Of a DNA stretch of 64,000 nt, positions 1-64,000 are shown in pieces. Source of the DNA: Paenibacillus lutimineralis (GTDB taxonomy: Bacteria; Bacillota; Bacilli; Paenibacillales; Paenibacillaceae). The stretch covers positions 3,943,501 to 4,007,500 of the forward strand of contig NZ_CP034346.1 in assembly GCF_003991425.1 (NCBI RefSeq), in the 5' to 3' direction. Numbering within the stretch: position 1 is the first letter of the stretch; each line of letters starts with the position of its first letter. The position numbers were made by a program, and so were the translations under genes. Under the pieces are notes generated by a model. That model was not told the origin of the DNA, did not search any database, and saw only the letters and a program-made list of their open reading frames with translations.

Positions 1-495
1 CAGGATCCGGTTCACAACGCCCTCTTCCTGCGACATACAGCCACATACGCCGAGCAGTAAATCCGGTTTCTCCATCTTCAGCACTTTCATATGCCCAAGT
101 TCACCGAATACTTTGTCTTCAGCGTTCTCACGGATCGCACAGGTATTGTACAGAATAATGTCCGCTTCCTTACGATCCTCCGTTGGCTGATAACCCATCT
201 GCTCGAGAAGACCCTTGATCGTCTCACTGTCATGCTCGTTCATTTGGCAACCAAACGTATACACAATATAGTGCTTGCCGAGTCCAATATGCCGAAGCTC
301 CTCCGGTACCATATTGTCATATAGCACTTTGATCTCTTCCTTACCACGCTGTTTCTCAATACGGCTGTTCGGTTCCGACAAGATTTGGATCTCTCGTCCG
401 CGGATTCTGATCTTCTTCCCACGTTCGTCCTCCGAGATGACTTTAGCGTCCGAAAAATCAAAATACTTGGAGTAATCCTTGGTTTCTTTAGCCAC
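1..495 (-). CDS. miaB: tRNA-2-methylthio-N6-dimethylallyladenosine synthase, N-terminal part (runs off window)
   Basis: First 165 codons of MiaB, the radical-SAM methylthiotransferase that adds a 2-methylthio group to i6A37 of tRNAs reading UNN codons. The visible part covers the N-terminal methylthiotransferase domain with the auxiliary Fe-S cysteines in GCQMNEHDSE, NTCAIRENA and CGCMSQ; the radical-SAM CxxxCxxC and TRAM domains lie beyond the left edge. I chose the GTG at 493-495, giving MAKETKDYSKYF, because AAAGGGAGTGA lies just upstream. The roughly 60 residues before the first cysteine form the charged leader usual in Bacillales MiaB. RimO (17.1-18.4 kb) is its ribosomal-protein paralogue. 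Confidence 0.95.
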   Translation of the reverse strand, partial: MAKETKDYSKYFDFSDAKVISEDERGKKIRIRGREIQILSEPNSRIEKQRGKEEIKVLYDNMVPEELRHIGLGKHYIVYTFGCQMNEHDSETIKGLLEQMGYQPTEDRKEADIILYNTCAIRENAEDKVFGELGHMKVLKMEKPDLLLGVCGCMSQEEGVVNRIL

Positions 496-573
496 GGTGT
501 CGGCTCACTCCCTTTTACAATCTATGTGTGTACCCAAGAGGTTCAGCAACCTTATAAAAATGCATTACACTAA

Positions 574-602
574 ATTATAACATGATTTATAGTGCTTATC
601 TA
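574..602 (-). promoter_or_regulatory. Probable sigma-A promoter of miaB
   Basis: Minus-strand TAGATA, 17 bp, TATAAT, with TGT directly before the -10 (extended -10). It sits about 80 bp upstream of the miaB GTG start. The -35 is weak, the -10 perfect. Confidence 0.5.
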
Positions 603-660
603 CCTGGGTTCACGCGAAAGAGTCCATTTCCTCTGCCATTAACGCACCCACTTATTCAAC

Positions 661-706
661 AAAAAAAGAAACCTCGTTCAGATGAGAACGAGGTTTCTCT
701 TTTTTA
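661..706 (-). terminator. Intrinsic terminator of the DUF1657 gene
   Basis: A perfect 13-bp stem (AGAAACCTCGTTC / GAACGAGGTTTCT) with a 6-nt loop, flanked by A-runs on the left and T-runs on the right, so it could work on both strands. It lies 10 bp past the stop of the small gene at 716-934. Confidence 0.85.
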
Positions 707-715
707 CCTTAATGA

Positions 716-934
716 TTAGAAGCCTTTGTACTGTGGTTCTTCCTGTTCCAGCTGTTGTACGCGAGAATTCACTTGATCCACGATTTGCTGCGTTTGCTGA
801 GCAGCATTAGTGAACAGTTGCTTGGCTTCCTGGTTTTGCGTACTGAGAGCAAATGTCTCAAAGCTAGCCTGAGCACTTTTTAGGGATGCAACGGTTGTCT
901 TCACTTGGGACGCTACAGTCAATTTGTTCACCAC
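716..934 (-). CDS. DUF1657 small spore-associated protein
   Basis: A 72-residue, Gln- and Ala-rich helical protein with no signal peptide or membrane segment. The block TTVASLKSAQASFETFALST and the Q-rich second helix match DUF1657, a family found beside YetF and spoVA genes in spore formers. Its biochemical role is unknown. It diverges from the plus-strand YetF/spoVA operon across about 190 bp. The C-terminus of that YetF protein is a second, diverged copy of the same domain (LKKCQADLEIFALST). A good terminator follows. A possible sigma-G promoter precedes it, which would fit forespore expression. Confidence 0.85.
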   Translation of the reverse strand: MVNKLTVASQVKTTVASLKSAQASFETFALSTQNQEAKQLFTNAAQQTQQIVDQVNSRVQQLEQEEPQYKGF

Positions 935-963
935 CTTATCAGATTATCAATTGAACAAGCATT

Positions 964-993
964 AATTTTGCCATATTTGCTCGGACTAATTCA
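964..993 (-). promoter_or_regulatory. Possible sigma-G promoter of the DUF1657 gene
   Basis: Minus-strand TGAATT, 17 bp, CAAAATT, to compare with sigma-G TGAATA-N17/18-CATACTA (5/6 and 4/7 matches). The position, 30-60 bp before the start codon, is reasonable. Support is by match and context only. Confidence 0.35.
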
Positions 994-1122
994 TTTTCCT
1001 CTTGCCATATATTGTGTTAGTAAAATAACGCAAGTTGCGCATAATTGGGATACAATGACTGTTCAAAAGTCAGATAAGTGAATGTCAAATTGTGCATGCA
1101 TGCTGAAAGGAGCCTTCTCGCT

Positions 1123-1986
1123 ATGCCCGTGTGGTTAGAAATTATCGTCAGGACTTTATCCGCCGCCTTCGTGCTCTTTCTTATGACCCGTATTCTCGGA
1201 AAAAGGCAGCTCTCACAATTAACCTTCTTTGAATATGTTACGGGAATAACAATCGGGGATTTAGCGGCTTTTCTATCCATAAATCACGATCAAGATTGGT
1301 ACATTGCGCTTGTCGCTATTGTGACCTGGTTCTTCGTCTCCCTAGGAATCGAGTTTCTGCAAATGAAGAGCAAGAAATCGCGGGACGTGATCGACAGCAA
1401 AGGCACAGTTCTTATTAAAGATGGCAAAGTCTTAGAGGATAATCTGAAGAAAGAAAAGCTGACCAACGAGGAGCTCATGGAACAGCTTCGCAGGAAGAGC
1501 ATCTTCAAGGTATCCCAGGTCGAATATGCCGTCATTGAACCGGATGGCCAGGTCAACGCCTTACTGAAGGATCAATATCAACCGATTACGCTAGCACAAC
1601 TAGGTATTAAGATGCCAACCGAGGCCGAGCCGCAAACTGTTATTCTCGACGGCAAAATGATGGACGAACCTTTGGCAACGTCTGGATTCAGCCGACAATG
1701 GCTAAATACAGAGCTGGAGAAGCAAGGCGTATCCCTTGAAAATGTCTATCTTGGCCAGGTTGATGGTTATGGGCAGCTCTATGTCGACCTGTATGATGAT
1801 AAAATCAAAATTCCGCAGCCGCAGGAAAAACCGTTGCTTCTCGCAACACTTAAGAAATGTCAAGCGGATCTTGAGATATTCGCCCTTTCGACAGAGAACG
1901 AGACGAACAAGCAAATATATACCACCTGCTCCGAGCAATTGCAGCACGTCATTGATGATACGAGACGAGTGTTGATACAACAATAA
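1123..1986 (+). CDS. YetF family (DUF421) membrane protein with C-terminal DUF1657-like tail
   Basis: A 287-residue protein. Residues about 1-75 hold three hydrophobic segments with the DUF421 signatures RTLSAAFVLFLMTRILGKRQ and LTFFEYVTGITIGDLA; a cytoplasmic alpha/beta YetF domain follows to about residue 235. The last 50 residues (LKKCQADLEIFALSTENE...) resemble DUF1657 and the small protein encoded at 716-934. The ATG at 1123 is preferred over the in-frame GTG at 1078 because AAAGGAG ends 11 bp upstream and the protein then opens with a membrane segment. It is first in an operon with spoVAC (14 bp gap) and spoVAD. YetF-spoVAC-spoVAD grouping is known from spoVA2-type loci; the exact role of YetF in spores is not established. 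Confidence 0.88.
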   Translation: MPVWLEIIVRTLSAAFVLFLMTRILGKRQLSQLTFFEYVTGITIGDLAAFLSINHDQDWYIALVAIVTWFFVSLGIEFLQMKSKKSRDVIDSKGTVLIKDGKVLEDNLKKEKLTNEELMEQLRRKSIFKVSQVEYAVIEPDGQVNALLKDQYQPITLAQLGIKMPTEAEPQTVILDGKMMDEPLATSGFSRQWLNTELEKQGVSLENVYLGQVDGYGQLYVDLYDDKIKIPQPQEKPLLLATLKKCQADLEIFALSTENETNKQIYTTCSEQLQHVIDDTRRVLIQQ

Positions 1987-2000
1987 AGGAAGTGCGTAAC

Positions 2001-2489
2001 ATGGCTAATGCAAAAAATAAAAAAATGACACCTGCGCAGCAAAAGTACCAGCGTCTAGCTTCGTCCATGGAGCCTAAACGCCCGGTGCTCAAGAACTGTC
2101 TGCGTGCTTTCTTGGTCGGTGGAATCATCTGCTTGCTCGGCGAGTGCATTCGCCAGGCATTTATCGCTTTTGGAGGATTCGACGAGAAGTCGGCCTCCAA
2201 TCCAACGGTCGCGGTCCTCGTTCTGATCGCCGTTATTCTGACATCCATGGGCGTCTATGACAAAATCGCACAATGGGCCGGGGCTGGCACCGCTGTGCCA
2301 GTCACCGGATTTGCCAACTCAATGACCTCGGCAGCACTTGAACATCGCGCAGAAGGAATAGTTCTCGGGGTTGGTGCCGGCATGTTCAAGCTTGCAGGTT
2401 CCGTCATCGTATTCGGTACCTTTGCCGCGTTCATCATTGGTTTATTCTATGCCATCTTCATTCCTGATTTTGCTGGAGGAGGTCACTAA
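2001..2489 (+). CDS. spoVAC: Stage V sporulation protein AC
   Basis: A 162-residue membrane protein of the spore inner-membrane SpoVA channel, which takes up Ca-dipicolinate during sporulation and releases it at germination; SpoVAC of B. subtilis acts as a mechanosensitive pore. Family features seen are a charged N-terminus ending LKNCLRAFLVGG, four hydrophobic segments, and the conserved loop VPVTGFANSMTSAALEHRAEG. ATG 2001 is chosen over GTG 1992 because AAAGGA (1986-1991) is well spaced only for the ATG. It is translated between yetF and spoVAD; the stop lies 2 bp before spoVAD. Confidence 0.93.
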   Translation: MANAKNKKMTPAQQKYQRLASSMEPKRPVLKNCLRAFLVGGIICLLGECIRQAFIAFGGFDEKSASNPTVAVLVLIAVILTSMGVYDKIAQWAGAGTAVPVTGFANSMTSAALEHRAEGIVLGVGAGMFKLAGSVIVFGTFAAFIIGLFYAIFIPDFAGGGH

Positions 2490-2491
2490 TC

Positions 2492-3499
2492 ATGTTACAG
2501 GGCCATCAAAGCTGGGTGTTCGAGAATAAGCCAGCCATTATAAGTAGCGCCACAATCGTCGGGCCTTTCGAAGGACAGGGGCCTCTGGCTAATGACTTCG
2601 ATACGATCCATGCCGATCTGTACCTAGGGCAAGAGAGTTGGGAAAAAGCGGAGAAAACTTTGCTTGAAGAGTCTGCCAGCAAAGCCATTGAGAAGGCTGG
2701 GCTTACGAAGGAGCAAATTCAGTTCTACTTCGGCGGCGATTTGATGAACCAAATTATTAGCAGTAGCTTCGCAGCTCGGACGCTCAACATCCCTTATCTG
2801 GGTGTATTTGGCGCCTGCTCCACATCGATGGAGAGTCTTGCCTTGGCTGCATATATTGTGAACTACAACGGTGCCAAGCATGCACTTGCCGGAACCTGCA
2901 GCCACAATGCCAGTGTGGAGAAGCAGTTCAGATATCCAACTGAATACGGCTCGCAGAAGCCGCCAACCGCGCAATATACAGTCACCGGCTCGGGATCAGC
3001 TGTGCTGTCGCTGGAAGGTAGCGGTCCAAAAGTTACGTCGGCGACGATTGGCCGCGTTATCGATATGGGAATCACTGACCCCTTTAATATGGGCGCAGCG
3101 ATGGCACCGGCGGCGGTCGACACCATCCAGGCTCACTTCCGCGATATGCAGATTGAGCCCTCCTATTATGATCTGATCGTCACTGGCGACCTATCTAAAG
3201 TTGGCTATGAGATCGCCAAAGAACTGTTCAAGCGCCACAACTTCCCAATCGATCAGACGAACTATCAGGACTGCGGAATGATGATCTATAACTATGACAA
3301 GCAGAATGTACAGGCAGGGGCGAGCGGCTGTGCCTGCTCCGCTGTTGTGACTTACGGCCATCTGCTGAACCGTATGAAGCGCGGAGAGCTGAAGCGATTG
3401 CTTGTCGTTGCTACCGGCGCTCTCCTCTCCCCCCTATCCTACCAGCAAGGGGAGAGCATTCCATGTATCGCTCATGCTGTAGCGATCGAAAGTAATTAA
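2492..3499 (+). CDS. spoVAD: Stage V sporulation protein AD
   Basis: A 335-residue soluble subunit of the SpoVA complex that binds dipicolinate on the outer face of the spore inner membrane. It has the thiolase-like fold, with FGACSTSMESLALAA at the position of the thiolase nucleophile region, GSGSAVLSLEG, and the C-terminal ASGCACSAVV block. Length is normal for the family. A GGAGGAGG ribosome site overlaps the end of spoVAC, so the two are likely translationally coupled. In most operons spoVAE follows; here a terminator comes 34 bp after the stop and no spoVAE reading frame is present. Confidence 0.95.
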   Translation: MLQGHQSWVFENKPAIISSATIVGPFEGQGPLANDFDTIHADLYLGQESWEKAEKTLLEESASKAIEKAGLTKEQIQFYFGGDLMNQIISSSFAARTLNIPYLGVFGACSTSMESLALAAYIVNYNGAKHALAGTCSHNASVEKQFRYPTEYGSQKPPTAQYTVTGSGSAVLSLEGSGPKVTSATIGRVIDMGITDPFNMGAAMAPAAVDTIQAHFRDMQIEPSYYDLIVTGDLSKVGYEIAKELFKRHNFPIDQTNYQDCGMMIYNYDKQNVQAGASGCACSAVVTYGHLLNRMKRGELKRLLVVATGALLSPLSYQQGESIPCIAHAVAIESN

Positions 3500-3532
3500 T
3501 TCAAACCTTCAGAAGTCTCCCCGCAAATTAAT

Positions 3533-3572
3533 AAAGGGTCTCGCTGATCTGTACGATCAGGCGAGACCCTTG
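3533..3572. terminator. Bidirectional terminator between spoVAD and pduL
   Basis: AAGGGTCTCGC pairs with GCGAGACCCTT, and the loop contains a second short stem TGATC/GATCA. It is placed tail-to-tail between convergent spoVAD and pduL. Confidence 0.8.
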
Positions 3573-3590
3573 TCTATTAATAACTGATGA

Positions 3591-4163
3591 TTAATCTACG
3601 ATTTCTGCAGTATCGCCATTCTTGGCGCCAGCAGCATTCGCTTCATCCGTATCGATATGCATATCAAGTGCGAAGGAATCCGATACACGCGCGATAACAT
3701 TTTCCATAATCATACCGCGTTCTCCACCAAAGCGAACCTTCAGCAATTCTTTATCCTTGATGCCCCATTTCTCAGCATCGGAAGTATGGAAGTGGATATG
3801 ACGGGCTGCTACGATTACGCCTTGCTCTAGCTCAACTTCGCCAGCAGGACCCACTACTTTAATACCAGGTGTTCCATCAATCTTACCAGATTCACGAACT
3901 GGAGCCTTAACGCCGATTGCGAAGGAATCCGTACGGGAAATTTCCAATTGGGATGCTGGACGAGCAGGTCCCAGAATACGAACTTTGTCAAACTGGCCTT
4001 TCGGTCCAACGACAGCTACTGTCTCGTTAGACGCGAATTGTCCTGGTTGGGACAACGGCTTGAATTCAGTAAGCTGATAACCTTGTCCAAACAAAGCTTC
4101 AATATGCTCTTGAGTTAAGTGAATATGACGTGCTGATACGCCGACAGGTACAGTCTTGCTCAT
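3591..4163 (-). CDS. pduL: Phosphate propanoyltransferase / PduL-type phosphotransacylase
   Basis: A 190-residue PduL family enzyme that interconverts acyl-CoA and acyl phosphate. Two beta-barrel halves are visible, each with the metal-binding His cluster: VGVSARHIHL near the N-terminus and VAARHIHFHTSDAEKWG in the second half, plus LDMHIDTDEANAAG near the C-terminus. There is no obvious encapsulation peptide and no microcompartment gene nearby, so a housekeeping acetate/propionate role is more likely than a metabolosome one. ATG 4163 has GAGGAG 10 bp upstream. It is monocistronic, between two terminators. Confidence 0.92.
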   Translation of the reverse strand: MSKTVPVGVSARHIHLTQEHIEALFGQGYQLTEFKPLSQPGQFASNETVAVVGPKGQFDKVRILGPARPASQLEISRTDSFAIGVKAPVRESGKIDGTPGIKVVGPAGEVELEQGVIVAARHIHFHTSDAEKWGIKDKELLKVRFGGERGMIMENVIARVSDSFALDMHIDTDEANAAGAKNGDTAEIVD

Positions 4164-4248
4164 TTTGTAAACACTCCTCGTTTTTTCTCTATCACGGGTG
4201 TGACGTTTCTATATCGCCCCCTATTATACACCTTTTTCACGTAAAAAG

Positions 4249-4281
4249 AAAAAGATGTCCGTAAAATACGAACATCTTTTT
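4249..4281 (-). terminator. Terminator of the korAB operon
   Basis: Minus-strand stem AAAAGATGT-TCGTA / TACGG-ACATCTTTTT with a 3-nt loop and one mismatch, ending in a T-run, 6 bp past the korB stop. Confidence 0.75.
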
Positions 4282-4286
4282 GCCAA

Positions 4287-5139
<853 letters not shown>

Positions 5140-5153
<14 letters not shown>

Positions 5154-6915
5154 TTTGTACCAACTCCTCGTGCGGTTTATAGCCGGCGGCCTTTGCGCAT
5201 TCTTCGAATACTTCCGAAGGCAAGAACGGACTGCCATCATATTTCAATGCATTCAGAATTTTATCATGGTTGCCGCAATGCAGCTTCATCAGGTTCGCCA
5301 ATTGACCTGTCGCATTATTCTCAAATACGAGAACTTTCTTCGCCTTCTGAATTTCCGGAAGGATTAATTCCGTAGGGAATGGATGCATTTGGCGTACCGT
5401 CATATGGTTCGATGTCACTCCTTCACCATTCAGGCGAAGACGAGCTTGATCGATTGTTCCACCTGTTGAGCCCATGCCTACGATCAGAAGATCGGGCTCG
5501 GCATGTGGGGAATGCAGATGAATCGGGTTCGTAATCTGCATTTCGTCCAGCTTGCGCAGACGTTTATCCATCATTTTCTTCCGGTTGACCGTCGACTCCG
5601 ATGGACGTCCGGCTTCATCATGCTCTACACCAGTAACATGGTGAATGCCATTCTTCTCACCAGGCAACACCCGAGGAGAAATACCATTGTCCGTAACCGC
5701 ATAACGGTTGAACATACTCTTATCTTCACGTTCCGGAATATCCTTCACGATATAACCGCGTTCGATTTGAATCTTGTTATAATCAAGCATTTCACAGGAC
5801 TGCTTGCCCAAGGATAGTTGCAGGTCAGTAGCCACGATAACCGGAACCTGATACTTTTCGGCCAGATTGAACGCTTCAACGGTATCATAGAAGCATTCCT
5901 CGATTGAGCTCGGTGCAATGACGATCTTCGGAATTTCGCCATGCGTTCCGTAGATCAAGGCATTGATATCGCTCTGCTCCTGCTTTGTTGGAAGCCCGGT
6001 ACTAGGGCCGCCGCGCTGCGTATCGACGATAACGACCGGCGTCTCGGTCATACCAGCAAGTCCGATCGCTTCCATCATCAGCGACAAGCCTGGGCCCGCT
6101 GAAGCAGTCATAGAGCGTACACCAGCATAGTTCGAACCGATAGCCATCGTAATGGCCGCGATTTCATCCTCTGTCTGAACGACAGTACCGCCAAACTTAG
6201 GCAATTTCTTAATCAAATATTCCATAATTTCAGAAGCCGGTGTAATCGGATAAGCACTCATGATTCGGCAGCCTGCCGTAAGCGCACCGAGCCCGATCGC
6301 ATCGTTACCGATCATGAACAACTTCTGCTTACCGTCAGCGGGTTCCAGCTTGAAGTTATCAAGAGGTCCCCCGGCGAGCTCCAGTACAAAATCGGCACCG
6401 CGTTTCACCGCTTCGATATTTTTGTCCACAATAGCTTGACCCTTACGGCCAAATTCCTCTTCAACCGCTTTGTTGAATACTTCAAGCGGTAGCCCCAAGA
6501 GGGCCCAAGAAGCGCCTGAAGCAACCATATTCTTCATGAGCGAAGTGCCCAGTTCCTCAGCAATGCTCGTAATTGGAACAGGGAATAGCTTCACATCGAT
6601 TCCTTCAGGAACAGACGGATTAAACTTGGCATCTGCAACAATGACTCCACCGCTGCATAGCTCATGCGCATTCAAATCGATACTTTCTTGGTCAAAAGCG
6701 ACTAAGATGTCCAAGTCGTCGGAAATAGCTCGAATCGGCTTGGTACTAATCCGGATTTTGTTGTTCGTATGACCACCTTTAATACGCGAGGAAAAATGAC
6801 GGTATCCGTACAAATAATACCCAAGTCTATTCAAGGCTGTCGAAAAAATCCGGTCCGTACTTTCAACCCCTTCGCCTTGCTGTCCACCGATCTTCCAAGA
6901 CAATTGACTAATCAA
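5140..6915 (-). CDS. korA: 2-oxoacid:ferredoxin oxidoreductase, alpha (gamma-alpha fused) subunit
   Basis: A 591-residue subunit. The N-terminal gamma domain (about 1-190) has SWKIGGQQGEGVESTDRIF and HFSSRIKGGHTNNKIR. The alpha/pyrimidine-binding domain follows, with GCRIMSAYPITPASEIMEYL, TASAGPGLSLMMEAIGLAGM and RGGPSTGLPTKQEQSD. The C-terminal domain II contains LIVGMGSTGGTI. Domain order and length match the two-subunit Kor enzymes of Bacillus. Initiation is at TTG 6915, which has AAAGGGGTGG 6 bp upstream and gives the family N-terminus MISQLSWK. It forms an operon with korB. Confidence 0.93.
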
Positions 6916-7052
6916 GATCGCCCACCCCTTTAATCGTATCGCACTATAAAAGATATAAAATTAAAATAATAATAGCCCTCTCAGAACGCAGATGTGTTAA
7001 CTGTCACAATTTTCTGCAACACTTGTGAACATTCTGTTTCAGAGTCATGTCA

Positions 7053-7090
7053 ATTTTATGTCGAAGTCATATAAAAAGCAAGCGTTTTCC
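7053..7090 (-). promoter_or_regulatory. Possible korA promoter overlapped by a cre-like box
   Basis: Minus-strand TTGCTT (7076-7081), 17 bp, TAAAAT (7053-7058). GGAAAACGCTTGCT at 7077-7090 matches the CcpA cre sequence TGAAAACGCTTGCA at 12 of 14 positions and overlaps the -35. If real, korAB would be carbon-repressed. Single-site match only. Confidence 0.3.
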
Positions 7091-7119
7091 ACCCTTTTTC
7101 ATATAGTTGTTTTCGATCA

Positions 7120-7141
7120 TAACGATCTCGTAATTGGATTA
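7120..7141. repeat. Solitary TAACGA-type repeat unit
   Basis: Begins TAACGATCT and continues CGTAATT, nearly the same as the fifth unit of the array at 9509-9741 (TAACGATCTGTAATT) with one inserted base; the right arm is degenerate. It lies between the dipeptidase stop and the korA promoter. Confidence 0.35.
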
Positions 7142-7151
7142 ATTAAAGCGC

Positions 7152-8099
7152 TTACTTACCCTGTGGTAGCCACATTCGCAAAAATTCCAGTGCATTGCCG
7201 GACATCCAGCCCTTTACAAGCTCTTCTGGATAGTGTTTGAGAAGGGTCTCAACCCATTTGTAGTAATCCCCTGCATGCCGTAAATCATCGATATGGGTAT
7301 CAATTCCGTCGAAATCGGAGCCGAACATAATATGCTTTTCGCCGCCAAGCTGGCAAATATGATCGAGATGCGGTAGAAGATCCTCACTGTGTACCACCGT
7401 GCTATCTTTTACAAACCAAGGCACAAATGTCACACCAATCCGACCGCCGCTATCTATTATCGCTCTGATTTGTTCATCATGCAAATTCCGAGCATGGGCG
7501 CAAATATGATAGGCATTAGAATGAGAGGCGATAAAAGGACGCTTCGCACTCTCAGACAGCTCTATTAGCTCCCAGAAGCCCTTTTGAGATAAATGAGATA
7601 CATCTAGTGTAATTCCTAGTTCATGGCAGGCCTGCACCAGCTCAAGCCCCTTACGAGTGAAGCCGCCATTCCGCAGCTCCATCACACCATCCGCAGCCCA
7701 ATTCGCATAATTCCAGGTAATGCCGAGAAAGCGCACTCCCCGTTCATAACAGAGCCGTAAATAGAACAAATCTCCCTCCAGGCCATCCGCTCCTTCAATA
7801 GAGAGCATGCCGGCCTTCTCTCCTGAGGCTATAACACGTTCCAAATCCGCAGTATTTCTAATGAGCCCGATACCTTCGGATGCAATGCGCTCCTGATATA
7901 GGTCAAGCTGCTCCATGATATGTTCAATGCCCGGCGGGCCTAATTTCTCCGACAGGAAAATAGCAAAGCATTGCAGCTGTACCTCTCCTTGCTTCATACG
8001 CTCTAAATTAACATCAAGCCCATTATCACATTTGAAGTCCAGACTACGGTCCAGCTGTATTTTGCTAAGCACGTCACAATGGAAGTCAACAATTTTCAA
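7152..8099 (-). CDS. Membrane-dipeptidase family (peptidase M19) dipeptidase
   Basis: A 315-residue zinc dipeptidase of the renal dipeptidase family, with a TIM-barrel amidohydrolase fold and predicted cytoplasmic (no signal peptide). Metal and active-site blocks visible are DFHCDV (HxD) at the N-terminus, EGADGLEGD, DVSHLSQKGFWEL, PFIASHSNAYHIC and MFGSDFDGID. The start is placed at TTG 8099, giving MKIVDFHCDV, because an AAGGAGGGG ribosome site lies 8 bp upstream; the longer ATG frame from 8117 would contain that site. A dipeptidase next to spoVS and korA is a common Bacillales arrangement. Substrate unknown. Confidence 0.87.
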   Translation of the reverse strand: MKIVDFHCDVLSKIQLDRSLDFKCDNGLDVNLERMKQGEVQLQCFAIFLSEKLGPPGIEHIMEQLDLYQERIASEGIGLIRNTADLERVIASGEKAGMLSIEGADGLEGDLFYLRLCYERGVRFLGITWNYANWAADGVMELRNGGFTRKGLELVQACHELGITLDVSHLSQKGFWELIELSESAKRPFIASHSNAYHICAHARNLHDEQIRAIIDSGGRIGVTFVPWFVKDSTVVHSEDLLPHLDHICQLGGEKHIMFGSDFDGIDTHIDDLRHAGDYYKWVETLLKHYPEELVKGWMSGNALEFLRMWLPQGK

Positions 8100-8184
8100 T
8101 ACGTCCCCCTCCTTCATCGCTCTATTTTCCAGTATATTTTAGATCTTACTTATTAATATTCATTTCTAATCCAAAAAGCAAAAA

Positions 8185-8212
8185 AACCTGTCTACTCATG
8201 AGTAAACAGGTT
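8185..8212 (-). terminator. Terminator of spoVS
   Basis: Stem AACCTGT...ACAGGTT with an inner TACTCATGAGTA palindrome, followed on the minus strand by TTTTTTT. It lies 22 bp past the spoVS stop. Confidence 0.85.
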
Positions 8213-8233
8213 CACCTACATCTCTAATAGACC

Positions 8234-8494
8234 TTATCTAGGTTCAACTATGAGCTTGATCGCTGTACGATCCTCACCATCAATCACAATATCCGTAAAA
8301 GCCGGAATGCATATCAGATCTACGCCGCTTGGTGCAACGAATCCCCGGGCTATGGCTACCGCCTTGATGGCCTGGTTAAGTGCACCCGCTCCAATAGCCT
8401 GAAGTTCAGCAGCACCACGCTCTCTTAGAACTCCAGCTAGAGCACCGGCAACGGAGTTGGGATTGGATTTTGCTGAAACTTTTAATACTTCCAT
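8234..8494 (-). CDS. spoVS: Stage V sporulation protein S
   Basis: An 86-residue Alba-like protein needed for the step from stage V to stage VI of sporulation, very strongly conserved in spore formers. The sequence begins MEVLKVSAKSNPNSVAGALA and contains GAGALNQAIKAVAIARGFVAPSG, the hallmark of the family. It sits downstream of rny and ymdB as in Bacillus but has its own promoter, with a good sigma-H match about 50 bp upstream, and its own terminator. GGGAGG precedes the ATG. Confidence 0.97.
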   Translation of the reverse strand: MEVLKVSAKSNPNSVAGALAGVLRERGAAELQAIGAGALNQAIKAVAIARGFVAPSGVDLICIPAFTDIVIDGEDRTAIKLIVEPR

Positions 8495-8541
8495 GGTAAG
8501 TACCTCCCTGGGAATAATGGTTTGACTCCACTACTTAGAAG

Positions 8542-8570
8542 ATATTCGTGAGTAGCAAAATAATTCCTTC
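8542..8570 (-). promoter_or_regulatory. Sigma-H promoter of spoVS
   Basis: Minus-strand GAAGGAATT, 11 bp, CACGAATAT. This fits sigma-H RnAGGAwww-N11/12-RnnGAATww at all but one position. spoVS of B. subtilis is known to be sigma-H dependent, so sequence and biology agree. Predicted start of transcription is about 40 bp before the ATG. Confidence 0.7.
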
Positions 8571-8588
8571 TTTTTTGGGAGGTGCCTT

Positions 8589-8630
8589 AGAGGTAGTACA
8601 AAAAGTCCGCTTTTGATAAGAAAACCGATC
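8589..8630 (+). repeat. Left-end fragment of the GTTCAAAAAGTC dispersed repeat (copy D)
   Basis: Contains AGAGGTAGTACAAAAAGTCC followed by TTTTGATAAGAAAACCGATC, which matches the first 40 bp of the copy at 53300-53583. It ends abruptly. It lies just upstream of the spoVS promoter. Confidence 0.65.
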
Positions 8631-8666
8631 TTTTTGAGCTCCACTTATAGCGGTATCTCTTGTCAG

Positions 8667-9461
8667 CTATTCCATGAACCATTCATCCTCAAGCATTCTT
8701 ATTTTCTCGATCTTTTTCGCTTTGCCGGTGGCCTCGTCGATCTCGACGAACACAGCGTGGAAATGCCATTTTCCTTCACATACCTGGAATCGGACCGGCA
8801 ACTGCGTCGTGAACTTGCGAATAACCGCCGAACGCTCCATACCAAGCACCCCTTCACGTGATCCAACCATGCCGGAATCCGTCAAATAAGCGGTACCCTG
8901 CGGCAAAATAATATCGTCATTGCTCTGCACATGCGTATGTGTACCTACGACGAAGGAAGCTCTACCGTCTAAATACCAGCCCATAGCAATCTTCTCCGAT
9001 GTCGCTTCGGCGTGGAAATCAACCATAATGCATTTATGCTTCTTAGACAACTCAGCAATAATATCATCCGCAGCTCGGAACGGATCATCGATCGCCGGTA
9101 GGAACGTGCGGCCCATCAGGTTGACCACAGCCAGTTCCTTGCCATTCCCCTTAATGACGGTATGACCAATCCCAGGTGTCCCTGGCGGGAAGTTAGCCGG
9201 ACGAATCATCCGCGGCTCACGGTCAATAAAGTCGAATATCTCCTTGTTATCCCAAGTATGATTACCCATCGTCAAGCCGTGAATGCCTTGATCAAAAAAT
9301 TCCTTAGCAATCTTCTCCGTAATTCCGCGCCCAGATGCCGCATTCTCCCCATTCGCGATAATAACATGAGGGTTATATTTAGATTTTAAGCGAGGAAGTG
9401 ATTCCCGCACTGCTTTCCGACCTGTACTGCCAACAATATCTCCTATAAATAAAAGTTTAAT
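8667..9461 (-). CDS. ymdB: YmdB-type metallophosphoesterase (2',3'-cyclic nucleotide phosphodiesterase), ATT start
   Basis: A 264-residue calcineurin-like phosphoesterase; B. subtilis YmdB hydrolyses 2',3'-cNMPs and affects biofilm and motility decisions. Metal ligands are visible in FIGDIVGS, NGENAA, MGNHTWD, DFHAEATSEK and VGTHTHVQ. The first ligand (Asp in GDIVG) lies upstream of any ATG, GTG or TTG. The only start that keeps it is ATT 9461, giving KLLFIGDIVGS directly after and preceded by GGAGGAG with 7-bp spacing; this yields the same length (264) as B. subtilis YmdB. No in-frame ATG/GTG/TTG was found further upstream. It follows rny, as in Bacillus. Confidence 0.9.
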   Translation of the reverse strand: MKLLFIGDIVGSTGRKAVRESLPRLKSKYNPHVIIANGENAASGRGITEKIAKEFFDQGIHGLTMGNHTWDNKEIFDFIDREPRMIRPANFPPGTPGIGHTVIKGNGKELAVVNLMGRTFLPAIDDPFRAADDIIAELSKKHKCIMVDFHAEATSEKIAMGWYLDGRASFVVGTHTHVQSNDDIILPQGTAYLTDSGMVGSREGVLGMERSAVIRKFTTQLPVRFQVCEGKWHFHAVFVEIDEATGKAKKIEKIRMLEDEWFME

Positions 9462-9508
9462 GATGTCTCTCCTCCATTCCTTACACCGCTGTTTCTTAGT
9501 AGAACCTC

Positions 9509-9741
9509 TAACGAAACTAGATATCGCTATTCAGCCCATAATGGGCTCTGGAAATTTTAACGAAACTGGGTATCGTTATTTGGCCCAAATCGGGCTCCTG
9601 GAATTTTTAACGAAACTGGGTATCGCTATTTTTGCAAATGAGTGGTTAAAAGCAGGGATTTCTCCTGAATAACGATATGACGTATCGTTAGATTTTTTTT
9701 GCCACTGTTTTCAAGGAAATAACGATCTGTAATTTCGTTAG
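9509..9741. repeat. Array of five TAACGA-type palindromic repeats, 49-62 bp apart
   Basis: Units start at 9509, 9558, 9608, 9670 and 9720 (spacings 49, 50, 62, 50). Units 1-3 read TAACGAAACTgGgTATCGyTATT; unit 4 is a perfect inverted repeat TAACGATA-N5-TATCGTTA; unit 5 is TAACGA-N9-TCGTTA. The first two spacers each hold a GCCC...GGGC hairpin. A possible sixth half-unit begins at 9806. It occupies the gap between the rny terminator and the ymdB ribosome site. No coding potential; the 70-aa frame across it follows repeat sequence. Confidence 0.75.
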
Positions 9742-9849
9742 AAATTTCATAGACCTATCTATACATCGTGGCCACTCATCCATGAGTGCTGATGAGAAGT
9801 TTGCTTAACGAAAGTGGGCCGATTGAACTTCTATATAGAGCTTTCAATG

Positions 9850-9873
9850 AAAAAGCGGCCCACGAGGGGCCAC
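9850..9873 (-). terminator. Terminator of rny
   Basis: Minus-strand GTGGCCC-CTCGT-GGGCCGC stem followed by TTTTTC, 17 bp past the rny stop. Confidence 0.75.
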
Positions 9874-9889
9874 TTCATCAGCATAACCT

Positions 9890-11434
9890 TTACTTCGCAT
9901 ATTCAACCGCTCTCGTCTCACGAATGACCGTAACCTTGATGTGACCCGGATAATCCAGTTCACTCTCAATCTTCTTCGTAATGTCACGAGCCAGACGGAA
10001 CGCTTCGGCATCATCGATCTTCTCAGGCTGCACCATAACACGAACCTCGCGGCCTGCCTGAATTGCGAACGACTTCTCCACACCTTCGAACGATTCTGAG
10101 ATCTCTTCCAGTTTCTCCAAACGACGGATATAGGTTTCCAACGTTTCACGCCGAGCGCCAGGTCTAGCTGCCGACAATGCATCGGCCGCACCAACCAGCA
10201 TAGCGATAACCGAAGTAGCTTCACAATCTCCGTGGTGGGAAGCGATACTGTTGATAACAACCGGATGTTCCTTATACTTCTTCGCCAGTTCCACGCCGAT
10301 TTCGACATGAGATCCTTCCACTTCATGATCCAGCGCTTTCCCGATGTCATGCAACAATCCGGCACGTTTGGCGAGCGCAATATCCTCGCCTAACTCGGCG
10401 GCCATAAGCCCGGCCAAGTAAGCTACTTCCATCGAGTGCTTCAGCACGTTCTGACCATAGCTTGTCCGGAACTTGAGACGACCCAAAATCTTGATTAAAT
10501 CCGGGTGCAGCGCGTGAACACCAACCTCAAATGTCGCTTGTTCACCGTATTCACGAATTCTTTCGTCCACTTCACGACGTGATTTCTCAACCATCTCTTC
10601 GATCCGTGCTGGGTGAATTCGTCCGTCAGCTACCAGTTTCTCCAGCGCTGTGCGGGCAATTTCACGACGGATTGGATCAAAGCCTGACAGGATGACCGCT
10701 TCCGGCGTATCATCGATAATCAAGTCAATACCGGTCAACGTCTCCAGTGCTCTGATGTTACGGCCTTCACGTCCGATAATCCGACCCTTCATCTCTTCAT
10801 TCGGAAGAGCAACTACCGAGACAGTCGTCTCAGCAACGTGATCAGCAGCGCAACGCTGAATCGCTAGCGTAATGATTTCACGTGATTTCTTATCGGCCTC
10901 TTCCTTCGCCTGCAACTCAATGTCTTTAATCATTTGAGCCGTTTCATGGCGAACTTCCTGCTCGACATTATTAAGAATGATCGTGCGGGCGTCTTCCATG
11001 CTCAAATTGGAAATACGCTCAAGTTCCTGAACCTGACTCTTATAGAGCAGGTCGATCTGTTGCTGGGTTTCTTCAATTCTCTTCTCTTTGCCAGCTACTT
11101 GTTCTTCTTTACGTTCCAGTGATTCAATTTTTTTATCCAGCGACTCTTCTTTTTGCAACAATCGTCTTTCTTGTCGTTGAATTTCATTCCGACGTTCACG
11201 AATGTCTTTATCAGCCTCGGTTCTCAGTTTATGAATTTCGTCTTTAGCTTCCAGAACCGTTTCCTTTTTCAGTGCTTCTGCGTCTTTTTTTGCACTTTCC
11301 AAAATTTGACTTGCAGCTTGTTCCGCACTGGAAATTTTAGCCTCTGCAAGAGATTTGCGAATAAAATATCCGATCCCGAACCCAAAGAATAAAGCGGCGA
11401 CGGCAACGAGAATGATCCAGATTGATGTGGGCAT
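9890..11434 (-). CDS. rny: Ribonuclease Y
   Basis: A 514-residue membrane-anchored endoribonuclease that initiates bulk mRNA decay. Domains in order: one N-terminal transmembrane helix ([20 protein letters not shown]), a long charged coiled coil to about residue 200, a KH domain ([15 protein letters not shown]), and an HD domain with [14 protein letters not shown] and SIASHHGD. The start is ATG 11434 (MPTSIWI) with GGGGAGGTG 6 bp upstream, not the GTG-type extension to 11467. It has its own sigma-A promoter about 240 bp upstream and its own terminator. Confidence 0.97.
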
Positions 11435-11671
11435 CTGTTCACCTCCCCGCTGTTTCCTCCAAGGCATTCCCTGGGATGCTTGTTAGTTTTCATTTTTCAT
11501 TCATCATCATACAAAGAATCGATTTCTTGCCGATTCAGACAGGCTATCACGCCAAATCAGCATGAATATTCCGTTAAAATGCCGGAATCTTGGCCCCATG
11601 ATTGCGAATAGAATCTAGTTAGATCCATCATTTGGAAGGAATAAGGATCCACATGATATAGATTCATGACC

Positions 11672-11701
11672 ATTTTATTATTTAATGAAAGAAATTGTCA
11701 A
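11672..11701 (-). promoter_or_regulatory. Sigma-A promoter of rny
   Basis: Minus-strand TTGACA, 18 bp, TAAAAT. It lies in the 315-bp gap between recX and rny (11435-11749) and gives a 5' leader of about 230 nt. I see no further gene or strong hairpin in that gap. Confidence 0.6.
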
Positions 11702-11749
11702 GCAAAGGACATGATTGTACAATCTTTGTCTCTCTATACCACTATGAAT

Positions 11750-12607
11750 CTATAAGTCTTCCCACTCATCCCTGTCTTCTATACCATCTTTTTGAATCAG
11801 CTCACGGAGTACCTTACCAGCGAGCTGGCCGGAGAAGCCCCTCCGCATCAAGAATGCGCCTATCTTACGCTTCTTGTCCGCCGTCTCTCCGGACGTAGTC
11901 CGCCATTTACGCTGCGCGAGCTGCATGGCGCTGTCATACTCATCGTCTTCACTGACCTGCCCAAGTGCCTCTTCAATCAGAGGCTTGGAAATGCCCTTCT
12001 GACGAAGTTCATATCTGATCCATGCCTTACCCTTCCCACGACTGCGAAGACGTTGTCCTGCCCATTCCTGGGCGTATGCGGCGTCATTAATCCAACGCTC
12101 CTGGATCAACCGTTCGATCACTTCACTAATCGTCTCCTCGCTCCACCCCTTCTCCTTAAGTCGAGTAGCGATTTCAAAGGAAGTCCGCGGTTTGCGGCTG
12201 AGATACTTCAATGCTTCTCCATATCCCCGTTGCCGTTCGTCGGCAATAACGATCTCTTCCAATTCATGTTTGGTAAATACGGCGCCCTTCATCATGCGAT
12301 ACTTGACCATAACATCTTCATGCACTTCCACCTGGAAAGGGCCGAAGTAAATGCGATATCGGAATTTTGGCGATTTCAGCAACTGCACCGATGTAATGGT
12401 CAGCTCTTCATCCTCAGGGAAAACAGACAGATCATTGCCCTCTGCTTCCACCGGGCTTGCCGCTCCCCGTTCCTGCTCTTCATCCTTATATGAACGGCGA
12501 TTCTCCCATGAGCCGGGATCAGAAATGTCGATAATTTCGTCCTTCTCACTATCCTTGCCCGCTCCTGTATACGGTTTGGATCTATGCTTCCCAAATCGTT
12601 GCTCCAC
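11750..12607 (-). CDS. recX: Regulatory protein RecX
   Basis: A 285-residue RecA modulator. The first 65 residues are a charged, low-complexity extension (EKDEIIDISDPGSWENRRSY, then acidic); the three-helix RecX repeats follow, e.g. EALKYLSRKPRTSFEIATRL and KGWSEETISEVIERLIQERW, and the last repeat ends GRGFSGQLAGKVL-like (RRGFSGQLAGKVL). B. subtilis RecX is of similar length. Start at GTG 12607 with AAAGGAG 10 bp upstream. It lies directly after recA, separated by a hairpin that may reduce readthrough, so recX would be a minor part of the recA transcript. Confidence 0.9.
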   Translation of the reverse strand: MEQRFGKHRSKPYTGAGKDSEKDEIIDISDPGSWENRRSYKDEEQERGAASPVEAEGNDLSVFPEDEELTITSVQLLKSPKFRYRIYFGPFQVEVHEDVMVKYRMMKGAVFTKHELEEIVIADERQRGYGEALKYLSRKPRTSFEIATRLKEKGWSEETISEVIERLIQERWINDAAYAQEWAGQRLRSRGKGKAWIRYELRQKGISKPLIEEALGQVSEDDEYDSAMQLAQRKWRTTSGETADKKRKIGAFLMRRGFSGQLAGKVLRELIQKDGIEDRDEWEDL

Positions 12608-12633
12608 CAGGTTTACGCTCCTTTATTAGACAA

Positions 12634-12676
12634 GAGCGCCCTGTCCGAACCAGTTATTACTGGCGGCAGAGCGCTC
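12634..12676 (-). terminator. Hairpin between recA and recX
   Basis: GAGCGCTCTG pairs with CAGGGCGCTC around a 23-nt loop. The following T-run is weak (TTGTCTAAT), so it may be an attenuator rather than a full terminator. Confidence 0.5.
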
Positions 12677-12687
12677 CCAAATCATTA

Positions 12688-13749
12688 TTATTCTTCTTCG
12701 AAAAGTGCCTGCTCTTCTTTAGCATCTTTCTCTTGATCGCTCTCAGACGGTGGTGCGACTGTAGTCGTCAGGTTGCTGTTCTCGCGGATCTTCTGCTCAA
12801 TCGTATTTGAAATCTCCGGATGCTCTTTCAAATACTGCTTCGCATTCTCACGTCCCTGACCGAGTCGCTCGCCAGCGAAAGAGTACCAAGCGCCGCTCTT
12901 ATCAACAATATCCTGCTCAACGCCGATATCGATAATGCTGCCTTCCTTGGAGATCCCTTCACCATACATAATATCAATCTCAGCCTGTTTGAACGGCGGA
13001 GCTACCTTATTCTTCACAACTTTGATTCGAGTCCGGTTACCGACCATATCATTACCCATCTTGATCGTCTCTACCCGGCGAACATCAAGCCGAACTGTCG
13101 AGTAGAACTTGAGTGCTCGTCCACCTGGAGTTGTCTCCGGATTACCGAACATTACGCCCACTTTCTCACGAAGCTGGTTAATGAAGATGGCAATCGTCTT
13201 GGATTTACTGATTGCACCTGACAATTTACGTAGTGCCTGGGACATCAGACGAGCCTGCAAGCCGACATGAGAGTCACCCATCTCCCCTTCGATCTCAGCC
13301 TTAGGTACCAATGCTGCTACAGAGTCTATAACAATAACGTCTACCGCACCGCTACGAACAAGCGCTTCGGCGATTTCCAGTGCCTGCTCACCTGTGTCCG
13401 GCTGGGACAATAGTAACTCATCAATATTTACACCTAGCTTGCTTGCATAAGAAGGGTCAAGCGCATGTTCCGCATCGATAAATGCAGCTTGTCCACCGAT
13501 CTTCTGAACTTCCGCAATTGCATGCAAAGCTACCGTCGTCTTACCAGAAGATTCCGGTCCGTATACTTCAATAATTCTTCCACGAGGCAACCCCCCGGTT
13601 CCAAGCGCGATATCCAATGCTATCGATCCACTGGGTACAATTTCCACCTGCATATGTGTGGATTCTCCCAACTTCATGATCGAACCTTTTCCGAATTGTT
13701 TTTCTATTTGACGAAGCGCCATTTCCAGCGCAGCACGGCGGTCTGACAA
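12688..13749 (-). CDS. recA: Recombinase RecA
   Basis: A 353-residue ATP-dependent strand-exchange protein and LexA co-protease. Walker [10 protein letters not shown], Walker [22 protein letters not shown]2 loop region [19 protein letters not shown], and an acidic C-terminal tail ([14 protein letters not shown]). Translation starts at TTG 13749 with GAAGGATG upstream, giving [12 protein letters not shown]. It has a near-consensus promoter and a LexA-type box upstream, so SOS control is expected. cinA lies upstream but is separated by 1.3 kb of repeats and by its own terminator. Confidence 0.99.
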
Positions 13750-13842
13750 TCAGCTCACATCCTTCTCATTGATTAGAAATTTACACAAATTTGATTAAAA
13801 ACAAATTAGTTAAATAAGAAAGTCGATTTCTTTTATACAACA

Positions 13843-13871
13843 ATTGTACCTTGTTTTGAAACGTTTGCCAA
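13843..13871 (-). promoter_or_regulatory. Sigma-A promoter of recA
   Basis: Minus-strand TTGGCA (13866-13871), 17 bp, TACAAT (13843-13848). Predicted transcript start is about 85 bp before the TTG start. Confidence 0.8.
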
Positions 13872-13880
13872 GCATTTTTT

Positions 13881-13894
13881 CGAACATACATTCG
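13881..13894. promoter_or_regulatory. LexA (DinR) operator of recA
   Basis: Minus-strand CGAATGTATGTTCG matches the Bacillus SOS box CGAACRNRYGTTCG with one change. It ends 10 bp upstream of the recA -35. Confidence 0.8.
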
Positions 13895-13899
13895 GTATC

Positions 13900-14227
13900 T
13901 CAACCCACCCAAACCCTCCCTTACCGTAAGGGAGGGCTCCAAAGGGCCTGCCGCCCTCTGGACTCCTGCAAACTGGACTAACGGGTAGGATAGGCTTAGG
14001 CGCTCCCTAGCCGCTCTCCCCTTTGGGGAGAGCTCTACTTTGGCACGTGGAACGCTTTTCCCCCTTCGGGTACGTCTTACTTTTGGATCTACTTAGTTGC
14101 CTTGGCTGGGGAGTTCTGCTGCTTTCGGCGCACCCGGGTATGCTGCCTGCGATCAGCGCTTTCCTCCCTACGGGCACTCTTTACTTTTCCAGCTCCTGCT
14201 CTTGGGTGCTATGTTGGAGTGCTAATG
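13900..14227. other. GC-rich non-coding segment between recA and the 121-bp repeats
   Basis: Holds a perfect CCCTCCCTTAC/GTAAGGGAGGG hairpin (about 13913-13936) and degenerate copies of the CTCTCCC...GGGA...CTCTAC motif of the repeat array that follows, e.g. near 14014 and 14160. No ribosome site or family-like protein is seen; open frames here are by-products of the repeats. Confidence 0.5.
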
Positions 14228-14612
14228 GCGCTCTCCCTTCGGGAATCGCTCTACTTCGGCGCTGTGCGGTACTCCATTGTGTTGTTCGTGGCTTCGCCTC
14301 ACTCACTTCCTTGAATACGCTTATGAGTTACTACGAGAACTTGATCGACGCTCTCCCTTCGGGAATCGCTCTCCTTGGGCGGCGTGCGTTGCTACCATAG
14401 TGGCGATCGCGGCTTCGCTTATCTCACTTTCTTGAATATGCTTATGAGTTACTACGAGAGCTTGGCCGACGCTCTCCCTTCGGGAATCGCTCTACTTCGG
14501 CGCTATGCAGTACTTCCATTGCAATTGAATACACTTATGAGTTACTGCGAGAACTTGACCGGCGCTCTCCCTTTGGGAATCGGCTCTACTTTGGGCGGTG
14601 TGCGGTACTCCA
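14228..14612. repeat. Direct repeat array, 120-121 bp unit, 3-4 copies
   Basis: The motif GCTCTCCCTTCGGGAATCGC followed by TCTACTTCGGCG starts at 14230, 14350, 14471 and 14564 (spacings 120, 121, 93; the third unit lacks about 27 bp). Between motifs runs a shared CTTGAATAcGCTTATGAGTT ACTACGAGAACTTG segment. Two UUCG-type mini-hairpins (CCCTTCGGGA; TACTTCGGCG) lie in each copy. GC-rich compared with the flanking repeats. Not recognised as any named element. Confidence 0.75.
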
Positions 14613-14637
14613 AAACACTAATTAGCTGGCATAGACA

Positions 14638-14850
14638 TAAAAAGATGCAAATATCCAGGCTTTTTATTCGAAAATGCCCTGTTCAAAATAAATTCCTGCA
14701 AAAATGCAGGCTTTTCGTCTGTTTTTCCTGTAATGGAGCTGGAATTGGGAAAATAACTGCATTAATGCAGGCTTTCCTTATTCCGTTGGGCTGAACGGTG
14801 TAAATAACTGCATTTTTGCAGTTTTTTCCGACTGTAACTACCTGCACCTA
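14638..14850. repeat. Array of four or five CTGCA/TGCAG palindromes, 51-65 bp apart
   Basis: Units start near 14638 (degenerate), 14689 (TAAATTCCTGCAAAAATGCAGG), 14754 (TAACTGCATTAATGCAGG), 14815 (TAACTGCATTTTTGCAG) and about 14835 (a half-unit). Each of the middle three is a perfect palindrome, begins TAA, and is followed by a pyrimidine-rich spacer. The layout copies the TAACGA array at 9509-9741 with a different core. From 14850 to 15000 I see nothing further. Confidence 0.7.
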
Positions 14851-15004
14851 ATGGACGTACCCGGTTCATTTCTCTGTCCTAACCCAAACCAAACCAATAT
14901 TACTTATGTCAATGTGCTACATTCGCCACATCTTTAACGATCACCTTCGTTCTCCACTCAGCCCAGCAGCGATCTAAAGCCTCCTCTCCCCTTAATAATC
15001 ACGC

Positions 15005-15052
15005 AAAAAAAGAACCGTAGCAGCAACTTGAAGCAAGTTTGGCTACGGTTCT
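15005..15052 (-). terminator. Terminator of cinA
   Basis: Minus-strand AGAACCGTAGC / GCTACGGTTCT stem with an inner AACTTG-type stem, then TTTTTTT. It lies about 45 bp past the cinA stop. Confidence 0.85.
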
Positions 15053-15095
15053 TCCGTAATTCGATTATATCCAATATTTAGGAATCGGGCAATGT

Positions 15096-16367
15096 TTATT
15101 TGCCGGCTTGGTTCTCGTTCCGTTTAAGCTGCTTCCAGAGATGGTAGAGAACCGTCTTGGTGGAGCGCAGGCGGATGGTGTTGCGGTTGCCTTTAAGATG
15201 GAGTTCGTGCACCTCGGTATCGCCATCGCGGCGAGAGATCGCGATATAGACCAGACCTACCGGCTTGCGCTCGGAATAGGCGGGGCCAGCTACACCGGTA
15301 ACGGCGAGGCCGAAATCGGTATCCACGATCATCCGTACTTGTTCGGCTAGCACCTTCGCTGTCTCAGCGCTAACGGCTCCGGGCGCGTTCTCGCCCTCTA
15401 ACAGATCATGAGGTACGTTAAGCAGCTTCTCTTTCATTGCATTGGAATAGCAGACGATACCGCCGAGGAAGACAGTGGCGCTGCCAGGGATCGTCGTGAT
15501 CGTCTGCATCAGCATGCCTCCTGTGCAGCTCTCCGCACAACTAACGGTAAGGCCCTGCTCCGTCATCATATCAACGATGGTCTTCTCGATCGGCACATCC
15601 TCATTCGCATAGAAATGCTCCGACAAGCGAGAAGCAATCTGCTCCTCCATCACATCCAGTTTGCTCGAAGCCGCGCTCTGGCTGTTCGCCTTCGTCGAGA
15701 TGCGAATCGTAACTTCGCTCTCCTTGGCATAAGGAGCTATGGTAGGATCGGTTTGACTCTCGATCAGATCAAGCAGCTTCGTCTCCAGCGCTGATTCACC
15801 GATACCAGCGAATTTGAGCATCCGTGAATAGATCGGAGATTCATTCGTCAACACATGCTGCATAATCCAAGGTTTAACCTGTTGTTTGAACATCGGCTTC
15901 ATCTCGTTAGGCGGCCCAGGTAGTAAAATATAAGATTTCCCGCCCTCAGCGATGGCATTTCCGACAGCAAGACCCGTTTCATTGGCCAGCGGAGTTGCTC
16001 CGTCTATGGACAGAGCCTGCCTACGATTATTTTCCGTCATCGGTACGTTCCGGTCCTTGAAGAACCGTTCTATATTATCCATTGCCATCCGGTCGATATG
16101 TAATGATCTGTCCAGCACTTCGGCCACTACATCCTTCGTTAGATCATCCTGAGTGGGACCGAGACCCCCAGTAAAGATCAATACGTCCGCCCGCCCTGCG
16201 GCTAGCTGAATCGCTTGCTTAAGCCGGGATGTATTATCGCCCACTACTGTCTGGAAATAGACATCAATCCCTAGCGAGGCCAGCTCCTGAGACAAATATT
16301 GGGCATTGGAATTGACGATTTGTCCCAGCAACAGTTCCGTTCCTACGGCAACAATTTCCGCTTTCAT
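15096..16367 (-). CDS. cinA: CinA family protein (ADP-ribose pyrophosphatase / NMN amidohydrolase type)
   Basis: A 423-residue competence/damage-inducible protein. The N-terminal MoaB/MogA-like domain has VGTELLLGQIVNSNAQYLS, FTGGLGPTQDDLTKDVVAE and LLPGPPNEMKPMF. The C-terminal PncC-like nicotinamide-nucleotide amidohydrolase domain has SCAESCTGGMLMQTITTIPGSA-type sequence and GVAGPA. Both domains are complete. ATG 16367 has AAAGGGAGAAATG upstream. In Bacillus cinA is cotranscribed with recA; here a terminator and 1.2 kb of repeats separate them, so the link is probably lost. Confidence 0.95.
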   Translation of the reverse strand: MKAEIVAVGTELLLGQIVNSNAQYLSQELASLGIDVYFQTVVGDNTSRLKQAIQLAAGRADVLIFTGGLGPTQDDLTKDVVAEVLDRSLHIDRMAMDNIERFFKDRNVPMTENNRRQALSIDGATPLANETGLAVGNAIAEGGKSYILLPGPPNEMKPMFKQQVKPWIMQHVLTNESPIYSRMLKFAGIGESALETKLLDLIESQTDPTIAPYAKESEVTIRISTKANSQSAASSKLDVMEEQIASRLSEHFYANEDVPIEKTIVDMMTEQGLTVSCAESCTGGMLMQTITTIPGSATVFLGGIVCYSNAMKEKLLNVPHDLLEGENAPGAVSAETAKVLAEQVRMIVDTDFGLAVTGVAGPAYSERKPVGLVYIAISRRDGDTEVHELHLKGNRNTIRLRSTKTVLYHLWKQLKRNENQAGK

Positions 16368-16387
16368 TCAAGTCATTTCTCCCTTTT

Positions 16388-16415
16388 AGAGATTGTTCAA
16401 AGAGTACTTGAACAC
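16388..16415. repeat. Possible end-to-end vestige of the GTTCAAAAAGTC repeat
   Basis: AGAGATTGTTCAAAGAGTAC then TTGAACACAT looks like a left end joined to a right end, as in copy E at 47538-47573. Very short, so chance is possible. Confidence 0.25.
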
Positions 16416-16504
16416 ATAGCTATAACTAAGCTACGTTCTCGATGTTGTATCTTTCTCCAATTGGATAAGAGGTATTATAACCCCAACAACGTTTCCATTA
16501 ACGA

Positions 16505-17092
16505 TCACATTTTTGAGAAGTTCAGTACATGCTTGTTCTTGACAAAATAATCAACTCCGGAATACACCGTAATGATTGTCGCAAGCCAAATCATAATGTC
16601 CGCAAACGGAAATCCGATCCATTCAAACGGGAAATTGTTAAGCAGCAAGGCAGAGATTGCAATAATCTGCGTAATTGTCTTCGCTTTACCCCAATTGCTG
16701 GCAGCAATCACCGAACCTTCTAGCAAAGCGATCTCACGCAAACCCGTGACTGCGAACTCACGGCTGATAATAATAACGACCACCCATCCGTTCACCTTAT
16801 CGAGGGCTACGAGCGATATTAACGCAGCCGCTACAAGCAGCTTGTCAGCAAGAGGATCAAGTAGCTTACCAAGATTAGTGACGAGATTGCGTTTACGAGC
16901 AATATGACCATCGATACCATCTGTGCTCGCGGCAATAATGAACAGAATTGCGGCAATCAGATGATTCACAGACAGTGAATAGCTCCCCAGAGTCAATTCA
17001 TGAGACCACCACTCAAAATCGAACAGCAAGAACACTAACATCAGCGGAATCATGAAAATACGCGCTAAAGTGATACGATTGGGCAGATTCAA
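16505..17092 (-). CDS. pgsA: CDP-diacylglycerol--glycerol-3-phosphate 3-phosphatidyltransferase
   Basis: A 195-residue integral membrane enzyme that makes phosphatidylglycerol phosphate, the first committed step to PG and cardiolipin. The CDP-alcohol phosphotransferase motif DG-x2-AR-x8-G-x3-D-x3-D is seen as DGIDGHIARKRN followed by GKLLDPLADK. Several hydrophobic helices span the rest. It starts at TTG 17092, overlapping the rimO stop by 4 bp (TTGA), with GGGGAGGG upstream, so it is coupled to rimO. The stop is followed by a 137-bp gap before cinA. Confidence 0.95.
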   Translation of the reverse strand: MNLPNRITLARIFMIPLMLVFLLFDFEWWSHELTLGSYSLSVNHLIAAILFIIAASTDGIDGHIARKRNLVTNLGKLLDPLADKLLVAAALISLVALDKVNGWVVVIIISREFAVTGLREIALLEGSVIAASNWGKAKTITQIIAISALLLNNFPFEWIGFPFADIMIWLATIITVYSGVDYFVKNKHVLNFSKM

Positions 17093-18423
17093 AGTACACC
17101 CTCCCCGGACATATCATATTCATATGCATGAGTAATCCGTACTGGAATAATCTCACCAATATCGACTTTGCAATTCGAGACATAGACATCTCCGTCAATT
17201 TCCGGTGCGTCATACTGTGATCGGCCGACAAACACGTCACTGCGTCCATCATAGCTCTCGATCAATACGTCCAGCACCTGTCCAACATATTTTCCGTTGT
17301 TCTCATTGGACACCTGACGCTGAATTTCCATAAGCGTATTCGCCCGCCACTCCTTGACTTCCTCGTCGATTTGGTTCGGTAGACGTGAAGCAGGAGTATC
17401 GTCCTCCTTGGAGTAAGTAAAGACGCCTAGGCGATCAAATTTAATCTCTCTAACAAAATCGCATAACCGTTCAAAATCTTCTTCCGTCTCCCCTGGAAAG
17501 CCTACGATCAACGAAGTACGCAGTGCCACGCCTGGAATTCGCGAGCGGATCTTGGCGATTAACTCACGTGTATCACGATTTCGGCCCGGTCTCCGCATAC
17601 GCTTCAATACTGTATCCTCACTATGCTGCAGCGGCATGTCGATGTATTTGCAGACCTTAGGATTAGATGCCATCATCTCGATTAGTTCATCCGTGAAGAA
17701 GCCCGGATACGCATAATGCAGTCTGACCCATTCAATGCCTGGTACCTCACTCACCTTATTGATCAGTTCCGCCAACTTATACTCTCCATCGTATAGGTCG
17801 GTCCCGTAGTTCGTCGAGTCCTGGGCAATCAAGCTGATCTCCTTCACTCCCTGAGCCGCAAGCGCAGTAACTTCCGCAATAACAGACTCTATAGAGCGGC
17901 TGCGGAATGCTCCACGCATAATTGGAATGCTGCAGAAGGTACAGTTATTGTCACAGCCTTCCGCGATCTTCACATAGGTTGTATATTTCTCCGTCGATAG
18001 CTTACGGGGCAAAATCTCCTCGTAATTAAATACAGGATTCCCGACAAACGCCGGTTTCTTACCTCCTAATGCTTCATCGACGATCTGATTAATGTTATAA
18101 AAGTCGCCAGTACCAACGATCCCATCAATCTCCGGCATCTCTTCCATCAATGTCTGTTTATAGCGCTGAGTTAAGCAGCCCGATACGATAAGCGCCTTCA
18201 GCTTGCCTGTCTCCTTCAGTTCCGCCAAATCTAGAATCGTATTCACTGACTCCTCTTTGGCGGCATCAATAAATCCGCAAGTATTTACGATAATAACGGT
18301 TGCTTCTTCCGCCTGCTCTACAAGCGAATATCCGCGCTGATCAATCAGACCAGACATAATCTCGGAGTCAACCATATTTTTCTCGCAGCCTAATGTAACG
18401 ATCTTCACCTTTTCAGTCATCAT
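17089..18423 (-). CDS. rimO: Ribosomal protein S12 methylthiotransferase RimO
   Basis: A 444-residue radical-SAM enzyme that methylthiolates an Asp of ribosomal protein S12. N-terminal domain with VTLGCEKNMVDSE, NTCGFIDAAKEES and SGCLTQRYK cysteines; the radical-SAM triad in EGCDNNCTFCSIP; a C-terminal TRAM domain ending VRITHAYEYDMSGE. ATG 18423 is chosen because TGGAGGG lies 8 bp upstream; a second ATG follows immediately. The gene forms an operon with pgsA. It is a paralogue of miaB at the window's left edge. Confidence 0.96.
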   Translation of the reverse strand: MMTEKVKIVTLGCEKNMVDSEIMSGLIDQRGYSLVEQAEEATVIIVNTCGFIDAAKEESVNTILDLAELKETGKLKALIVSGCLTQRYKQTLMEEMPEIDGIVGTGDFYNINQIVDEALGGKKPAFVGNPVFNYEEILPRKLSTEKYTTYVKIAEGCDNNCTFCSIPIMRGAFRSRSIESVIAEVTALAAQGVKEISLIAQDSTNYGTDLYDGEYKLAELINKVSEVPGIEWVRLHYAYPGFFTDELIEMMASNPKVCKYIDMPLQHSEDTVLKRMRRPGRNRDTRELIAKIRSRIPGVALRTSLIVGFPGETEEDFERLCDFVREIKFDRLGVFTYSKEDDTPASRLPNQIDEEVKEWRANTLMEIQRQVSNENNGKYVGQVLDVLIESYDGRSDVFVGRSQYDAPEIDGDVYVSNCKVDIGEIIPVRITHAYEYDMSGEGVL

Positions 18424-18500
18424 GCTATGAGCCCTCCATTTTACAGCCATAATACCCTGTATAAGTATAATATTTCGTGAATACCGCTGTCAAAAACATG

Positions 18501-18538
18501 AAAAAGTCTCACGTCGCGGCTTGGCCGCTACGAGAGAC
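18501..18538 (-). terminator. Terminator of yajQ
   Basis: Minus-strand GTCTCTCGTAGCGGC / GCCGCGACGTGAGAC stem with a 3-nt loop and two mismatches, then TTTTTC. Confidence 0.8.
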
Positions 18539-18578
18539 CGCATGTCATGAACTACCGAAGACACACTAATAGTTCTAC

Positions 18579-19070
18579 TTACTTCAGATTCGTAAACTGT
18601 AGATCGACAGTAAGTTCCGCTTTGCGAAGCATTTGGATCACTTGCTGTAGATCATCTCTGCTCTTGCCGGTTACGCGGATTTGATCCCCTTGAATTTGAC
18701 TTTTCACTTTCAACTTCGAGTCGCGGATCAAGACATTAATCTTCTTCGCATTCTCCTGATCGATCCCTTGCTTCAACTTGATCCGTTGACGGACAGTGCC
18801 GAGGGAGGCAGGTTCGACCTTGCCATAATCCAGATTCTTGATCGGTAATCCGCGCTTGATCATCTTCGATTGCAGAATATCTATGACTGCACCGAGCTTG
18901 TACTCATCATCGGAAATAACGACTAGTATATCCTTCTCTACCTTAAGTTCACTCTTGCTACCTTTGAAGTCAAACCGATTCGCAATTTCACGCTCCGTTT
19001 GGTCAATGGCATTGGATAGTTCCTGCATGTCCATTTTGGAGACAATATCAAAAGAGCTTTCTGAAGCCAT
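18579..19070 (-). CDS. YajQ family nucleotide-binding protein
   Basis: A 163-residue protein of the YajQ family: two ferredoxin-like domains, opening [20 protein letters not shown] and containing [12 protein letters not shown] and [14 protein letters not shown]. Xanthomonas and Pseudomonas members bind cyclic di-GMP; in Bacillales the ligand is not established and nucleic acid or nucleotide binding is all that can be said. Monocistronic between terminators. GGAATG-type ribosome site upstream of ATG 19070. Confidence 0.92.
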
Positions 19071-19192
19071 CTTTCACATTCCTTTCTATATAAGGGCGTT
19101 CAACAAAATTACCATTGAACACACTATAATCCTACGTATCCTAATTATATGTAATAAATTTAGCAAAGTCGAGTATTAAGCCCATTCACAAT

Positions 19193-19234
19193 AAAAAACA
19201 GGTGCGACTGAACCATACGCTCAGCCTGCACCTG
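19193..19234 (-). terminator. Terminator of the rodZ-like gene
   Basis: Minus-strand CAGGTGCaGGCTGA / TCAGtCGCACCTG stem, then TTTTTTAT, 10 bp past the stop. Confidence 0.85.
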
Positions 19235-19243
19235 CTACATTTA

Positions 19244-20251
19244 TTATTGACCCGCTACCGCTCCGTCAGTACCTACATTGGAACTATTAGCGCTATTATT
19301 TGCACTATTCGAATCCGAAGTAGTATCAACTTTACCCAGATTCAATTGAATTTTAGAAGTATTCTTGCCGTCCTCAACGACTTGTCCTCCAACCGTAATC
19401 GTCGTATTCGGGGAGGCCCCAGACTTGATGAATAGCCCTTCTTCGCCAAGATCATAGTTCAGTACTTCACCATCTTGCATCGTCTGGTAGTAGAGCTTCT
19501 CACCACGCTTATCAACCTTGCGTACTTCAACCCAACTGCTGCCTTTAGCTGTAATAACGACTTTCACCGGTTCGCTGCCCACAGGCTGTACCTTGAACTT
19601 CGTCGTGCTTCCTTCCTTGCCGTCAGGAGCTACGACAATTTCTTTGTTAGTCGTATCCGTATCATTAGGATCCGTTGTATTTGTATCCGTTGCACTTCCA
19701 TTGTCAGGAGTCCCAGTCTGATCATCCGTACCGGCATTCGTATTTTTCGCGCCATCTTGATCAGTTCCTGCATTAGAATTCGGCTTTGTATTATTTTGCG
19801 GATTTTCCGAATTGTTAGTAATCGCAGTTGGATCAGGCTCATTGGTCTTTGCCTCATTCGACTGACTCCATACTGTGAAATACAAATAAATTACGATCAC
19901 AATCAGCGCAAAGAAAGACCACATTAAAGCAGTCGTAAGCCACTTCGAATTGCGTTCAGTGCTTTGTCTGCTGCGACGCTTCTGAAGCACAGGTTCCATG
20001 GTTGTGTCTGGCACCGCTTCTGGCACATTCTGTTTGTGTTCGGCCAGAAGTTCATCTGCGTTAATCCCTACTGCTTCCGCATATGTTTTGATAAATGCCC
20101 GGACATAAAAACTCCCCGGTAAAACCTTATAGTCTCCCGCCTCGATGGCTTCCAAGTATCGTTTGCGAATCTTTGTTATTTCCTGAACGTCATCCAATGA
20201 TAGGCCCATAGATAGACGAGCTTCTTTTAACTGTTGTCCCAAATCCGACAC
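19244..20251 (-). CDS. RodZ-like helix-turn-helix membrane protein (YmfM type)
   Basis: A 335-residue bitopic protein. Residues 1-70 form a Cro/C1-type HTH (LGQQLKEARLSMGLSLDDVQ, IRKRYLEAIEAGDYKVLPGS). A charged linker precedes one transmembrane helix (TALMWSFFALIVIVIYLYF). Next comes a long Asn/Thr/Asp-rich low-complexity stretch of about 75 residues, then a C-terminal DUF4115 beta domain. This is the RodZ layout, which links MreB filaments to the wall synthesis machinery. The start is GTG 20251: AGGAGGTG lies 6 bp before it, while the two upstream codons sit inside that site. In Bacillus ymfM also precedes pgsA and cinA. Confidence 0.88.
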   Translation of the reverse strand: MSDLGQQLKEARLSMGLSLDDVQEITKIRKRYLEAIEAGDYKVLPGSFYVRAFIKTYAEAVGINADELLAEHKQNVPEAVPDTTMEPVLQKRRSRQSTERNSKWLTTALMWSFFALIVIVIYLYFTVWSQSNEAKTNEPDPTAITNNSENPQNNTKPNSNAGTDQDGAKNTNAGTDDQTGTPDNGSATDTNTTDPNDTDTTNKEIVVAPDGKEGSTTKFKVQPVGSEPVKVVITAKGSSWVEVRKVDKRGEKLYYQTMQDGEVLNYDLGEEGLFIKSGASPNTTITVGGQVVEDGKNTSKIQLNLGKVDTTSDSNSANNSANSSNVGTDGAVAGQ

Positions 20252-20344
20252 GACCATCACCTCCTGATATTATTTATACTCCCTCTTCTATCACACCAAT
20301 TGACATTACACTGTCAATATAAGCCCCGTATCTAATCATTATTT

Positions 20345-21109
20345 TTAATCCTCTGGATATTGTGTAGCAAACGTATCTTTAACGATTTGTTCCTCCGGAT
20401 TGTTACGCAATTCGATAATAATGTCAAAATCGTCATAACTATAATCTGTATGCTCTATAAATACATCCGGATGCTCAATCACCTTCGTTGAAGGCATCTC
20501 CATAATTTGTTTGATTAGCTGATTGTGCTTCTCATTTGATCGCATCGTGCTTATAATTCCATCTATAATAAATACGTGCTGTGAATTATTTTCTTCTTCA
20601 GAAAGCTGTGTTCGTATCGTCTGCCGCAGCAGTGTGGAAGATACGAACGTCCATCGCTTCATTGCACAGACGCTTCCAGCAATGATCGATTCCGTCTTGC
20701 CCACACGGGGCATTCCTTTGAGTCCAATCATTTGATGGCCATCCTTCTTAAGCACTTCACCTAGAAAGTCCACCAAAAGGCCTAACTCATCACGGCTGAA
20801 TCGAAATGTCTTCAGATCATCTGAATCCCGCTCAATATAACGACCATGTCGAACCGCTAGCAAATCAACCAGTCGAGGGCTGCGGAGGGCGGTCACGGTT
20901 ATACTGTCTACTTTAGCCAGCATTTTACCAATCTGCTCAATCTTCTCATCTTCATCGCTTTCCAGCAGCAATCCGCGCGTATCTCCTTCTACCCCGTTAA
21001 TGGTCAAAATATTGACTTCCAGCATCCCGAGCATTGAAGCAATATCACCTAACAAGCCCGGGCGGTTCTTATGTATTCTATACTCCAAATACCACTGTCT
21101 TTGACCCAT
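20345..21109 (-). CDS. ymfK: DUF3388 protein (YmfK type) with ACT-like and P-loop regions
   Basis: A 254-residue cytoplasmic protein. The N-terminal 75 residues read like an ACT domain (NRPGLLGDIASMLGMLEVNI). The second part carries a P-loop-like GLKGMPRVGKTESI and an acidic strand VFIIDGI, consistent with nucleotide binding. Family members sit in the same ymfI-ymfJ-ymfK-ymfM neighbourhood in Bacillus. No function is established. Confidence 0.85.
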   Translation of the reverse strand: MGQRQWYLEYRIHKNRPGLLGDIASMLGMLEVNILTINGVEGDTRGLLLESDEDEKIEQIGKMLAKVDSITVTALRSPRLVDLLAVRHGRYIERDSDDLKTFRFSRDELGLLVDFLGEVLKKDGHQMIGLKGMPRVGKTESIIAGSVCAMKRWTFVSSTLLRQTIRTQLSEEENNSQHVFIIDGIISTMRSNEKHNQLIKQIMEMPSTKVIEHPDVFIEHTDYSYDDFDIIIELRNNPEEQIVKDTFATQYPED

Positions 21110-21270
21110 TAAACATACACCTTCTTATATTCCTTACAAACTACTCTTTTTCGACAAAATCGATCAAATGTCCTGCCTTTCGAACATAAATTGATACTTT
21201 TTCGCCGAAAGATATAAAACAATACGTGTCTAATAATAAAGAAAAAAATTTTGAAAGGCAAGTAGTTGTA

Positions 21271-21309
21271 AAAAATGGGAGAAAAGCCCCCAGATTTCGG
21301 GAGCTTTTC
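21271..21309 (-). terminator. Terminator of ymfJ
   Basis: Minus-strand GAAAAGCTCCC / GGGGGCTTTTC stem with one mismatch, then TCCCATTTTTT. It overlaps the first bases past the stop. Confidence 0.7.
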
Positions 21310-21317
21310 AGGCAAGT

Positions 21318-21572
21318 CTATGCGTTTTTCTTCGCCAATTTGACCATCAGACGAGCGATTGCCTTGCGCTCCGATTCATCCCCAACATCCCAGAGCTCTT
21401 TCAGAGCACGGTTGGAATCATTTTGCGGATCAACCTTGTCCTCCAGAAATCCCCCAATCTCATAAGCAAGATTGGCGATGGCGTCCTCGCTAAAGCCTGC
21501 CTTCTCCGCATGTTTTACACGCTCACCCAGGAACTTCTTCCATGTATCAAAATTTTTGAGTACTGTTGACAA
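21318..21572 (-). CDS. ymfJ: DUF3243 protein (YmfJ type)
   Basis: An 84-residue small acidic/basic helical protein: MSTVLKNFDTWKKFLGERVK, then GFSEDAIANLAYEIGGFLED. The DUF3243 family is confined to Firmicutes and lies next to ymfI and ymfK. The start is TTG 21572, with AAGGAGG upstream; the reading frame extends to 21608 but that part lacks a ribosome site. Function unknown. Confidence 0.87.
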   Translation of the reverse strand: MSTVLKNFDTWKKFLGERVKHAEKAGFSEDAIANLAYEIGGFLEDKVDPQNDSNRALKELWDVGDESERKAIARLMVKLAKKNA

Positions 21573-21664
21573 ATTAATTCCTCCTTGATGTCGGTAAATT
21601 ATAATCAACAGTCGTAATATTCGTTATTCTCTGCTCATTTATTCACGAGACAGTGCAGCCTATT

Positions 21665-22432
21665 TCAGGTAACCCAGCCTCCGTTAGGACTAATGATCTG
21701 ACCTGTAATATAGCTTGATTCCGGCAACGCCAGAAAATAAACCAGGGAAGATATCTCCTCCGGTGCAGCGAGTCTGCCAACCGGAATATCCTCCTCCAAT
21801 TGTTTCAGCTCTTCGGCATCAAAACGGTCCATCATATCCGTCTTTACGGCACCCGGAGCGACTGCATTCACGGTTACACCGGAAGGAGCCACTTCCTTAG
21901 CCAAGGCTTTCGTAAAGGCGTTAACGCCACCTTTGGCTGCGGAATAGACGACCTCGCAGGAGCCACCAGAGATTCCCCAGACGGATGATACATTAATAAT
22001 TCGCCCGAAACGCTGCGATATCATGTAAGGCATAAAGGCCTGGCTTAGCAGAAAGACACTTTTCAAATTGACATCCATAATCTCGTCCCATTCAGACTCC
22101 TCGACATCCGTCAGTAGTCCGTAATGGGAAATTCCCGCATTATTTACGAGGATATCTGGGTACAATCCGTAGCCCGCCAGCCTCTCCTTCATCCGTTCAA
22201 TCTCAGTCTTACTGCGCAAATCTGCAGATATGGTATGTACCTTTGCTCCCATCTCCATACATTGTCTGGCTACTTCATTCGCTCTTTCATGCGAATTCAA
22301 ATAGTGAATCACTACATTCATTCCTACCGCCGCGAACCGGAGCGCGATTTGCGCTCCTATTCCTCGGCTGGCTCCCGTAACGAGAACCGTCATATCCCCG
22401 ATGTTCTTCTCGCTCCCATGCTGTATTGTCAT
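21665..22432 (-). CDS. ymfI: SDR oxidoreductase, EF-P 5-aminopentanone reductase type
   Basis: A 255-residue short-chain dehydrogenase of the FabG-like group. NAD(P) motif TGASRGIG, NNAG motif ILVNNAGISHYG, catalytic Ser/Tyr/Lys in NVSSVWGISGG and VYSAAKGGVNAF, C-terminal GQIISPNGGW. B. subtilis YmfI reduces 5-aminopentanone on Lys32 of elongation factor P; the ymfF-ymfH-ymfI neighbourhood here supports the same role. A general 3-oxoacyl-ACP reductase cannot be excluded from sequence alone. The start at 22432 nearly touches the ymfH stop; an internal ATG (MTVLVTGAS) is an alternative. Confidence 0.88.
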   Translation of the reverse strand: MTIQHGSEKNIGDMTVLVTGASRGIGAQIALRFAAVGMNVVIHYLNSHERANEVARQCMEMGAKVHTISADLRSKTEIERMKERLAGYGLYPDILVNNAGISHYGLLTDVEESEWDEIMDVNLKSVFLLSQAFMPYMISQRFGRIINVSSVWGISGGSCEVVYSAAKGGVNAFTKALAKEVAPSGVTVNAVAPGAVKTDMMDRFDAEELKQLEEDIPVGRLAAPEEISSLVYFLALPESSYITGQIISPNGGWVT

Positions 22433-22433
22433 A

Positions 22434-23714
22434 TTACGGGCTCACCACTAGTGATACAGCTAATTGATTCCAGTCAATATGCTCACGCAGACGCCCATTC
22501 ACATCATCCAGCGTCAATGATTCATAAATCGGCAGTACTTTGAACAAGTCCCCGCCCCGGAAGTTATATCTAGTAAATTCATGGGCGATATTCTCCGGAT
22601 AGTTAAGCATCCGCAAGTAACCACCGATCTTCTTGTTCTTGGCCCGCTCAAAATCCTCTGCCCGGAATCCGCTTGACTTGACTGCCTCGATCTCGTTCTT
22701 GATGACTTCCAGTAATTGATCAGGATCTTTCGTATCCCCACCAATCGCCGAGAAACAGTAATTTGGATTACTGTTATATTCATAAGAGAAGCCGTCGGAA
22801 ATCAAATCCATATCATACAGCTTCTGATAAAGCTTCGTACTCGATCCAAGCAGCAGATCCATTGCCAGCTTTGTCGTCAAATCCCGGCGTAACAGATCTT
22901 CTCCTGATCGTCCAAGTTGCGTCTCCTTGAAGCCGAATAGACATTTCGGTAGCGATACCGGCAGCTTGGAAACTTTACGAGCCTGGTGTACAACAGTTGG
23001 TTCCTGGTCAAACAAACGTTCAATCGCACCCTGAGGCTTGTAATCCTTGGCTGCCTGATTGTCCCGAACCATTTGGAAGACCGCTTCAGGATCCACCCCA
23101 CCCACGACGAACAGCAGCATATTGCTTGGATGGTAGAAGGCATTATAACAAGTATATAACGTCTCCTTCGTAATCGTGGCGATCGATTCTACGGTTCCAG
23201 CAATATCAATGCGTACTGGATGAACCGCATACATCGCCTCGATTAAGCCGAAATAGACCCTCCAATCCGGATTATCGCCATACATACCGATTTCCTGGCC
23301 GATAATTCCTTTTTCCTTCTCCACATTCTGATCCGTAAAATAAGGATGCTGTACAAAGTTCACAAGCGTCTCCAGATTGGCCATGATGTTCTCGGTAGCT
23401 GAAAATAGATATACTGTCTGGTCAAAGCTTGTAAAGGCGTTAGCCGAAGCCCCCTGCATAGCAAATTTAGTGAAAATATCGCCTTCTGGCTCCTCGAACA
23501 TTTTATGCTCAAGAAAATGGGCTATGCCGTCCGGCACAGATATTTCCGGCTCGCCTTCTACCTTGAAATGATTATCAATCGAACCGTACTTCGTGGAGAA
23601 AGTAGCGTAAGTCTTTTGGAATCCGGGCTTGGGAAGAACATAAACCTGCAAACCGTTGCTCATCGTCTCGTGATATAAGGTCTCCTGTAATCGATCATAA
23701 GTGATAGCTTCCAC
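22434..23714 (-). CDS. ymfH: M16 family metallopeptidase-like protein YmfH
   Basis: A 426-residue M16 (pitrilysin/insulinase) protein with an intact zinc motif HFLEHKMFEE (HxxEH) and a downstream Glu in EKGIIGQEIGMYGDNP. It forms a pair with ymfF, 3 bp upstream, which lacks the motif. This active/inactive pairing is typical of two-subunit M16 enzymes. The pair is annotated in other Bacillales as associated with EF-P 5-aminopentanol modification, but the molecular role is unclear. Confidence 0.9.
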   Translation of the reverse strand: MEAITYDRLQETLYHETMSNGLQVYVLPKPGFQKTYATFSTKYGSIDNHFKVEGEPEISVPDGIAHFLEHKMFEEPEGDIFTKFAMQGASANAFTSFDQTVYLFSATENIMANLETLVNFVQHPYFTDQNVEKEKGIIGQEIGMYGDNPDWRVYFGLIEAMYAVHPVRIDIAGTVESIATITKETLYTCYNAFYHPSNMLLFVVGGVDPEAVFQMVRDNQAAKDYKPQGAIERLFDQEPTVVHQARKVSKLPVSLPKCLFGFKETQLGRSGEDLLRRDLTTKLAMDLLLGSSTKLYQKLYDMDLISDGFSYEYNSNPNYCFSAIGGDTKDPDQLLEVIKNEIEAVKSSGFRAEDFERAKNKKIGGYLRMLNYPENIAHEFTRYNFRGGDLFKVLPIYESLTLDDVNGRLREHIDWNQLAVSLVVSP

Positions 23715-23717
23715 AGG

Positions 23718-24998
23718 TTATCCCTCCTTCTGCCCTGTCAAAAAGTATATCGTGTCAAGGCGAACCGTATTGGCTGCTTCAACAACATCAGCGGGCTGTA
23801 CCTGTTCTACCTCGCTTAACAATTGCTCCACCGGACGGTCCTTGCCAGATAGTATCCGGTTGAAATCATAGGCGATCATTTCGAACGCTGAATCCTGCAT
23901 TTCCAGCAGACTGTTGCGGATCATCGCCTTGGTTTGTGTCATTTCCATCTCGCTGATCTCGCCGACTTGTAGGCTAGCTAATTGAGCCTTGATAATATCT
24001 AACGCTTTTTCATAGTTAGCAATCTCAATGCCGGATTGAATTCCGATCATACCTTTGTGACCATCAAACCTCGAAGCAGCATAGTAAGCAAGACTTTCCT
24101 TCTCACGCACATTCACGAACAGCTTGGAATGCGGGTAGCTGCCGAGGATTCCATTATATAGCAATGCAGCAGCATATCGTTCATCCCCATATGTGATATC
24201 CGTGCGAAGTCCAAGATTAAGTTTACCCTGGTTCACATCTAGCTTCTCGGTAACTGTCCGAGGTTCGCTATTGGATAGCTTAACTTGCTCCGGCTTATAA
24301 CCCGGGGAGGCGGTACGATTCAATTGGAAATGACGAGTCACCAACTCTTCAACCTCAGCCAGTGTCGTATCTCCAACAACATATAGATCAAGGCTTGTGT
24401 TCTTCAGCCATTCTTGATAAGCACTATACAACGATTCAGGTGTAACTTGTTCAAGATCGCTGCGCTCGCCAAGAGGATGCAAGCGATAGCTGTCGTTACG
24501 GAACATCTCCTCGATACAGCGTTCAGCGGCATAACGCATTTTGTCGTTGATGATAGCCTCAAGCTTCTTGCGCACATTCTCGCGTTCCGAAGCAACGTAT
24601 GACGACCGGAAAGCATTCGACTCAGTGACGGGTTTCGTCACGACTTCACCAAGAAATTCAAAGCTCTGCGACAAGAGCAATTGCTCGCTCTGTACAAACG
24701 AATCATTTATTGTATCCATCCGAAACTGAACGATCTGATAACTACCACGCTTGTAGACATCAAAACCGAATCCCGCGCCATACAAGCGTTCCAACTGCTC
24801 TCTGAACTGGGTCGTCTCCGGATAGGAAGCGGTACCGCGCCGGAGCACAAACGGAGTTAGAGCTGTCGCAGTAACCGTCTCTCTGGCAAGCGGAATACCT
24901 GCATAGAGCGACACTGCAAACGTCTTGAATCTGGTAGTCGGCATCACATGAATCCGAATTTGACCCACGCTGCCCCGTTCAAAAATCATCTTGTTCAA
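23718..24998 (-). CDS. ymfF: M16 family non-peptidase partner YmfF
   Basis: A 426-residue M16-fold protein. The position of HxxEH is occupied by TALTPFVLRRGTASYPETT, so no zinc site is present; the C-terminal half has the glycine-rich MQDSAFEMIAYDFNRI-type segment of inactive partners. It is expected to dimerise with YmfH. I place the start at TTG 24998: AAAGGAG lies 8 bp upstream, while TTG 25004 is only 2 bp from that site and ATG 24989 is too far. First gene of the ymfFHI group. Confidence 0.87.
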   Translation of the reverse strand: MNKMIFERGSVGQIRIHVMPTTRFKTFAVSLYAGIPLARETVTATALTPFVLRRGTASYPETTQFREQLERLYGAGFGFDVYKRGSYQIVQFRMDTINDSFVQSEQLLLSQSFEFLGEVVTKPVTESNAFRSSYVASERENVRKKLEAIINDKMRYAAERCIEEMFRNDSYRLHPLGERSDLEQVTPESLYSAYQEWLKNTSLDLYVVGDTTLAEVEELVTRHFQLNRTASPGYKPEQVKLSNSEPRTVTEKLDVNQGKLNLGLRTDITYGDERYAAALLYNGILGSYPHSKLFVNVREKESLAYYAASRFDGHKGMIGIQSGIEIANYEKALDIIKAQLASLQVGEISEMEMTQTKAMIRNSLLEMQDSAFEMIAYDFNRILSGKDRPVEQLLSEVEQVQPADVVEAANTVRLDTIYFLTGQKEG

Positions 24999-25064
24999 GA
25001 CCAAAACTCCTTTACAAAAGACTTAAAATGCAAATCAGCATGTTAAAAAACATGTGCAATGAAG

Positions 25065-25121
25065 ATTCGATGTTGGTTCCACTCCCTTAATTTAAGGGCC
25101 AAGAGTGGAACAACTTCGAAT
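25065..25121. repeat. Long imperfect inverted repeat upstream of ymfF
   Basis: ATTCGATGTTGGTTCCACTC on the left pairs with GAGTGGAACAACTTCGAAT on the right; the centre is a perfect CCTTAATTTAAGG palindrome. A second small hairpin (GCATGT/ACATGTGC) lies at 25038-25057. Both fall in the leader region of ymfF. Confidence 0.6.
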
Positions 25122-25167
25122 TTAACAATGAAATTAGTTCCATTCTATACCATTGGAAAGGAAAGAA

Positions 25168-25194
25168 GCAACCGCCCATCAAGCAAGCGGCTGC
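25168..25194 (-). terminator. Terminator of sleB
   Basis: Minus-strand GCAGCCGC / GCGGTTGC stem followed by TTCTTTCC, about 18 bp past the stop. Confidence 0.65.
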
Positions 25195-25211
25195 TCTTCA
25201 TTTAGATCTAT

Positions 25212-26042
25212 TTACATGCAGAAAATATGCTTTCCAATCGTCTTAACCTGCGGTCTGGTCCAGATCCATTTAGAAGTTGCTGTCTCTGGATTGAAATAAT
25301 AGAGGCAGCCTCCAGAAGGGTCCCAACCATTCAATGCTTGCTGAACCGCCTTCTTCGCGGTCTCGTTCGGCGTCAGCCAGATTTGTCCGTCAGCAACCGC
25401 TGTAAAGGCCCCTGGCTGGAAGATAACCCCTGAGACGGTATTCGGGAAGCTTGGCGATTTGACCCGATTCAGAATGACAGCGGCAACAGCAACCTGACCT
25501 TCAAACGGCTCTCCGCGCGACTCACCATAGACAGCATTCGCCATAATGTTCAGATCATTTTGTGAAAGTCCCATCGCATTGGATGGCGATAGCTCCTCAC
25601 TTTCAGTCTTCGCTTTCTCTGGTGCCTTTGCCGGAGTCTTGGCCGTCTCCTTGCCCGTTTCTTGGTTGGATTCCATACCTGGCTTCCATTGCTTGGTTGC
25701 TTTCCATAGCATAAGCTTCGTTTTCGGACCTGCTAAACCATCCACCTTGAGTCCGAACTCAGATTGGAACCACTTTAAGGAATCCCGGGTCTTATCTCCG
25801 AATTTACTGTCGATCTTCCCGTAATAAAAACCCAAAAAAGCCAGACGGCCTTGAAGCTCGTACACATCCTGTCCAAATGCGCCATAGTTGATAACCTGTT
25901 CACTAAATACAGGCACGGCCTGCTTGGGGACCTCTTGATTTGCCTTTACATCGTTGGTCTGGATTAAATGATATATCCCAAACCCGATGCCGAATAAAAG
26001 CAGCACTAAACCGGCGGCATACCATATTTTCGCTTTTATCAT
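25212..26042 (-). CDS. sleB: Spore cortex-lytic enzyme SleB type
   Basis: A 276-residue secreted lytic transglycosylase that cleaves muramic-delta-lactam cortex peptidoglycan at germination. Layout: an N-terminal membrane/signal segment (WYAAGLVLLLFGIGFGIYHL), a peptidoglycan-binding domain (FGQDVYELQGRLAFLGFYYG, FGDKTRDSLKWFQSEFGLKVDG), a Lys/Glu/Thr-rich linker, and a Hydrolase_2 catalytic domain (ANAVYGESRGEPFEGQVAVA, AVILNRVKSPSFPNTVSGVI). The Glu in YGESRGE is the likely catalytic acid. Start ATG 26042 gives the signal-like N-terminus. A near-perfect sigma-G promoter upstream supports forespore expression. No ypeB partner is next to it. Confidence 0.9.
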   Translation of the reverse strand: MIKAKIWYAAGLVLLLFGIGFGIYHLIQTNDVKANQEVPKQAVPVFSEQVINYGAFGQDVYELQGRLAFLGFYYGKIDSKFGDKTRDSLKWFQSEFGLKVDGLAGPKTKLMLWKATKQWKPGMESNQETGKETAKTPAKAPEKAKTESEELSPSNAMGLSQNDLNIMANAVYGESRGEPFEGQVAVAAVILNRVKSPSFPNTVSGVIFQPGAFTAVADGQIWLTPNETAKKAVQQALNGWDPSGGCLYYFNPETATSKWIWTRPQVKTIGKHIFCM

Positions 26043-26090
26043 TCGTTTAGCTCTACCTTTCTGTTGTGGATTAACATGGATGGTTGACTT

Positions 26091-26121
26091 TAGTATGACA
26101 AGCCCGACCACTTCCTATGCA
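26091..26121 (-). promoter_or_regulatory. Sigma-G promoter of sleB
   Basis: Minus-strand TGCATA, 18 bp, CATACTA. The -10 is a perfect sigma-G match and the -35 fits sigma-F/G. It lies about 50 bp upstream of the sleB ATG. sleB of B. subtilis is sigma-G dependent. Confidence 0.75.
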
Positions 26122-26168
26122 CTCCAAAAAAGGCAGTAACGAATGCGATTTGTAACTATGATATGAGT

Positions 26169-26375
26169 GTTCAAAAAGTCCGGTTTTCAGCACCGAGAAG
26201 GTTGAATGAAGCAGGGACTGAGGAGCGGAGCGTAGGCAAAACCTACGTGAGCACCTGAGATGTTTCCGTAGGAAATATGACTTCGTAAGCATCCACTTAG
26301 GCCCAGTTGAATTCAAGATTCTATGTCGAATATGCTTTCAGTGTTACTTCGGGATCAAAAGCGGACTTTTTAAAC
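26169..26375 (-). repeat. GTTCAAAAAGTC dispersed repeat, copy B (internal hairpin module missing)
   Basis: 207 bp with inverted ends GTTCAAAAAGTCC and GGACTTTTTAAAC. Read on the minus strand it matches both ends of copy A (53300-53583), including GAAGTAACACTGAA, ATTCGACAT, TTGAATTCA and CAACCTTCTCGGTGCTGA, but lacks the hairpin module of A and C. It lies between sleB and spoIIIE, 5 bp past the spoIIIE stop. Confidence 0.8.
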
Positions 26376-26380
26376 TACTT

Positions 26381-29041
26381 CTAAGATGAGATCTTGTTAT
26401 TATTCATTTTGAATTGCTCCATCGTAAGCAGCACTTCCCGTGGTTTACTTCCTTCATAAGGACCTACGATCCCCCGCGCTTCCATCGAATCGATCAATCT
26501 TGCGGCCCGAGTATAACCGACGCGCATTCTCCGCTGCAGGAGCGATACCGAGGCCTGCTTCGCCTCCAGGACAATCTGCACCGCTTGATCATATAATTCA
26601 TCGAGAACCTCTTCCGGCTGTGTCGATTCCTCATCGATTTCCGGAACCAGGCTCTCATCATATTCAGCTTGGCCTTGAGTCCTCACATAAGAGACGATCG
26701 TCTCGACTTCTTGATCGCTCATGAATGCTCCCTGAACGCGGATTGGCTTCGATGCTCCCATCGGCATGTACAGCATATCACCGCGACCGAGCAGTTTCTC
26801 AGCACCGGCCATATCCAGAATAGTACGGGAATCGACCTGTGAGGAGACCCCGAAGGCAATCCGCGATGGAATATTTGCCTTAATCACCCCGGTAATAACG
26901 TCAACCGAGGGCCGTTGTGTAGCAATAATTAGATGAATGCCCGCAGCCCGAGCCATTTGTGCGAGACGTGCAATTGCATCCTCCACATCATTCGCAGCAA
27001 CCATCATCAAATCGGCAAGCTCGTCCACGATGACGACGATATATGGTAGTACCGCCTCGGGATTATCTTGCATCATTTGGTTATAACCTTCGATATTGCG
27101 GGCCCCCGATTTGGAGAACAACTCATAGCGCTTCTCCATCTCAACAACGATCTTCTTCAGCGCTAGCGAAGCGCGTCGTGGGTCGGTAACTACCGGAGTA
27201 AGCAGATGAGGAATACCGTTATATACATTAAGCTCAACCATTTTCGGGTCAACCATCATAAACTTGACTTCATCCGGCTTGGCTTTGTAAAGAATACTTG
27301 TGATGATCCCGTTAATACATACCGATTTACCTGAACCAGTAGCTCCGGCAACGAGCAAGTGCGGCATTTTGGCTAGATTGCCAACGATAGTCTGTCCCGA
27401 AATATCGCGACCAAAGGCAATCGTTAATCTAGCCTCCGAATTCATAAAGGTCGGCGTCTCCATAACTTCACGCATCGTGACAAGAGATACTTCATTATTC
27501 GGTACTTCAATACCAATCGCAGATTTACCTGGAATCGGTGCTTCCATGCGAATATCTTTGGCAGCAAGTGCAAGCGCAATATCATCGGTCAGATTGACAA
27601 TCCGGCTAACCTTAACGCCGATATCAGGTTGAACTTCATAACGGGTTACGGCAGGCCCCCTTACCACCTCAAGCACACGTGCGCGTACCCCGAAGCTCTC
27701 CAACGTAGCTTCAAGTTTACGAGCTGTCTGCATATAATCCGCCTGATCGCCGGCTTTGCCCGATCCGGCAGGCTTCGAGAGCAACCGGAACGATGGCAAC
27801 TTATATGGCTTCGGTGCAGGCTTTGGCGGTGCAATCGGTACATCCGTTTCGGTTTCCTGTTCTCCAGAGGAGGCTTCCGCCTCAAGACTAGAGTCAATCT
27901 CATCCAAGTTCGCTACCTCATTCTCTTCAGCAAAAGGATCAGGAACACTTCCCTCCTCTTCAGGCCAAGTCGCCCCATGATCGAAGGCTTCAAAGTCTCC
28001 CTCCATGGCTTCTTCCTCATCTTGCAGACGACTCTCCCGCTGAATATTGTCAAAGAAATCACGAATGATAGGTCCTCTATCCTCAGTAGCAAGGTCTCCA
28101 TTCTGCTGGCCTTCATATTTCAATTCATTCCAGTTAATGCCTTGACTTGATTCTGATTCTAATGGTTCAGTCTGCTGATCTTCATTTATGTAATTATCAT
28201 TCACAGCCTTAGTCTGGGTTGCAGCACTGCCTTTATAACCAAATAACTGAAAAAATACCGGTTTCTTCTTCGGTGGAGACTGTTGTTCCTCTTCAGCCAA
28301 CATATAACCTGCATTGTCTTCCTCTATATCCTCACTTGGCGATACTGTCACCGGCTTAGCCTCCCGCCGATTCCGGTTCTTCACGGGAACAGGGCGCAGC
28401 ATTCGCACTTTCTCACCCATCTGTTTGCTAAGCTCCCCTAATCTGCCACGCAGCAGACGAACGATATCCACATAGGATAAGCCAGTAATCAGCATGAAGC
28501 TGATCGCCAGCATGACGATCATGATCAGCGTAGCTCCAGCCATGCCAAATAGGGAAAAGAGCAGAGCAAATTCTATACCGCCGATATACCCCCCACTGAT
28601 ATTTAGATTCAGCATACTGAAGCCCATATCAACCGATGTTGGCTGGAACAATGAAGTACGCAGATCGATATGAATCTGGCTCAAAATATTGCCGAAAGTC
28701 AGCGGAACGATCGGTTCCAGCCTTTGCTGCATGGAGATTAGAGTGCTCATCAGAGCGAGCGCAAGCACAGCAAGCAGGCCCCCGCTGCGTCTAGTCGTCC
28801 AGCGGGACGGCCATTTGCGATTGATCATGACGGCTAGTCCAACATAAATACCTATTAAAGGAATCACGAAATAGAACTTGCCCAGCAAGAGAGCCGACAT
28901 CTTGGATAATGTTCTTCCTACCGCGGCTTCGCCGGACAGCGCTATTATAGATAGTGTAATCAGGATGATCCCATAAATTTCATATTTTAGCAAATTGCCT
29001 ATGGCAACAGCCTTCTTTTTCTTCTTCCTTTTTTGTGCCAA
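26381..29041 (-). CDS. spoIIIE: DNA translocase SpoIIIE/FtsK
   Basis: An 886-residue septal DNA pump that moves the chromosome into the forespore. A Lys-rich start (AQKRKKKKK) precedes four to five transmembrane helices in the first 190 residues, then an acidic/Gln linker of about 220 residues, then the RecA-like motor with Walker [13 protein letters not shown] and Walker [15 protein letters not shown], and the C-terminal gamma winged helix ([20 protein letters not shown]) that reads SRS/KOPS sites. The start is TTG 29041, 8 bp after GGGAGGTG; frame upstream of it runs into repeat copy C. The tepA-ylzJ-spoIIIE order supports spoIIIE over ftsK. Confidence 0.95.
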
Positions 29042-29113
29042 AACAGGAACACCTCCCAGATGAATATTATACCATATCCACCCGATAAAACCGCTACCCC
29101 TTTCTTTGAGGTG

Positions 29114-29258
29114 GTTCAAAAAGGCTACTTTTTGATAAGAAAACCGACCGAAGTAATTCAAGGATGAGCGACCGCGATCCAAAGGTAAGTTTTCTTGCAA
29201 TATAGAATTTCATCAGCTTCCGCTGATAACGTATAAATTCTATATCTAACACAAGTAC
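29114..29258 (+). repeat. GTTCAAAAAGTC dispersed repeat, copy C (truncated on the right)
   Basis: 145 bp nearly identical to the left half of copy A: GTTCAAAAAG, GATAAGAAAACC, TTCAAGGATGAGCGACCGCG, AAGTTTTCTT, and the hairpin ATATAGAATTT...AAATTCTATAT with inner ATCAGC/GCTGAT. It lies between ylzJ and spoIIIE and stops exactly at the ylzJ stop codon. The right terminal half is absent. Confidence 0.8.
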
Positions 29259-29483
29259 TTAGTTAAACAAGGCTGGTAAATAGACGATTTGCTGTCCGGG
29301 AGCGAGCCGCGGATTCAAATAATCTTCAAGATTACAGCGCAGCAATCTGACGATCGTTGCTCGATTCCCCTGTTCCATCCGGACCTGCATTAGAACGCCC
29401 CCCATCTCAAGCTCCGTATACATCTCCTGAACCTCAGGCTGCGCCCAATACTCCTCTTCAGGCATAATGGTATAATGCGTCAT
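29259..29483 (-). CDS. ylzJ: YlzJ-like protein
   Basis: A 74-residue protein of the YlzJ family, always found next to tepA and spoIIIE in Bacillales. It opens [14 protein letters not shown] and ends [15 protein letters not shown], close to the family pattern. It overlaps the tepA stop by 4 bp (ATGA), so it is translationally coupled. Function unknown. Confidence 0.85.
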
Positions 29484-30247
29484 TGCTTCGGTCCTCCTTG
29501 AGCAGTCTTTCTTCGCGAATCGATCAGACTGTTTAATTGAAGCAAACCTTCGCCGATCCCCCCAACTCCGTCAATCAGGCCATACTTGACCGCATCATTT
29601 CCTCCAACCGATGTCCCGATGTCCCGATTAAGCTCGCCCGTCTTGAACATCAGCTCCTTGAACGTGTGATCAGTAATATTAGAATGCGACGTTACGAAGC
29701 GGACGACTCGCTCCTGCATTTTCTCGATGTACTCGAACGTCTGAGGAACACCGATTACGAGTCCGGTCATACGGATCGGATGAATAGTCATCGTCGCACT
29801 CTCAGCGATCAGTGAATAATTAGAAGCAACAGCAATAGGTACACCAATACTATGCCCGCCTCCAATAACGACGGTGACCGTTGGTTTCGTGAGGGAAGCG
29901 ATCATCTCGGCGATAGCGAGCCCTGCTTCCACATCACCGCCGACCGTATTTAAAATGATGAGCAAACCCTCAATCTTCGGATTTTGTTCAGCTGCAACCA
30001 ATTGCGGAATCAAATGCTCATACTTTGTCGTCTTATTCTGCGGAGGCAGCACAAGATGACCTTCGATCTGGCCGATAATCGTTAAGCAATATATGTTGGA
30101 CTCTCCTGGAGTTGGTACAGCCGTTTGACCAAGCTGCTGGATCATATCAGTTACATCGGGTTTATCCCCTGGCATCGGCTGTTGTACCTCTGGCTTTTCC
30201 CCTGGCTCCGTCTCCTGACGCACTGATACTTCACTATGTCTATGCAT
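29480..30247 (-). CDS. tepA: ClpP-like protease TepA (translocation-enhancing protein)
   Basis: A 255-residue cytosolic ClpP/SppA-like serine protease. A Gln/Pro/Glu-rich N-terminus (about 45 residues) precedes the crotonase-type fold: [19 protein letters not shown], the nucleophile region [15 protein letters not shown], and the His region [12 protein letters not shown]. TepA is linked to protein export and spore function in Bacillus. The 5' gap carries a CATACTA match at 30303-30309 but no good -35, so forespore control is only a possibility. Operon with ylzJ. Confidence 0.92.
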
Positions 30248-30362
30248 TATGCACCTTTCCTTCCGGCATTAGCCTGTAATCTAATCTTACGTCCATAAGG
30301 ATTAGTATGCCGATATTCTTCCGGCCTCATTACAGTACTAAGCAGAAGAAGTGCCGTGATAC

Positions 30363-30417
30363 AAAAAAAGCCCCCCTCCCACGGGGAACCGTCCAATATT
30401 ACCTTTGGGAGAGAGGC
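30363..30417 (-). terminator. Terminator of rnjB
   Basis: Minus-strand GCCTCTCTCCCA / TGGGAGGGGGGC stem with a long loop, then TTTTTTTG, about 50 bp past the stop. Confidence 0.85.
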
Positions 30418-30464
30418 GACTGTGTGCCTAGAATATTATTTTAATTAGCTGCATTCAAGCAGTA

Positions 30465-32144
30465 TTACACTTCCATGATGATTGGCAAAATCATCGGTCT
30501 GCGACGTGTCTGTTCATATAGGAAACGTCCGAGCGCATCTTTGACACCAGTCTTAAGCGAAGCCCATTCATTTACGTTCTCGCTCATCAATTTCTCCAGC
30601 GTGCTGGATACGATTCGATTCGCTTCTTCTAAGAGCCCTTCGGATTCACGCACATAGACGAAGCCTCTGGATATAATATCCGGCCCAGAGACGATAGTGC
30701 CATCCTGCTTGCTCAGCGTGACAACAACGACCAGGATTCCGTCCTGTGACAGAAGCTTACGGTCGCGCAGTACAATATTACCTACGTCACCAACGCCAAG
30801 TCCATCAATCAGTACATTACCGGACGGAACTTTCCCTGCCTTGCGAGCTACACCGTTCTGAATCTCAACAACATCCCCGACATCTACCAGGAAAATATTA
30901 TCTGGATCAACGCCTACGGATTCACCAAGAAGCGCATGTTTGCGAAGCATCCGGTATTCACCGTGCACTGGGATAAAATATTTCGGACGCATCAGGTTCA
31001 GCATCAGCTTAAGCTCTTCCTGACTGCCGTGACCAGATACGTGCACCCCGGAATTTGAACCGCTATATATTACCTCAGCACCAAGACGGAATAATTCATC
31101 AATTGTTCTTCCAACGTACTTCTCATTACCTGGTACTGGAGTAGCAGCGATAATAACGGTATCCCCAGGCAAAATATCGACCTTGCGATGTGTTGAGCGC
31201 GCCATCCGGGTCAGAGCGGACATTGGTTCGCCTTGACTGCCTGTACACAGAATGACTACACGATCTGCGGCCATTTTATTTACTTCTTCTGGCTCAATCA
31301 ACAAGCCGTCTGGTACATTCAGATAACCGAGTTCTGAGGCAATCGTCACGACGTTCACCATACTGCGCCCGATGATCGTCACCTTTCGACCTGTTGTATA
31401 AGCCGCATCAATAACCTGCTGAATCCGATGAACGTTGGAAGCGAACGTCGCAACAACTACCCGCTGCTCGGCCTTGCTAAAGATATCATCAAGTACGATA
31501 CCTACATTCTTCTCAGATGGCGTAAATCCAGGCCTCTCTGCATTCGTGCTATCCGATAGCAAGGCGAGTACGCCGTTCTTTCCGATTTCACCCATGCGAT
31601 GTAGATCGGCAAACTGATTGTTCACCGGCGTATGGTCGAATTTGAAGTCCCCCGTGTGAACGACATTGCCTTCTGGCGTCTCCAGGCATACCCCTACGGA
31701 ATCCGGAATACTATGGTTCGTTCTAAAGAAGGTAGCCTTCATCGTAGATCCCAGTTGAACTTCGGAATCCGCGTTAATAAGCACCCGCTTCGTCTCACCC
31801 AGTAGACCTGCCTCCTTCAGCTTGTTCTCAACCAGACCCAACGTAAGCTTAGTACCGTAAACGGGCACATTCAAGTTCTTGAGAACATATGGCAAGCCAC
31901 CGATATGATCTTCATGACCATGGGTAATCAAGATACCCCTTACTTTATCACGGTTCTCCGTCAAGTAAGTAATATCAGGAATGACGATGTCAATGCCAAG
32001 CATATCTTCCTCCGGAAATTTCAGACCGGCATCGATGACGACGATATCATTGGCATATTGAACGACATACATGTTCTTTCCGATTTCGGCAACGCCGCCC
32101 AATGAAAAGATCATCAGTTTATCATTATTCATTTTTTTGGACAA
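30465..32144 (-). CDS. rnjB: Ribonuclease J (J2 by position)
   Basis: A 559-residue metallo-beta-lactamase/beta-CASP 5'-3' exonuclease and endonuclease. Metal motif THGHEDHIGG, DFKFDHTPV, beta-CASP block (STNAERPGFTPSEK, CTGSQGEPMSAL) and HVSGHGSQEELKLML; the C-terminal domain is complete. Start at TTG 32144 after GGAGGG. The place between dapA and tepA is that of B. subtilis rnjB (ymfA), so J2 is inferred from synteny; J1 and J2 are hard to separate by eye. All the metal-binding residues are present. Confidence 0.92.
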   Translation of the reverse strand: MSKKMNNDKLMIFSLGGVAEIGKNMYVVQYANDIVVIDAGLKFPEEDMLGIDIVIPDITYLTENRDKVRGILITHGHEDHIGGLPYVLKNLNVPVYGTKLTLGLVENKLKEAGLLGETKRVLINADSEVQLGSTMKATFFRTNHSIPDSVGVCLETPEGNVVHTGDFKFDHTPVNNQFADLHRMGEIGKNGVLALLSDSTNAERPGFTPSEKNVGIVLDDIFSKAEQRVVVATFASNVHRIQQVIDAAYTTGRKVTIIGRSMVNVVTIASELGYLNVPDGLLIEPEEVNKMAADRVVILCTGSQGEPMSALTRMARSTHRKVDILPGDTVIIAATPVPGNEKYVGRTIDELFRLGAEVIYSGSNSGVHVSGHGSQEELKLMLNLMRPKYFIPVHGEYRMLRKHALLGESVGVDPDNIFLVDVGDVVEIQNGVARKAGKVPSGNVLIDGLGVGDVGNIVLRDRKLLSQDGILVVVVTLSKQDGTIVSGPDIISRGFVYVRESEGLLEEANRIVSSTLEKLMSENVNEWASLKTGVKDALGRFLYEQTRRRPMILPIIMEV

Positions 32145-32268
32145 GTGAATCTAACCCTCCTAATTTGTTTGGACGTCGTAAATTTTGAATTTGTTGTTAT
32201 GCACCCGATCAGTGCTCATTTAAATAAAACTATAAAAAAACTTAACCGCACCCAGTCACTTGAAATAC

Positions 32269-32274
32269 ATTATA
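32269..32274 (-). promoter_or_regulatory. Possible -10 box of rnjB
   Basis: Minus-strand TATAAT about 125 bp upstream of the rnjB start. The correctly spaced -35 is poor (TTGACT lies 23 bp away). Listed as a weak site in the 263-bp gap 32145-32407. Confidence 0.3.
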
Positions 32275-32340
32275 CATGATTAAAAAGATAAAAAACAAGT
32301 CAACTGAATTTCCTGCATACCTCTACATTGCTCCAGAATA

Positions 32341-32373
32341 AAAAAAGCAATGCCTCATTCAAGGCATCGCTTT
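32341..32373 (-). terminator. Terminator of dapA
   Basis: Minus-strand AAAGCGATGCCT / AGGCATTGCTTT stem, loop TGAATG, then TTTTATTC. Confidence 0.85.
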
Positions 32374-32407
32374 ATGGTTAAGTATCATAAATTTGGTTGT
32401 TCGTGAA

Positions 32408-33271
32408 CTAGCTCAGCAACTTGCGAATGCGCTCTGCTTCCGCCTCTGTCGGAGGAATAAGCGGTAGTCGCACCGATCCCACCGAATATCCGCGCTGGTT
32501 AAGCGCATACTTCACAGCAACCGGATTTGGGCATTCGAATAATCCCTTGAATACCGGCAGCAATCTTTGATGCAGCTTCGCAGCTTCTTCTACTTGACCT
32601 GCCAGGAAGCTAGTGATCATTTCCTTCATCGGACCGCCAACGATATGACTTGCAACACTCACAACCCCATAGGCCCCAACGGCCATAGCAGGGAGCGCAG
32701 CCGCATCATCACCGGAATACACTTTGAAATCGGCCGGAGCAGCACTAGCAATCTCAGCCACTTGGTCCAGAGGAGCGCACTCCTTAGTAGCGACAATATT
32801 AGGGATTTGCGCCAATCTCAATGTTGTCTCAGCACTGATGCTAATGCCCGTACGACCCGGGATATTGTACAGTACAGCTGGCAATGAAACCGAATTAGCA
32901 ATTGCAGAAAAATGTTGATATAACCCTTCCTGGGAAGGCTTATTATAATATGGGGCTACAAGCAACAGTCCATCTACACCCAAATTCTCTGCTTTTTTGG
33001 ACAATTCAATGGTGTGGGCTGTATTGTTGCTACCAGTCCCCGCAATAACTTTGCATCTGCCAGCCACATGTTCTACCGTAAAGCGAAATAACTCCAGCTT
33101 TTCCTCGTCTGTCAATGTTGGAGACTCGCCGGTCGTACCGCATACAACCAGGCTGTCGGACTTCTGTTCCTCAATTAGATAATCGATAAGACGAGCTGTC
33201 TCGCCCCAATGAATTCGATTCTGTTCATCAAATGGTGTAACCATCGCTGTAATCAATCTACCGAAATCCAT
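32408..33271 (-). CDS. dapA: 4-hydroxy-tetrahydrodipicolinate synthase
   Basis: A 287-residue TIM-barrel aldolase that condenses aspartate semialdehyde and pyruvate, the branch point to DAP, lysine and spore dipicolinate. VVCGTTGESPTL, the catalytic Tyr in AVLYNIPGRTG and the Schiff-base Lys in IVATKECA are seen. ATG 33271 follows GAGAGGGGAG; the frame extends 18 bp further without need. Last gene of the dpa/dap operon; its product feeds DpaAB in the mother cell. Its substrate must come from an asd gene elsewhere, since the local asd is broken. Confidence 0.96.
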   Translation of the reverse strand: MDFGRLITAMVTPFDEQNRIHWGETARLIDYLIEEQKSDSLVVCGTTGESPTLTDEEKLELFRFTVEHVAGRCKVIAGTGSNNTAHTIELSKKAENLGVDGLLLVAPYYNKPSQEGLYQHFSAIANSVSLPAVLYNIPGRTGISISAETTLRLAQIPNIVATKECAPLDQVAEIASAAPADFKVYSGDDAAALPAMAVGAYGVVSVASHIVGGPMKEMITSFLAGQVEEAAKLHQRLLPVFKGLFECPNPVAVKYALNQRGYSVGSVRLPLIPPTEAEAERIRKLLS

Positions 33272-33334
33272 CTTCGTCTCCCCTCTCAATTCGCTGAATA
33301 AGCGGAATATAACTTATTTATAGGCTTAAGCTAT

Positions 33335-34558
33335 CTACCGGCCCAGTTCAAACTTGGTATGCAAAGCCCGCAATGCCGCCACCATATCATCCTGATTGAC
33401 TAGTACCCAAATCGTCGTATTGGAATCCGCAGATTGCAGAATCTGTACATTCTGCTCCGTTAATGCTTCAACGATTTTGGCCATAATTCCCGGAACTCCA
33501 TTGATTCCACCGCCGATAACCGATACTTTGGCGCAGCCTGTAAGCACATCCGGTCTCAAGTCGAGCTGCTCCAATACATGTACCGCTTTATCCGAATCAT
33601 GGTCAAATACCGTATAAACGACTCCTGACGGGGTAACATTAATAAAATCGACACTGATTGAATTCTCTGCCATCGTCTTAAAGACCTGCAGCTGTAAGTA
33701 CTCCTTATTGTTGCCACTGGATGCATCAACCTTGATCTGTGTCACATTGTTCACATAGGCGATGCCAGTAACATAACGGTCCAAAATGCCGAGTTGCACA
33801 TCCTTGAATCCTTCCGGGTTCGCAACGAGCGTTCCTTCGCTCTCCGAGAATGTGGAGCGTACGCGCACAGGTATGCCTGATTGCATGGCAATTTCAACTG
33901 CCCGCGGATGAATGACCTTGGCCCCTTGATGAGCCATATTGCATATTTCAGCATAGCTCACATAGTCAAGCTGTCTTGCATCCTCTACGATTCTAGGGTC
34001 TGCTGTAAGGATGCCGTTTACATCCGTATAAATATCGACCATTTCAGCATGAAGCGTCGCACCCAGCGCCGTTGCCGAAGTGTCGCTTCCACCGCGTCCC
34101 AGTGTCGTAAAGTCGCCGATCTGATTTTGCCCCTGGAACCCAGTTACAATTACAACGTCTTTCTGCTCTAGCTGCTCCAGCACTCGGGTAGGAACAATTT
34201 CGAGAATTCTGGCATTGCCATAATGGCTATCCGTTCGGAACCCAGCCTGCGCCCCCGTCAATACGGAAGAAGAAATATTTTCTCTATTCAGCAGGCTGCT
34301 AAGCATGGATGCGGAGATCATTTCACCACAGGCTAACAGTAAATCCTGTTCCCGCGGCTCCAATGATCCCCCAGCACCAGCAATAAGATCAAGAAGGGTG
34401 TCTGTTGCATATGGGTCGCCTTTTCGACCCATTGCTGACACCACCACAACGAGCCGGAAACCGTTAGCCAGCTCCCGGCGAATATGTGAGATGACGTAAT
34501 CTCTTGCCTCCGGAGTGGAGAGAGAAGTGCCACCGAATTTTTGCACTAAGATGCGCAT
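33335..34558 (-). CDS. dapG: Aspartate kinase (DapG type)
   Basis: A 407-residue aspartokinase. Kinase domain with VQKFGGTSL, GRGGSDTSATAL and the ATP-site VDIYTDVNGILTADPR; two C-terminal ACT domains (KAVHVLEQLDLRPDVL region and VSVIGGGINGVPGIMAKIVEAL). Single alpha/beta-type gene of normal length. In Bacillus the paralogue in this operon is DapG, inhibited by meso-DAP. No lysine riboswitch is visible in the upstream 80 bp, which holds the end of the asd remnant. ATG 34558 is preceded by GGAGGAA. Confidence 0.94.
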   Translation of the reverse strand: MRILVQKFGGTSLSTPEARDYVISHIRRELANGFRLVVVVSAMGRKGDPYATDTLLDLIAGAGGSLEPREQDLLLACGEMISASMLSSLLNRENISSSVLTGAQAGFRTDSHYGNARILEIVPTRVLEQLEQKDVVIVTGFQGQNQIGDFTTLGRGGSDTSATALGATLHAEMVDIYTDVNGILTADPRIVEDARQLDYVSYAEICNMAHQGAKVIHPRAVEIAMQSGIPVRVRSTFSESEGTLVANPEGFKDVQLGILDRYVTGIAYVNNVTQIKVDASSGNNKEYLQLQVFKTMAENSISVDFINVTPSGVVYTVFDHDSDKAVHVLEQLDLRPDVLTGCAKVSVIGGGINGVPGIMAKIVEALTEQNVQILQSADSNTTIWVLVNQDDMVAALRALHTKFELGR

Positions 34559-34635
34559 GGGTATTCCTCCAATTTACGTATGCGGAGTAAAGCTTGACTT
34601 TATTCCGTTATTCTAGGTTGTTATGGTATCAAGTT

Positions 34636-34987
34636 TTATCCTTTGGCTGCAATAATCTCTGCAATTTGAACAGCGTTCCATGCTGCGCCTTTTCAGCAGA
34701 TTATCGGACACAATCTACAATTTCAGCGCCCGCGCATTGCCAAGATTACGACGCAGACGGTCTATGAACACCTCCGTCTTGACGGCAGCTTCCGTGACCA
34801 GAGTCTTAGCTCTGCACTGCCGGATCGTCAACAAGCGTCACACCCGGTGCATCGGACAGCAAGCTTCTCACTCCATCCAGATCGTGGCCCGTGCCAACTT
34901 GACATAGACCGACCTCAAAATGCCCATAAACAACCGGAATACGCACGCAGGTTGCTGTTACCTAAGTTAATAGTCCTTCATATGCCC
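34636..34987 (-). pseudogene. asd: Degenerate 3' remnant of aspartate-semialdehyde dehydrogenase
   Basis: Minus-strand translation gives Asd C-terminal blocks in different frames: VTATCVRIPVVYGH and SLLSDAPGVTLVDDP in one; VTEAAVKTEVFIDRLRRN and, after an in-frame TAG, IVSDNLLK in a second; and WNAVQIAEIIAAKG with the stop at 34636 in a third. The TAG stands where Trp is expected (LWIVSDNL). The N-terminal two-thirds, with the NADP site and active-site Cys, are absent; the remnant abuts the dpaB stop. The place between dpaB and dapG is that of asd in B. subtilis. It cannot encode an enzyme. Confidence 0.92.
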
Positions 34988-35581
34988 CTATGAATTGAAC
35001 CGTTCTCTAATGAGCGGCTGCAATTGCTTACCTTCAAGCGCCGCGAAGCAGGCCTCAGGAACCAGTTCCATCTGTGCCACAAGAGAATTTGGCTTCTCTA
35101 CCGGATTATCCTGACCGAAAGGAACGAAGTATAGATTCTTCGCGACGATAAGCTTGGCGATGTTCGCCAGATTAAACCCCAGACCATCATTCGTTGAAAT
35201 GGCGACCACGAGTGGACGCCCATTGCGCATTTGCGCTTTTGCTGCCATCAGGACAGGACTATCTGTTACAGCATTCGCAAGTTTACTGGTCGTAGTTCCT
35301 GTACAAGGCGCTATAACCATGATATCTAGCAATTTCTTAGGTCCGAGCGGCTCGGCCTCGACAATTGTAGAAATGATATTATTCCCGGTAATATCTTTTA
35401 ACTGCTTCTGCCAATCCTCTGATTTGCCAAAACGGGTATCCGTCGTTAGTACCGATTGGGATATGATCGGAACAACTTTAGCACCATCATCCACAAAACG
35501 TTGGATTTGCGGCATCACCTCAGCAAGTGTACAATGTGAGCCTGTTACCGCATAACCTACCGTTACACCTTGCCAATTCAC
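34988..35581 (-). CDS. dpaB: Dipicolinate synthase subunit B
   Basis: A 197-residue flavoprotein-fold subunit of dipicolinate synthase, which oxidises dihydrodipicolinate to DPA in the mother cell. Recognised by GVTVGYAVTGSHCTLAEVMP, MVIAPCTGTTTSKLANAVTDS (as VIAPCTGTTTSKLAN) and ALVVAISTNDGLG-type sequence (PLVVAISTNDGLG). Its ATG overlaps the dpaA stop by 4 bp. The stop is directly followed by asd remnant sequence. Confidence 0.95.
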   Translation of the reverse strand: MNWQGVTVGYAVTGSHCTLAEVMPQIQRFVDDGAKVVPIISQSVLTTDTRFGKSEDWQKQLKDITGNNIISTIVEAEPLGPKKLLDIMVIAPCTGTTTSKLANAVTDSPVLMAAKAQMRNGRPLVVAISTNDGLGFNLANIAKLIVAKNLYFVPFGQDNPVEKPNSLVAQMELVPEACFAALEGKQLQPLIRERFNS

Positions 35582-36477
35582 TCTTCATCCCCCCGTAAAT
35601 GGAACTCTTCCGTAATCGACTGACACAATGTGTTCGCTATAATAATTCCAGCCGTTTTAGGAGCTACGATTCCAGGTAATCCGGGAGCAAGGAGCGCTTT
35701 GATTCCACGCTTCTCGGCGAAGCGGAAATCCGTTCCGCCAGGAGCTGAGGCAAGGTCGATAATTACCGTTCTTCTAGGCAATTTCGATATGATTTGCGCT
35801 GTGATTATCATAGTCGGTATTGTATTAAAAATCAAGTCAATATCGCTAGTGTAAGCGGTCAAATCCCTTGTCATAAAAGGCTCCCAGCCCATAACAGCAG
35901 CTCTCGCAGCATCCGCCTCCCGGCGGACACCTACCCTGATTTTCGCCCCTAATCCCTGCAAAGTCTTCGCCAGAGTGAAGCCTGTTCTCCCAATTCCAAG
36001 CACGACACAGGTCGAGTCGTGAATGGTAATATCAGTATTCTGAATTGCCATCATAAGGGCTCCCTCTGCCGTCGGAATCGAATTGTATATCGCCACATCA
36101 TCACGATCAAGGAGTTCGATCAGACGGAAACCATACTCGGTGCTCATCCGTCGCAGCAAGCTCTTGGCCATGCCCGTGTATACCAGGGCTCCCTCCCGTA
36201 TGGCCATAAACAGCTCCTGCTTCATCACCAGATCTCCGCTTCCGAACGGCGCAGCGATAATTCCATTGTCATCGCAGCCAATCACCGGCATGACGATAAT
36301 ATCCGCCTCTTGCAGCAAAACAGAAGACAACGCTTCATGCCTCACTCCGGAAGGCGAATTTTCCAACTTGTCGAAGCCAACCAGACGAACCAATGCATCT
36401 AGTTCAATACACTTATTAATGACTTCGACCTGCCTGGCATCTCCACCCAGGAACACAATTGTAAGACCGGTCAGCAT
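35578..36477 (-). CDS. dpaA: Dipicolinate synthase subunit A
   Basis: A 299-residue NAD(P)-binding subunit of dipicolinate synthase. The N-terminal domain begins GLTIVFLGGDARQVEVI; the Rossmann domain has CVVLGIGRTGFTLAKTLQGL; the conserved end is LAPGLPGIVAPKTAGIIIA. ATG 36477 follows GGAAGGAGTGG. It begins the spoVF-type operon; a sigma-K match lies 40-65 bp upstream, consistent with the mother-cell sigma-K dependence known for spoVF. Confidence 0.95.
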   Translation of the reverse strand: MLTGLTIVFLGGDARQVEVINKCIELDALVRLVGFDKLENSPSGVRHEALSSVLLQEADIIVMPVIGCDDNGIIAAPFGSGDLVMKQELFMAIREGALVYTGMAKSLLRRMSTEYGFRLIELLDRDDVAIYNSIPTAEGALMMAIQNTDITIHDSTCVVLGIGRTGFTLAKTLQGLGAKIRVGVRREADAARAAVMGWEPFMTRDLTAYTSDIDLIFNTIPTMIITAQIISKLPRRTVIIDLASAPGGTDFRFAEKRGIKALLAPGLPGIVAPKTAGIIIANTLCQSITEEFHLRGDEE

Positions 36478-36514
36478 TCAGGACGCCACTCCTTCCAGGC
36501 AATACAGTATAGAG

Positions 36515-36542
36515 CATAGTATGCCGATGCCTACCAAGTGGT
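36515..36542 (-). promoter_or_regulatory. Sigma-K promoter of dpaAB
   Basis: Minus-strand AC (36541-36542), 17 bp, CATACTATG (36515-36523), to compare with sigma-K AC-N16/17-CATAnnnTA. Only the last base of the -10 differs. Confidence 0.5.
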
Positions 36543-36656
36543 GAAGGTGACAGTAAACTTTTTACACTGCCCAAGCTGCTGTTTGGACTAGTCTGAGAAA
36601 ATAGCAATGTTTCATCCTACTGTGATAGTGATGGCATGGTAAATCTACAAATACAC

Positions 36657-36706
36657 AAAAAACAAGCATGCAGGCTTCAGTCATTCGACTAAGCCTGCAT
36701 GCTTGT
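36657..36706 (-). terminator. Terminator of dut
   Basis: A perfect 16-bp stem ACAAGCATGCAGGCTT / AAGCCTGCATGCTTGT, then TTTTTTGTG on the minus strand. Confidence 0.9.
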
Positions 36707-36721
36707 AATTTACTTCTATAC

Positions 36722-37171
36722 TTACTTCGTTCCCGTATGACCAAACCCGCCGGCGCCACGCGCTGTATCGGACAGTTCATCTACTGTAAGCAGGTTAACC
36801 ACTGGTACAGTCTGGAACACCATTTGCGCAATACGCTCATTGCGTGTAATTGTGAACGCCTCGTGCCCCAGATTGATCAGCAGCACCTTGATCTCTCCGC
36901 GATAATCCGCATCGATCGTCCCAGGCGTGTTAAGGCAAGTGATACCATGCTTCAAGGCCAGTCCGCTGCGCGGACGGATTTGCGCTTCAAGTCCAGCTGG
37001 CATTGCGATCGAAATGCCTGTGGGTACGAGAAACCGTTCTCCAGGCTGTAATCTGATATCCTGTGTTACTGCTGCATAAAGATCAAAACCAGAGGCAAGC
37101 TCAGACATTTTGCGGGGAAGCTCTACGTCCTCATTGCCTGGCATACGTTTTAACTGCACATCAAATGACAA
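36722..37171 (-). CDS. dut: Deoxyuridine 5'-triphosphate nucleotidohydrolase
   Basis: A 149-residue trimeric dUTPase. The five motifs are visible: [44 protein letters not shown] and [10 protein letters not shown]. The initiator is likely TTG 37171: AAGGAG lies 8 bp upstream of it but only 2 bp before ATG 37177. It overlaps the 3' end of mlpA. In B. subtilis the small gene ymxH stands in this place; none is seen here. Confidence 0.94.
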
Positions 37172-38414
37172 GTTCATCTCTCCTTAATCCGGATATTGCC
37201 CGGTCCGAGGCACCTACCATGGCAAGTGCGAACGGCTTCTTGAACATTTCCTTAATACAATAGTCTACATCATCCATCGTTACCGCATCAATACGATCTA
37301 TCATTTGATCGAGGGTAAAATGACGTCCTAGCATCAGTTCATTCTTACCGAGACGGTTCATCCGACTCCCCGTACTCTCCAAACTTAGAATCAGGCTGCC
37401 CTTAAGCTGCTCCTTGCCCTTACGGAGCTCGTTATCGGTCAGTCCGTTTTGTGCGATATCATGCAAAATTTCCTTCGTTAAAGTCAGAACATCTTCGGTC
37501 TGCTTCGGCGCAGTCCCAGCATAGACCGTGAACAGGCCGCTATCCGCACTAGAGCTGTGATAGGAATAGACAGAGTAGGCCAGGCCACGCTTCTCGCGAA
37601 TCTCCTGGAACAGGCGAGAGCTCATGCCTCCACCAATCGCATTGTTAAGCAGCACCATCGCATATTGTCTGTCATCCCCGGTGGCAAGTCCCGGAAATGA
37701 GAGACAGATATGATTCTGCTCCGTCTTCTTCTTATAGAACCTGAGCTCGCCGAGAAATTCAGGTACGACCAATTGATCACTAACTCCATGATTACTGAAA
37801 TTTCCGAAATATTTCTCTAGCAGCTCAATCAGAGAGTCATCGATATTGCCTGCAACACTAATCACTGTATTCTCGATCGTATACTTCTCTCTCATATATT
37901 GGCGAAGATGATCTGGCGTCATTGCCAGAAGCTTCTCCTCGGTTCCAAGAATAGGCAGGGCCAAAGGATGTTCCCCATAGGCGGCTTCTGTTATGAGATC
38001 GTGAACCATGTCATCCGGCGTATCTTCGTACATCGAGATTTCCTCCAGGATGACGTTCTTCTCTTTGCGAAGCTCTTCTGCATCAAACAGTGAATGGAAG
38101 AACATATCCGACAGCACATCAACCGCAATCGGCAGATGTTCATCTAGTACCTTGGCATAGAAGCAGGTATACTCCTTCGAGGTGAACGCATTAACATTGC
38201 CGCCGATTGCATCGAATTCCTCAGCAATGTCTTTGGCACTGTATCTTGACGTTCCCTTGAACAACATATGTTCAATAAAATGAGAAATCCCGCCCTGCTC
38301 CGGCGTTTCATTACGCGACCCAGTCTTCACCCAAATACCGAAGGAGACAGATCGGCAGGATGGAATTTTCTCCGTAACGACCCGCAGGCCATTGCTTAAT
38401 TGCGTCTTATTCAC
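37161..38414 (-). CDS. mlpA: M16 family zinc peptidase (MlpA/YmxG)
   Basis: A 417-residue processing-peptidase-like protease. Zinc motif [11 protein letters not shown] (HxxEH) with the second ligand Glu in [17 protein letters not shown]; the C-terminal half has [24 protein letters not shown]. Starts at GTG 38414 after TAGGAGGATCC. The neighbourhood pnp ... ylxY-mlpA ... dpaA matches Bacillus. The full active site distinguishes it from YmfF. Confidence 0.93.
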
Positions 38415-38534
38415 TAAGGATCCTCCTAAAGGTTTTGCCCAGCAAAACTTGCTTCGTAAGCAATCATTTAAATGGATAGCTTGACAAGCAACCCGCGAAT
38501 TGATAAATGCAATCCTATCCTATCAAAAAAAAGG

Positions 38535-39527
38535 CTACCGCTCAACTCCGGGTGCATCGATCCGGTCAGGGGACAAGGTCTGTTCCACCGTCCCCAGCTT
38601 GATCCCCTTACGTTCGATCACCTGAATCATCCCTTTTAAGGCATCTCGTGAAGAAGCTGTTGGATGCATTAGAATCAATGATCCGGGTTCAACCTTTTTG
38701 GCAATTTTCTGTACTATCGTGCTTGGTTCAGGTTTCATCCAATCAACCGTATCTACCGTCCATAACACGGTCTTCAGACCTTGCTCAGCAGCTAGATCAA
38801 TAGTTCTTTGATTATAATCTCCGGATGGCGGTGCGAACCAGCGATTCTCCACCCCGAGCTTCTGCTTCAAGAGATCTTTCGTCTTCGATATTTCCAGCCG
38901 GGCCCTGCTATCGTCCAGTTGACTCATGTTCGGATGAGAATAGGCATGGTTCTCCAGCTGATGTCCTCTTTTTTGAATTTCTAGCGCCAGATCGGTATTC
39001 TTCTTCAGCCAGCTTCCATCAAAGAAGAAGGTTGCCTTCACTTTGGCTTCATCCAGCGTATCAAGCATCGGTATAATGTACTCGTTGCCCCAAGCTACAT
39101 TAATCATAAATGCGGCCATCGGCTTGTTAGGATTGCCACGAAAGATCGGTGTTGCCCCCAAATCATCGAGGCTTACCTTCGGCTTTAACTCGCGATAGAC
39201 AAATTCAAGCTTCTGGCCAGCCCTCGCAGCTTTAGCCTTCTCATAGGTCTTCTCTATATCTACCTCACGACCATTATATCCGGGTACAGCCTTCCATACT
39301 CGGTCAACGACCGCATCAATAGGTTCAATCCTCCGCTTATCTGCCTCCGCGCGGATTTGCGCCAGCAAAGGATCATCCTCTTTCCTCTCCGCAAGTAAAC
39401 CGAGCACGAGCTTATTTCCCTTCTCATGGTCGCCACCTGCTACAAATTTGTGAATTCCAGCAAACTGCCCCAGCATCATCACGAGCAAGGTCGTTGCAAC
39501 GATTACCACCAGTTTTTTTCGACTCAT
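38535..39527 (-). CDS. ylxY: Polysaccharide deacetylase-like sporulation protein (YlxY type)
   Basis: A 330-residue exported or membrane-anchored protein: an N-terminal hydrophobic segment (LVVIVATTLLVMMLGQFAG), about 110 residues of linker, then a NodB-homology domain. The TFDDG motif expected at the first strand reads MINVAWGNEY, so the catalytic base and a metal Asp are missing. HAYSHPNM (second motif), RWFAPPSGDYN (third) and LILMHPTASS (last) are kept. It may bind but not deacetylate polysaccharide, or act by an altered mechanism. Position before mlpA fits YlxY. Confidence 0.88.
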   Translation of the reverse strand: MSRKKLVVIVATTLLVMMLGQFAGIHKFVAGGDHEKGNKLVLGLLAERKEDDPLLAQIRAEADKRRIEPIDAVVDRVWKAVPGYNGREVDIEKTYEKAKAARAGQKLEFVYRELKPKVSLDDLGATPIFRGNPNKPMAAFMINVAWGNEYIIPMLDTLDEAKVKATFFFDGSWLKKNTDLALEIQKRGHQLENHAYSHPNMSQLDDSRARLEISKTKDLLKQKLGVENRWFAPPSGDYNQRTIDLAAEQGLKTVLWTVDTVDWMKPEPSTIVQKIAKKVEPGSLILMHPTASSRDALKGMIQVIERKGIKLGTVEQTLSPDRIDAPGVER

Positions 39528-40026
39528 GACAGACTCACCCCTTCAGCGGGTTTTGTCCTAATCTTATGAAGACAAGTCCTAGAATATGCGAAATAAGCAG
39601 GGTTTGGAAAAAAGACTGTTCTTTTCAGAAAATTTATGTTATAATTACATTCGTTGATTAAATTTAACCTCGTAAGTTCCTCGAATTTTTCTAATTAACC
39701 CATCTAGAAGTGAAGAAAATTCCTATTTTATAACCCTAAAAAGTAAGAGTTTTAAGTTACGGAACGTTTGAAATTTTCTGATTCACACTGGAGCGGTCAT
39801 CGGAGCCGCAAGGACGAAAGAGAGGCAGGGCTTTTGTTGTTTTAGAAGCAATGTACCGATTGATGAACTTCACAAATACGGAACCGTGTACAGCAATTTT
39901 TTTATTGTGCTGTCAGAGGTTAAATTTATAGAGTCGCTTTATATTAATAGCGCATGATACACAAGTACCCGGCGATAGTCATCGCCGGGTACGTCCAATT
40001 TATAGACTTAATATCTTCATTCCTCT
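39528..40026. other. 500-bp non-coding gap between ylxY and the ABC exporter, candidate transcript on the plus strand
   Basis: No credible reading frame. A plus-strand extended -10 (TGTTATAAT, TATAAT at 39640-39645) lies above an AT-rich stretch and then a GC-rich core at about 39790-39830 that contains GGAGCGGTC, GGAGCCGCAAGGACGAAAG and AGGCAGGGC. An ACAGC/GCTGT hairpin sits at 39890-39913 with its T-run in the loop. I do not recognise it as a known riboswitch or sRNA. Confidence 0.35.
39965..39992 (-). terminator. Perfect hairpin downstream of the ABC exporter genes
   Basis: GTACCCGGCGA / TCGCCGGGTAC, 11 bp, loop of 6. The T-run is weak on both strands, so termination is inferred from position (35 bp past the stop). 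Confidence 0.5.
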
Positions 40027-41823
40027 TTATGTCGCACTCAATTCCACATTTTTAATCATCGCTTCCTGGTCCGAATCCACTGATTCCCCCTGCCATAGCA
40101 GGCGCATTTCTTCACAGGAGGCCAGCAGATCCTGCAAAGTGCCTTCGGCTTCGATTTGTCCGTCTTTCATAACAATAATGTGATCCGCCCTCGTCAGAGC
40201 CGCCCGTCGATGGGATACGGCAATACAGGTCATATCTGTTTCTTGGAATAACCCTTCCCATACTTTTTGCTCTGTCTCTACATCCAGTGCGCTAGATAGA
40301 TCATCAAATATAAATAAGTCCGAATCTGTCATCATCATTCTCGCTGTCGCTGCCCGTTGAATTTGCCCGCCAGACAGCATAACTCCTCTTGGCCCTACAT
40401 AAGTGTCCAGTCCGTTGTCGAGATCGGCTATATCTTTATCCATGACAGACAGGCGAATCGCCCGCTCCAGAGCTTGCTCATCCGGCCCACCTTGAACGAT
40501 ATTCTCCTTCAAAGTATCACTGAATAGACGAGGAACCTGCGGAGTATAGGCCGCTCTTGGAGGAATCAGGAATTCGGCGGCATTTACCTCCGCACCATTC
40601 CACATAATCTCACCTTTTTCCTTAGGCAGAAGACCTAGCAGTGTCCGCACCAATGTTGATTTACCCGAGCCAATTCGTCCGGTTATCACGAGGAATTGTC
40701 CCCGCCTTAAACACAGATTCACATCCAATATCCCGCTGTTCGATTCTGGATAATGATAGGACAGATTTTTAACCTCTAGACTTTGCAGACGCTCCTCCGG
40801 CTTCTTCTTCCTTATTGGCAGCTCCGGAGGCTCATTGTTCAGGTAGGTCTCTCTTGCTTCAATAATTCGATCCTCTTCACCAGGTCTAAATAAAGTGCGC
40901 ATTCTATCAAAAGATACTTTCAGACGTTTATGCTGATATACCATATAACCAAATAACGATATACTGAAACCAATATTGGTAAGATAGGTCGTATATAGTG
41001 CAAAATCCCCTACTGTAAACCGTCCTGCCTTCATCTCTACCGCACACATGAGCAAGATTAGCCCCGTGCAAATACTCAGCACATGCTGATTCAACGATCT
41101 CATCCACTGCTTGAACAAATTGTCCTTAAGCGCTGCCTGCCGTCGCTCTTCATTAAGCTTGGTAAACTTTCGATGCACATGCTCCTCGGCCTGGCCGAGC
41201 TTGAGCGCCTGTACCGCCCCAAAGGTCTCAGCGATGAAACTCGTAATTCGACCGGTAGCCTCACGGTTCAATTGACCGTATTTTCGCGCTTTATTGCCGG
41301 ACAGATTGTTCAGCAAGGTTACGATGATTAAGGGGAGAATTGCGACTAACGTAATCTTCCAGTTAATGTTGGCCATAATAACAACGGATACTGTTGCAAA
41401 TATCAGCCTCCCCCAGAAATCAACCCAAGACTCTACATATTCAACTACCTCATCCACATCATCCCGAAAACGGCTCATCGCCTCCCCAGGAGACGCAGGC
41501 AAGTTCCTCCCCGGCCAGCGCATTATTCCAGCCAGCATATTCGTACGCAAAATCGCCTGGATATGAAAAATATAAGTTACCCACTGATAGAAGGCTGTAA
41601 AAAAGGTTCCAACACGCAGAAATCTGACCAGCGCCAAAACGATCAGTGGGGTTGCAAGCCACAAATAATTGTCGCTCCCTATAGTCGCACGATCAAAGAA
41701 CCACTGCATTCCAAGCCCGAACAGGAGCGGCAAGGAGTGGAATACCCCCCACAGCAGACCATTCAATATGAACAGGAACGGCTTATAACGAAATAGACGG
41801 CTGATAAAGCCTGTAATATTCAT
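40027..41823 (-). CDS. ABC exporter half-transporter, second subunit (degenerate Walker B)
   Basis: A 598-residue half-transporter: an N-terminal membrane domain of six helices (to about residue 300) and an ATPase domain with Walker [13 protein letters not shown], a canonical signature [11 protein letters not shown]-loop AVSHRRA, and a Walker B that reads [12 protein letters not shown], so Asp replaces the catalytic Glu. Together with its partner it makes one canonical and one degenerate ATP site, the pattern of heterodimeric exporters such as BmrCD. Its ATG overlaps the partner's stop by 4 bp. Substrate unknown; drugs or lipids are usual. Confidence 0.9.
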
Positions 41824-43565
41824 GCCAATTCCTCCTCTCTACCGGTTGCGAGCAATTTGGCATAATGCGAATCAGGATTGCTAGCCAGCTCCTCACGATC
41901 TCCAAACTCCAGGATATGGCCATCACCTAGCATTAGAATCTTATCAACCTGCTCCAACGTAGCCAAGCGATGTGCAATAATTACTCCAGTACAATGCTTC
42001 ATTAATGAGTCTACAGCCAACTGAAGCATCGATTCCGTAGCTGCATCCAGCCTTGATGAAGGCTCATCCAAAACGACAAGACTCGGCTCGGTCAGAAATA
42101 CACGCGTTAACGCGAACAGTTGGGCTTCACCGGCAGATAAAGAAGAACCTCCAGAGGACAGATGAGTATCCAGTCCATTCGGCAAAGCTTCAATCCATGT
42201 GCTCAAACCAAGGCGCCCTGTCGTCTCCAGAACTTGTTCATCCGTTAAATCTGGATTAAATAGCGTTAGATTGTCACGCAGCGTTCCATCGAATAACTGT
42301 ACGTCCTGAGTAACCATCCCCACACGCTGGTAGAGCGCAGGCAGCTTCAGCTTCGTAATATCGATGCCTCCGATCCGGATTACCCCCTGATTGATGTTAT
42401 ACAGTCGCAACAGCACACGGCTAAGACTCGATTTACCACTCCCCGTACGACCGATAATTCCAAGTCGTTCCCCGGCTTCAACCCGGAACGTTAAATTGTT
42501 CAAGACAGGCTTATCTTCACTATAGTGAAATGACACCGCTTCAAATTCTAGACTTAGTGCACCTTCAGGCAATAACTCCTGATCCCCGCTCACAATTTCG
42601 CTGCGGCTTGACAGTAACTCTCTGGAGCGAAGCATACCGGATTTTGCCTTCTGGAACTCCTGCACCTGATCGCCGAGCATTTCTATCGGATCGTTCAGCA
42701 TCTGTGTATATTGATAGATGAGGAACAGCATACCCAGTGATATTTTACCTGTTAAATAATAATGAACGCCGAGCATCAGCACTGCAGTTACAGCAAGGGC
42801 GAACAGAACGACCGTCGTATTCCAAGGAATGATCCGTAGCATCCATGCCCTCCGTCCCGTAATGGCTACTGAGCGCATCGCGCGGTAGAATCGATTCATC
42901 ACATAAGGCACATGACCGTTAGCCTGAACATCTTCAATCCCGGCTATCCGTTCCTCGATCAGACCGAACAGAGCCGCACTTGTTTCCCTCTCCTTCTTAG
43001 ACGACTGTACGCCAAGATTGCGGATAATGACCATAAACAGAATCGCAAGCAGTGTGAACAAGGTCATTACGCCAGCGATTAACACATTAACGTTGAACAT
43101 ATACCCCAAGATCCCAGCCAACAGAACGAAGCTCCCGATAACTTGAACGATGAACATGGCAAAAAAATTCGAGATCCCCGTAACATCACCATCGACTCGC
43201 TCGATCATTTCCCCTGGTGTCTTCAGATTGTGAAATCGCATATCTAGCTTCAGACAGTGTCTGAGCAGATCGCCGCGCAGCTTGTTCGTTGATCTCCAGG
43301 CGACATCATTGCCTATGTAGCTTACGGCTACTGTAATTAACTGATTGCTTACAGCTACGATTAGAAAAGCGCCAGCAAGCAGCAGAAGGCTGGATACGAG
43401 GCCGTCCTCTGCGGCTGTATCGATAAAGCGTGCAACAATCTGCGGATTAATAAGCTGCAATGCTGTTGATATAAGCAGCATGACAAGTAGAAGCGCGAGC
43501 TTCCCCCTGACCGGCTTCAAATAGGTAAAGAGCCAGGTCATTGATAATTTCTCTTTTGTAGCCAT
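41820..43565 (-). CDS. ABC exporter half-transporter, first subunit (degenerate signature)
   Basis: A 581-residue half-transporter with six membrane helices and an ATPase domain: Walker [12 protein letters not shown], signature altered to [10 protein letters not shown], Walker [13 protein letters not shown] with the catalytic Glu intact, H-loop IIAHRLAT. It complements the second subunit: its Walker B faces the partner's LSGGQ. Start ATG 43565 follows GGGGAGGGG; the frame extends to 43589. The two genes stand between pnp and ylxY, where Bacillus has none, so the pair looks like an insertion into a conserved block. Confidence 0.9.
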
Positions 43566-43680
43566 CTCGCCCCTCCCCGTTCTTAGCAAAAATGATCACT
43601 TTGGCACAATATTCCTCAATATTACATAAATTCAAGCGCAGATTCAAAGGAAAAAACAAATATAAAAAAAGAGTACGCAA

Positions 43681-43712
43681 AAAAGAGCCAGAATGATCAT
43701 TCTGCCTCTTTT
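43681..43712 (-). terminator. Terminator of pnp
   Basis: AAAAGAG-C-CAGAATGATCATTCTG-C-CTCTTTT, nearly perfect, with TTTTTTG on the minus strand, 30 bp past the pnp stop. Confidence 0.88.
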
Positions 43713-43742
43713 CCCGTAATGGTATCTGTTCAAAGTGAGAGC

Positions 43743-45848
43743 TTAAGAGTTTGATTGTTCCTTCTCCGCGGTTAATACCGCTTTACGGGAAAGATTAACC
43801 CGTCCCTGTTGATCGATCTCGGTTACTTTGACAGTAATCGTATCCCCGATTGCAATGACATCCTCCACTTTAGCAACCCGTTCCGTTGAAAGCTGGGAGA
43901 TGTGCACTAAACCGTCTTTGCCTGGCAGGATTTCTACGAAGGCGCCGAATTTTTCAATCCGTTTGACTGTACCTACGTATATTTCACCAACGACAACTTC
44001 CTTAACGATACCTTCGATAATCGAGCGTGCTTTGTTATTCATCTCTTCATTAGTCGAAGCGATAAATACTCGTCCATCCTGCTCAATATCGATCTTAACG
44101 CCGGTCTCCTCAATGATCTTGTTAATGATCTTGCCACCAGCGCCGATAACATCGCGGATTTTGTCCGGATTAATGTTCATGATAGTAATCTTAGGCGCAT
44201 ATTGAGACAAATGCTCCTTCGGAGTTTGAATGCGTTCCAGCATTTTACCAAGGATGAACATGCGACCTTCTCTTGCTTGTTCCAAGGCTTCGGACAAGAT
44301 TTGACGGTCAATCCCGTCGATCTTGATATCCATCTGAATTGCGGTTACGCCTTCAGCTGTACCAGCTACCTTGAAGTCCATATCGCCGAGATGGTCTTCC
44401 ATCCCTTGAATATCCGTTAAGATCGATACATGCTCTCCATCCTTGATCAAGCCCATAGCAACGCCGGCAACAGGCGCTTTGATCGGTACACCAGCATCCA
44501 TCATGGCCAGTGTGCTGGCACAGATACTTGCTTGAGAAGTAGAGCCGTTCGATTCCAATACTTCTGATACGAGACGAATTGTATAAGGGAATTCCGATTC
44601 CGGTGGAATAACCTTCGACAGCGCCCGTTCACCTAATGCACCATGTCCAATTTCACGACGTCCTGGCGCGCGCAGAGGACGAGCCTCGCCCACACTAAAC
44701 GGCGGGAAGTTATAGTGATGCATGAATCGCTTCGATTCCTCAAGATCAATGCCATCAAGAATCTGTACATCGCCCAATGCTCCAAGCGTACAAATGCTAA
44801 GCGCTTGTGTCTGACCGCGAGTGAACAGACCGGAACCATGGGTGCGTGGCAATAGATTGATATCGCATTCGATTGGACGAATCTCATTCAACTTACGTCC
44901 GTCAGGACGAACTTTATCATGAGTGATTAGGCGGCGCACTTCTTCTTTGACGATGTCGTGCAGTACTTCCTTCACATCATCCAACAACTCGGGAGATTCT
45001 ATGTACTTCTCCTCAAAATAAGCGACAGTCTCATCATTGACCGCATCGATTGCATCCTGACGAGCATGCTTCTCAGCAATCTTAACAGCTTCAATCAGAC
45101 GCTCGGAAGCAAACGCGCGAACTTCGCCATTCACATCTGCATCAACTGCGTGCAGCTTCACTTCCATCTTCTCTTTGCCTGCAAGAGCAACAAGCTCTTC
45201 AATCGTAGCGATGATCTTCTTGATCTCATCATGCCCGAACATAATCGCTTCCAGCATCACTTCTTCCGGAACCTCATTGGCTTCGGCTTCAACCATCATG
45301 ATCGCATCTTTGGTACCGGATACGACAACATAGATATCGCTTGCTTCTTGTTGAGCAATGTCCGGATTAATGACGAATTCACCATTCACACGTCCTACAG
45401 CAACCCCGCCAATCGGTCCGTTAAAAGGAACGTCCGAAATGCTCAGTGCGGCTGAAGTACCAATCATCGCAGCAATCTCAGGCTCACAGTCCTGATCCAC
45501 GCTCATAACCAGGTTGACGATCTGCACATCATTACGGAACCCTTCAGGGAACAGCGGGCGGATCGGGCGGTCGGTCAGACGGCTTGCAAGAATCGCTTTC
45601 TCACTCGGACGTCCTTCGCGCTTGATAAAGCCACCAGGAATTTTACCTACAGCATACAACTTCTCTTCATAGTTCACGGTCAATGGGAAAAAATCTAGAT
45701 CCTTAGGTTCTTGCGATGCTGTAACAGTACACAGCACAGCCGTGTCGCCATAACGGACCATTACCGCTGCGTTAGCCTGCTTGGCCAAGCGCCCGGTCTC
45801 CAATGTTAGAGGTCTTCCTCCCAACTCCATCTTCACATGCTTTTCCAT
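43743..45848 (-). CDS. pnp: Polyribonucleotide nucleotidyltransferase
   Basis: A 701-residue phosphorolytic 3'-5' exoribonuclease. Two RNase PH domains (first with [20 protein letters not shown], second with [14 protein letters not shown] and a [16 protein letters not shown] block), an all-helical linker, then KH ([19 protein letters not shown]) and S1 ([20 protein letters not shown]) domains. All complete. AAGGAGGG precedes ATG 45848. It follows rpsO, as in most bacteria, but across a terminator. Confidence 0.98.
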
Positions 45849-46042
45849 GAAATCCCTCCTTATTCACAAATAAAACTTCGTTACAAATCTCATTATTTCC
45901 TGCTTCTATCCGATTCATAAAGCAACAAAAATGATTATTGTTTATTTTTTTCATTATAGCTAAAACAAAAGCTCCTCACGGAGCCCTTCATTAGCAGTTA
46001 TGCGTCATTATTTCAGAAATAGTACATATTGTATTTCTTCGT

Positions 46043-46104
46043 AAAAAGCAACCCAGCGGCCGACCATTCGCTGTAATAGCGCTCGGCGGCTACCAGGCTG
46101 CTTC
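46043..46104 (-). terminator. Terminator of rpsO
   Basis: A large minus-strand hairpin: GCAGCC / GGTTGC outer stem, GCCGA / TCGGC and CGC / GCG inner stems, then TTTTTAC. A second small hairpin GCTCCGTGAGGAGC followed by TTTTGTTTT lies at 45968-45987. Confidence 0.7.
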
Positions 46105-46119
46105 TCAAACAAAGGAATA

Positions 46120-46389
46120 TTAACGGCGCAATCCGAGTCTTTCGATCAACGCGGAGTAACGTCTAACGTCTTTGTTCTTCAAGTAAGCCAACAGCTTGCG
46201 GCGTTGACCAACCATTTTCAGAAGACCACGACGAGAGTGATGGTCCTTCTTATGGGAACGCAAGTGATCCGTCAAGTTCACAATGTTCTCCGTGAGGATA
46301 GCAATTTGTACCTCTGGTGATCCGGTGTCGGATTCATGAGTTTTGTACTCTTCGATCAATTGTTGTTTACGCTCTTGAGTTAATGCCAT
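46120..46389 (-). CDS. rpsO: 30S ribosomal protein S15
   Basis: An 89-residue S15, an early 16S rRNA-binding protein: [60 protein letters not shown], ending RLGLRR. The start is ATG 46389 after AAAGGAGGTGG; frame upstream to 46455 is leader. Its own promoter lies about 130 bp upstream. The leader can fold ACAACC/GGTTGT, which may be part of S15 autoregulation. Confidence 0.98.
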
Positions 46390-46510
46390 CCATTCCACCT
46401 CCTTTACAAGAATCGCCATTAGCCTAGTAGTCGGACGGTGAGACCTGACAACCAAGCCAAGGTTGTTTTATATTGACATACGGGAATATCCTGCATGAGC
46501 AACGTAAATC

Positions 46511-46539
46511 AGTATAACATAGATAAGAGATAAAAGTAA
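46511..46539 (-). promoter_or_regulatory. Sigma-A promoter of rpsO
   Basis: Minus-strand TTACTT, 17 bp, TATACT with TGT before the -10 (extended -10). It lies within the 45 bp before the ribF stop gap, so rpsO can be expressed apart from the nusA operon. Confidence 0.55.
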
Positions 46540-46555
46540 ATGATGCTTGTTCGCA

Positions 46556-47503
46556 TTATTCCGCTGACGACAATATTTGCTTCGCCGTCTCGGCATCATT
46601 GGTAATTTGCGCAACTAGTTGCTCAATAGAGCCGAATTTGCGTTCCTCACGGATGAAGCTGATCAGTTCGACCGTTAGCAGCTTCCCATAGAGATCCCCG
46701 CTGAACTCCAGCAGATGAATCTCAATGGATGGAACCGTCTCATTCTCATGGAAGGTCGGCTTGACCCCTACATTCATAACTCCATGCAGCACCTGATCTT
46801 CATGACCAACTCTTACGGCATAGACTCCTTTTCTTGGTAGGACAAAATGCTCGCCCATCTTCAAGTTAGCTGTTGGGAAGCCAATGGTACGGCCGCGCTT
46901 CTCACCGTGCATGACGATTCCCGACAAGGAGTAAGGACGGCCTAATAACCGTCGCACTTGCTTCACATTGCCTTCTTGAAGATCAAGGCGGATGTTTGAG
47001 CTGCTCACCTTATCGCCTTCGATCAGAAACGGAGGGACAATCGTGACATCAAGCTTGTAATCGCTCAGCTCGCGCAGCATTCCCGCGTGGCCTTCGCCAC
47101 GATATCCAAAATGAAAATCAAAGCCAACGACAGCGGTATGAATCTCGAGCGGCATCAGCATACCGCCGACAAAGTTTTGCGGACTTACACGCGAGAAGCT
47201 GTCATTGAATTCTACAATATATAAATAATCCACACCCATATCGCGGATAATCTTCTCTTTCTCCGCCGGTGGGGTCAAGTATCCTTCATAGTCACCTTTC
47301 TTCATGACTTCCTTCGGATGGGGATGAAACGTCATTACGCCGGAAGGGAGGCCCTGCTCGGCAGCAACCCGTACTGCAGATTTAATGACACTCGCATGAC
47401 CTAGATGCAGTCCATCGAATTGGCCGATGGCAATGACCTGCTTTCTAGCGCTCCGCGCGATCACATCTTCAGTTAATGGATAGGTCAAATATATCGTTTC
47501 CAC
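46556..47503 (-). CDS. ribF: Bifunctional riboflavin kinase / FAD synthetase
   Basis: A 315-residue enzyme. The N-terminal FMN adenylyltransferase domain has AIGQFDGLHLGHASVI and VVGFDFHFGYRGEG; the C-terminal riboflavin kinase has GRTIGFPTANL and SIEIHLLEFSGDLYGK. GTG 47503 is favoured, since CAGGTGAG lies 5 bp upstream; the frame begins at GTG 47524. It ends the nusA-infB-truB chain before rpsO. Repeat copy E lies between it and truB. Confidence 0.94.
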   Translation of the reverse strand: METIYLTYPLTEDVIARSARKQVIAIGQFDGLHLGHASVIKSAVRVAAEQGLPSGVMTFHPHPKEVMKKGDYEGYLTPPAEKEKIIRDMGVDYLYIVEFNDSFSRVSPQNFVGGMLMPLEIHTAVVGFDFHFGYRGEGHAGMLRELSDYKLDVTIVPPFLIEGDKVSSSNIRLDLQEGNVKQVRRLLGRPYSLSGIVMHGEKRGRTIGFPTANLKMGEHFVLPRKGVYAVRVGHEDQVLHGVMNVGVKPTFHENETVPSIEIHLLEFSGDLYGKLLTVELISFIREERKFGSIEQLVAQITNDAETAKQILSSAE

Positions 47504-47530
47504 TTGTCTCACCTGCAATTTCACTGATAT

Positions 47531-47615
47531 AGAGGTAGTTCAATCTCGGTGCTGAAAACTGGCCTTTTTGAACACGCAATTATAGAGCTAGTCCAAAAAG
47601 TCCACTTTTAATCAC
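47531..47615 (+). repeat. GTTCAAAAAGTC dispersed repeat, copy E (collapsed copy plus a left-end fragment)
   Basis: 47538-47573 joins a left end (AGAGGTAGTTCAA) directly to a right end (TCTCGGTGCTGAAAACTGGC then CTTTTTGAAC), deleting the interior. From 47585 a second left end follows (GAGCTAGTCCAAAAAGTCCA, then CTTTTAATCA). It lies between truB and ribF. Confidence 0.65.
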
Positions 47616-47648
47616 AGAGTAGATCTAGTACCTAAACTTACTCTGAGC

Positions 47649-48572
47649 CTAATTCGAATCGGGTAGAAATACCTTCACAGGAGTAATCGCCCCGGTCTCT
47701 TCCCCTATACGGAAAATGCCTAAAAATTGCTTGGCAGGACTGTATAGACGAATAACGTCCCCACGATTCGCTGACGGCTTGATAGCATAAGGAGAGATCC
47801 GCTGTCCTTGCAGGGCTGCCTGTACCTTCTCCTCTTGCACGATATGCGCGGGCAAATGCTGAACAGCCTGATCGATCGGCAACAGGTATGACTGCAAAGT
47901 TCCAGCTTGAACATGCTCAGCTACCTGTTCCAACGTAAGGCAATGCTCATCACGGATTCCGGCGGACATCGTTCGCTTAAGTCGAAGCATCGACGCAGGA
48001 ACACCTAAAGCCCGCCCGATGTCCACGCAGAGCGTTCGAATATAAGTGCCTTTGGAACAGAGCACGCGGAATGACAGTTCCGGATAGGCTAAATCCGGTT
48101 GATACGAGATCAGTTCCAGCTCATGAATCGTCACTTCACGTGCCTTGCGTTCTACAACCTTGCCCTCACGGGCCAGTTCATAGAGTCGCTTCCCATCCTG
48201 CTTCAATGCTGAATACATCGGAGGAACCTGTGATATCGTACCGTTGAATTGGGACAAGACTGCAGACACCTGCTCTTCATCTACAGAGACATGCTCGTCA
48301 CGCTCAATCACCGTTCCGGTCATATCCTCTGTATCAGTAGCAATGCCTAGCACGAGAGTGGCTTCATATTCCTTGGGCAATTCCTGCAAATATTCAACCA
48401 TTCTAGTTGCTCTTCCGAGGCATAGTGGCAAAACTCCGGTCACCGCTGGATCGAGCGTCCCTGTATGGCCGATCCGCTTCATCTTTAAAATGCCGCGCGC
48501 TTTGGCAACAACATCGTGTGAAGTGAAGCCAACCGGCTTGGCGATAGGGAGAATTCCTTCATATGATATCAT
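47649..48572 (-). CDS. truB: tRNA pseudouridine(55) synthase
   Basis: A 307-residue TruB that forms the T-loop pseudouridine. GILPIAKPVGFTSHDVV, the catalytic Asp in RIGHTGTLDPAVTGVLPL, KEYEATLVLGIATDTEDMTG, KGTYIRTLCVDIGRALG; a C-terminal PUA-like domain follows. ATG 48572 overlaps the nrnA stop by 4 bp, so the two are coupled. Confidence 0.97.
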   Translation of the reverse strand: MISYEGILPIAKPVGFTSHDVVAKARGILKMKRIGHTGTLDPAVTGVLPLCLGRATRMVEYLQELPKEYEATLVLGIATDTEDMTGTVIERDEHVSVDEEQVSAVLSQFNGTISQVPPMYSALKQDGKRLYELAREGKVVERKAREVTIHELELISYQPDLAYPELSFRVLCSKGTYIRTLCVDIGRALGVPASMLRLKRTMSAGIRDEHCLTLEQVAEHVQAGTLQSYLLPIDQAVQHLPAHIVQEEKVQAALQGQRISPYAIKPSANRGDVIRLYSPAKQFLGIFRIGEETGAITPVKVFLPDSN

Positions 48573-49546
48573 AACTGTAATTTCACCTGCTCCACAACAT
48601 GTGACACGATCTGTGCCAGATCCCCCTCGATCCGGGCTCCTGCCGCACGCACATGGCCGCCACCTCCGAAGCTCTGGGCAACCTCGGCCACATCTACCTT
48701 TCCAGCGGATCGAAGACTGACTTTCACGGCGCCTTCATGGATCACTTTGAACAGCATTCCGACTTCTACCCCTTGAATATTGCGAGGATAATTCACAATG
48801 CCTTCGAGGTCCTCATGGATAGCCCCAGTTACTCTCATATCCTCATCCTGAATCACTACCCAACTGATCTTGCCATCATCCGTGATCTGTAGCCCGTTCA
48901 ACGCTCTCGTCAAGAGCTTCAATTGTGGCAAGGTCATTTGTTCAAGTAGAAGCTCTGACAACCCTGGACCATCCACCCTGTATTCGAGCAGATCCGAAGC
49001 AATGGCCATCACCTTCGGCGTTGTGTTGGAATATCTAAATCCTCCGGTATCCGTTAACATTCCGGTGTAAATCGCTGTTGCGACCTCAAAATTCAACGGA
49101 ACCTCCATATATTTTAATAGATCATATAAAATCTCCGCGGTCGCAGCCGCCTCAGGCACAATTAAATTAACGGCACCGTATGCATCATTGGTTGGATGAT
49201 GATCAATATTCAAGATAAGGGCATCATCAGCGAACCATTCCGCAGTCCGACCAACTCGCTTAAAATCTGCGCAATCCACGCAAATGACATGGCTGAATTT
49301 AGTATCAAGCGGAACCTGTGAGAGATCTACAATCTGCTCAGCTTGCCATAAATAGCTCATACGGCGGGGAATCGGTCCCTCATTCACCATCGTATAATTT
49401 TTGCCTAAACAAGAGAGAAGCCAGCCCACTGCTAACGTGGAACTGACTGCATCTCCATCCGGCTGAATATGCGCTACGACCAGGAAATCGTCATGCTCCA
49501 TCAGGAATTGTTTAACCTGTTGGAACTCACGTTCTTTGGTTTGCAT
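48569..49546 (-). CDS. nrnA: DHH/DHHA1 phosphoesterase NrnA (oligoribonuclease, pAp phosphatase)
   Basis: A 325-residue nanoRNase that degrades 2-5-mers and pAp. DHH family motifs: VVAHIQPDGDAVSSTLA, VCVDCADFKR, LNIDHHPTND, MLTDTGGFRYSNT; the DHHA1 GGGHVRAAGARI motif is near the C-terminus. The position between rbfA and truB is common in Firmicutes. It is one of four RNA-decay enzymes in the window. Confidence 0.94.
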   Translation of the reverse strand: MQTKEREFQQVKQFLMEHDDFLVVAHIQPDGDAVSSTLAVGWLLSCLGKNYTMVNEGPIPRRMSYLWQAEQIVDLSQVPLDTKFSHVICVDCADFKRVGRTAEWFADDALILNIDHHPTNDAYGAVNLIVPEAAATAEILYDLLKYMEVPLNFEVATAIYTGMLTDTGGFRYSNTTPKVMAIASDLLEYRVDGPGLSELLLEQMTLPQLKLLTRALNGLQITDDGKISWVVIQDEDMRVTGAIHEDLEGIVNYPRNIQGVEVGMLFKVIHEGAVKVSLRSAGKVDVAEVAQSFGGGGHVRAAGARIEGDLAQIVSHVVEQVKLQL

Positions 49547-49605
49547 TGCCGTCTCCTTTAAGGGGTGAATCCAAAAGTTTTACGCCTTTTGAACCCACCT
49601 TGTTG

Positions 49606-49959
49606 TTAATTTTCGCCTTCTTCAGAAATTTCATCGAGCAGTTTCTCGATGCGGCTACCGTAAGCGATCGACTCGTCGATCTTGAAGATCAGCTCAGGTG
49701 TATGCCGCAATCTGATCCGCTTACCGATTTCGGTTCGCAAGAAACCAGTTGCTTTGTCTAACGCTTTGAGCGTATCTTTCTTCTGTTCTTCATCGCCAAA
49801 CACACTTAAATACACTTTTGCTTGCGATAAATCACTTGTCACATCGACGCCTGTCACCGTAACAAATCCAATGCGCGGATCCTTCAATTCACGCTGGATC
49901 ATCACGCTAAGTTCTTTCTTGATCTCTTCGCCTACCCGGCCGGTACGATTCTTAGCCAT
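49606..49959 (-). CDS. rbfA: Ribosome-binding factor A
   Basis: A 117-residue KH-like 30S maturation and cold-adaptation factor: [63 protein letters not shown] 49959 has AGGTG 6 bp upstream; the GTG at 49968 is part of that site. It follows infB by 15 bp. A short CCAAAAGTTTTACGCCTTTTG hairpin-like stretch lies just after the stop (about 49570-49590). Confidence 0.96.
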
Positions 49960-49974
49960 TGATGACACCTCACC

Positions 49975-52620
49975 TTACTTAGGTTCGACGGTTTCCATAA
50001 TAAATGCTTCGATCACGTCGCCCTCTTTAACATCGTGGTAATTGTCCAAGGTAATACCGCACTCATAGCCTTGAGCCACTTCCTTAGCATCATCCTTGAA
50101 GCGTTTGAGGGAATCGATCTTGCCCTCATACACCACGATGCCGTCGCGAATCAAGCGAGCTTCTGCCGAACGGGTAATCTTGCCGGAAGTAACCATACAA
50201 CCTGCAATCGTCCCGACCTTGCTAACCTTGAACGTATTTCTTACTTCAGCATGCCCGATAACCGCTTCTTTATAAACCGGATCAAGCATTCCCTTCATCG
50301 CCTGCTCAATCTCTTCGATGGCATTGTAAATGACGCGATGAAGTCTAATATCTACACTTTCTTGCTCTGCAGTCGCTTTAGTCTGACTATCCGGACGAAC
50401 GTTAAAGCCGATAACAATCGCGTTCGATGCCGCTGCCAAAATAATATCCGATTCGGTAATCGCTCCGGCACCGCTATGAATAATCTTCACGCGTACGCCT
50501 TCAACCTCGATCTTCTCAAGCGATCCCTTAAGAGCCTCAACCGAACCTTGGACGTCGGCTTTGATAATAACGTTCAGATCCTTAATCTCGCCTTCCTTGA
50601 TGTGGCGGAACAGGTCGTCAAGCGTAACGCGGGTATTTGCACCAAGCGAGGTTTGACGTTCGGTCGTTGCCCGTTTATCGGCGATCGAACGAGCCTTGCG
50701 CTCATCCTCAAACACCATGAACGGATCGCCAGCTTGCGGAACTTCATTCAGACCGGTAATTTCAATCGGCGTTGAAGGCCCCGCTTCCTTAATGCGGCGT
50801 CCTTTGTCATTCACCATGGCACGCACGCGGCCGAAGCAATTGCCGGCTACGAATGCATCCCCAACTTTAAATGTACCATGCTGCACGAGCACCCGTGCAA
50901 CCGGTCCGCGATTCTTATCAAGCTCAGCCTCAATGACTGCTCCACGGGCACGCTTGTTAGGATTTGCCTTATACTCGTTAACTTCTGCTACGAGAAGAAT
51001 CATCTCAAGCAGATCCTCAAGACCCATTCTTTGCTTGGCTGATACGTTTACGAAGATCGTATCTCCGCCCCATTCCTCTGGAACGAGTTCGTATTCGGTC
51101 AATTCTTGCTTCACCTTATCTGGATTAGCTTCTGGTTTATCGATCTTATTGACAGCGACGATAATCGGCAGGCCTGCAGCCTTGGCATGGTTAATCGCCT
51201 CAACGGTCTGCGGCATGACGCCGTCATCTGCAGCAACTACGATAATCGTAATATCCGTCAATTGCGCACCGCGAGCACGCATCGCTGTAAACGCTTCGTG
51301 ACCCGGTGTATCAAGGAACGAAATTTTCTTACCGTTAATTTCAACTTGATACGCGCCAATATGCTGAGTGATGCCGCCTGCTTCTCCACTGGACACATTC
51401 GTTGAGCGGATGGCATCAAGCAATGTCGTCTTACCGTGGTCAACGTGACCCATAATCGTAACGACTGGCGGACGTTCTTTCAAGTCTGCTTCATCATCGA
51501 CTTCCTCAACCGTCTCGAAGCGATCATCCTCAACAGGAATCTTCACTTCTACTTCTACCCCGAAGTCGCCGGCCAGTAGCAGGATCGTTTCAATATCAAG
51601 CTCCTGGTTGATTGCTGCCATGACGCCGAGCAGCATAAGCTTCTTAATTACTTCAGAAGCATCCTTATGCAGGAGCTTGGCCGCCTCACCAACGGTCATC
51701 GTGCCACGCACAATGATTTTCTTCGGTGTATTATCAATCTTCTCACGCGGAGGCTGTTGATTTCCACCTCTACCGCCCTTGCCGCCTCTGCCGCCACGAT
51801 TGTTTCTATATCCGCCTTGGCGATCATCGAAGCCCTTGGACTTATTATTGTTATTGTTATTGTTATTCGTGAATTTGCCTTTTTTGGCGCCTTGGTTCTG
51901 TCCATTGCTGCCATTATTGCCACGGTCATTGTTAAATGCGGGCTTCTCGCGGTCAAACTTCTTGCCACCCTTATCGGAACTAGACTGCGTTGAAGGAGCA
52001 GAAGTGCTGCGAGTTTGCTGTGATGAATTGGTACGTTGTTGTCCGCCACCTGCTTGCCCCTGAGGACGGCCTGATTGCTGGCCACGGTTCCCAGGTTGGT
52101 TCGAATTCTGCTGTGGACGTGAGCCTTGCTGCGGACGTGAGCCTTGCTGCGGACGTGAGCCTTGCTGGCTCCCCCCGTTAGAACGTTGACTTCTATCTTG
52201 TGACGCTGTATTGCTGCCTGTGGCAGATGGTCTATTGGAATTTGTTTTTGTATTCATGCTTACCTGCTTTTCTTGTTGATTTTTGTTATTACTTGTTACT
52301 TGATTCGTTGACGAAGCGTGGGCCTGGTTCCCATGATGATCAGATCCACTCTTCGCTGGTTCTGGCTTGGCGTTGGCTGAAGCCGGCTTAGACGAAGCCT
52401 CATTACGCCCGCCTCCATCACGTTTGGCTGCTGCATTACTCTTAATATCCTTGAAGAATTGTTCCACCTTCGTAACGGTATCATTCTCCATAACGCTCAT
52501 GTGATTGTTAACTGGGATATTAAGGCGCTTAAGAATGGTTATAATTTCCTTGCTGCTCATATTAAGTGACTTCGCATATTCATAGACTCTGAGTTTATCT
52601 TTGTTCTCTTGTTTACTCAA
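49975..52620 (-). CDS. infB: Translation initiation factor IF-2
   Basis: An 881-residue GTPase that delivers fMet-tRNA to the 30S subunit. The N-terminal IF2N domain ([20 protein letters not shown]) is followed by about 230 residues of low complexity rich in Gln, Asn, Ser, Gly and Arg, a second IF2N ([20 protein letters not shown]), the G domain ([39 protein letters not shown]), then domains II-IV. Starts at TTG 52620, overlapping ylxQ by 8 bp. The linker holds an in-frame 18-bp DNA repeat and an Asn run. Confidence 0.97.
51842..51868. repeat. Trinucleotide repeat encoding a poly-Asn run in infB
   Basis: Repeated ATT/GTT triplets on the plus strand encode eight consecutive Asn residues in the IF-2 linker. 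Confidence 0.75.
52111..52164. repeat. 18-bp in-frame tandem repeat in infB
   Basis: Three copies of CTGYGGACGTGAGCCTTG (52111, 52129, 52147; the last two identical) encode QGSRPQ three times. Copy changes keep the frame, so length variation is tolerated. Confidence 0.85.
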
Positions 52621-52936
52621 TATACTCCACCTCCGGCGTTTTCTCGATTTCTTCTCGAATCATATCGGCAAACCCTTGATCCGTCAGTGCTATTACGACC
52701 CGCTCTGGTTTTCCAATACTTGAACCAAGGCGGATCCGATCCGGCCCGATGATCAAAGGGACTTTGTATGTGCCGCATTTATCGCGGAATTTCTTGTGGG
52801 TATTATTTGAAGCGTCCCCCGCAACGATAACCAGTTTGGCCTCCCTGGACCGAATGGCTTTCATTACGATCTCATCACCGGTCACCAACTTGCCAGCACG
52901 CATTGCCAGGCCAAGCCGGGACAACATTTTACTCAT
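52613..52936 (-). CDS. ylxQ: YlxQ, L7Ae-type ribosomal-like RNA-binding protein
   Basis: A 107-residue L7Ae/L30e-fold kink-turn binding protein: [60 protein letters not shown]. Start ATG 52936 with GAGGAAG upstream; it overlaps rnpM by 8 bp and infB by 8 bp. The role in vivo is not settled. Confidence 0.93.
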
Positions 52937-53246
52937 CGCTATCTTCCTCTTCCTGCTCCTGGCTAAGATGGAACTCATCCTCGATCGCCAGGAAATCATG
53001 GGCCAACTGTTCGTAGACCTCTGCTCCTACCGTAGCCTTCAAGGCACGATCCAGCGCGCGGTTCTTATGGGCGAGCTTAAAGCAAGCAACCTGTCCGCAA
53101 AGATAAGCACCACGCCCCGATTTTTTGCCAGTCAGATCAATCGAAACCTCACCCTCTGGTGAACGAACGACGCGAATCAACGATTTTTTCGGCATCATTT
53201 GCTGGCAAGCTACGCATTTGCGCATTGGTATTTTTTTAGCTTTCAT
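52929..53246 (-). CDS. rnpM: YlxR/RnpM (DUF448), RNase P modulator
   Basis: A 105-residue protein with the DUF448 signature PMRKCVACQQMMPKKSLIRV and GRGAYLCGQVACFKLAHKNR; the C-terminus is an acidic tail (EQEEEDSDE). The B. subtilis protein has been reported to bind RNase P RNA. ATG 53246 follows GGGGGG. It lies downstream of nusA but is separated by 355 bp holding repeat copy A. Confidence 0.93.
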   Translation of the reverse strand: MKAKKIPMRKCVACQQMMPKKSLIRVVRSPEGEVSIDLTGKKSGRGAYLCGQVACFKLAHKNRALDRALKATVGAEVYEQLAHDFLAIEDEFHLSQEQEEEDSDE

Positions 53247-53299
53247 TTCAAGCCCCCCATACATACTCCCGGTTATGCCTATATCTCTTTAAAGAGGTT

Positions 53300-53583
53300 G
53301 TTCAAAAAAGTCCTACTTTGATAAGAAAACCTGATCGAAGCCAATTCAAGGATGAGCGACCGCGATTCAAAGGTAGGTTTTCTTGCGATATAGAATTTCA
53401 TCAGCTTCGCTGATAATTTATAAATTCTATATCTAACACGAAGTAACACTGAATGCGTATTCGACATCGAATTTTGAATTCAGCCCGGCCTTCCGATGCT
53501 AACGTACCCAAAGCGTACGCTCCGCTTCTTTCGTTCCAAGCCTCATCCAACCTTCTCGGTGCTGATAGTCTGACTTTTTGAAC
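53300..53583 (+). repeat. GTTCAAAAAGTC dispersed repeat, copy A (longest copy)
   Basis: 284 bp with inverted ends GTTCAAAAAAGTC and GACTTTTTGAAC. Modules in order: left end; stem AAGAAAACC (53323) / GGTTTTCTT (53376); stem GATATAGAATTT (53387) / AAATTCTATATC (53433) with inner ATCAGC/GCTGAT; then GAAGTAACACTGAA, ATTCGACAT, TTGAATTCA; then CAACCTTCTCGGTGCTGA and the right end. No transposase frame. It lies inside the nusA operon between nusA and rnpM, in the opposite orientation to transcription. MITE-like; no clear target duplication. Confidence 0.85.
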
Positions 53584-53601
53584 TTGAGCTGCTAACAAAT
53601 A

Positions 53602-54699
53602 TTAATCTATAGATATAGAGTCCTGCGGCATTTCATCCTGCTCGGTCTTCTCTCTACCGAACTCTTCCTCTGCCTGGGTCTCACTCTTAATATCGATCTT
53701 CCAGCCTGTCAGCTTAGCAGCAAGTCTCGCATTCTGCCCCTTAATGCCGATCGCCAGCGAGAGCTGATAATCCGGTACAATAACACGAGCCATCTTCTCA
53801 GCCTCGAACACTTGTACCTCCAGCACCTTGGAAGGGCTAAGTGCATTAGCTACATACTCCTCAATATTGTCGGAATAGCGTACGATGTCGATCTTTTCCC
53901 CATGAAGTTCGTTCACAATCGTCTGCACGCGTGTACCCTTCGGACCAACACAAGAGCCGACCGGATCTACTTCACTATTGCGGGAATAGACAGCGATCTT
54001 CGAACGGAATCCAGCTTCGCGAGCAACAGAACGAATTTCAACTACGCCATCGAAAATCTCAGGAACTTCCAGCTCGAACAAACGCTTCAACAAACCAGGA
54101 TGCGTACGGGATAACAAGATTTGCGGCCCTTTGGTTGTATTCTCAACCTTTGTAATATACGCTTTGATCCGGTCGCCGTGCTTGAACTTCTCACCAGGCA
54201 TTAATTCATTCAGTGGAAGATGCGCTTCAATCTTGCCAAGGTCGACATAGACATTACGCAGATCCTGACGCTGTACGATACCTGTAACGATATCCTCTTC
54301 CTTCTCGACAAAAGCGTTATAGATCAGTCCACGCTCCGCTTCACGAATACGTTGGGTTACCACCTGCTTCGCCGTCTGCGCCGCGATCCGTCCGAAATCT
54401 CTAGGCGTTACTTCAATTTCCGCTACATCGTCCAGTTGGAAGCTAGGGTTGATCTCGCGTGCTGAATGCAGCGAAATTTCTGTGCGAGGATCGAGAACTT
54501 CTTCAACAATGAGCTTGCGCGCAAATACTCTAATAGATCCCGTATGACGATTCATATCTACACGAACGTTCTGCGCCGTATTAAAATTCCGTTTATAGCT
54601 GGAGATCAGTGCTGCTTCAATAGCTTCAAACAATATATCTTTGCTGATCCCTTTTTCCCTTTCCAAATCATTCAAGGCTTCGATAAAATCCATACTCAT
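53602..54699 (-). CDS. nusA: Transcription termination/antitermination protein NusA
   Basis: A 365-residue NusA: N-terminal RNA polymerase-binding domain (MDFIEALNDLEREKGISKDI), S1 domain (IVTGIVQRQDLRNVYVDLG), KH1 (GSCVGPKGTRVQTIVNELHG) and KH2 (SLAIGIKGQNARLAAKLTGW), and a short acidic tail without the proteobacterial AR repeats. Standard for Firmicutes. It is the second gene after rimP. ATG 54699, with GGGGGAACTCGAGG upstream. Confidence 0.97.
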   Translation of the reverse strand: MSMDFIEALNDLEREKGISKDILFEAIEAALISSYKRNFNTAQNVRVDMNRHTGSIRVFARKLIVEEVLDPRTEISLHSAREINPSFQLDDVAEIEVTPRDFGRIAAQTAKQVVTQRIREAERGLIYNAFVEKEEDIVTGIVQRQDLRNVYVDLGKIEAHLPLNELMPGEKFKHGDRIKAYITKVENTTKGPQILLSRTHPGLLKRLFELEVPEIFDGVVEIRSVAREAGFRSKIAVYSRNSEVDPVGSCVGPKGTRVQTIVNELHGEKIDIVRYSDNIEEYVANALSPSKVLEVQVFEAEKMARVIVPDYQLSLAIGIKGQNARLAAKLTGWKIDIKSETQAEEEFGREKTEQDEMPQDSISID

Positions 54700-54740
54700 T
54701 TGCCTCGAGTTCCCCCTTTCATAATCCTATATAAGTGTTG

Positions 54741-55202
54741 TTAAAAAATAATCGCCAATCTGGCGCTAGCAACTTTACTATACGATACGGCATGTTTCTG
54801 CTTGCCGATTTCAATGACGAGCTCGTCATTCTCAAAAGAGAGAAGGCGTCCCTCAAATTCCTTCAGGCCATTCACCGGCTCGTATGTAGTGACAAATACA
54901 TCCTTGCCTACGGCTTTGACTATATCGTCCGCTTTCTTCAACGGCCGCTCCGCACCAGGCGAGGAGACTTCAAGGAAGTACGCGGATGGGATCGGATCAT
55001 TCTCATCCAGCTTCTCGCTGAGATATTCGCTGATCCGGCCGCAGTCATCAATGTCGATGCCGCCGTCCTTGTCAACGAAGACACGCAAAAACCAATTGCT
55101 GCCTTCCTTTACATATTCAATATCAACCAATTCAAAGCCGTTCTCCTCGAGATAAGGCATTACCATCTGTTCTACGGCCGCTTTGATTTTCGGTGTGCTC
55201 AA
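54741..55202 (-). CDS. rimP: Ribosome maturation factor RimP
   Basis: A 153-residue 30S biogenesis factor: [63 protein letters not shown] 55202 is the start, with GGAGGTAATG upstream. First gene of the nusA operon; the leader carries a strong hairpin. Confidence 0.96.
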
Positions 55203-55245
55203 GAGTACATTACCTCCATCAATTGTTTCCTGTATACCAAAGAGT

Positions 55246-55269
55246 AAAGAGTGGGTTTCCCCACTCTTT
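55246..55269 (-). promoter_or_regulatory. Leader hairpin of the rimP-nusA operon
   Basis: AAAGAGTGGG / CCCACTCTTT, 10 bp with a 4-nt loop, between the promoter and rimP, followed by ACTCTTTGG. It could attenuate the operon (NusA is a termination factor) or end polC transcription. Confidence 0.5.
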
Positions 55270-55303
55270 AGACAACGTTTCTATCTCCATGATTACCAAA
55301 AAA

Positions 55304-55332
55304 ATTATAACATAGTCTGGTAATAGTGACAA
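55304..55332 (-). promoter_or_regulatory. Sigma-A promoter of the rimP-nusA-infB operon
   Basis: Minus-strand TTGTCA (55327-55332), 17 bp, TATAAT (55304-55309), with TGT before the -10. It lies just past the polC stop. Confidence 0.8.
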
Positions 55333-55369
55333 GTAAAACACCTTTACCACCCTTAGTCCTATCCTTTGG

Positions 55370-58300
55370 TTAGAACAAGGAAAGCTGATTGCTCTCCGGC
55401 AAATCGCGGAAACAGCCCAGCGAGCCGAGCAACTCAATGATGGTCTTACTTGCTTTGGATCTCTGCTGGAAATCTTCCACGGAGAGGAATTCCCCTGCTT
55501 CCTTCGCCGCAGCAATGTTCCGCGCCGCATTCTCCCCTATCCCTGCCAAAGCAGCAAACGGAGGAATCAGAGCATCGCCATCCACAATAAAGCGAGTTGC
55601 ATCAGAACGGTACAGATCGATCGTCTTGAATCGGAAACCACGCGCCGTCACCTCAAGCGCCATCTCCAGAATCGGCAGCATCGCTTTCTCCTTCGGCAGT
55701 GCCTGGAAGCCCTTCTGCTCGATCTCCTCGATCTTGCGGTATATCGCTTCATATCCTTGGCAGCATAACTCAATATCGAAATCTTCACCACGGACCGAGA
55801 AATAAGTCGCGTAGAACTCGATCGGATAATATAGCTTGAAGTAAGCGGTACGCACCGCCGAAATAACATAAGCGGACGCGTGCGCCTTCGGAAACATGTA
55901 CTGGATCTTAAGACAGGAATCAATGTACCACTGTGGCACCTTGCACTTTTTCATCTCATCAATCCATTCCGGTGTCAGTCCTTTACCCTTACGAACGCTT
56001 TCCGTAATTTTAAAGGCCAACCCGGCATCCATTCCCGCTTTGTAAATCAGGAACAGCATAATATCATCCCGACAGCCAATTACCGTCTTAATGTTGCATG
56101 TGCCATTCTTGATCAATTCCTGGGCATTGCCCAGCCAAACGCCAGTACCGTGGGACAATCCGGAAATCTGCAGCAAATCCGCGAACGAAGATGGCTGTGA
56201 TTCGACAAGCATCTGGCGTACGAACTTGGTCCCCATCTCGGGAACCCCGTAAGTTGCGACTGGAGTGCGAATTTGCTCCGGAGCAACTCCCAGCGATTCC
56301 GTCGAGTTGAACATACTCATAACCTTCGGATCATTCATCGGGATCGTCGTTGGATCGATCCCGGTCAAATCCTGCAGCATCCGCATCATTGTCGGATCAT
56401 CGTGGCCCAGAATATCGAGCTTGAGCAAGTTGGCTTCAAAAGCATGATAATCGAAGTGAGTCGTCTTCCATTCCGCGCCCGTATCATCAGCCGGATATTG
56501 TACAGGTGTAACATCTTCGACTTCAATATAGTCAGGTACGACGACGATCCCGCCTGGATGCTGGCCTGTACTACGCTTCACACCAGTACATCCGGCCGCC
56601 AGCCTGTTCAGCTCGGCACTACGCCAATGCTTATGATGCTCTTCTTCGTACTTCTTCGTAAAGCCAAACGCAGTCTTCTCCGCTACTGTACCGATCGTAC
56701 CCGCGCGGAATACGTTCTTCTCGCCAAAGATAACCTTCGTGAAATTGTGAGCCTCCGGCTGATATTCCCCGGAGAAGTTAAGATCTATATCGGGGACTTT
56801 ATCGCCTTTAAAGCCAAGGAAGGTCTCGAAGGGAATATCCTGCCCCTCTCCCTTCAGCGGCTGACCGCACTTCGGGCAATCCTTCGCAGGAAGGTCGAAG
56901 CCACTCGGTACGCTACCATCTAGGAACCATTCACTATGCTTGCATTCCGAATTACGGCACATATAATGAGCCGGAAGCGGATTAACCTCGGATATACCGA
57001 GGAAGGTAGCCACGACCGAGGAACCAACCGAACCCCGTGAACCTACGAGATAGCCATCCTGATTGGATTTCTTAACGAGTTTTGCCGAGATCAGATAGTT
57101 GGCCGAGAACCCGTATTTGATAATCGGTTCGAGTTCTTTCTCCAACCGCTTGATGACCACTTCAGGCAGATCCTCCCCATACATGGAGCGTGCTGTATTG
57201 TAACAAGTTGAGCGGATTTCTTCGTCCGCCCCATCAATAATCGGCGTGAACAGCTTGTCCGGGAATAATTCGAGCTCCTCGAAGGAATCCGCTAGATTTG
57301 CCGTATTTGTCACGACAACCTCATAGGCTTTGTCCTTACCGAGAAATTCAAATTCAGCCAGCATCTCGTCCGTCGTACGGAAATGGGCATCCGGCTTGCG
57401 GAGATCCTTCAGTGGACTGAATCCGGTAATGCCATGGATCGTAATATCTCGGAAAATTTTATCCCTTGGCTCAAGGTAGTGGGCATTTCCGGTAGCGATG
57501 ACTGGCTTGCCTAGCTTGAATCCAATCTCAACCACTTTGCGAATCGCCGTCTTCAATTCCTCAACACTGCCAACCAGGCCTTTATCGACGAGATGCAAAT
57601 ACATCGTTAATGGCTGGATCTCCAGCACATCGTAAAATCCGGCAACTTCCTCAGCTTCTTCGACCGTCTTATTCAGTACAGCCTCGAAGAACTCGCCTTT
57701 TTCACAGCCCGAGATGACAAGTAGACCCTCGCGCATTGCAGTCAGCTTCGATTTCGGGATACATGGAACCCGCTTGAAATACTCTGTATGCGACATAGAG
57801 ATCAGCTTGAACAGATTCTTCTTGCCGGTCATATTCAAGGCATAGATTCCGCAATGGAACGGACGGGTATTGGACAGATCCTTACCGACTCGGTCGTTCA
57901 GGCGATCGAGCGTAGTCATTCTCTCCTGCGTAACAGCGTCCTCAATCAGCCCGATTAATACACCGGCAAGCGCTACGGTATCGTCGATTGCACGGTGGTG
58001 ATTTTCCAATGAAACTTTGTATTTCGACGCCAGAGTGTTCAATCTATGATTTTTCAAACTCGGGTGAATCAACCGTGCCAGCTCCAGTGTATCTAGAACC
58101 GGGTTGACTATAGGCGGTCTCCCAAGCTCTTTCAGCTTGGCATTTACAAAATCAACGTCGAAGCGAGCATTATGGGCGACCAGTACCGCATCTCCAGCGA
58201 ATTTTATGAATTCATCCAGTACCTGATCAACCTCTGGCGCGCCCTTTACCATGTCGTCATTAATGTTCGTCAATTGCTGAATATGATATGGAATAAGTTC

Positions 58301-59686
58301 ATGCGGATCAACAAAGGTCGCATAGCGGTCTAGTTCTTTGCCTTCTTGCATCTTGACCGCGGCGATCTCAATAATTTTGTTCTGCGTCACAGACAGACCG
58401 GTGGTCTCAATATCGAATACGATATAAGTTGTCGTCTTCAGGTCATCGGGACGTGGATTCAATACGACTGCCACATTATCATTCACTACGTTGGCCTCGA
58501 CGCCGTAGATCATCTTGATCCCGTTCTTTTTGGCAGCTTTCGCGGCATCAGGATAGCACTGCACTCCACCATGATCGGTTATGGCGATCGCTTTATGTCC
58601 CCATTTGGCCGCTATCTTCACATAATCGCCGACTGGAGTTACCGCATCCATCGTACTCATCGTCGAATGCAGATGGAACTCAACGCGCTTCTCAGCAGCA
58701 TTATCCTTCCGGGATGGTGGGGAGTTCACTTCACATAAATCCGAAGGAATCATGACGAGCTCAGGAATGGACATGAAGCGGTCCATCTCCACTCTACCGC
58801 GGGCTTTGATCCATTTCCCGTTCGCTAATTGTCCCATAATCTTGAGATCTTCCTTATTCTTAGCGAACAGCTTCATCTGCAAGGAATCACTGAAGTCGGT
58901 AATATAAAAAGTAAATAAAGTATTGCCATTACGTAGTTCCTTGCTCTCCAGACCGAAAATCGCGCCCTGTATCGTGACCCGTTTTTCTTCATCTTGTAGT
59001 TCCTGCAGTGGGAGTGGCTGATCTTTGATGTCATATCCGATCTGCAGCTTAACCGCTTCACCATCGTCTTCCTCAGGCGGCGCTTCTGCTTCCATGCTCT
59101 CCATCATCCGTTGGATCACTTCGCGTTCTTCCTCAGCAATTCGTTGCTGGAATTCCTCGAATGCTTCCTCATTGTTCTCAGCTACATGCAGCTTGACTCT
59201 TACTTCCAGCCCAAAATAATTGTCATAGAAGGTCGTGATTGCCTTGTCTATATTCTTCTTACGAGCTAGTTCCAACGCCATCGCATCGCCTAACGATACC
59301 GTTACAAGATCGTCCTCGATCTCATAACCAGCCTTGGCCATCCATCCATTAACGGATGGTACTTCCCGCTGCACCCATTCTAGGAATAGCTTCCAATATT
59401 CCGTCACAATCTGCTCAGCAGTCTGGTCCTGTTCATATTGAAATAGAAAAGCGATCTTGGCAATATGCTGCATTCGCTCCTGGATACGCAAGCAGAACGT
59501 CCTATAGACCTGGGTAGGAACAAGCGTCTGTTTACGGATTGTAATCTTCCACTCGCGGTTACCGCGGCTTACCTCTACCTGATCGATATATCCGTCTAGG
59601 AAATACGGATCCACCAGCGAAGCTGGAACTTCCGCCTGCTTCATCAACAGTTCAAGTCTGGTTCTTTTCTCCTGGACGTCGGTCAT
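55370..59686 (-). CDS. polC: DNA polymerase III PolC-type alpha subunit
   Basis: A 1438-residue replicative polymerase of Gram-positives. Order: an N-terminal OB/DnaE-like region, PHP part 1 (VEFHLHSTMSTMDAVTP), the inserted DEDDh 3'-5' exonuclease (VFDIETTGLSVTQNKIIEIA, HNARFDVDFVNAKL, HHRAIDDT), PHP part 2, then polymerase palm (SRGSVGSSVVATFLGISEVN, KVPDIDLNFSGEYQ), fingers and beta-binding tail (SNQLSLF). A zinc-like CxnCPKCGQPL lies before the palm Asps. ATG 59686 follows GGGGGAGGAAG; the frame to 59866 covers repeat sequence. Upstream lies proS. Confidence 0.97.
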   Translation of the reverse strand: MTDVQEKRTRLELLMKQAEVPASLVDPYFLDGYIDQVEVSRGNREWKITIRKQTLVPTQVYRTFCLRIQERMQHIAKIAFLFQYEQDQTAEQIVTEYWKLFLEWVQREVPSVNGWMAKAGYEIEDDLVTVSLGDAMALELARKKNIDKAITTFYDNYFGLEVRVKLHVAENNEEAFEEFQQRIAEEEREVIQRMMESMEAEAPPEEDDGEAVKLQIGYDIKDQPLPLQELQDEEKRVTIQGAIFGLESKELRNGNTLFTFYITDFSDSLQMKLFAKNKEDLKIMGQLANGKWIKARGRVEMDRFMSIPELVMIPSDLCEVNSPPSRKDNAAEKRVEFHLHSTMSTMDAVTPVGDYVKIAAKWGHKAIAITDHGGVQCYPDAAKAAKKNGIKMIYGVEANVVNDNVAVVLNPRPDDLKTTTYIVFDIETTGLSVTQNKIIEIAAVKMQEGKELDRYATFVDPHELIPYHIQQLTNINDDMVKGAPEVDQVLDEFIKFAGDAVLVAHNARFDVDFVNAKLKELGRPPIVNPVLDTLELARLIHPSLKNHRLNTLASKYKVSLENHHRAIDDTVALAGVLIGLIEDAVTQERMTTLDRLNDRVGKDLSNTRPFHCGIYALNMTGKKNLFKLISMSHTEYFKRVPCIPKSKLTAMREGLLVISGCEKGEFFEAVLNKTVEEAEEVAGFYDVLEIQPLTMYLHLVDKGLVGSVEELKTAIRKVVEIGFKLGKPVIATGNAHYLEPRDKIFRDITIHGITGFSPLKDLRKPDAHFRTTDEMLAEFEFLGKDKAYEVVVTNTANLADSFEELELFPDKLFTPIIDGADEEIRSTCYNTARSMYGEDLPEVVIKRLEKELEPIIKYGFSANYLISAKLVKKSNQDGYLVGSRGSVGSSVVATFLGISEVNPLPAHYMCRNSECKHSEWFLDGSVPSGFDLPAKDCPKCGQPLKGEGQDIPFETFLGFKGDKVPDIDLNFSGEYQPEAHNFTKVIFGEKNVFRAGTIGTVAEKTAFGFTKKYEEEHHKHWRSAELNRLAAGCTGVKRSTGQHPGGIVVVPDYIEVEDVTPVQYPADDTGAEWKTTHFDYHAFEANLLKLDILGHDDPTMMRMLQDLTGIDPTTIPMNDPKVMSMFNSTESLGVAPEQIRTPVATYGVPEMGTKFVRQMLVESQPSSFADLLQISGLSHGTGVWLGNAQELIKNGTCNIKTVIGCRDDIMLFLIYKAGMDAGLAFKITESVRKGKGLTPEWIDEMKKCKVPQWYIDSCLKIQYMFPKAHASAYVISAVRTAYFKLYYPIEFYATYFSVRGEDFDIELCCQGYEAIYRKIEEIEQKGFQALPKEKAMLPILEMALEVTARGFRFKTIDLYRSDATRFIVDGDALIPPFAALAGIGENAARNIAAAKEAGEFLSVEDFQQRSKASKTIIELLGSLGCFRDLPESNQLSLF

Positions 59687-59725
59687 TTCTTCCTCCCCCA
59701 TACTCAAATAGTGACATTGAAACGC

Positions 59726-59796
59726 TAACGAACGCAGTATCGTTAAAATTTCTTTATCGGTGTTTTCGTAAAAATAGCTCTCTGTAGTTTCGTTAG
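59726..59796. repeat. Pair of TAACGA-type palindromic repeats, 49 bp apart
   Basis: TAACGAACGCAGTATCGTTA at 59726 (arms TAACGA/TCGTTA) and TAGCTCTCTGTAGTTTCGTTAG at 59775. The same family and the same 49-bp spacing as at 9509-9741. It sits between the proS terminator and the polC ribosome site. Confidence 0.65.
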
Positions 59797-59816
59797 ACGA
59801 AAAATACACATCAGTG

Positions 59817-59902
59817 CAAAAATTAAGGCCTCCGCGAATCTGGCCGACAGGAGCTTGAAGCAACAAATACCTGTCATGGCCGTTCTGCCGAAAGCCTTAA
59901 TA
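59817..59902 (-). terminator. Branched terminator-like structure after proS
   Basis: Minus-strand ATTAAGGC / GCCTTAAT outer stem enclosing GGCC-(AT)-GACAGG / CCTGTC-GGCC, then TTTTTGC. Larger than a simple terminator. A small TGGAC/GTCCA hairpin lies at 59916-59929. Confidence 0.6.
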
Positions 59903-59962
59903 TCGTTATATCCTTTGGACAAGAGTCCAGTTCATCTTGCACAGTTCTTGCGGCAGGACTAA

Positions 59963-61414
59963 TTAATAGGCTCTGGCAAAAACAACGGTATGCTTGGCCG
60001 GTTCGCCGCAGACGAGACATTTCGTCTTCTGAACTTCCGGCTCAAACGGAATATTCCGGCTGGTTGCTCCGGTCTCTTCCTTGACTTGATGTTCACAAGC
60101 CTCAGAACCGCACCAGCCTGCGAGTGTGAAGCCTCGCTTCTCTTCCATGCTGGCTTTCATCTCATCTAATGTATCTACGGAATAGAAATGCTCATCACGG
60201 AATGCCTTGGCACGGTTGTACATTTCCTGATGGACCTGTTCCAGCATCGCTTGAACTTCTTCCACGAGACGGTCTTGTTGTACGACCTTCTTCTCGCCGC
60301 TAATACGCGATACAAGAACACAGACGCCATTCTCCATATCACGAGGGCCAATCTCAAGGCGGACAGGAACGCCACGCATTTCATATTCATTGAACTTCCA
60401 GCCTGGACGAACGTCAGCACGGTCATCCATTCCTACGCGGATACCCGCCTTCTTCAATTCAGCGAACAATTCATCGCTGCGAGCAATGACCATATCGCGA
60501 GTCTTAGGCGGTCCGATCGGTATGATCATTACTTGCTTCGGAGCTACCTTAGGCGGCAGTGCCAACCCGCGGTCATCCCCGTGCACCATGATCAATGAAC
60601 CGATCAAGCGAGTGCTCACGCCCCAGGAGGTCGTATGCACGAATTCACGTTCATTCTCGCGGTTCAAGTACTGGATATTGAACGCTGTTGCAAAGTTGGT
60701 GCCGAGATAATGCGAAGTTCCCGCTTGTACGGCGCGTCCATCCTTCATCATCGCTTCAATCGAGAAAGTATCAACGGCCCCGGCAAATTTCTCGGACGGT
60801 GTCTTCTGACCCGTAATAACCGGAATCGCTAGATAACCCTCTACAAAGTCACAGTAGATTTCCAGCATCCGCATCGTCTCTTCGCGGGCTTCCTGTTCAT
60901 TCTCATGAGCGGTATGGCCTTCCTGCCACAAGAACTCGCTCGTGCGCAGGAACGGTAGTGTCCGTTTCTCCCAGCGAACGACGTTAGCCCATTGATTGAT
61001 CAATACCGGCAAGTCGCGATAGGATTGAATCCATTTCTCATACATATGCCCAATCATTGTCTCAGAAGTTGGTCTGATCGCGAGGCGCTCTTCCAGCTTC
61101 TCGCCAGCCGCTTCAGTCACCCAAGGAAGCTCAGGGTTGAAGCCCTCCACATGCTCCTTCTCTTTCTGGAAGAAGCTCTCTGGAATAAAGAGTGGGAAAT
61201 AAGCGTTGCGATGGCCCGTCTCTTTGAAACGGCGATCCAGTTCAGACTGAATATGCTCCCAAATCTCATAGCCATCTGGCTTGAACACAATACAGCCGCG
61301 TACTGGCGAATAGTCCATCAAATCCGCTTTCTTAATGACGTCAATATACCAGCGCGAGAAGTCCTCTCCCTGCGGGGTAATCTCCGTTACAAATTGTTTC
61401 TCCTCGTTAGCCAT
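59963..61414 (-). CDS. proS: Proline--tRNA ligase (short, archaeal-type with C-terminal zinc domain)
   Basis: A 483-residue class II synthetase of the shorter ProRS type without the INS editing insert. Class II motifs: FKPDGYEIWEHIQSELDRRF region, RPTSETMIGHMYEKWIQSYR, VVRWEKRTLPFLRTSEFLWQ (motif 2), SLIMVHGDDRGLALPPKVAP (motif 3). The C-terminal extension has zinc-type Cys in GWCGSEACEHQ and TKCLVCGEPAKHT and ends FARAY. It lies 33 bp after rseP, likely one transcript; no T-box is seen. Bacillales may also have a longer bacterial ProS. Confidence 0.95.
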   Translation of the reverse strand: MANEEKQFVTEITPQGEDFSRWYIDVIKKADLMDYSPVRGCIVFKPDGYEIWEHIQSELDRRFKETGHRNAYFPLFIPESFFQKEKEHVEGFNPELPWVTEAAGEKLEERLAIRPTSETMIGHMYEKWIQSYRDLPVLINQWANVVRWEKRTLPFLRTSEFLWQEGHTAHENEQEAREETMRMLEIYCDFVEGYLAIPVITGQKTPSEKFAGAVDTFSIEAMMKDGRAVQAGTSHYLGTNFATAFNIQYLNRENEREFVHTTSWGVSTRLIGSLIMVHGDDRGLALPPKVAPKQVMIIPIGPPKTRDMVIARSDELFAELKKAGIRVGMDDRADVRPGWKFNEYEMRGVPVRLEIGPRDMENGVCVLVSRISGEKKVVQQDRLVEEVQAMLEQVHQEMYNRAKAFRDEHFYSVDTLDEMKASMEEKRGFTLAGWCGSEACEHQVKEETGATSRNIPFEPEVQKTKCLVCGEPAKHTVVFARAY

Positions 61415-61447
61415 AAAAACTCTTGTCCTCCCGTAAAAACCTCATAA

Positions 61448-62722
61448 TTATCCAAACAATCGTAATATATCGTTATAGGTTACTGCAATCATTAGCAGGA
61501 ACAGCATTGCAAATCCAATAAAATGCACTAAGCCTTCATGGTTCGGGTCTACCGGTTTGCGGCGAAGAGCTTCGATGCCCAGGAAGATCAGACGACTGCC
61601 ATCAAGTGCCGGAATCGGCAGCAAATTGAAGATCCCTAGATACAGACTAAGAATGGCCGTCCATCTGGTAAGCTGTACAATCCCTTGCTTAGCAATCTGC
61701 CCCGTTACTTCAAAGGTTCTTACCGGCCCACCAAGATCATCCATGGAGAATTTGTTAATCAACTGCTTAAAACCCTGGAAGATCAGCTTCGTCGTATCAA
61801 CCATATCCGTTCCGGCTCTGGTAACCGACTCACCTACAGAAGCGCTACGCATAGGGAAGAAAGTAATAATCGAGCTGCCTACCTTCCCTACCTGCTCATT
61901 ATCTGCCGCACGAGGGGTAACGGTAATATCCACTTCCTGTTCTCCACGCTTAAGCGTCCATACCATCGGCTTATCCTTGGAAGCCTGGATTGACTCAATC
62001 ATTTTGTTCGCATCGGTTCCAACTGGCTTACCATTAATCTTCTCAATGATATCACCCTCAAGGACTCCAGCTTCCGCTGCAGGCATTCCCTTCACTACAT
62101 CCCCGACCTGTAGATGGCTCGGCTTATCAAGCGGGATCCCTGCCATTAGCGTATACAACGCAAATAGTACGAAAGCAAGAATGAAGTTCATGAGCGGTCC
62201 GGCAAAGATCGATAACGCTCTTTGTCCCACAGTCTTGCTGCCGTATTGACGGTCCCTCGGTGCAATCTGTGTCTCTTTGCCCTTAACAACAAGCATCGCC
62301 TGCGGATGAACTGAGTACCTGACGCTCTCCCCATCTACATCCAGCAGTACGGACAGATCATCAACCAGATCGATCTGCAGTACCTCGCCGCGAATGACAT
62401 TCTTGCGACTGTCCAGTCGATCCAAATAAATCTTACGGACTTTATCTTCTTCCAGGCGTAACGCTATCGTCTGCCCGTTAGAAATCTCAATCAACTCAGG
62501 ATCGTCTCCGGCCATGCGGGCATATCCACCGAAGGGAAGCAGACGGAAAGTAAACTGCGTCTCGCCTCGCTTATAAGCGAACAATTTAGGTCCAAATCCT
62601 ATCGCAAACTCCCGTACCAGTATCCCTGCACGTTTTGCGAAGTAAAAGTGCCCCCATTCATGCACCGCCACAATGACGAAAAACATGAGCACCGTCAAAA
62701 AAATAATTTTCAGTAGTTCCAA
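61448..62722 (-). CDS. rseP: Site-2 intramembrane metalloprotease RseP/RasP
   Basis: A 424-residue zinc protease that cleaves anti-sigma factors and signal peptides in the membrane. First helix with VAVHEWGHFYFAKRAG (HExxH), FRLLPFGGYARMAG, an inserted domain, a PDZ domain (AAEAGVLEGDIIEKINGKPV), and the third metal ligand in NLLPIPALDGSRL. Start at TTG 62722 after AAAGGAGG; the frame runs to 62758. Between dxr and proS, the usual Bacillales order without cdsA in view. Confidence 0.94.
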   Translation of the reverse strand: MELLKIIFLTVLMFFVIVAVHEWGHFYFAKRAGILVREFAIGFGPKLFAYKRGETQFTFRLLPFGGYARMAGDDPELIEISNGQTIALRLEEDKVRKIYLDRLDSRKNVIRGEVLQIDLVDDLSVLLDVDGESVRYSVHPQAMLVVKGKETQIAPRDRQYGSKTVGQRALSIFAGPLMNFILAFVLFALYTLMAGIPLDKPSHLQVGDVVKGMPAAEAGVLEGDIIEKINGKPVGTDANKMIESIQASKDKPMVWTLKRGEQEVDITVTPRAADNEQVGKVGSSIITFFPMRSASVGESVTRAGTDMVDTTKLIFQGFKQLINKFSMDDLGGPVRTFEVTGQIAKQGIVQLTRWTAILSLYLGIFNLLPIPALDGSRLIFLGIEALRRKPVDPNHEGLVHFIGFAMLFLLMIAVTYNDILRLFG

Positions 62723-62851
62723 TCGAAAGCATCCTCCTTTTGGCCACGGATCGTCCAAGTTCTTTCTAGATTATCATTATTCTCCGATCAGGCACAAGAG
62801 AATACAAGAATGAATCTTTTCTATGATGACGACAGCAGGCCCTTTGAGGAA

Positions 62852-63991
62852 TTACAACGATTCAGCGACCGCTCTCGCCCATAGGTCAACATCCCTGATT
62901 ACTTCAAGACTTGGATCGGCCAGAGCTTCATGTCTGGAAAGCACGGTCTCAATGAGATATTCAATCTTCAGGAATGAAATTTCTCTATTTAAGAAGCGAG
63001 CTACCGCAACTTCATTAGCTGCATTGAACACCGTCGGTGCGGTACCTCCTATTTTACCACATTCAAAAGCTAGTCTTAAACAAGGAAAACGTTCAAAATC
63101 CATCTCTCGAAACTGGAGCTTACCTGCCTCGGCCAAAGAAAGGCGCTGCGCCGCCGAATTCCAGCGATGTGGATACGAAAGTGCGTACTGAATTGGAACC
63201 CGCATATCCGGTGTGCCAAGCTGAGCAATAATGCTTCCATCACGATACTCAACGAAAGAGTGGACAATGCTCTCAGGATGGAGCAATACTCCAATCTGTT
63301 CAAATTCAAGTCCAAACAGCCAATGGGCTTCAATCACTTCCAATCCTTTGTTGACCATCGTGGCCGAATCGATTGTCACCTTAGCGCCCATTGACCAGTT
63401 CGGATGCTTCAAGGCGTCTTCAACCGTTACATTCGTAAGCTGCTCCCGACTATAATCGCGGAAGGAACCACCCGACGCCGTTAATGTAATGCCTGCCACA
63501 TCCTCCATGTGCTCACCATTCAGACATTGGAATATCGCCGAATGTTCACTGTCAACAGGAAGTATGGACACACCTTTCTCCTTAGCTAGAGCCGTTACCA
63601 GGTGGCCAGCTGTTACCAGAGTTTCTTTATTCGCAAGAGCGATGGTTTTTCCCTCGGAAATAGCCGCTAAAGTAGCTGGTAGACCAGCACTGCCGACAAT
63701 CGCGGTGACTACCGTATCAGCTTCAGTACCAGCAGCAACTTCAATCAAGCCTTCTTCCCCATAACTAAGCTCTATCTCAGCCGGTAATAGTGGACGGACT
63801 TGATCCGCCAATTCCTTGGTAGCAATAGAGGCCTTCTTCGGCCGAAATTGATTCACTTGCTGTACGAACAGATCCACATTGGCTCCAGCAGCAAGACCCT
63901 CAACGAAAAATTGCTCAGGATGCTGCTGGACAACATCCAGCGTCTGCGTCCCGATCGATCCGGTCGAGCCGATAATTGCAATTTTCTTCAT
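62852..63991 (-). CDS. dxr: 1-deoxy-D-xylulose 5-phosphate reductoisomerase
   Basis: A 379-residue MEP-pathway enzyme that converts DXP to MEP. NADPH motif GSTGSIGTQTLDVV, ALANKETLVTAG, the metal and substrate loops LPVDSEHSAIFQCLNGE and TLTASGGSFRD, MGAKVTIDSATMVNKGLEVI. The ATG is at 63991, 9 bp inside the window edge, with AGGTG visible upstream, so the gene is complete. It starts the dxr-rseP-proS run. Confidence 0.97.
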   Translation of the reverse strand: MKKIAIIGSTGSIGTQTLDVVQQHPEQFFVEGLAAGANVDLFVQQVNQFRPKKASIATKELADQVRPLLPAEIELSYGEEGLIEVAAGTEADTVVTAIVGSAGLPATLAAISEGKTIALANKETLVTAGHLVTALAKEKGVSILPVDSEHSAIFQCLNGEHMEDVAGITLTASGGSFRDYSREQLTNVTVEDALKHPNWSMGAKVTIDSATMVNKGLEVIEAHWLFGLEFEQIGVLLHPESIVHSFVEYRDGSIIAQLGTPDMRVPIQYALSYPHRWNSAAQRLSLAEAGKLQFREMDFERFPCLRLAFECGKIGGTAPTVFNAANEVAVARFLNREISFLKIEYLIETVLSRHEALADPSLEVIRDVDLWARAVAESL

Positions 63992-64000
63992 AACGCACCT

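Follow-up and report, generated by a model that had tools for sequence, protein, structure and literature searches.

The Bacillus subtilis cluster spoVF (dpaA dpaB)-asd-dapG-dapA is the closest described counterpart of the locus analyzed here. Its asd product, Asd, converts aspartyl phosphate into aspartate semialdehyde, a step needed for DAP, lysine, threonine and methionine and also for the dipicolinate of the mother cell. When an essential biosynthetic gene is displaced by a distant relative, this is usually seen only afterwards.

Microbial Asd proteins have been divided into Gram-negative, Gram-positive and archaeal/fungal branches, the bacterial enzymes being dimers and the archaeal/fungal ones tetramers that lack the helical subdomain (PMC4751538). 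In other Firmicutes, a lysine riboswitch (L-box) controls lysC-asd-dap operons (PMC5584792), and PMC11477304 lists an asd operon under the same riboswitch. T-boxes have been described upstream of serA in Paenibacillus polymyxa, where the specifier AGC is supported by mutation (PMC8002221, which also names the T-box database TBDB), and of lysK in Bacillus cereus. A lysine T-box is rarely present on a lysyl-tRNA synthetase gene, only four species among 891 genomes having one (PMC2916919). The additional files of PMC3766115 sort 1134 T-boxes, and the main text of PMC2494555 does not name asd. For Paenibacillus itself, dpaAB has been used in another host (PMC9024752), and asd is named without detail in a cell model (PMC10373932). 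Gene displacement, pseudogenes, T-boxes and lysine-linked control of asd (lysine riboswitches, PMC5584792) are all known kinds of phenomena. In the open-access literature we found no account of asd displacement or of an asd T-box in Paenibacillus, which is limited evidence, and no paper that joins Asd with gene displacement or T-box with Asd and lysine. TBDB may list such T-boxes.

We have analyzed a stretch of 64,000 nucleotides (the window) of Paenibacillus lutimineralis (genome G000, NZ_CP034346.1), located within a single contig of 6,497,679 bases (6.50 Mb). Coordinates between 32408 and 36477 are window positions, those of asd_EA and ArgC refer to contig C1 of G000, and the other G and L numbers denote compared genomes and loci. 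Our best reading of the sequences is that an essential gene of the operon has been displaced, more than once, by a non-orthologous one. The ancestral bacterial-type gene of dpaAB-asd-dapG-dapA (asd_B) is eroding in place, and its job would have been taken over by a non-orthologous gene of the archaeal/fungal branch (asd_EA) led by a T-box with the specifier AAA (probability about 0.88).

A broken asd in an intact dipicolinate cluster

Read along the minus strand, the locus consists of dpaA, dpaB, a gap, dapG, dapA and RNase J, with all genes open. In terms of NCBIfam scores, dpaA (35578..36477, dipicolinate synthase subunit A) reached 381.6 bits with NF006162 and 364.9 bits with TIGR02853, dpaB (34988..35581, subunit B) 318.7 bits with NF006161 and 289.5 bits with TIGR02852, dapG (33335..34558, aspartate kinase) 593.5 bits with NF006068 and dapA (32408..33289, 4-hydroxy-tetrahydrodipicolinate synthase) 342.6 bits with TIGR00674, all four being intact. 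Gene order and neighbors are those of B. subtilis apart from asd: the B. subtilis cluster has the gene, whereas G000 keeps a remnant, and in 25 further genomes of the 40 from the genus asd is broken or gone.

The preliminary description had proposed a broken asd at this place, with the last third split over three frames and a TAG at an expected Trp, and all of these pieces were found on the minus strand where it had put them. The remnant (34636..34961) corresponds to the 3' third of asd_B, approximately codons 237-344 in three frames, as delimited with PF02774, TIGR01296, tblastn and alignment with G015, G030 and G031. Its peptides start with VTATCV... at 34961 and VTEAAVKT... at 34798, and the peptide WNAVQIAEIIAAKG closes with its own TAA at 34636-34638. 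The TAG (34715..34717) stands at a Trp codon of the intact relative G015. In profile searches of the whole genome the remnant matched PF02774 (E 1.3e-5, 27.2 bits for a cut-off of 26) and positions 233-283 of TIGR01296 (E 5.5e-7); for a fragment of this size such weak scores are still clear, and they are beyond chance. A tblastn search of the gap with the intact AsdB of related genomes agreed, the four best matches covering residues 237-288 at 66-71% identity. Only 26 nt (34962..34987) separate the dpaB stop from the first recognisable asd codon (about 237/238 of 344), so that at least one deletion took out the 5' two thirds of asd, in line with the earlier claim that the N-terminal part was lost up to the dpaB stop. 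No open frame spans the whole asd_B length in G000, since codons 1 to about 236 are missing and the rest carries shifts and the TAG.

A stop and frame shifts resemble errors, and the whole picture might be explained by faulty sequencing or assembly of an intact asd. However, when the deletion boundary was compared in sister species, G031 and G030 (DapG 97% and 94% identical to that of G000, respectively) had the same left boundary. The gap between dpaB and dapG measures 432 nt in G000, 433 nt in G031 (rated 100% complete) and 435 nt in G030, gap position 30 is where the best match to the remnant starts in each of them, and the indels differ from one genome to another. The remnant and its left boundary being shared, assembly error is ruled out, and short gaps in 26 of the 40 genomes also speak against error of either kind, which we regard as practically excluded. 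One of the sharers, G030, does have other broken genes, and for that reason its letters are less trustworthy. In this single-contig genome dapG is matched from residue 43/44 and RNase J from residue 40, and asd_EA lies in two frames (L069, L133); uncorrected long-read errors are possibly the cause.

We have examined the distribution of changes over codon positions in order to see how the remnant evolves. Between G000 and G030, it differs by 22 changes at positions 1+2 and 15 at position 3, compared to 34 and 89 for dpaA+dpaB. The share of positions 1+2 is higher in the remnant (Fisher p 7e-4, G030 being the lower-quality assembly). The comparison of G031 with G030 gave 26 and 18 changes (p 4e-4 against the same 34/89), a test that is not independent of the first. 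G000 and G031 differ by 8 changes at positions 1+2 and 8 at the third, which is not enough to reveal drift. With respect to G015, third positions differ in 73 of 118 cases and positions 1 and 2 in 22 of 117 each. The dominance of third-position differences indicates that most of the divergence of the remnant predates the loss of function.

The remnant could also have been retained as a working leader of dapG (a promoter, an RNA element or a short peptide) and not be in unfinished decay at all. Among the 13 genomes where a fragment is clear, 12 have kept the 3' part of asd alone, and the stretch directly 5' of dapG is conserved, with 13 differences to G015 in 74 positions against the 73 in 118 of the asd third positions. 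Yet the conserved element there, a dyad (GGAATAAAG-TCAAG-CTTTACTCC, 34584..34606, minus strand, found by pattern search), sits past the asd stop and outside the remnant, shortly upstream of the dapG ribosome-binding site, and is probably not part of asd. Besides, the codon-position pattern and the lineage-specific indels point to drift, Rfam gave no match up to E 1 over window positions 33000-37500, and eight of the 26 short gaps hold no remnant at all. A leader function of the remnant seems unlikely to us. Around the remnant, a scan counted six promoter-like sites, where shuffled sequence gave 3.4 on average, and no terminator-like site, a result that tells little.

The dyad itself may be an operator or a hairpin. 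A related dyad, searched with a loose pattern, appears in 24 of the 40 genus genomes irrespective of asd type. We considered it as an operator common to dapG and asd_EA and rejected this, given that the exact pattern GGAATAAAG-N5-CTTTACTCC occurs a single time in G000, at dapG.

An Asd of the archaeal/fungal branch

The preliminary description had expected a second functional copy of asd elsewhere in the genome. A full-length Asd was indeed found 1.18 Mb from the remnant, but it is not a copy of asd. This gene, asd_EA (361 aa, G000:C1:5163052-5164137, minus strand), scored 354.7 bits with TIGR00978 (cut-off 301.2) and only 99.1 bits with the asd_B model TIGR01296 (cut-off 324.2). Its product matches the solved archaeal/fungal-branch Asd chains 5jw6, 3hsk and 1ys4 over the whole length (E 9e-80 to 3e-75), and Cys158, which we take to be the catalytic cysteine, lies in an Asn-Cys-Ser segment aligned with the Asn-Cys of 5jw6 and 3hsk. 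The malonyl-CoA/succinyl-CoA reductase 4dpk, of the same superfamily, reached 216.1 bits compared to 271.8 for the best Asd. In score, full-length alignment and Asn-Cys segment asd_EA is thus like the archaeal/fungal Asd (TIGR00978; 1ys4, 3hsk, 5jw6); unlike the solved ones, it would serve a spore-forming relative of Paenibacillus.

The reading of the preliminary description, that a duplicate elsewhere had made the operonic gene dispensable, would explain why G000 has a full-length Asd outside the cluster. Against it stand the 99.1 bits of asd_EA on the asd_B profile, far from the cut-off, and the search of the whole G000 genome with this profile, which found only asd_EA, the remnant and ArgC, none of them over the cut-off. 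We judge a duplication very improbable.

Both family domains are present over the full length in just two proteins of G000, asd_EA and ArgC (451.1 bits). The second full-length PF02774 protein (G000:C1:5864704-5865174) was considered as an Asd and rejected, as it is this ArgC. Over 361 codons, the asd_EA genes of G000 and G031 differ 12 times at position 1, never at position 2 and 64 times at position 3, and this concentration at position 3 indicates that the gene is under selection. It stands alone, flanked by two sets of ABC transporter genes (six proteins tested). The product of asd_EA is probably the working Asd enzyme of G000.

One type or the other across the genus and the family

In the genus, asd_EA is the only type in 26 of the 40 genomes and asd_B in 13; one genome (G008) has both and none has neither. 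Of the 27 asd_EA genes, 25 are over the cut-off and two (G027, G030) come in two overlapping pieces, and asd_B is over its cut-off in 14 genomes. We extended the count to 295 genomes of the family (the 40 among them, and drawn evenly from a larger group), scoring a type as present from E 1e-60 downwards. On this basis asd_EA occurs alone in 153 genomes and asd_B alone in 100, 41 have both, and one, G055, which is 89% complete, has neither. These are matches and not all of them intact genes, as asd_B has a stop inside in G119 and G245 and is partial in G053. The departure from independence is strong (Fisher p 9e-44), a value that is only descriptive because related genomes are not independent. 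With both types matched in 41 family genomes, the presence of asd_EA does not always lead to the loss of asd_B. Of 398 genomes sampled across the phylum, 32 have asd_EA, and six of these belong to the family of G000.

Exactly one type in 39 of the 40 genus genomes, at least one in 294 of the 295 family genomes and a graded set of remnants are what the displacement of one gene by the other would leave. From this we infer that asd_B and asd_EA perform the same job, and the complementary distribution lends indirect backing to an Asd activity of asd_EA.

Two side observations come from the family set. In G119 and G245 the asd_B match has one internal stop (TAA and TAG, respectively) beside a stop-free asd_EA match, possibly further fresh losses of asd_B in other genera. 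Two asd_B matches each were found in G185 and G238, the only such genomes of the 295.

The gap between dpaB and dapG measures 1167-1257 nt in the 14 asd_B genomes versus 73-800 nt in the other 26. We searched the gaps by tblastn with 14 intact AsdB queries, without composition correction or masking, and counted as fragments the matches with E 1e-3 or better in this small set. Thirteen of the 26 short gaps contain one. Among them is G004, where an 800-nt gap has asd pieces from both ends and whose relative G008 retains both genes. In G000, G030 and G031 the remnant begins at codon 237, in G006 codons 279-343 are left, and in G013, G017, G021, G022, G032, G035, G036 and G037 the pieces start from about codon 291 or later, seven to nine tenths of the gene being lost. 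Five gaps (G003, G011, G012, G014, G018) gave borderline matches (E 0.002-0.007), and no asd was recognisable by tblastn in the remaining eight (G002, G005, G009, G010, G023, G025, G027, G034).

We also examined the best 80 of 579 named loci located through dpaB (74 labelled Paenibacillus, four Cohnella). There, the asd site has an intact asd in 41, a fragment in nine, nothing in 29 (at E 1e-3 and with a short gap) and a DpaA-like frame in one. This last case is P. ihuae (L207:4725-5597), in which a second DpaA-like frame, 59% identical to the DpaA of the window, occupies the former asd site between dpaB and dapG besides the usual dpaA.

By parsimony the asd_B state changes at least seven times and the asd_EA state six, outgroups left out in the latter. 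The species tree behind these numbers was built by a quick search from seven proteins of one chromosomal neighborhood (45 rows, with five outgroups filled 29-44%). The seven changes are an estimate, because the tree is limited and parsimony is blind to loss versus regain. Clear fragments are present in four of the seven lines (G006; the G004-G037 clade; G000, G030 and G031; and the G013 clade), and asd loss is, as read from these fragments at the site, documented in those four. It is not private to G000 but common to G030 and G031 and repeated in other lineages.

How asd_EA reached these genomes

The route of asd_EA is a matter apart from the displacement. Either the genus descends from an ancestor with both Asd types, one of which was lost in each lineage, or asd_EA was transferred repeatedly. 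We built a tree of asd_EA with 27 rows from the genus and 13 from other genera, in which 14 of the 37 inner branches are under 80. All but one of the 27 genus genes form one group (SH-aLRT 82) and the small subclades follow the species tree, as expected from loss out of a common ancestor; the 41 family genomes with both types fit as well. In 14 genomes of the G008 and G003 clades the same oxidoreductase and transporter genes come after asd_EA, again what an inherited location would give in two clades.

Other observations do not fit so well with differential loss. The asd_EA of G034 groups with other genera and comes without a T-box. The asd_EA tree places the G008 and G003 clades together (SH-aLRT 94), in conflict with the species tree, where they stand apart (SH-aLRT 96), and this fits transfer between these clades. 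In other clades the location of asd_EA is different, and its neighborhood also exists without it: G011 has the oxidoreductase and transporter genes elsewhere, with no asd_EA, and the asd_B-only G007 has part of the region from which asd_EA is absent. The gene of an SstT-like neighbor of asd_EA is found in 19 of the 40 genomes and, among asd_B-only genomes, just in G007, so that this empty-site comparison fits a lost and a never gained asd_EA alike. Finally, both types persist in only one of the 40. Differential loss by itself is in our view a tenable explanation, somewhat short of an even chance, and probably both loss and transfer occurred.

A T-box with a lysine specifier in front of asd_EA

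In the printed DNA of G000, GGGTGGTACCGCG is found upstream of asd_EA, followed by a terminator-like stem and a T run. A T-box (RF00230, 101.9 bits for a gathering score of 93, model positions 1-219) lies there, about 180 nt before the start codon, and the stem plus T run could be read by eye in G000, G008 and G004. Two Rfam searches placed T-boxes over the gathering score at 19 of 20 and 12 of 17 asd_EA loci. Within the genus 26 of the 27 loci have one, with the exception of G034, and so do five of ten sampled loci from other genera of the family (10 of 21 tried). Conversely, none of 15 asd_B-type genus loci (14 intact plus the fragment of G004) gave an Rfam element over the gathering score.

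At the specifier place, all 31 T-boxes that were read have AAA followed by G. The AAA comes one base after GAA in 29 of them, two in G023 and none in G030, whose specifier is readable as AAG too, AAA and AAG being both lysine codons. Infernal aligned three of the 31. As a control, 11 other T-boxes of G000 were given to Infernal and 10 alignments were obtained. The cognate codon appeared in the specifier column in all nine that were counted: leuS CUC, ileS AUC, metG AUG, valS GUC, serA AGC, argS CGC, trpS UGG, pheS UUC and tyrS UAC. The tenth, before an NhaC-type antiporter, was not counted, as the GAA distance reads UAC and its alignment is shifted by one. The names of the control genes come from NCBIfam matches of truncated pieces; eight exceeded the curated cut-off, and ileS stayed under it (575.5 of 621.4). 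The serA reading agrees with the mutational result reported for P. polymyxa in PMC8002221.

The whole G000 genome has 29 T-box matches (L283-L311), 12 over the gathering score and 17 under. We considered whether the lysine codon was unique to the asd_EA T-box and rejected it, because a simple pattern, which may miss odd ones among the 29, also matched the metG T-box (L286) elsewhere in stem I. The specifier of L286 is AUG, and L291 has the same letters at that place of stem I. Other features of this set deserve mention. The IleS piece downstream of L285 (G000:C1:2116135-2116415) reaches better scores with the exception models for IleS2, though below the cut-offs of these, than with the general ileS model, and so the T-box seems to lead an IleS of the second type. 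The letters GAATTACAC occupy the specifier place of the tyrS T-box (L293) and also of the T-box before a look-alike protein (L294), and three sub-threshold matches lie close together at 5549105-5550319.

Compared to known T-boxes (RF00230, P. polymyxa serA, B. cereus lysK), the asd_EA leader is alike in the stem I specifier, the GGGUGGUACCGCG box, the terminator-like stem and the T run. Unlike them, it precedes an asd of the archaeal/fungal branch, with lysine as the specifier. It resembles the L-box operons in that asd is under a lysine-linked RNA switch, but the ligand of the L-box is lysine itself, whereas here the sensor would be uncharged tRNA-Lys. As far as the leader sequences tell, asd_EA is probably under tRNA-Lys control, with an RNA switch that would respond to lysine starvation.

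Possible consequences for dipicolinate supply

With asd_B dead in G000, asd_EA is the sole candidate Asd found. When tRNA-Lys is charged its leader would terminate transcription, and when uncharged tRNA-Lys accumulates, read-through would raise it. Having a tRNA-Lys T-box in its leader, this second step of the pathway would leave the transcription of the dipicolinate/DAP cluster and follow lysine demand instead. By pathway logic, dipicolinate supply would depend on asd_EA, since no other full-length Asd was found, and the aspartate semialdehyde of the mother cell would come from it.

One may go further and imagine that in asd_EA species the drain of the mother cell's DAP pathway into dipicolinate lowers lysine charging, so that the T-box raises Asd on demand. 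Such metabolic feedback would replace operon linkage, and lineages would have switched repeatedly since one arrangement serves as well as the other. We find this doubtful, and induction of asd_EA by the dipicolinate drain itself is speculation.

What gives the displacement of asd a moderate interest is that every stage is visible in one genus: both genes together, a two-ended pseudogene, shrinking remnants and an apparently clean loss, all at the same site and in several independent lines. The genus may serve to study how the loss of an essential gene from an operon proceeds, whether linkage in the operon is of importance to the supply of dipicolinate, and which Asd an inhibitor would face in each species. 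It is also a warning, as a broken operonic asd alone is no ground for scoring the lysine pathway as broken. If the idea of feedback, which we find doubtful, is true, the swap altered the supply of spore dipicolinate synthesis, with asd_B species making Asd from the dipicolinate/DAP cluster and asd_EA species doing so under a switch that would follow lysine.
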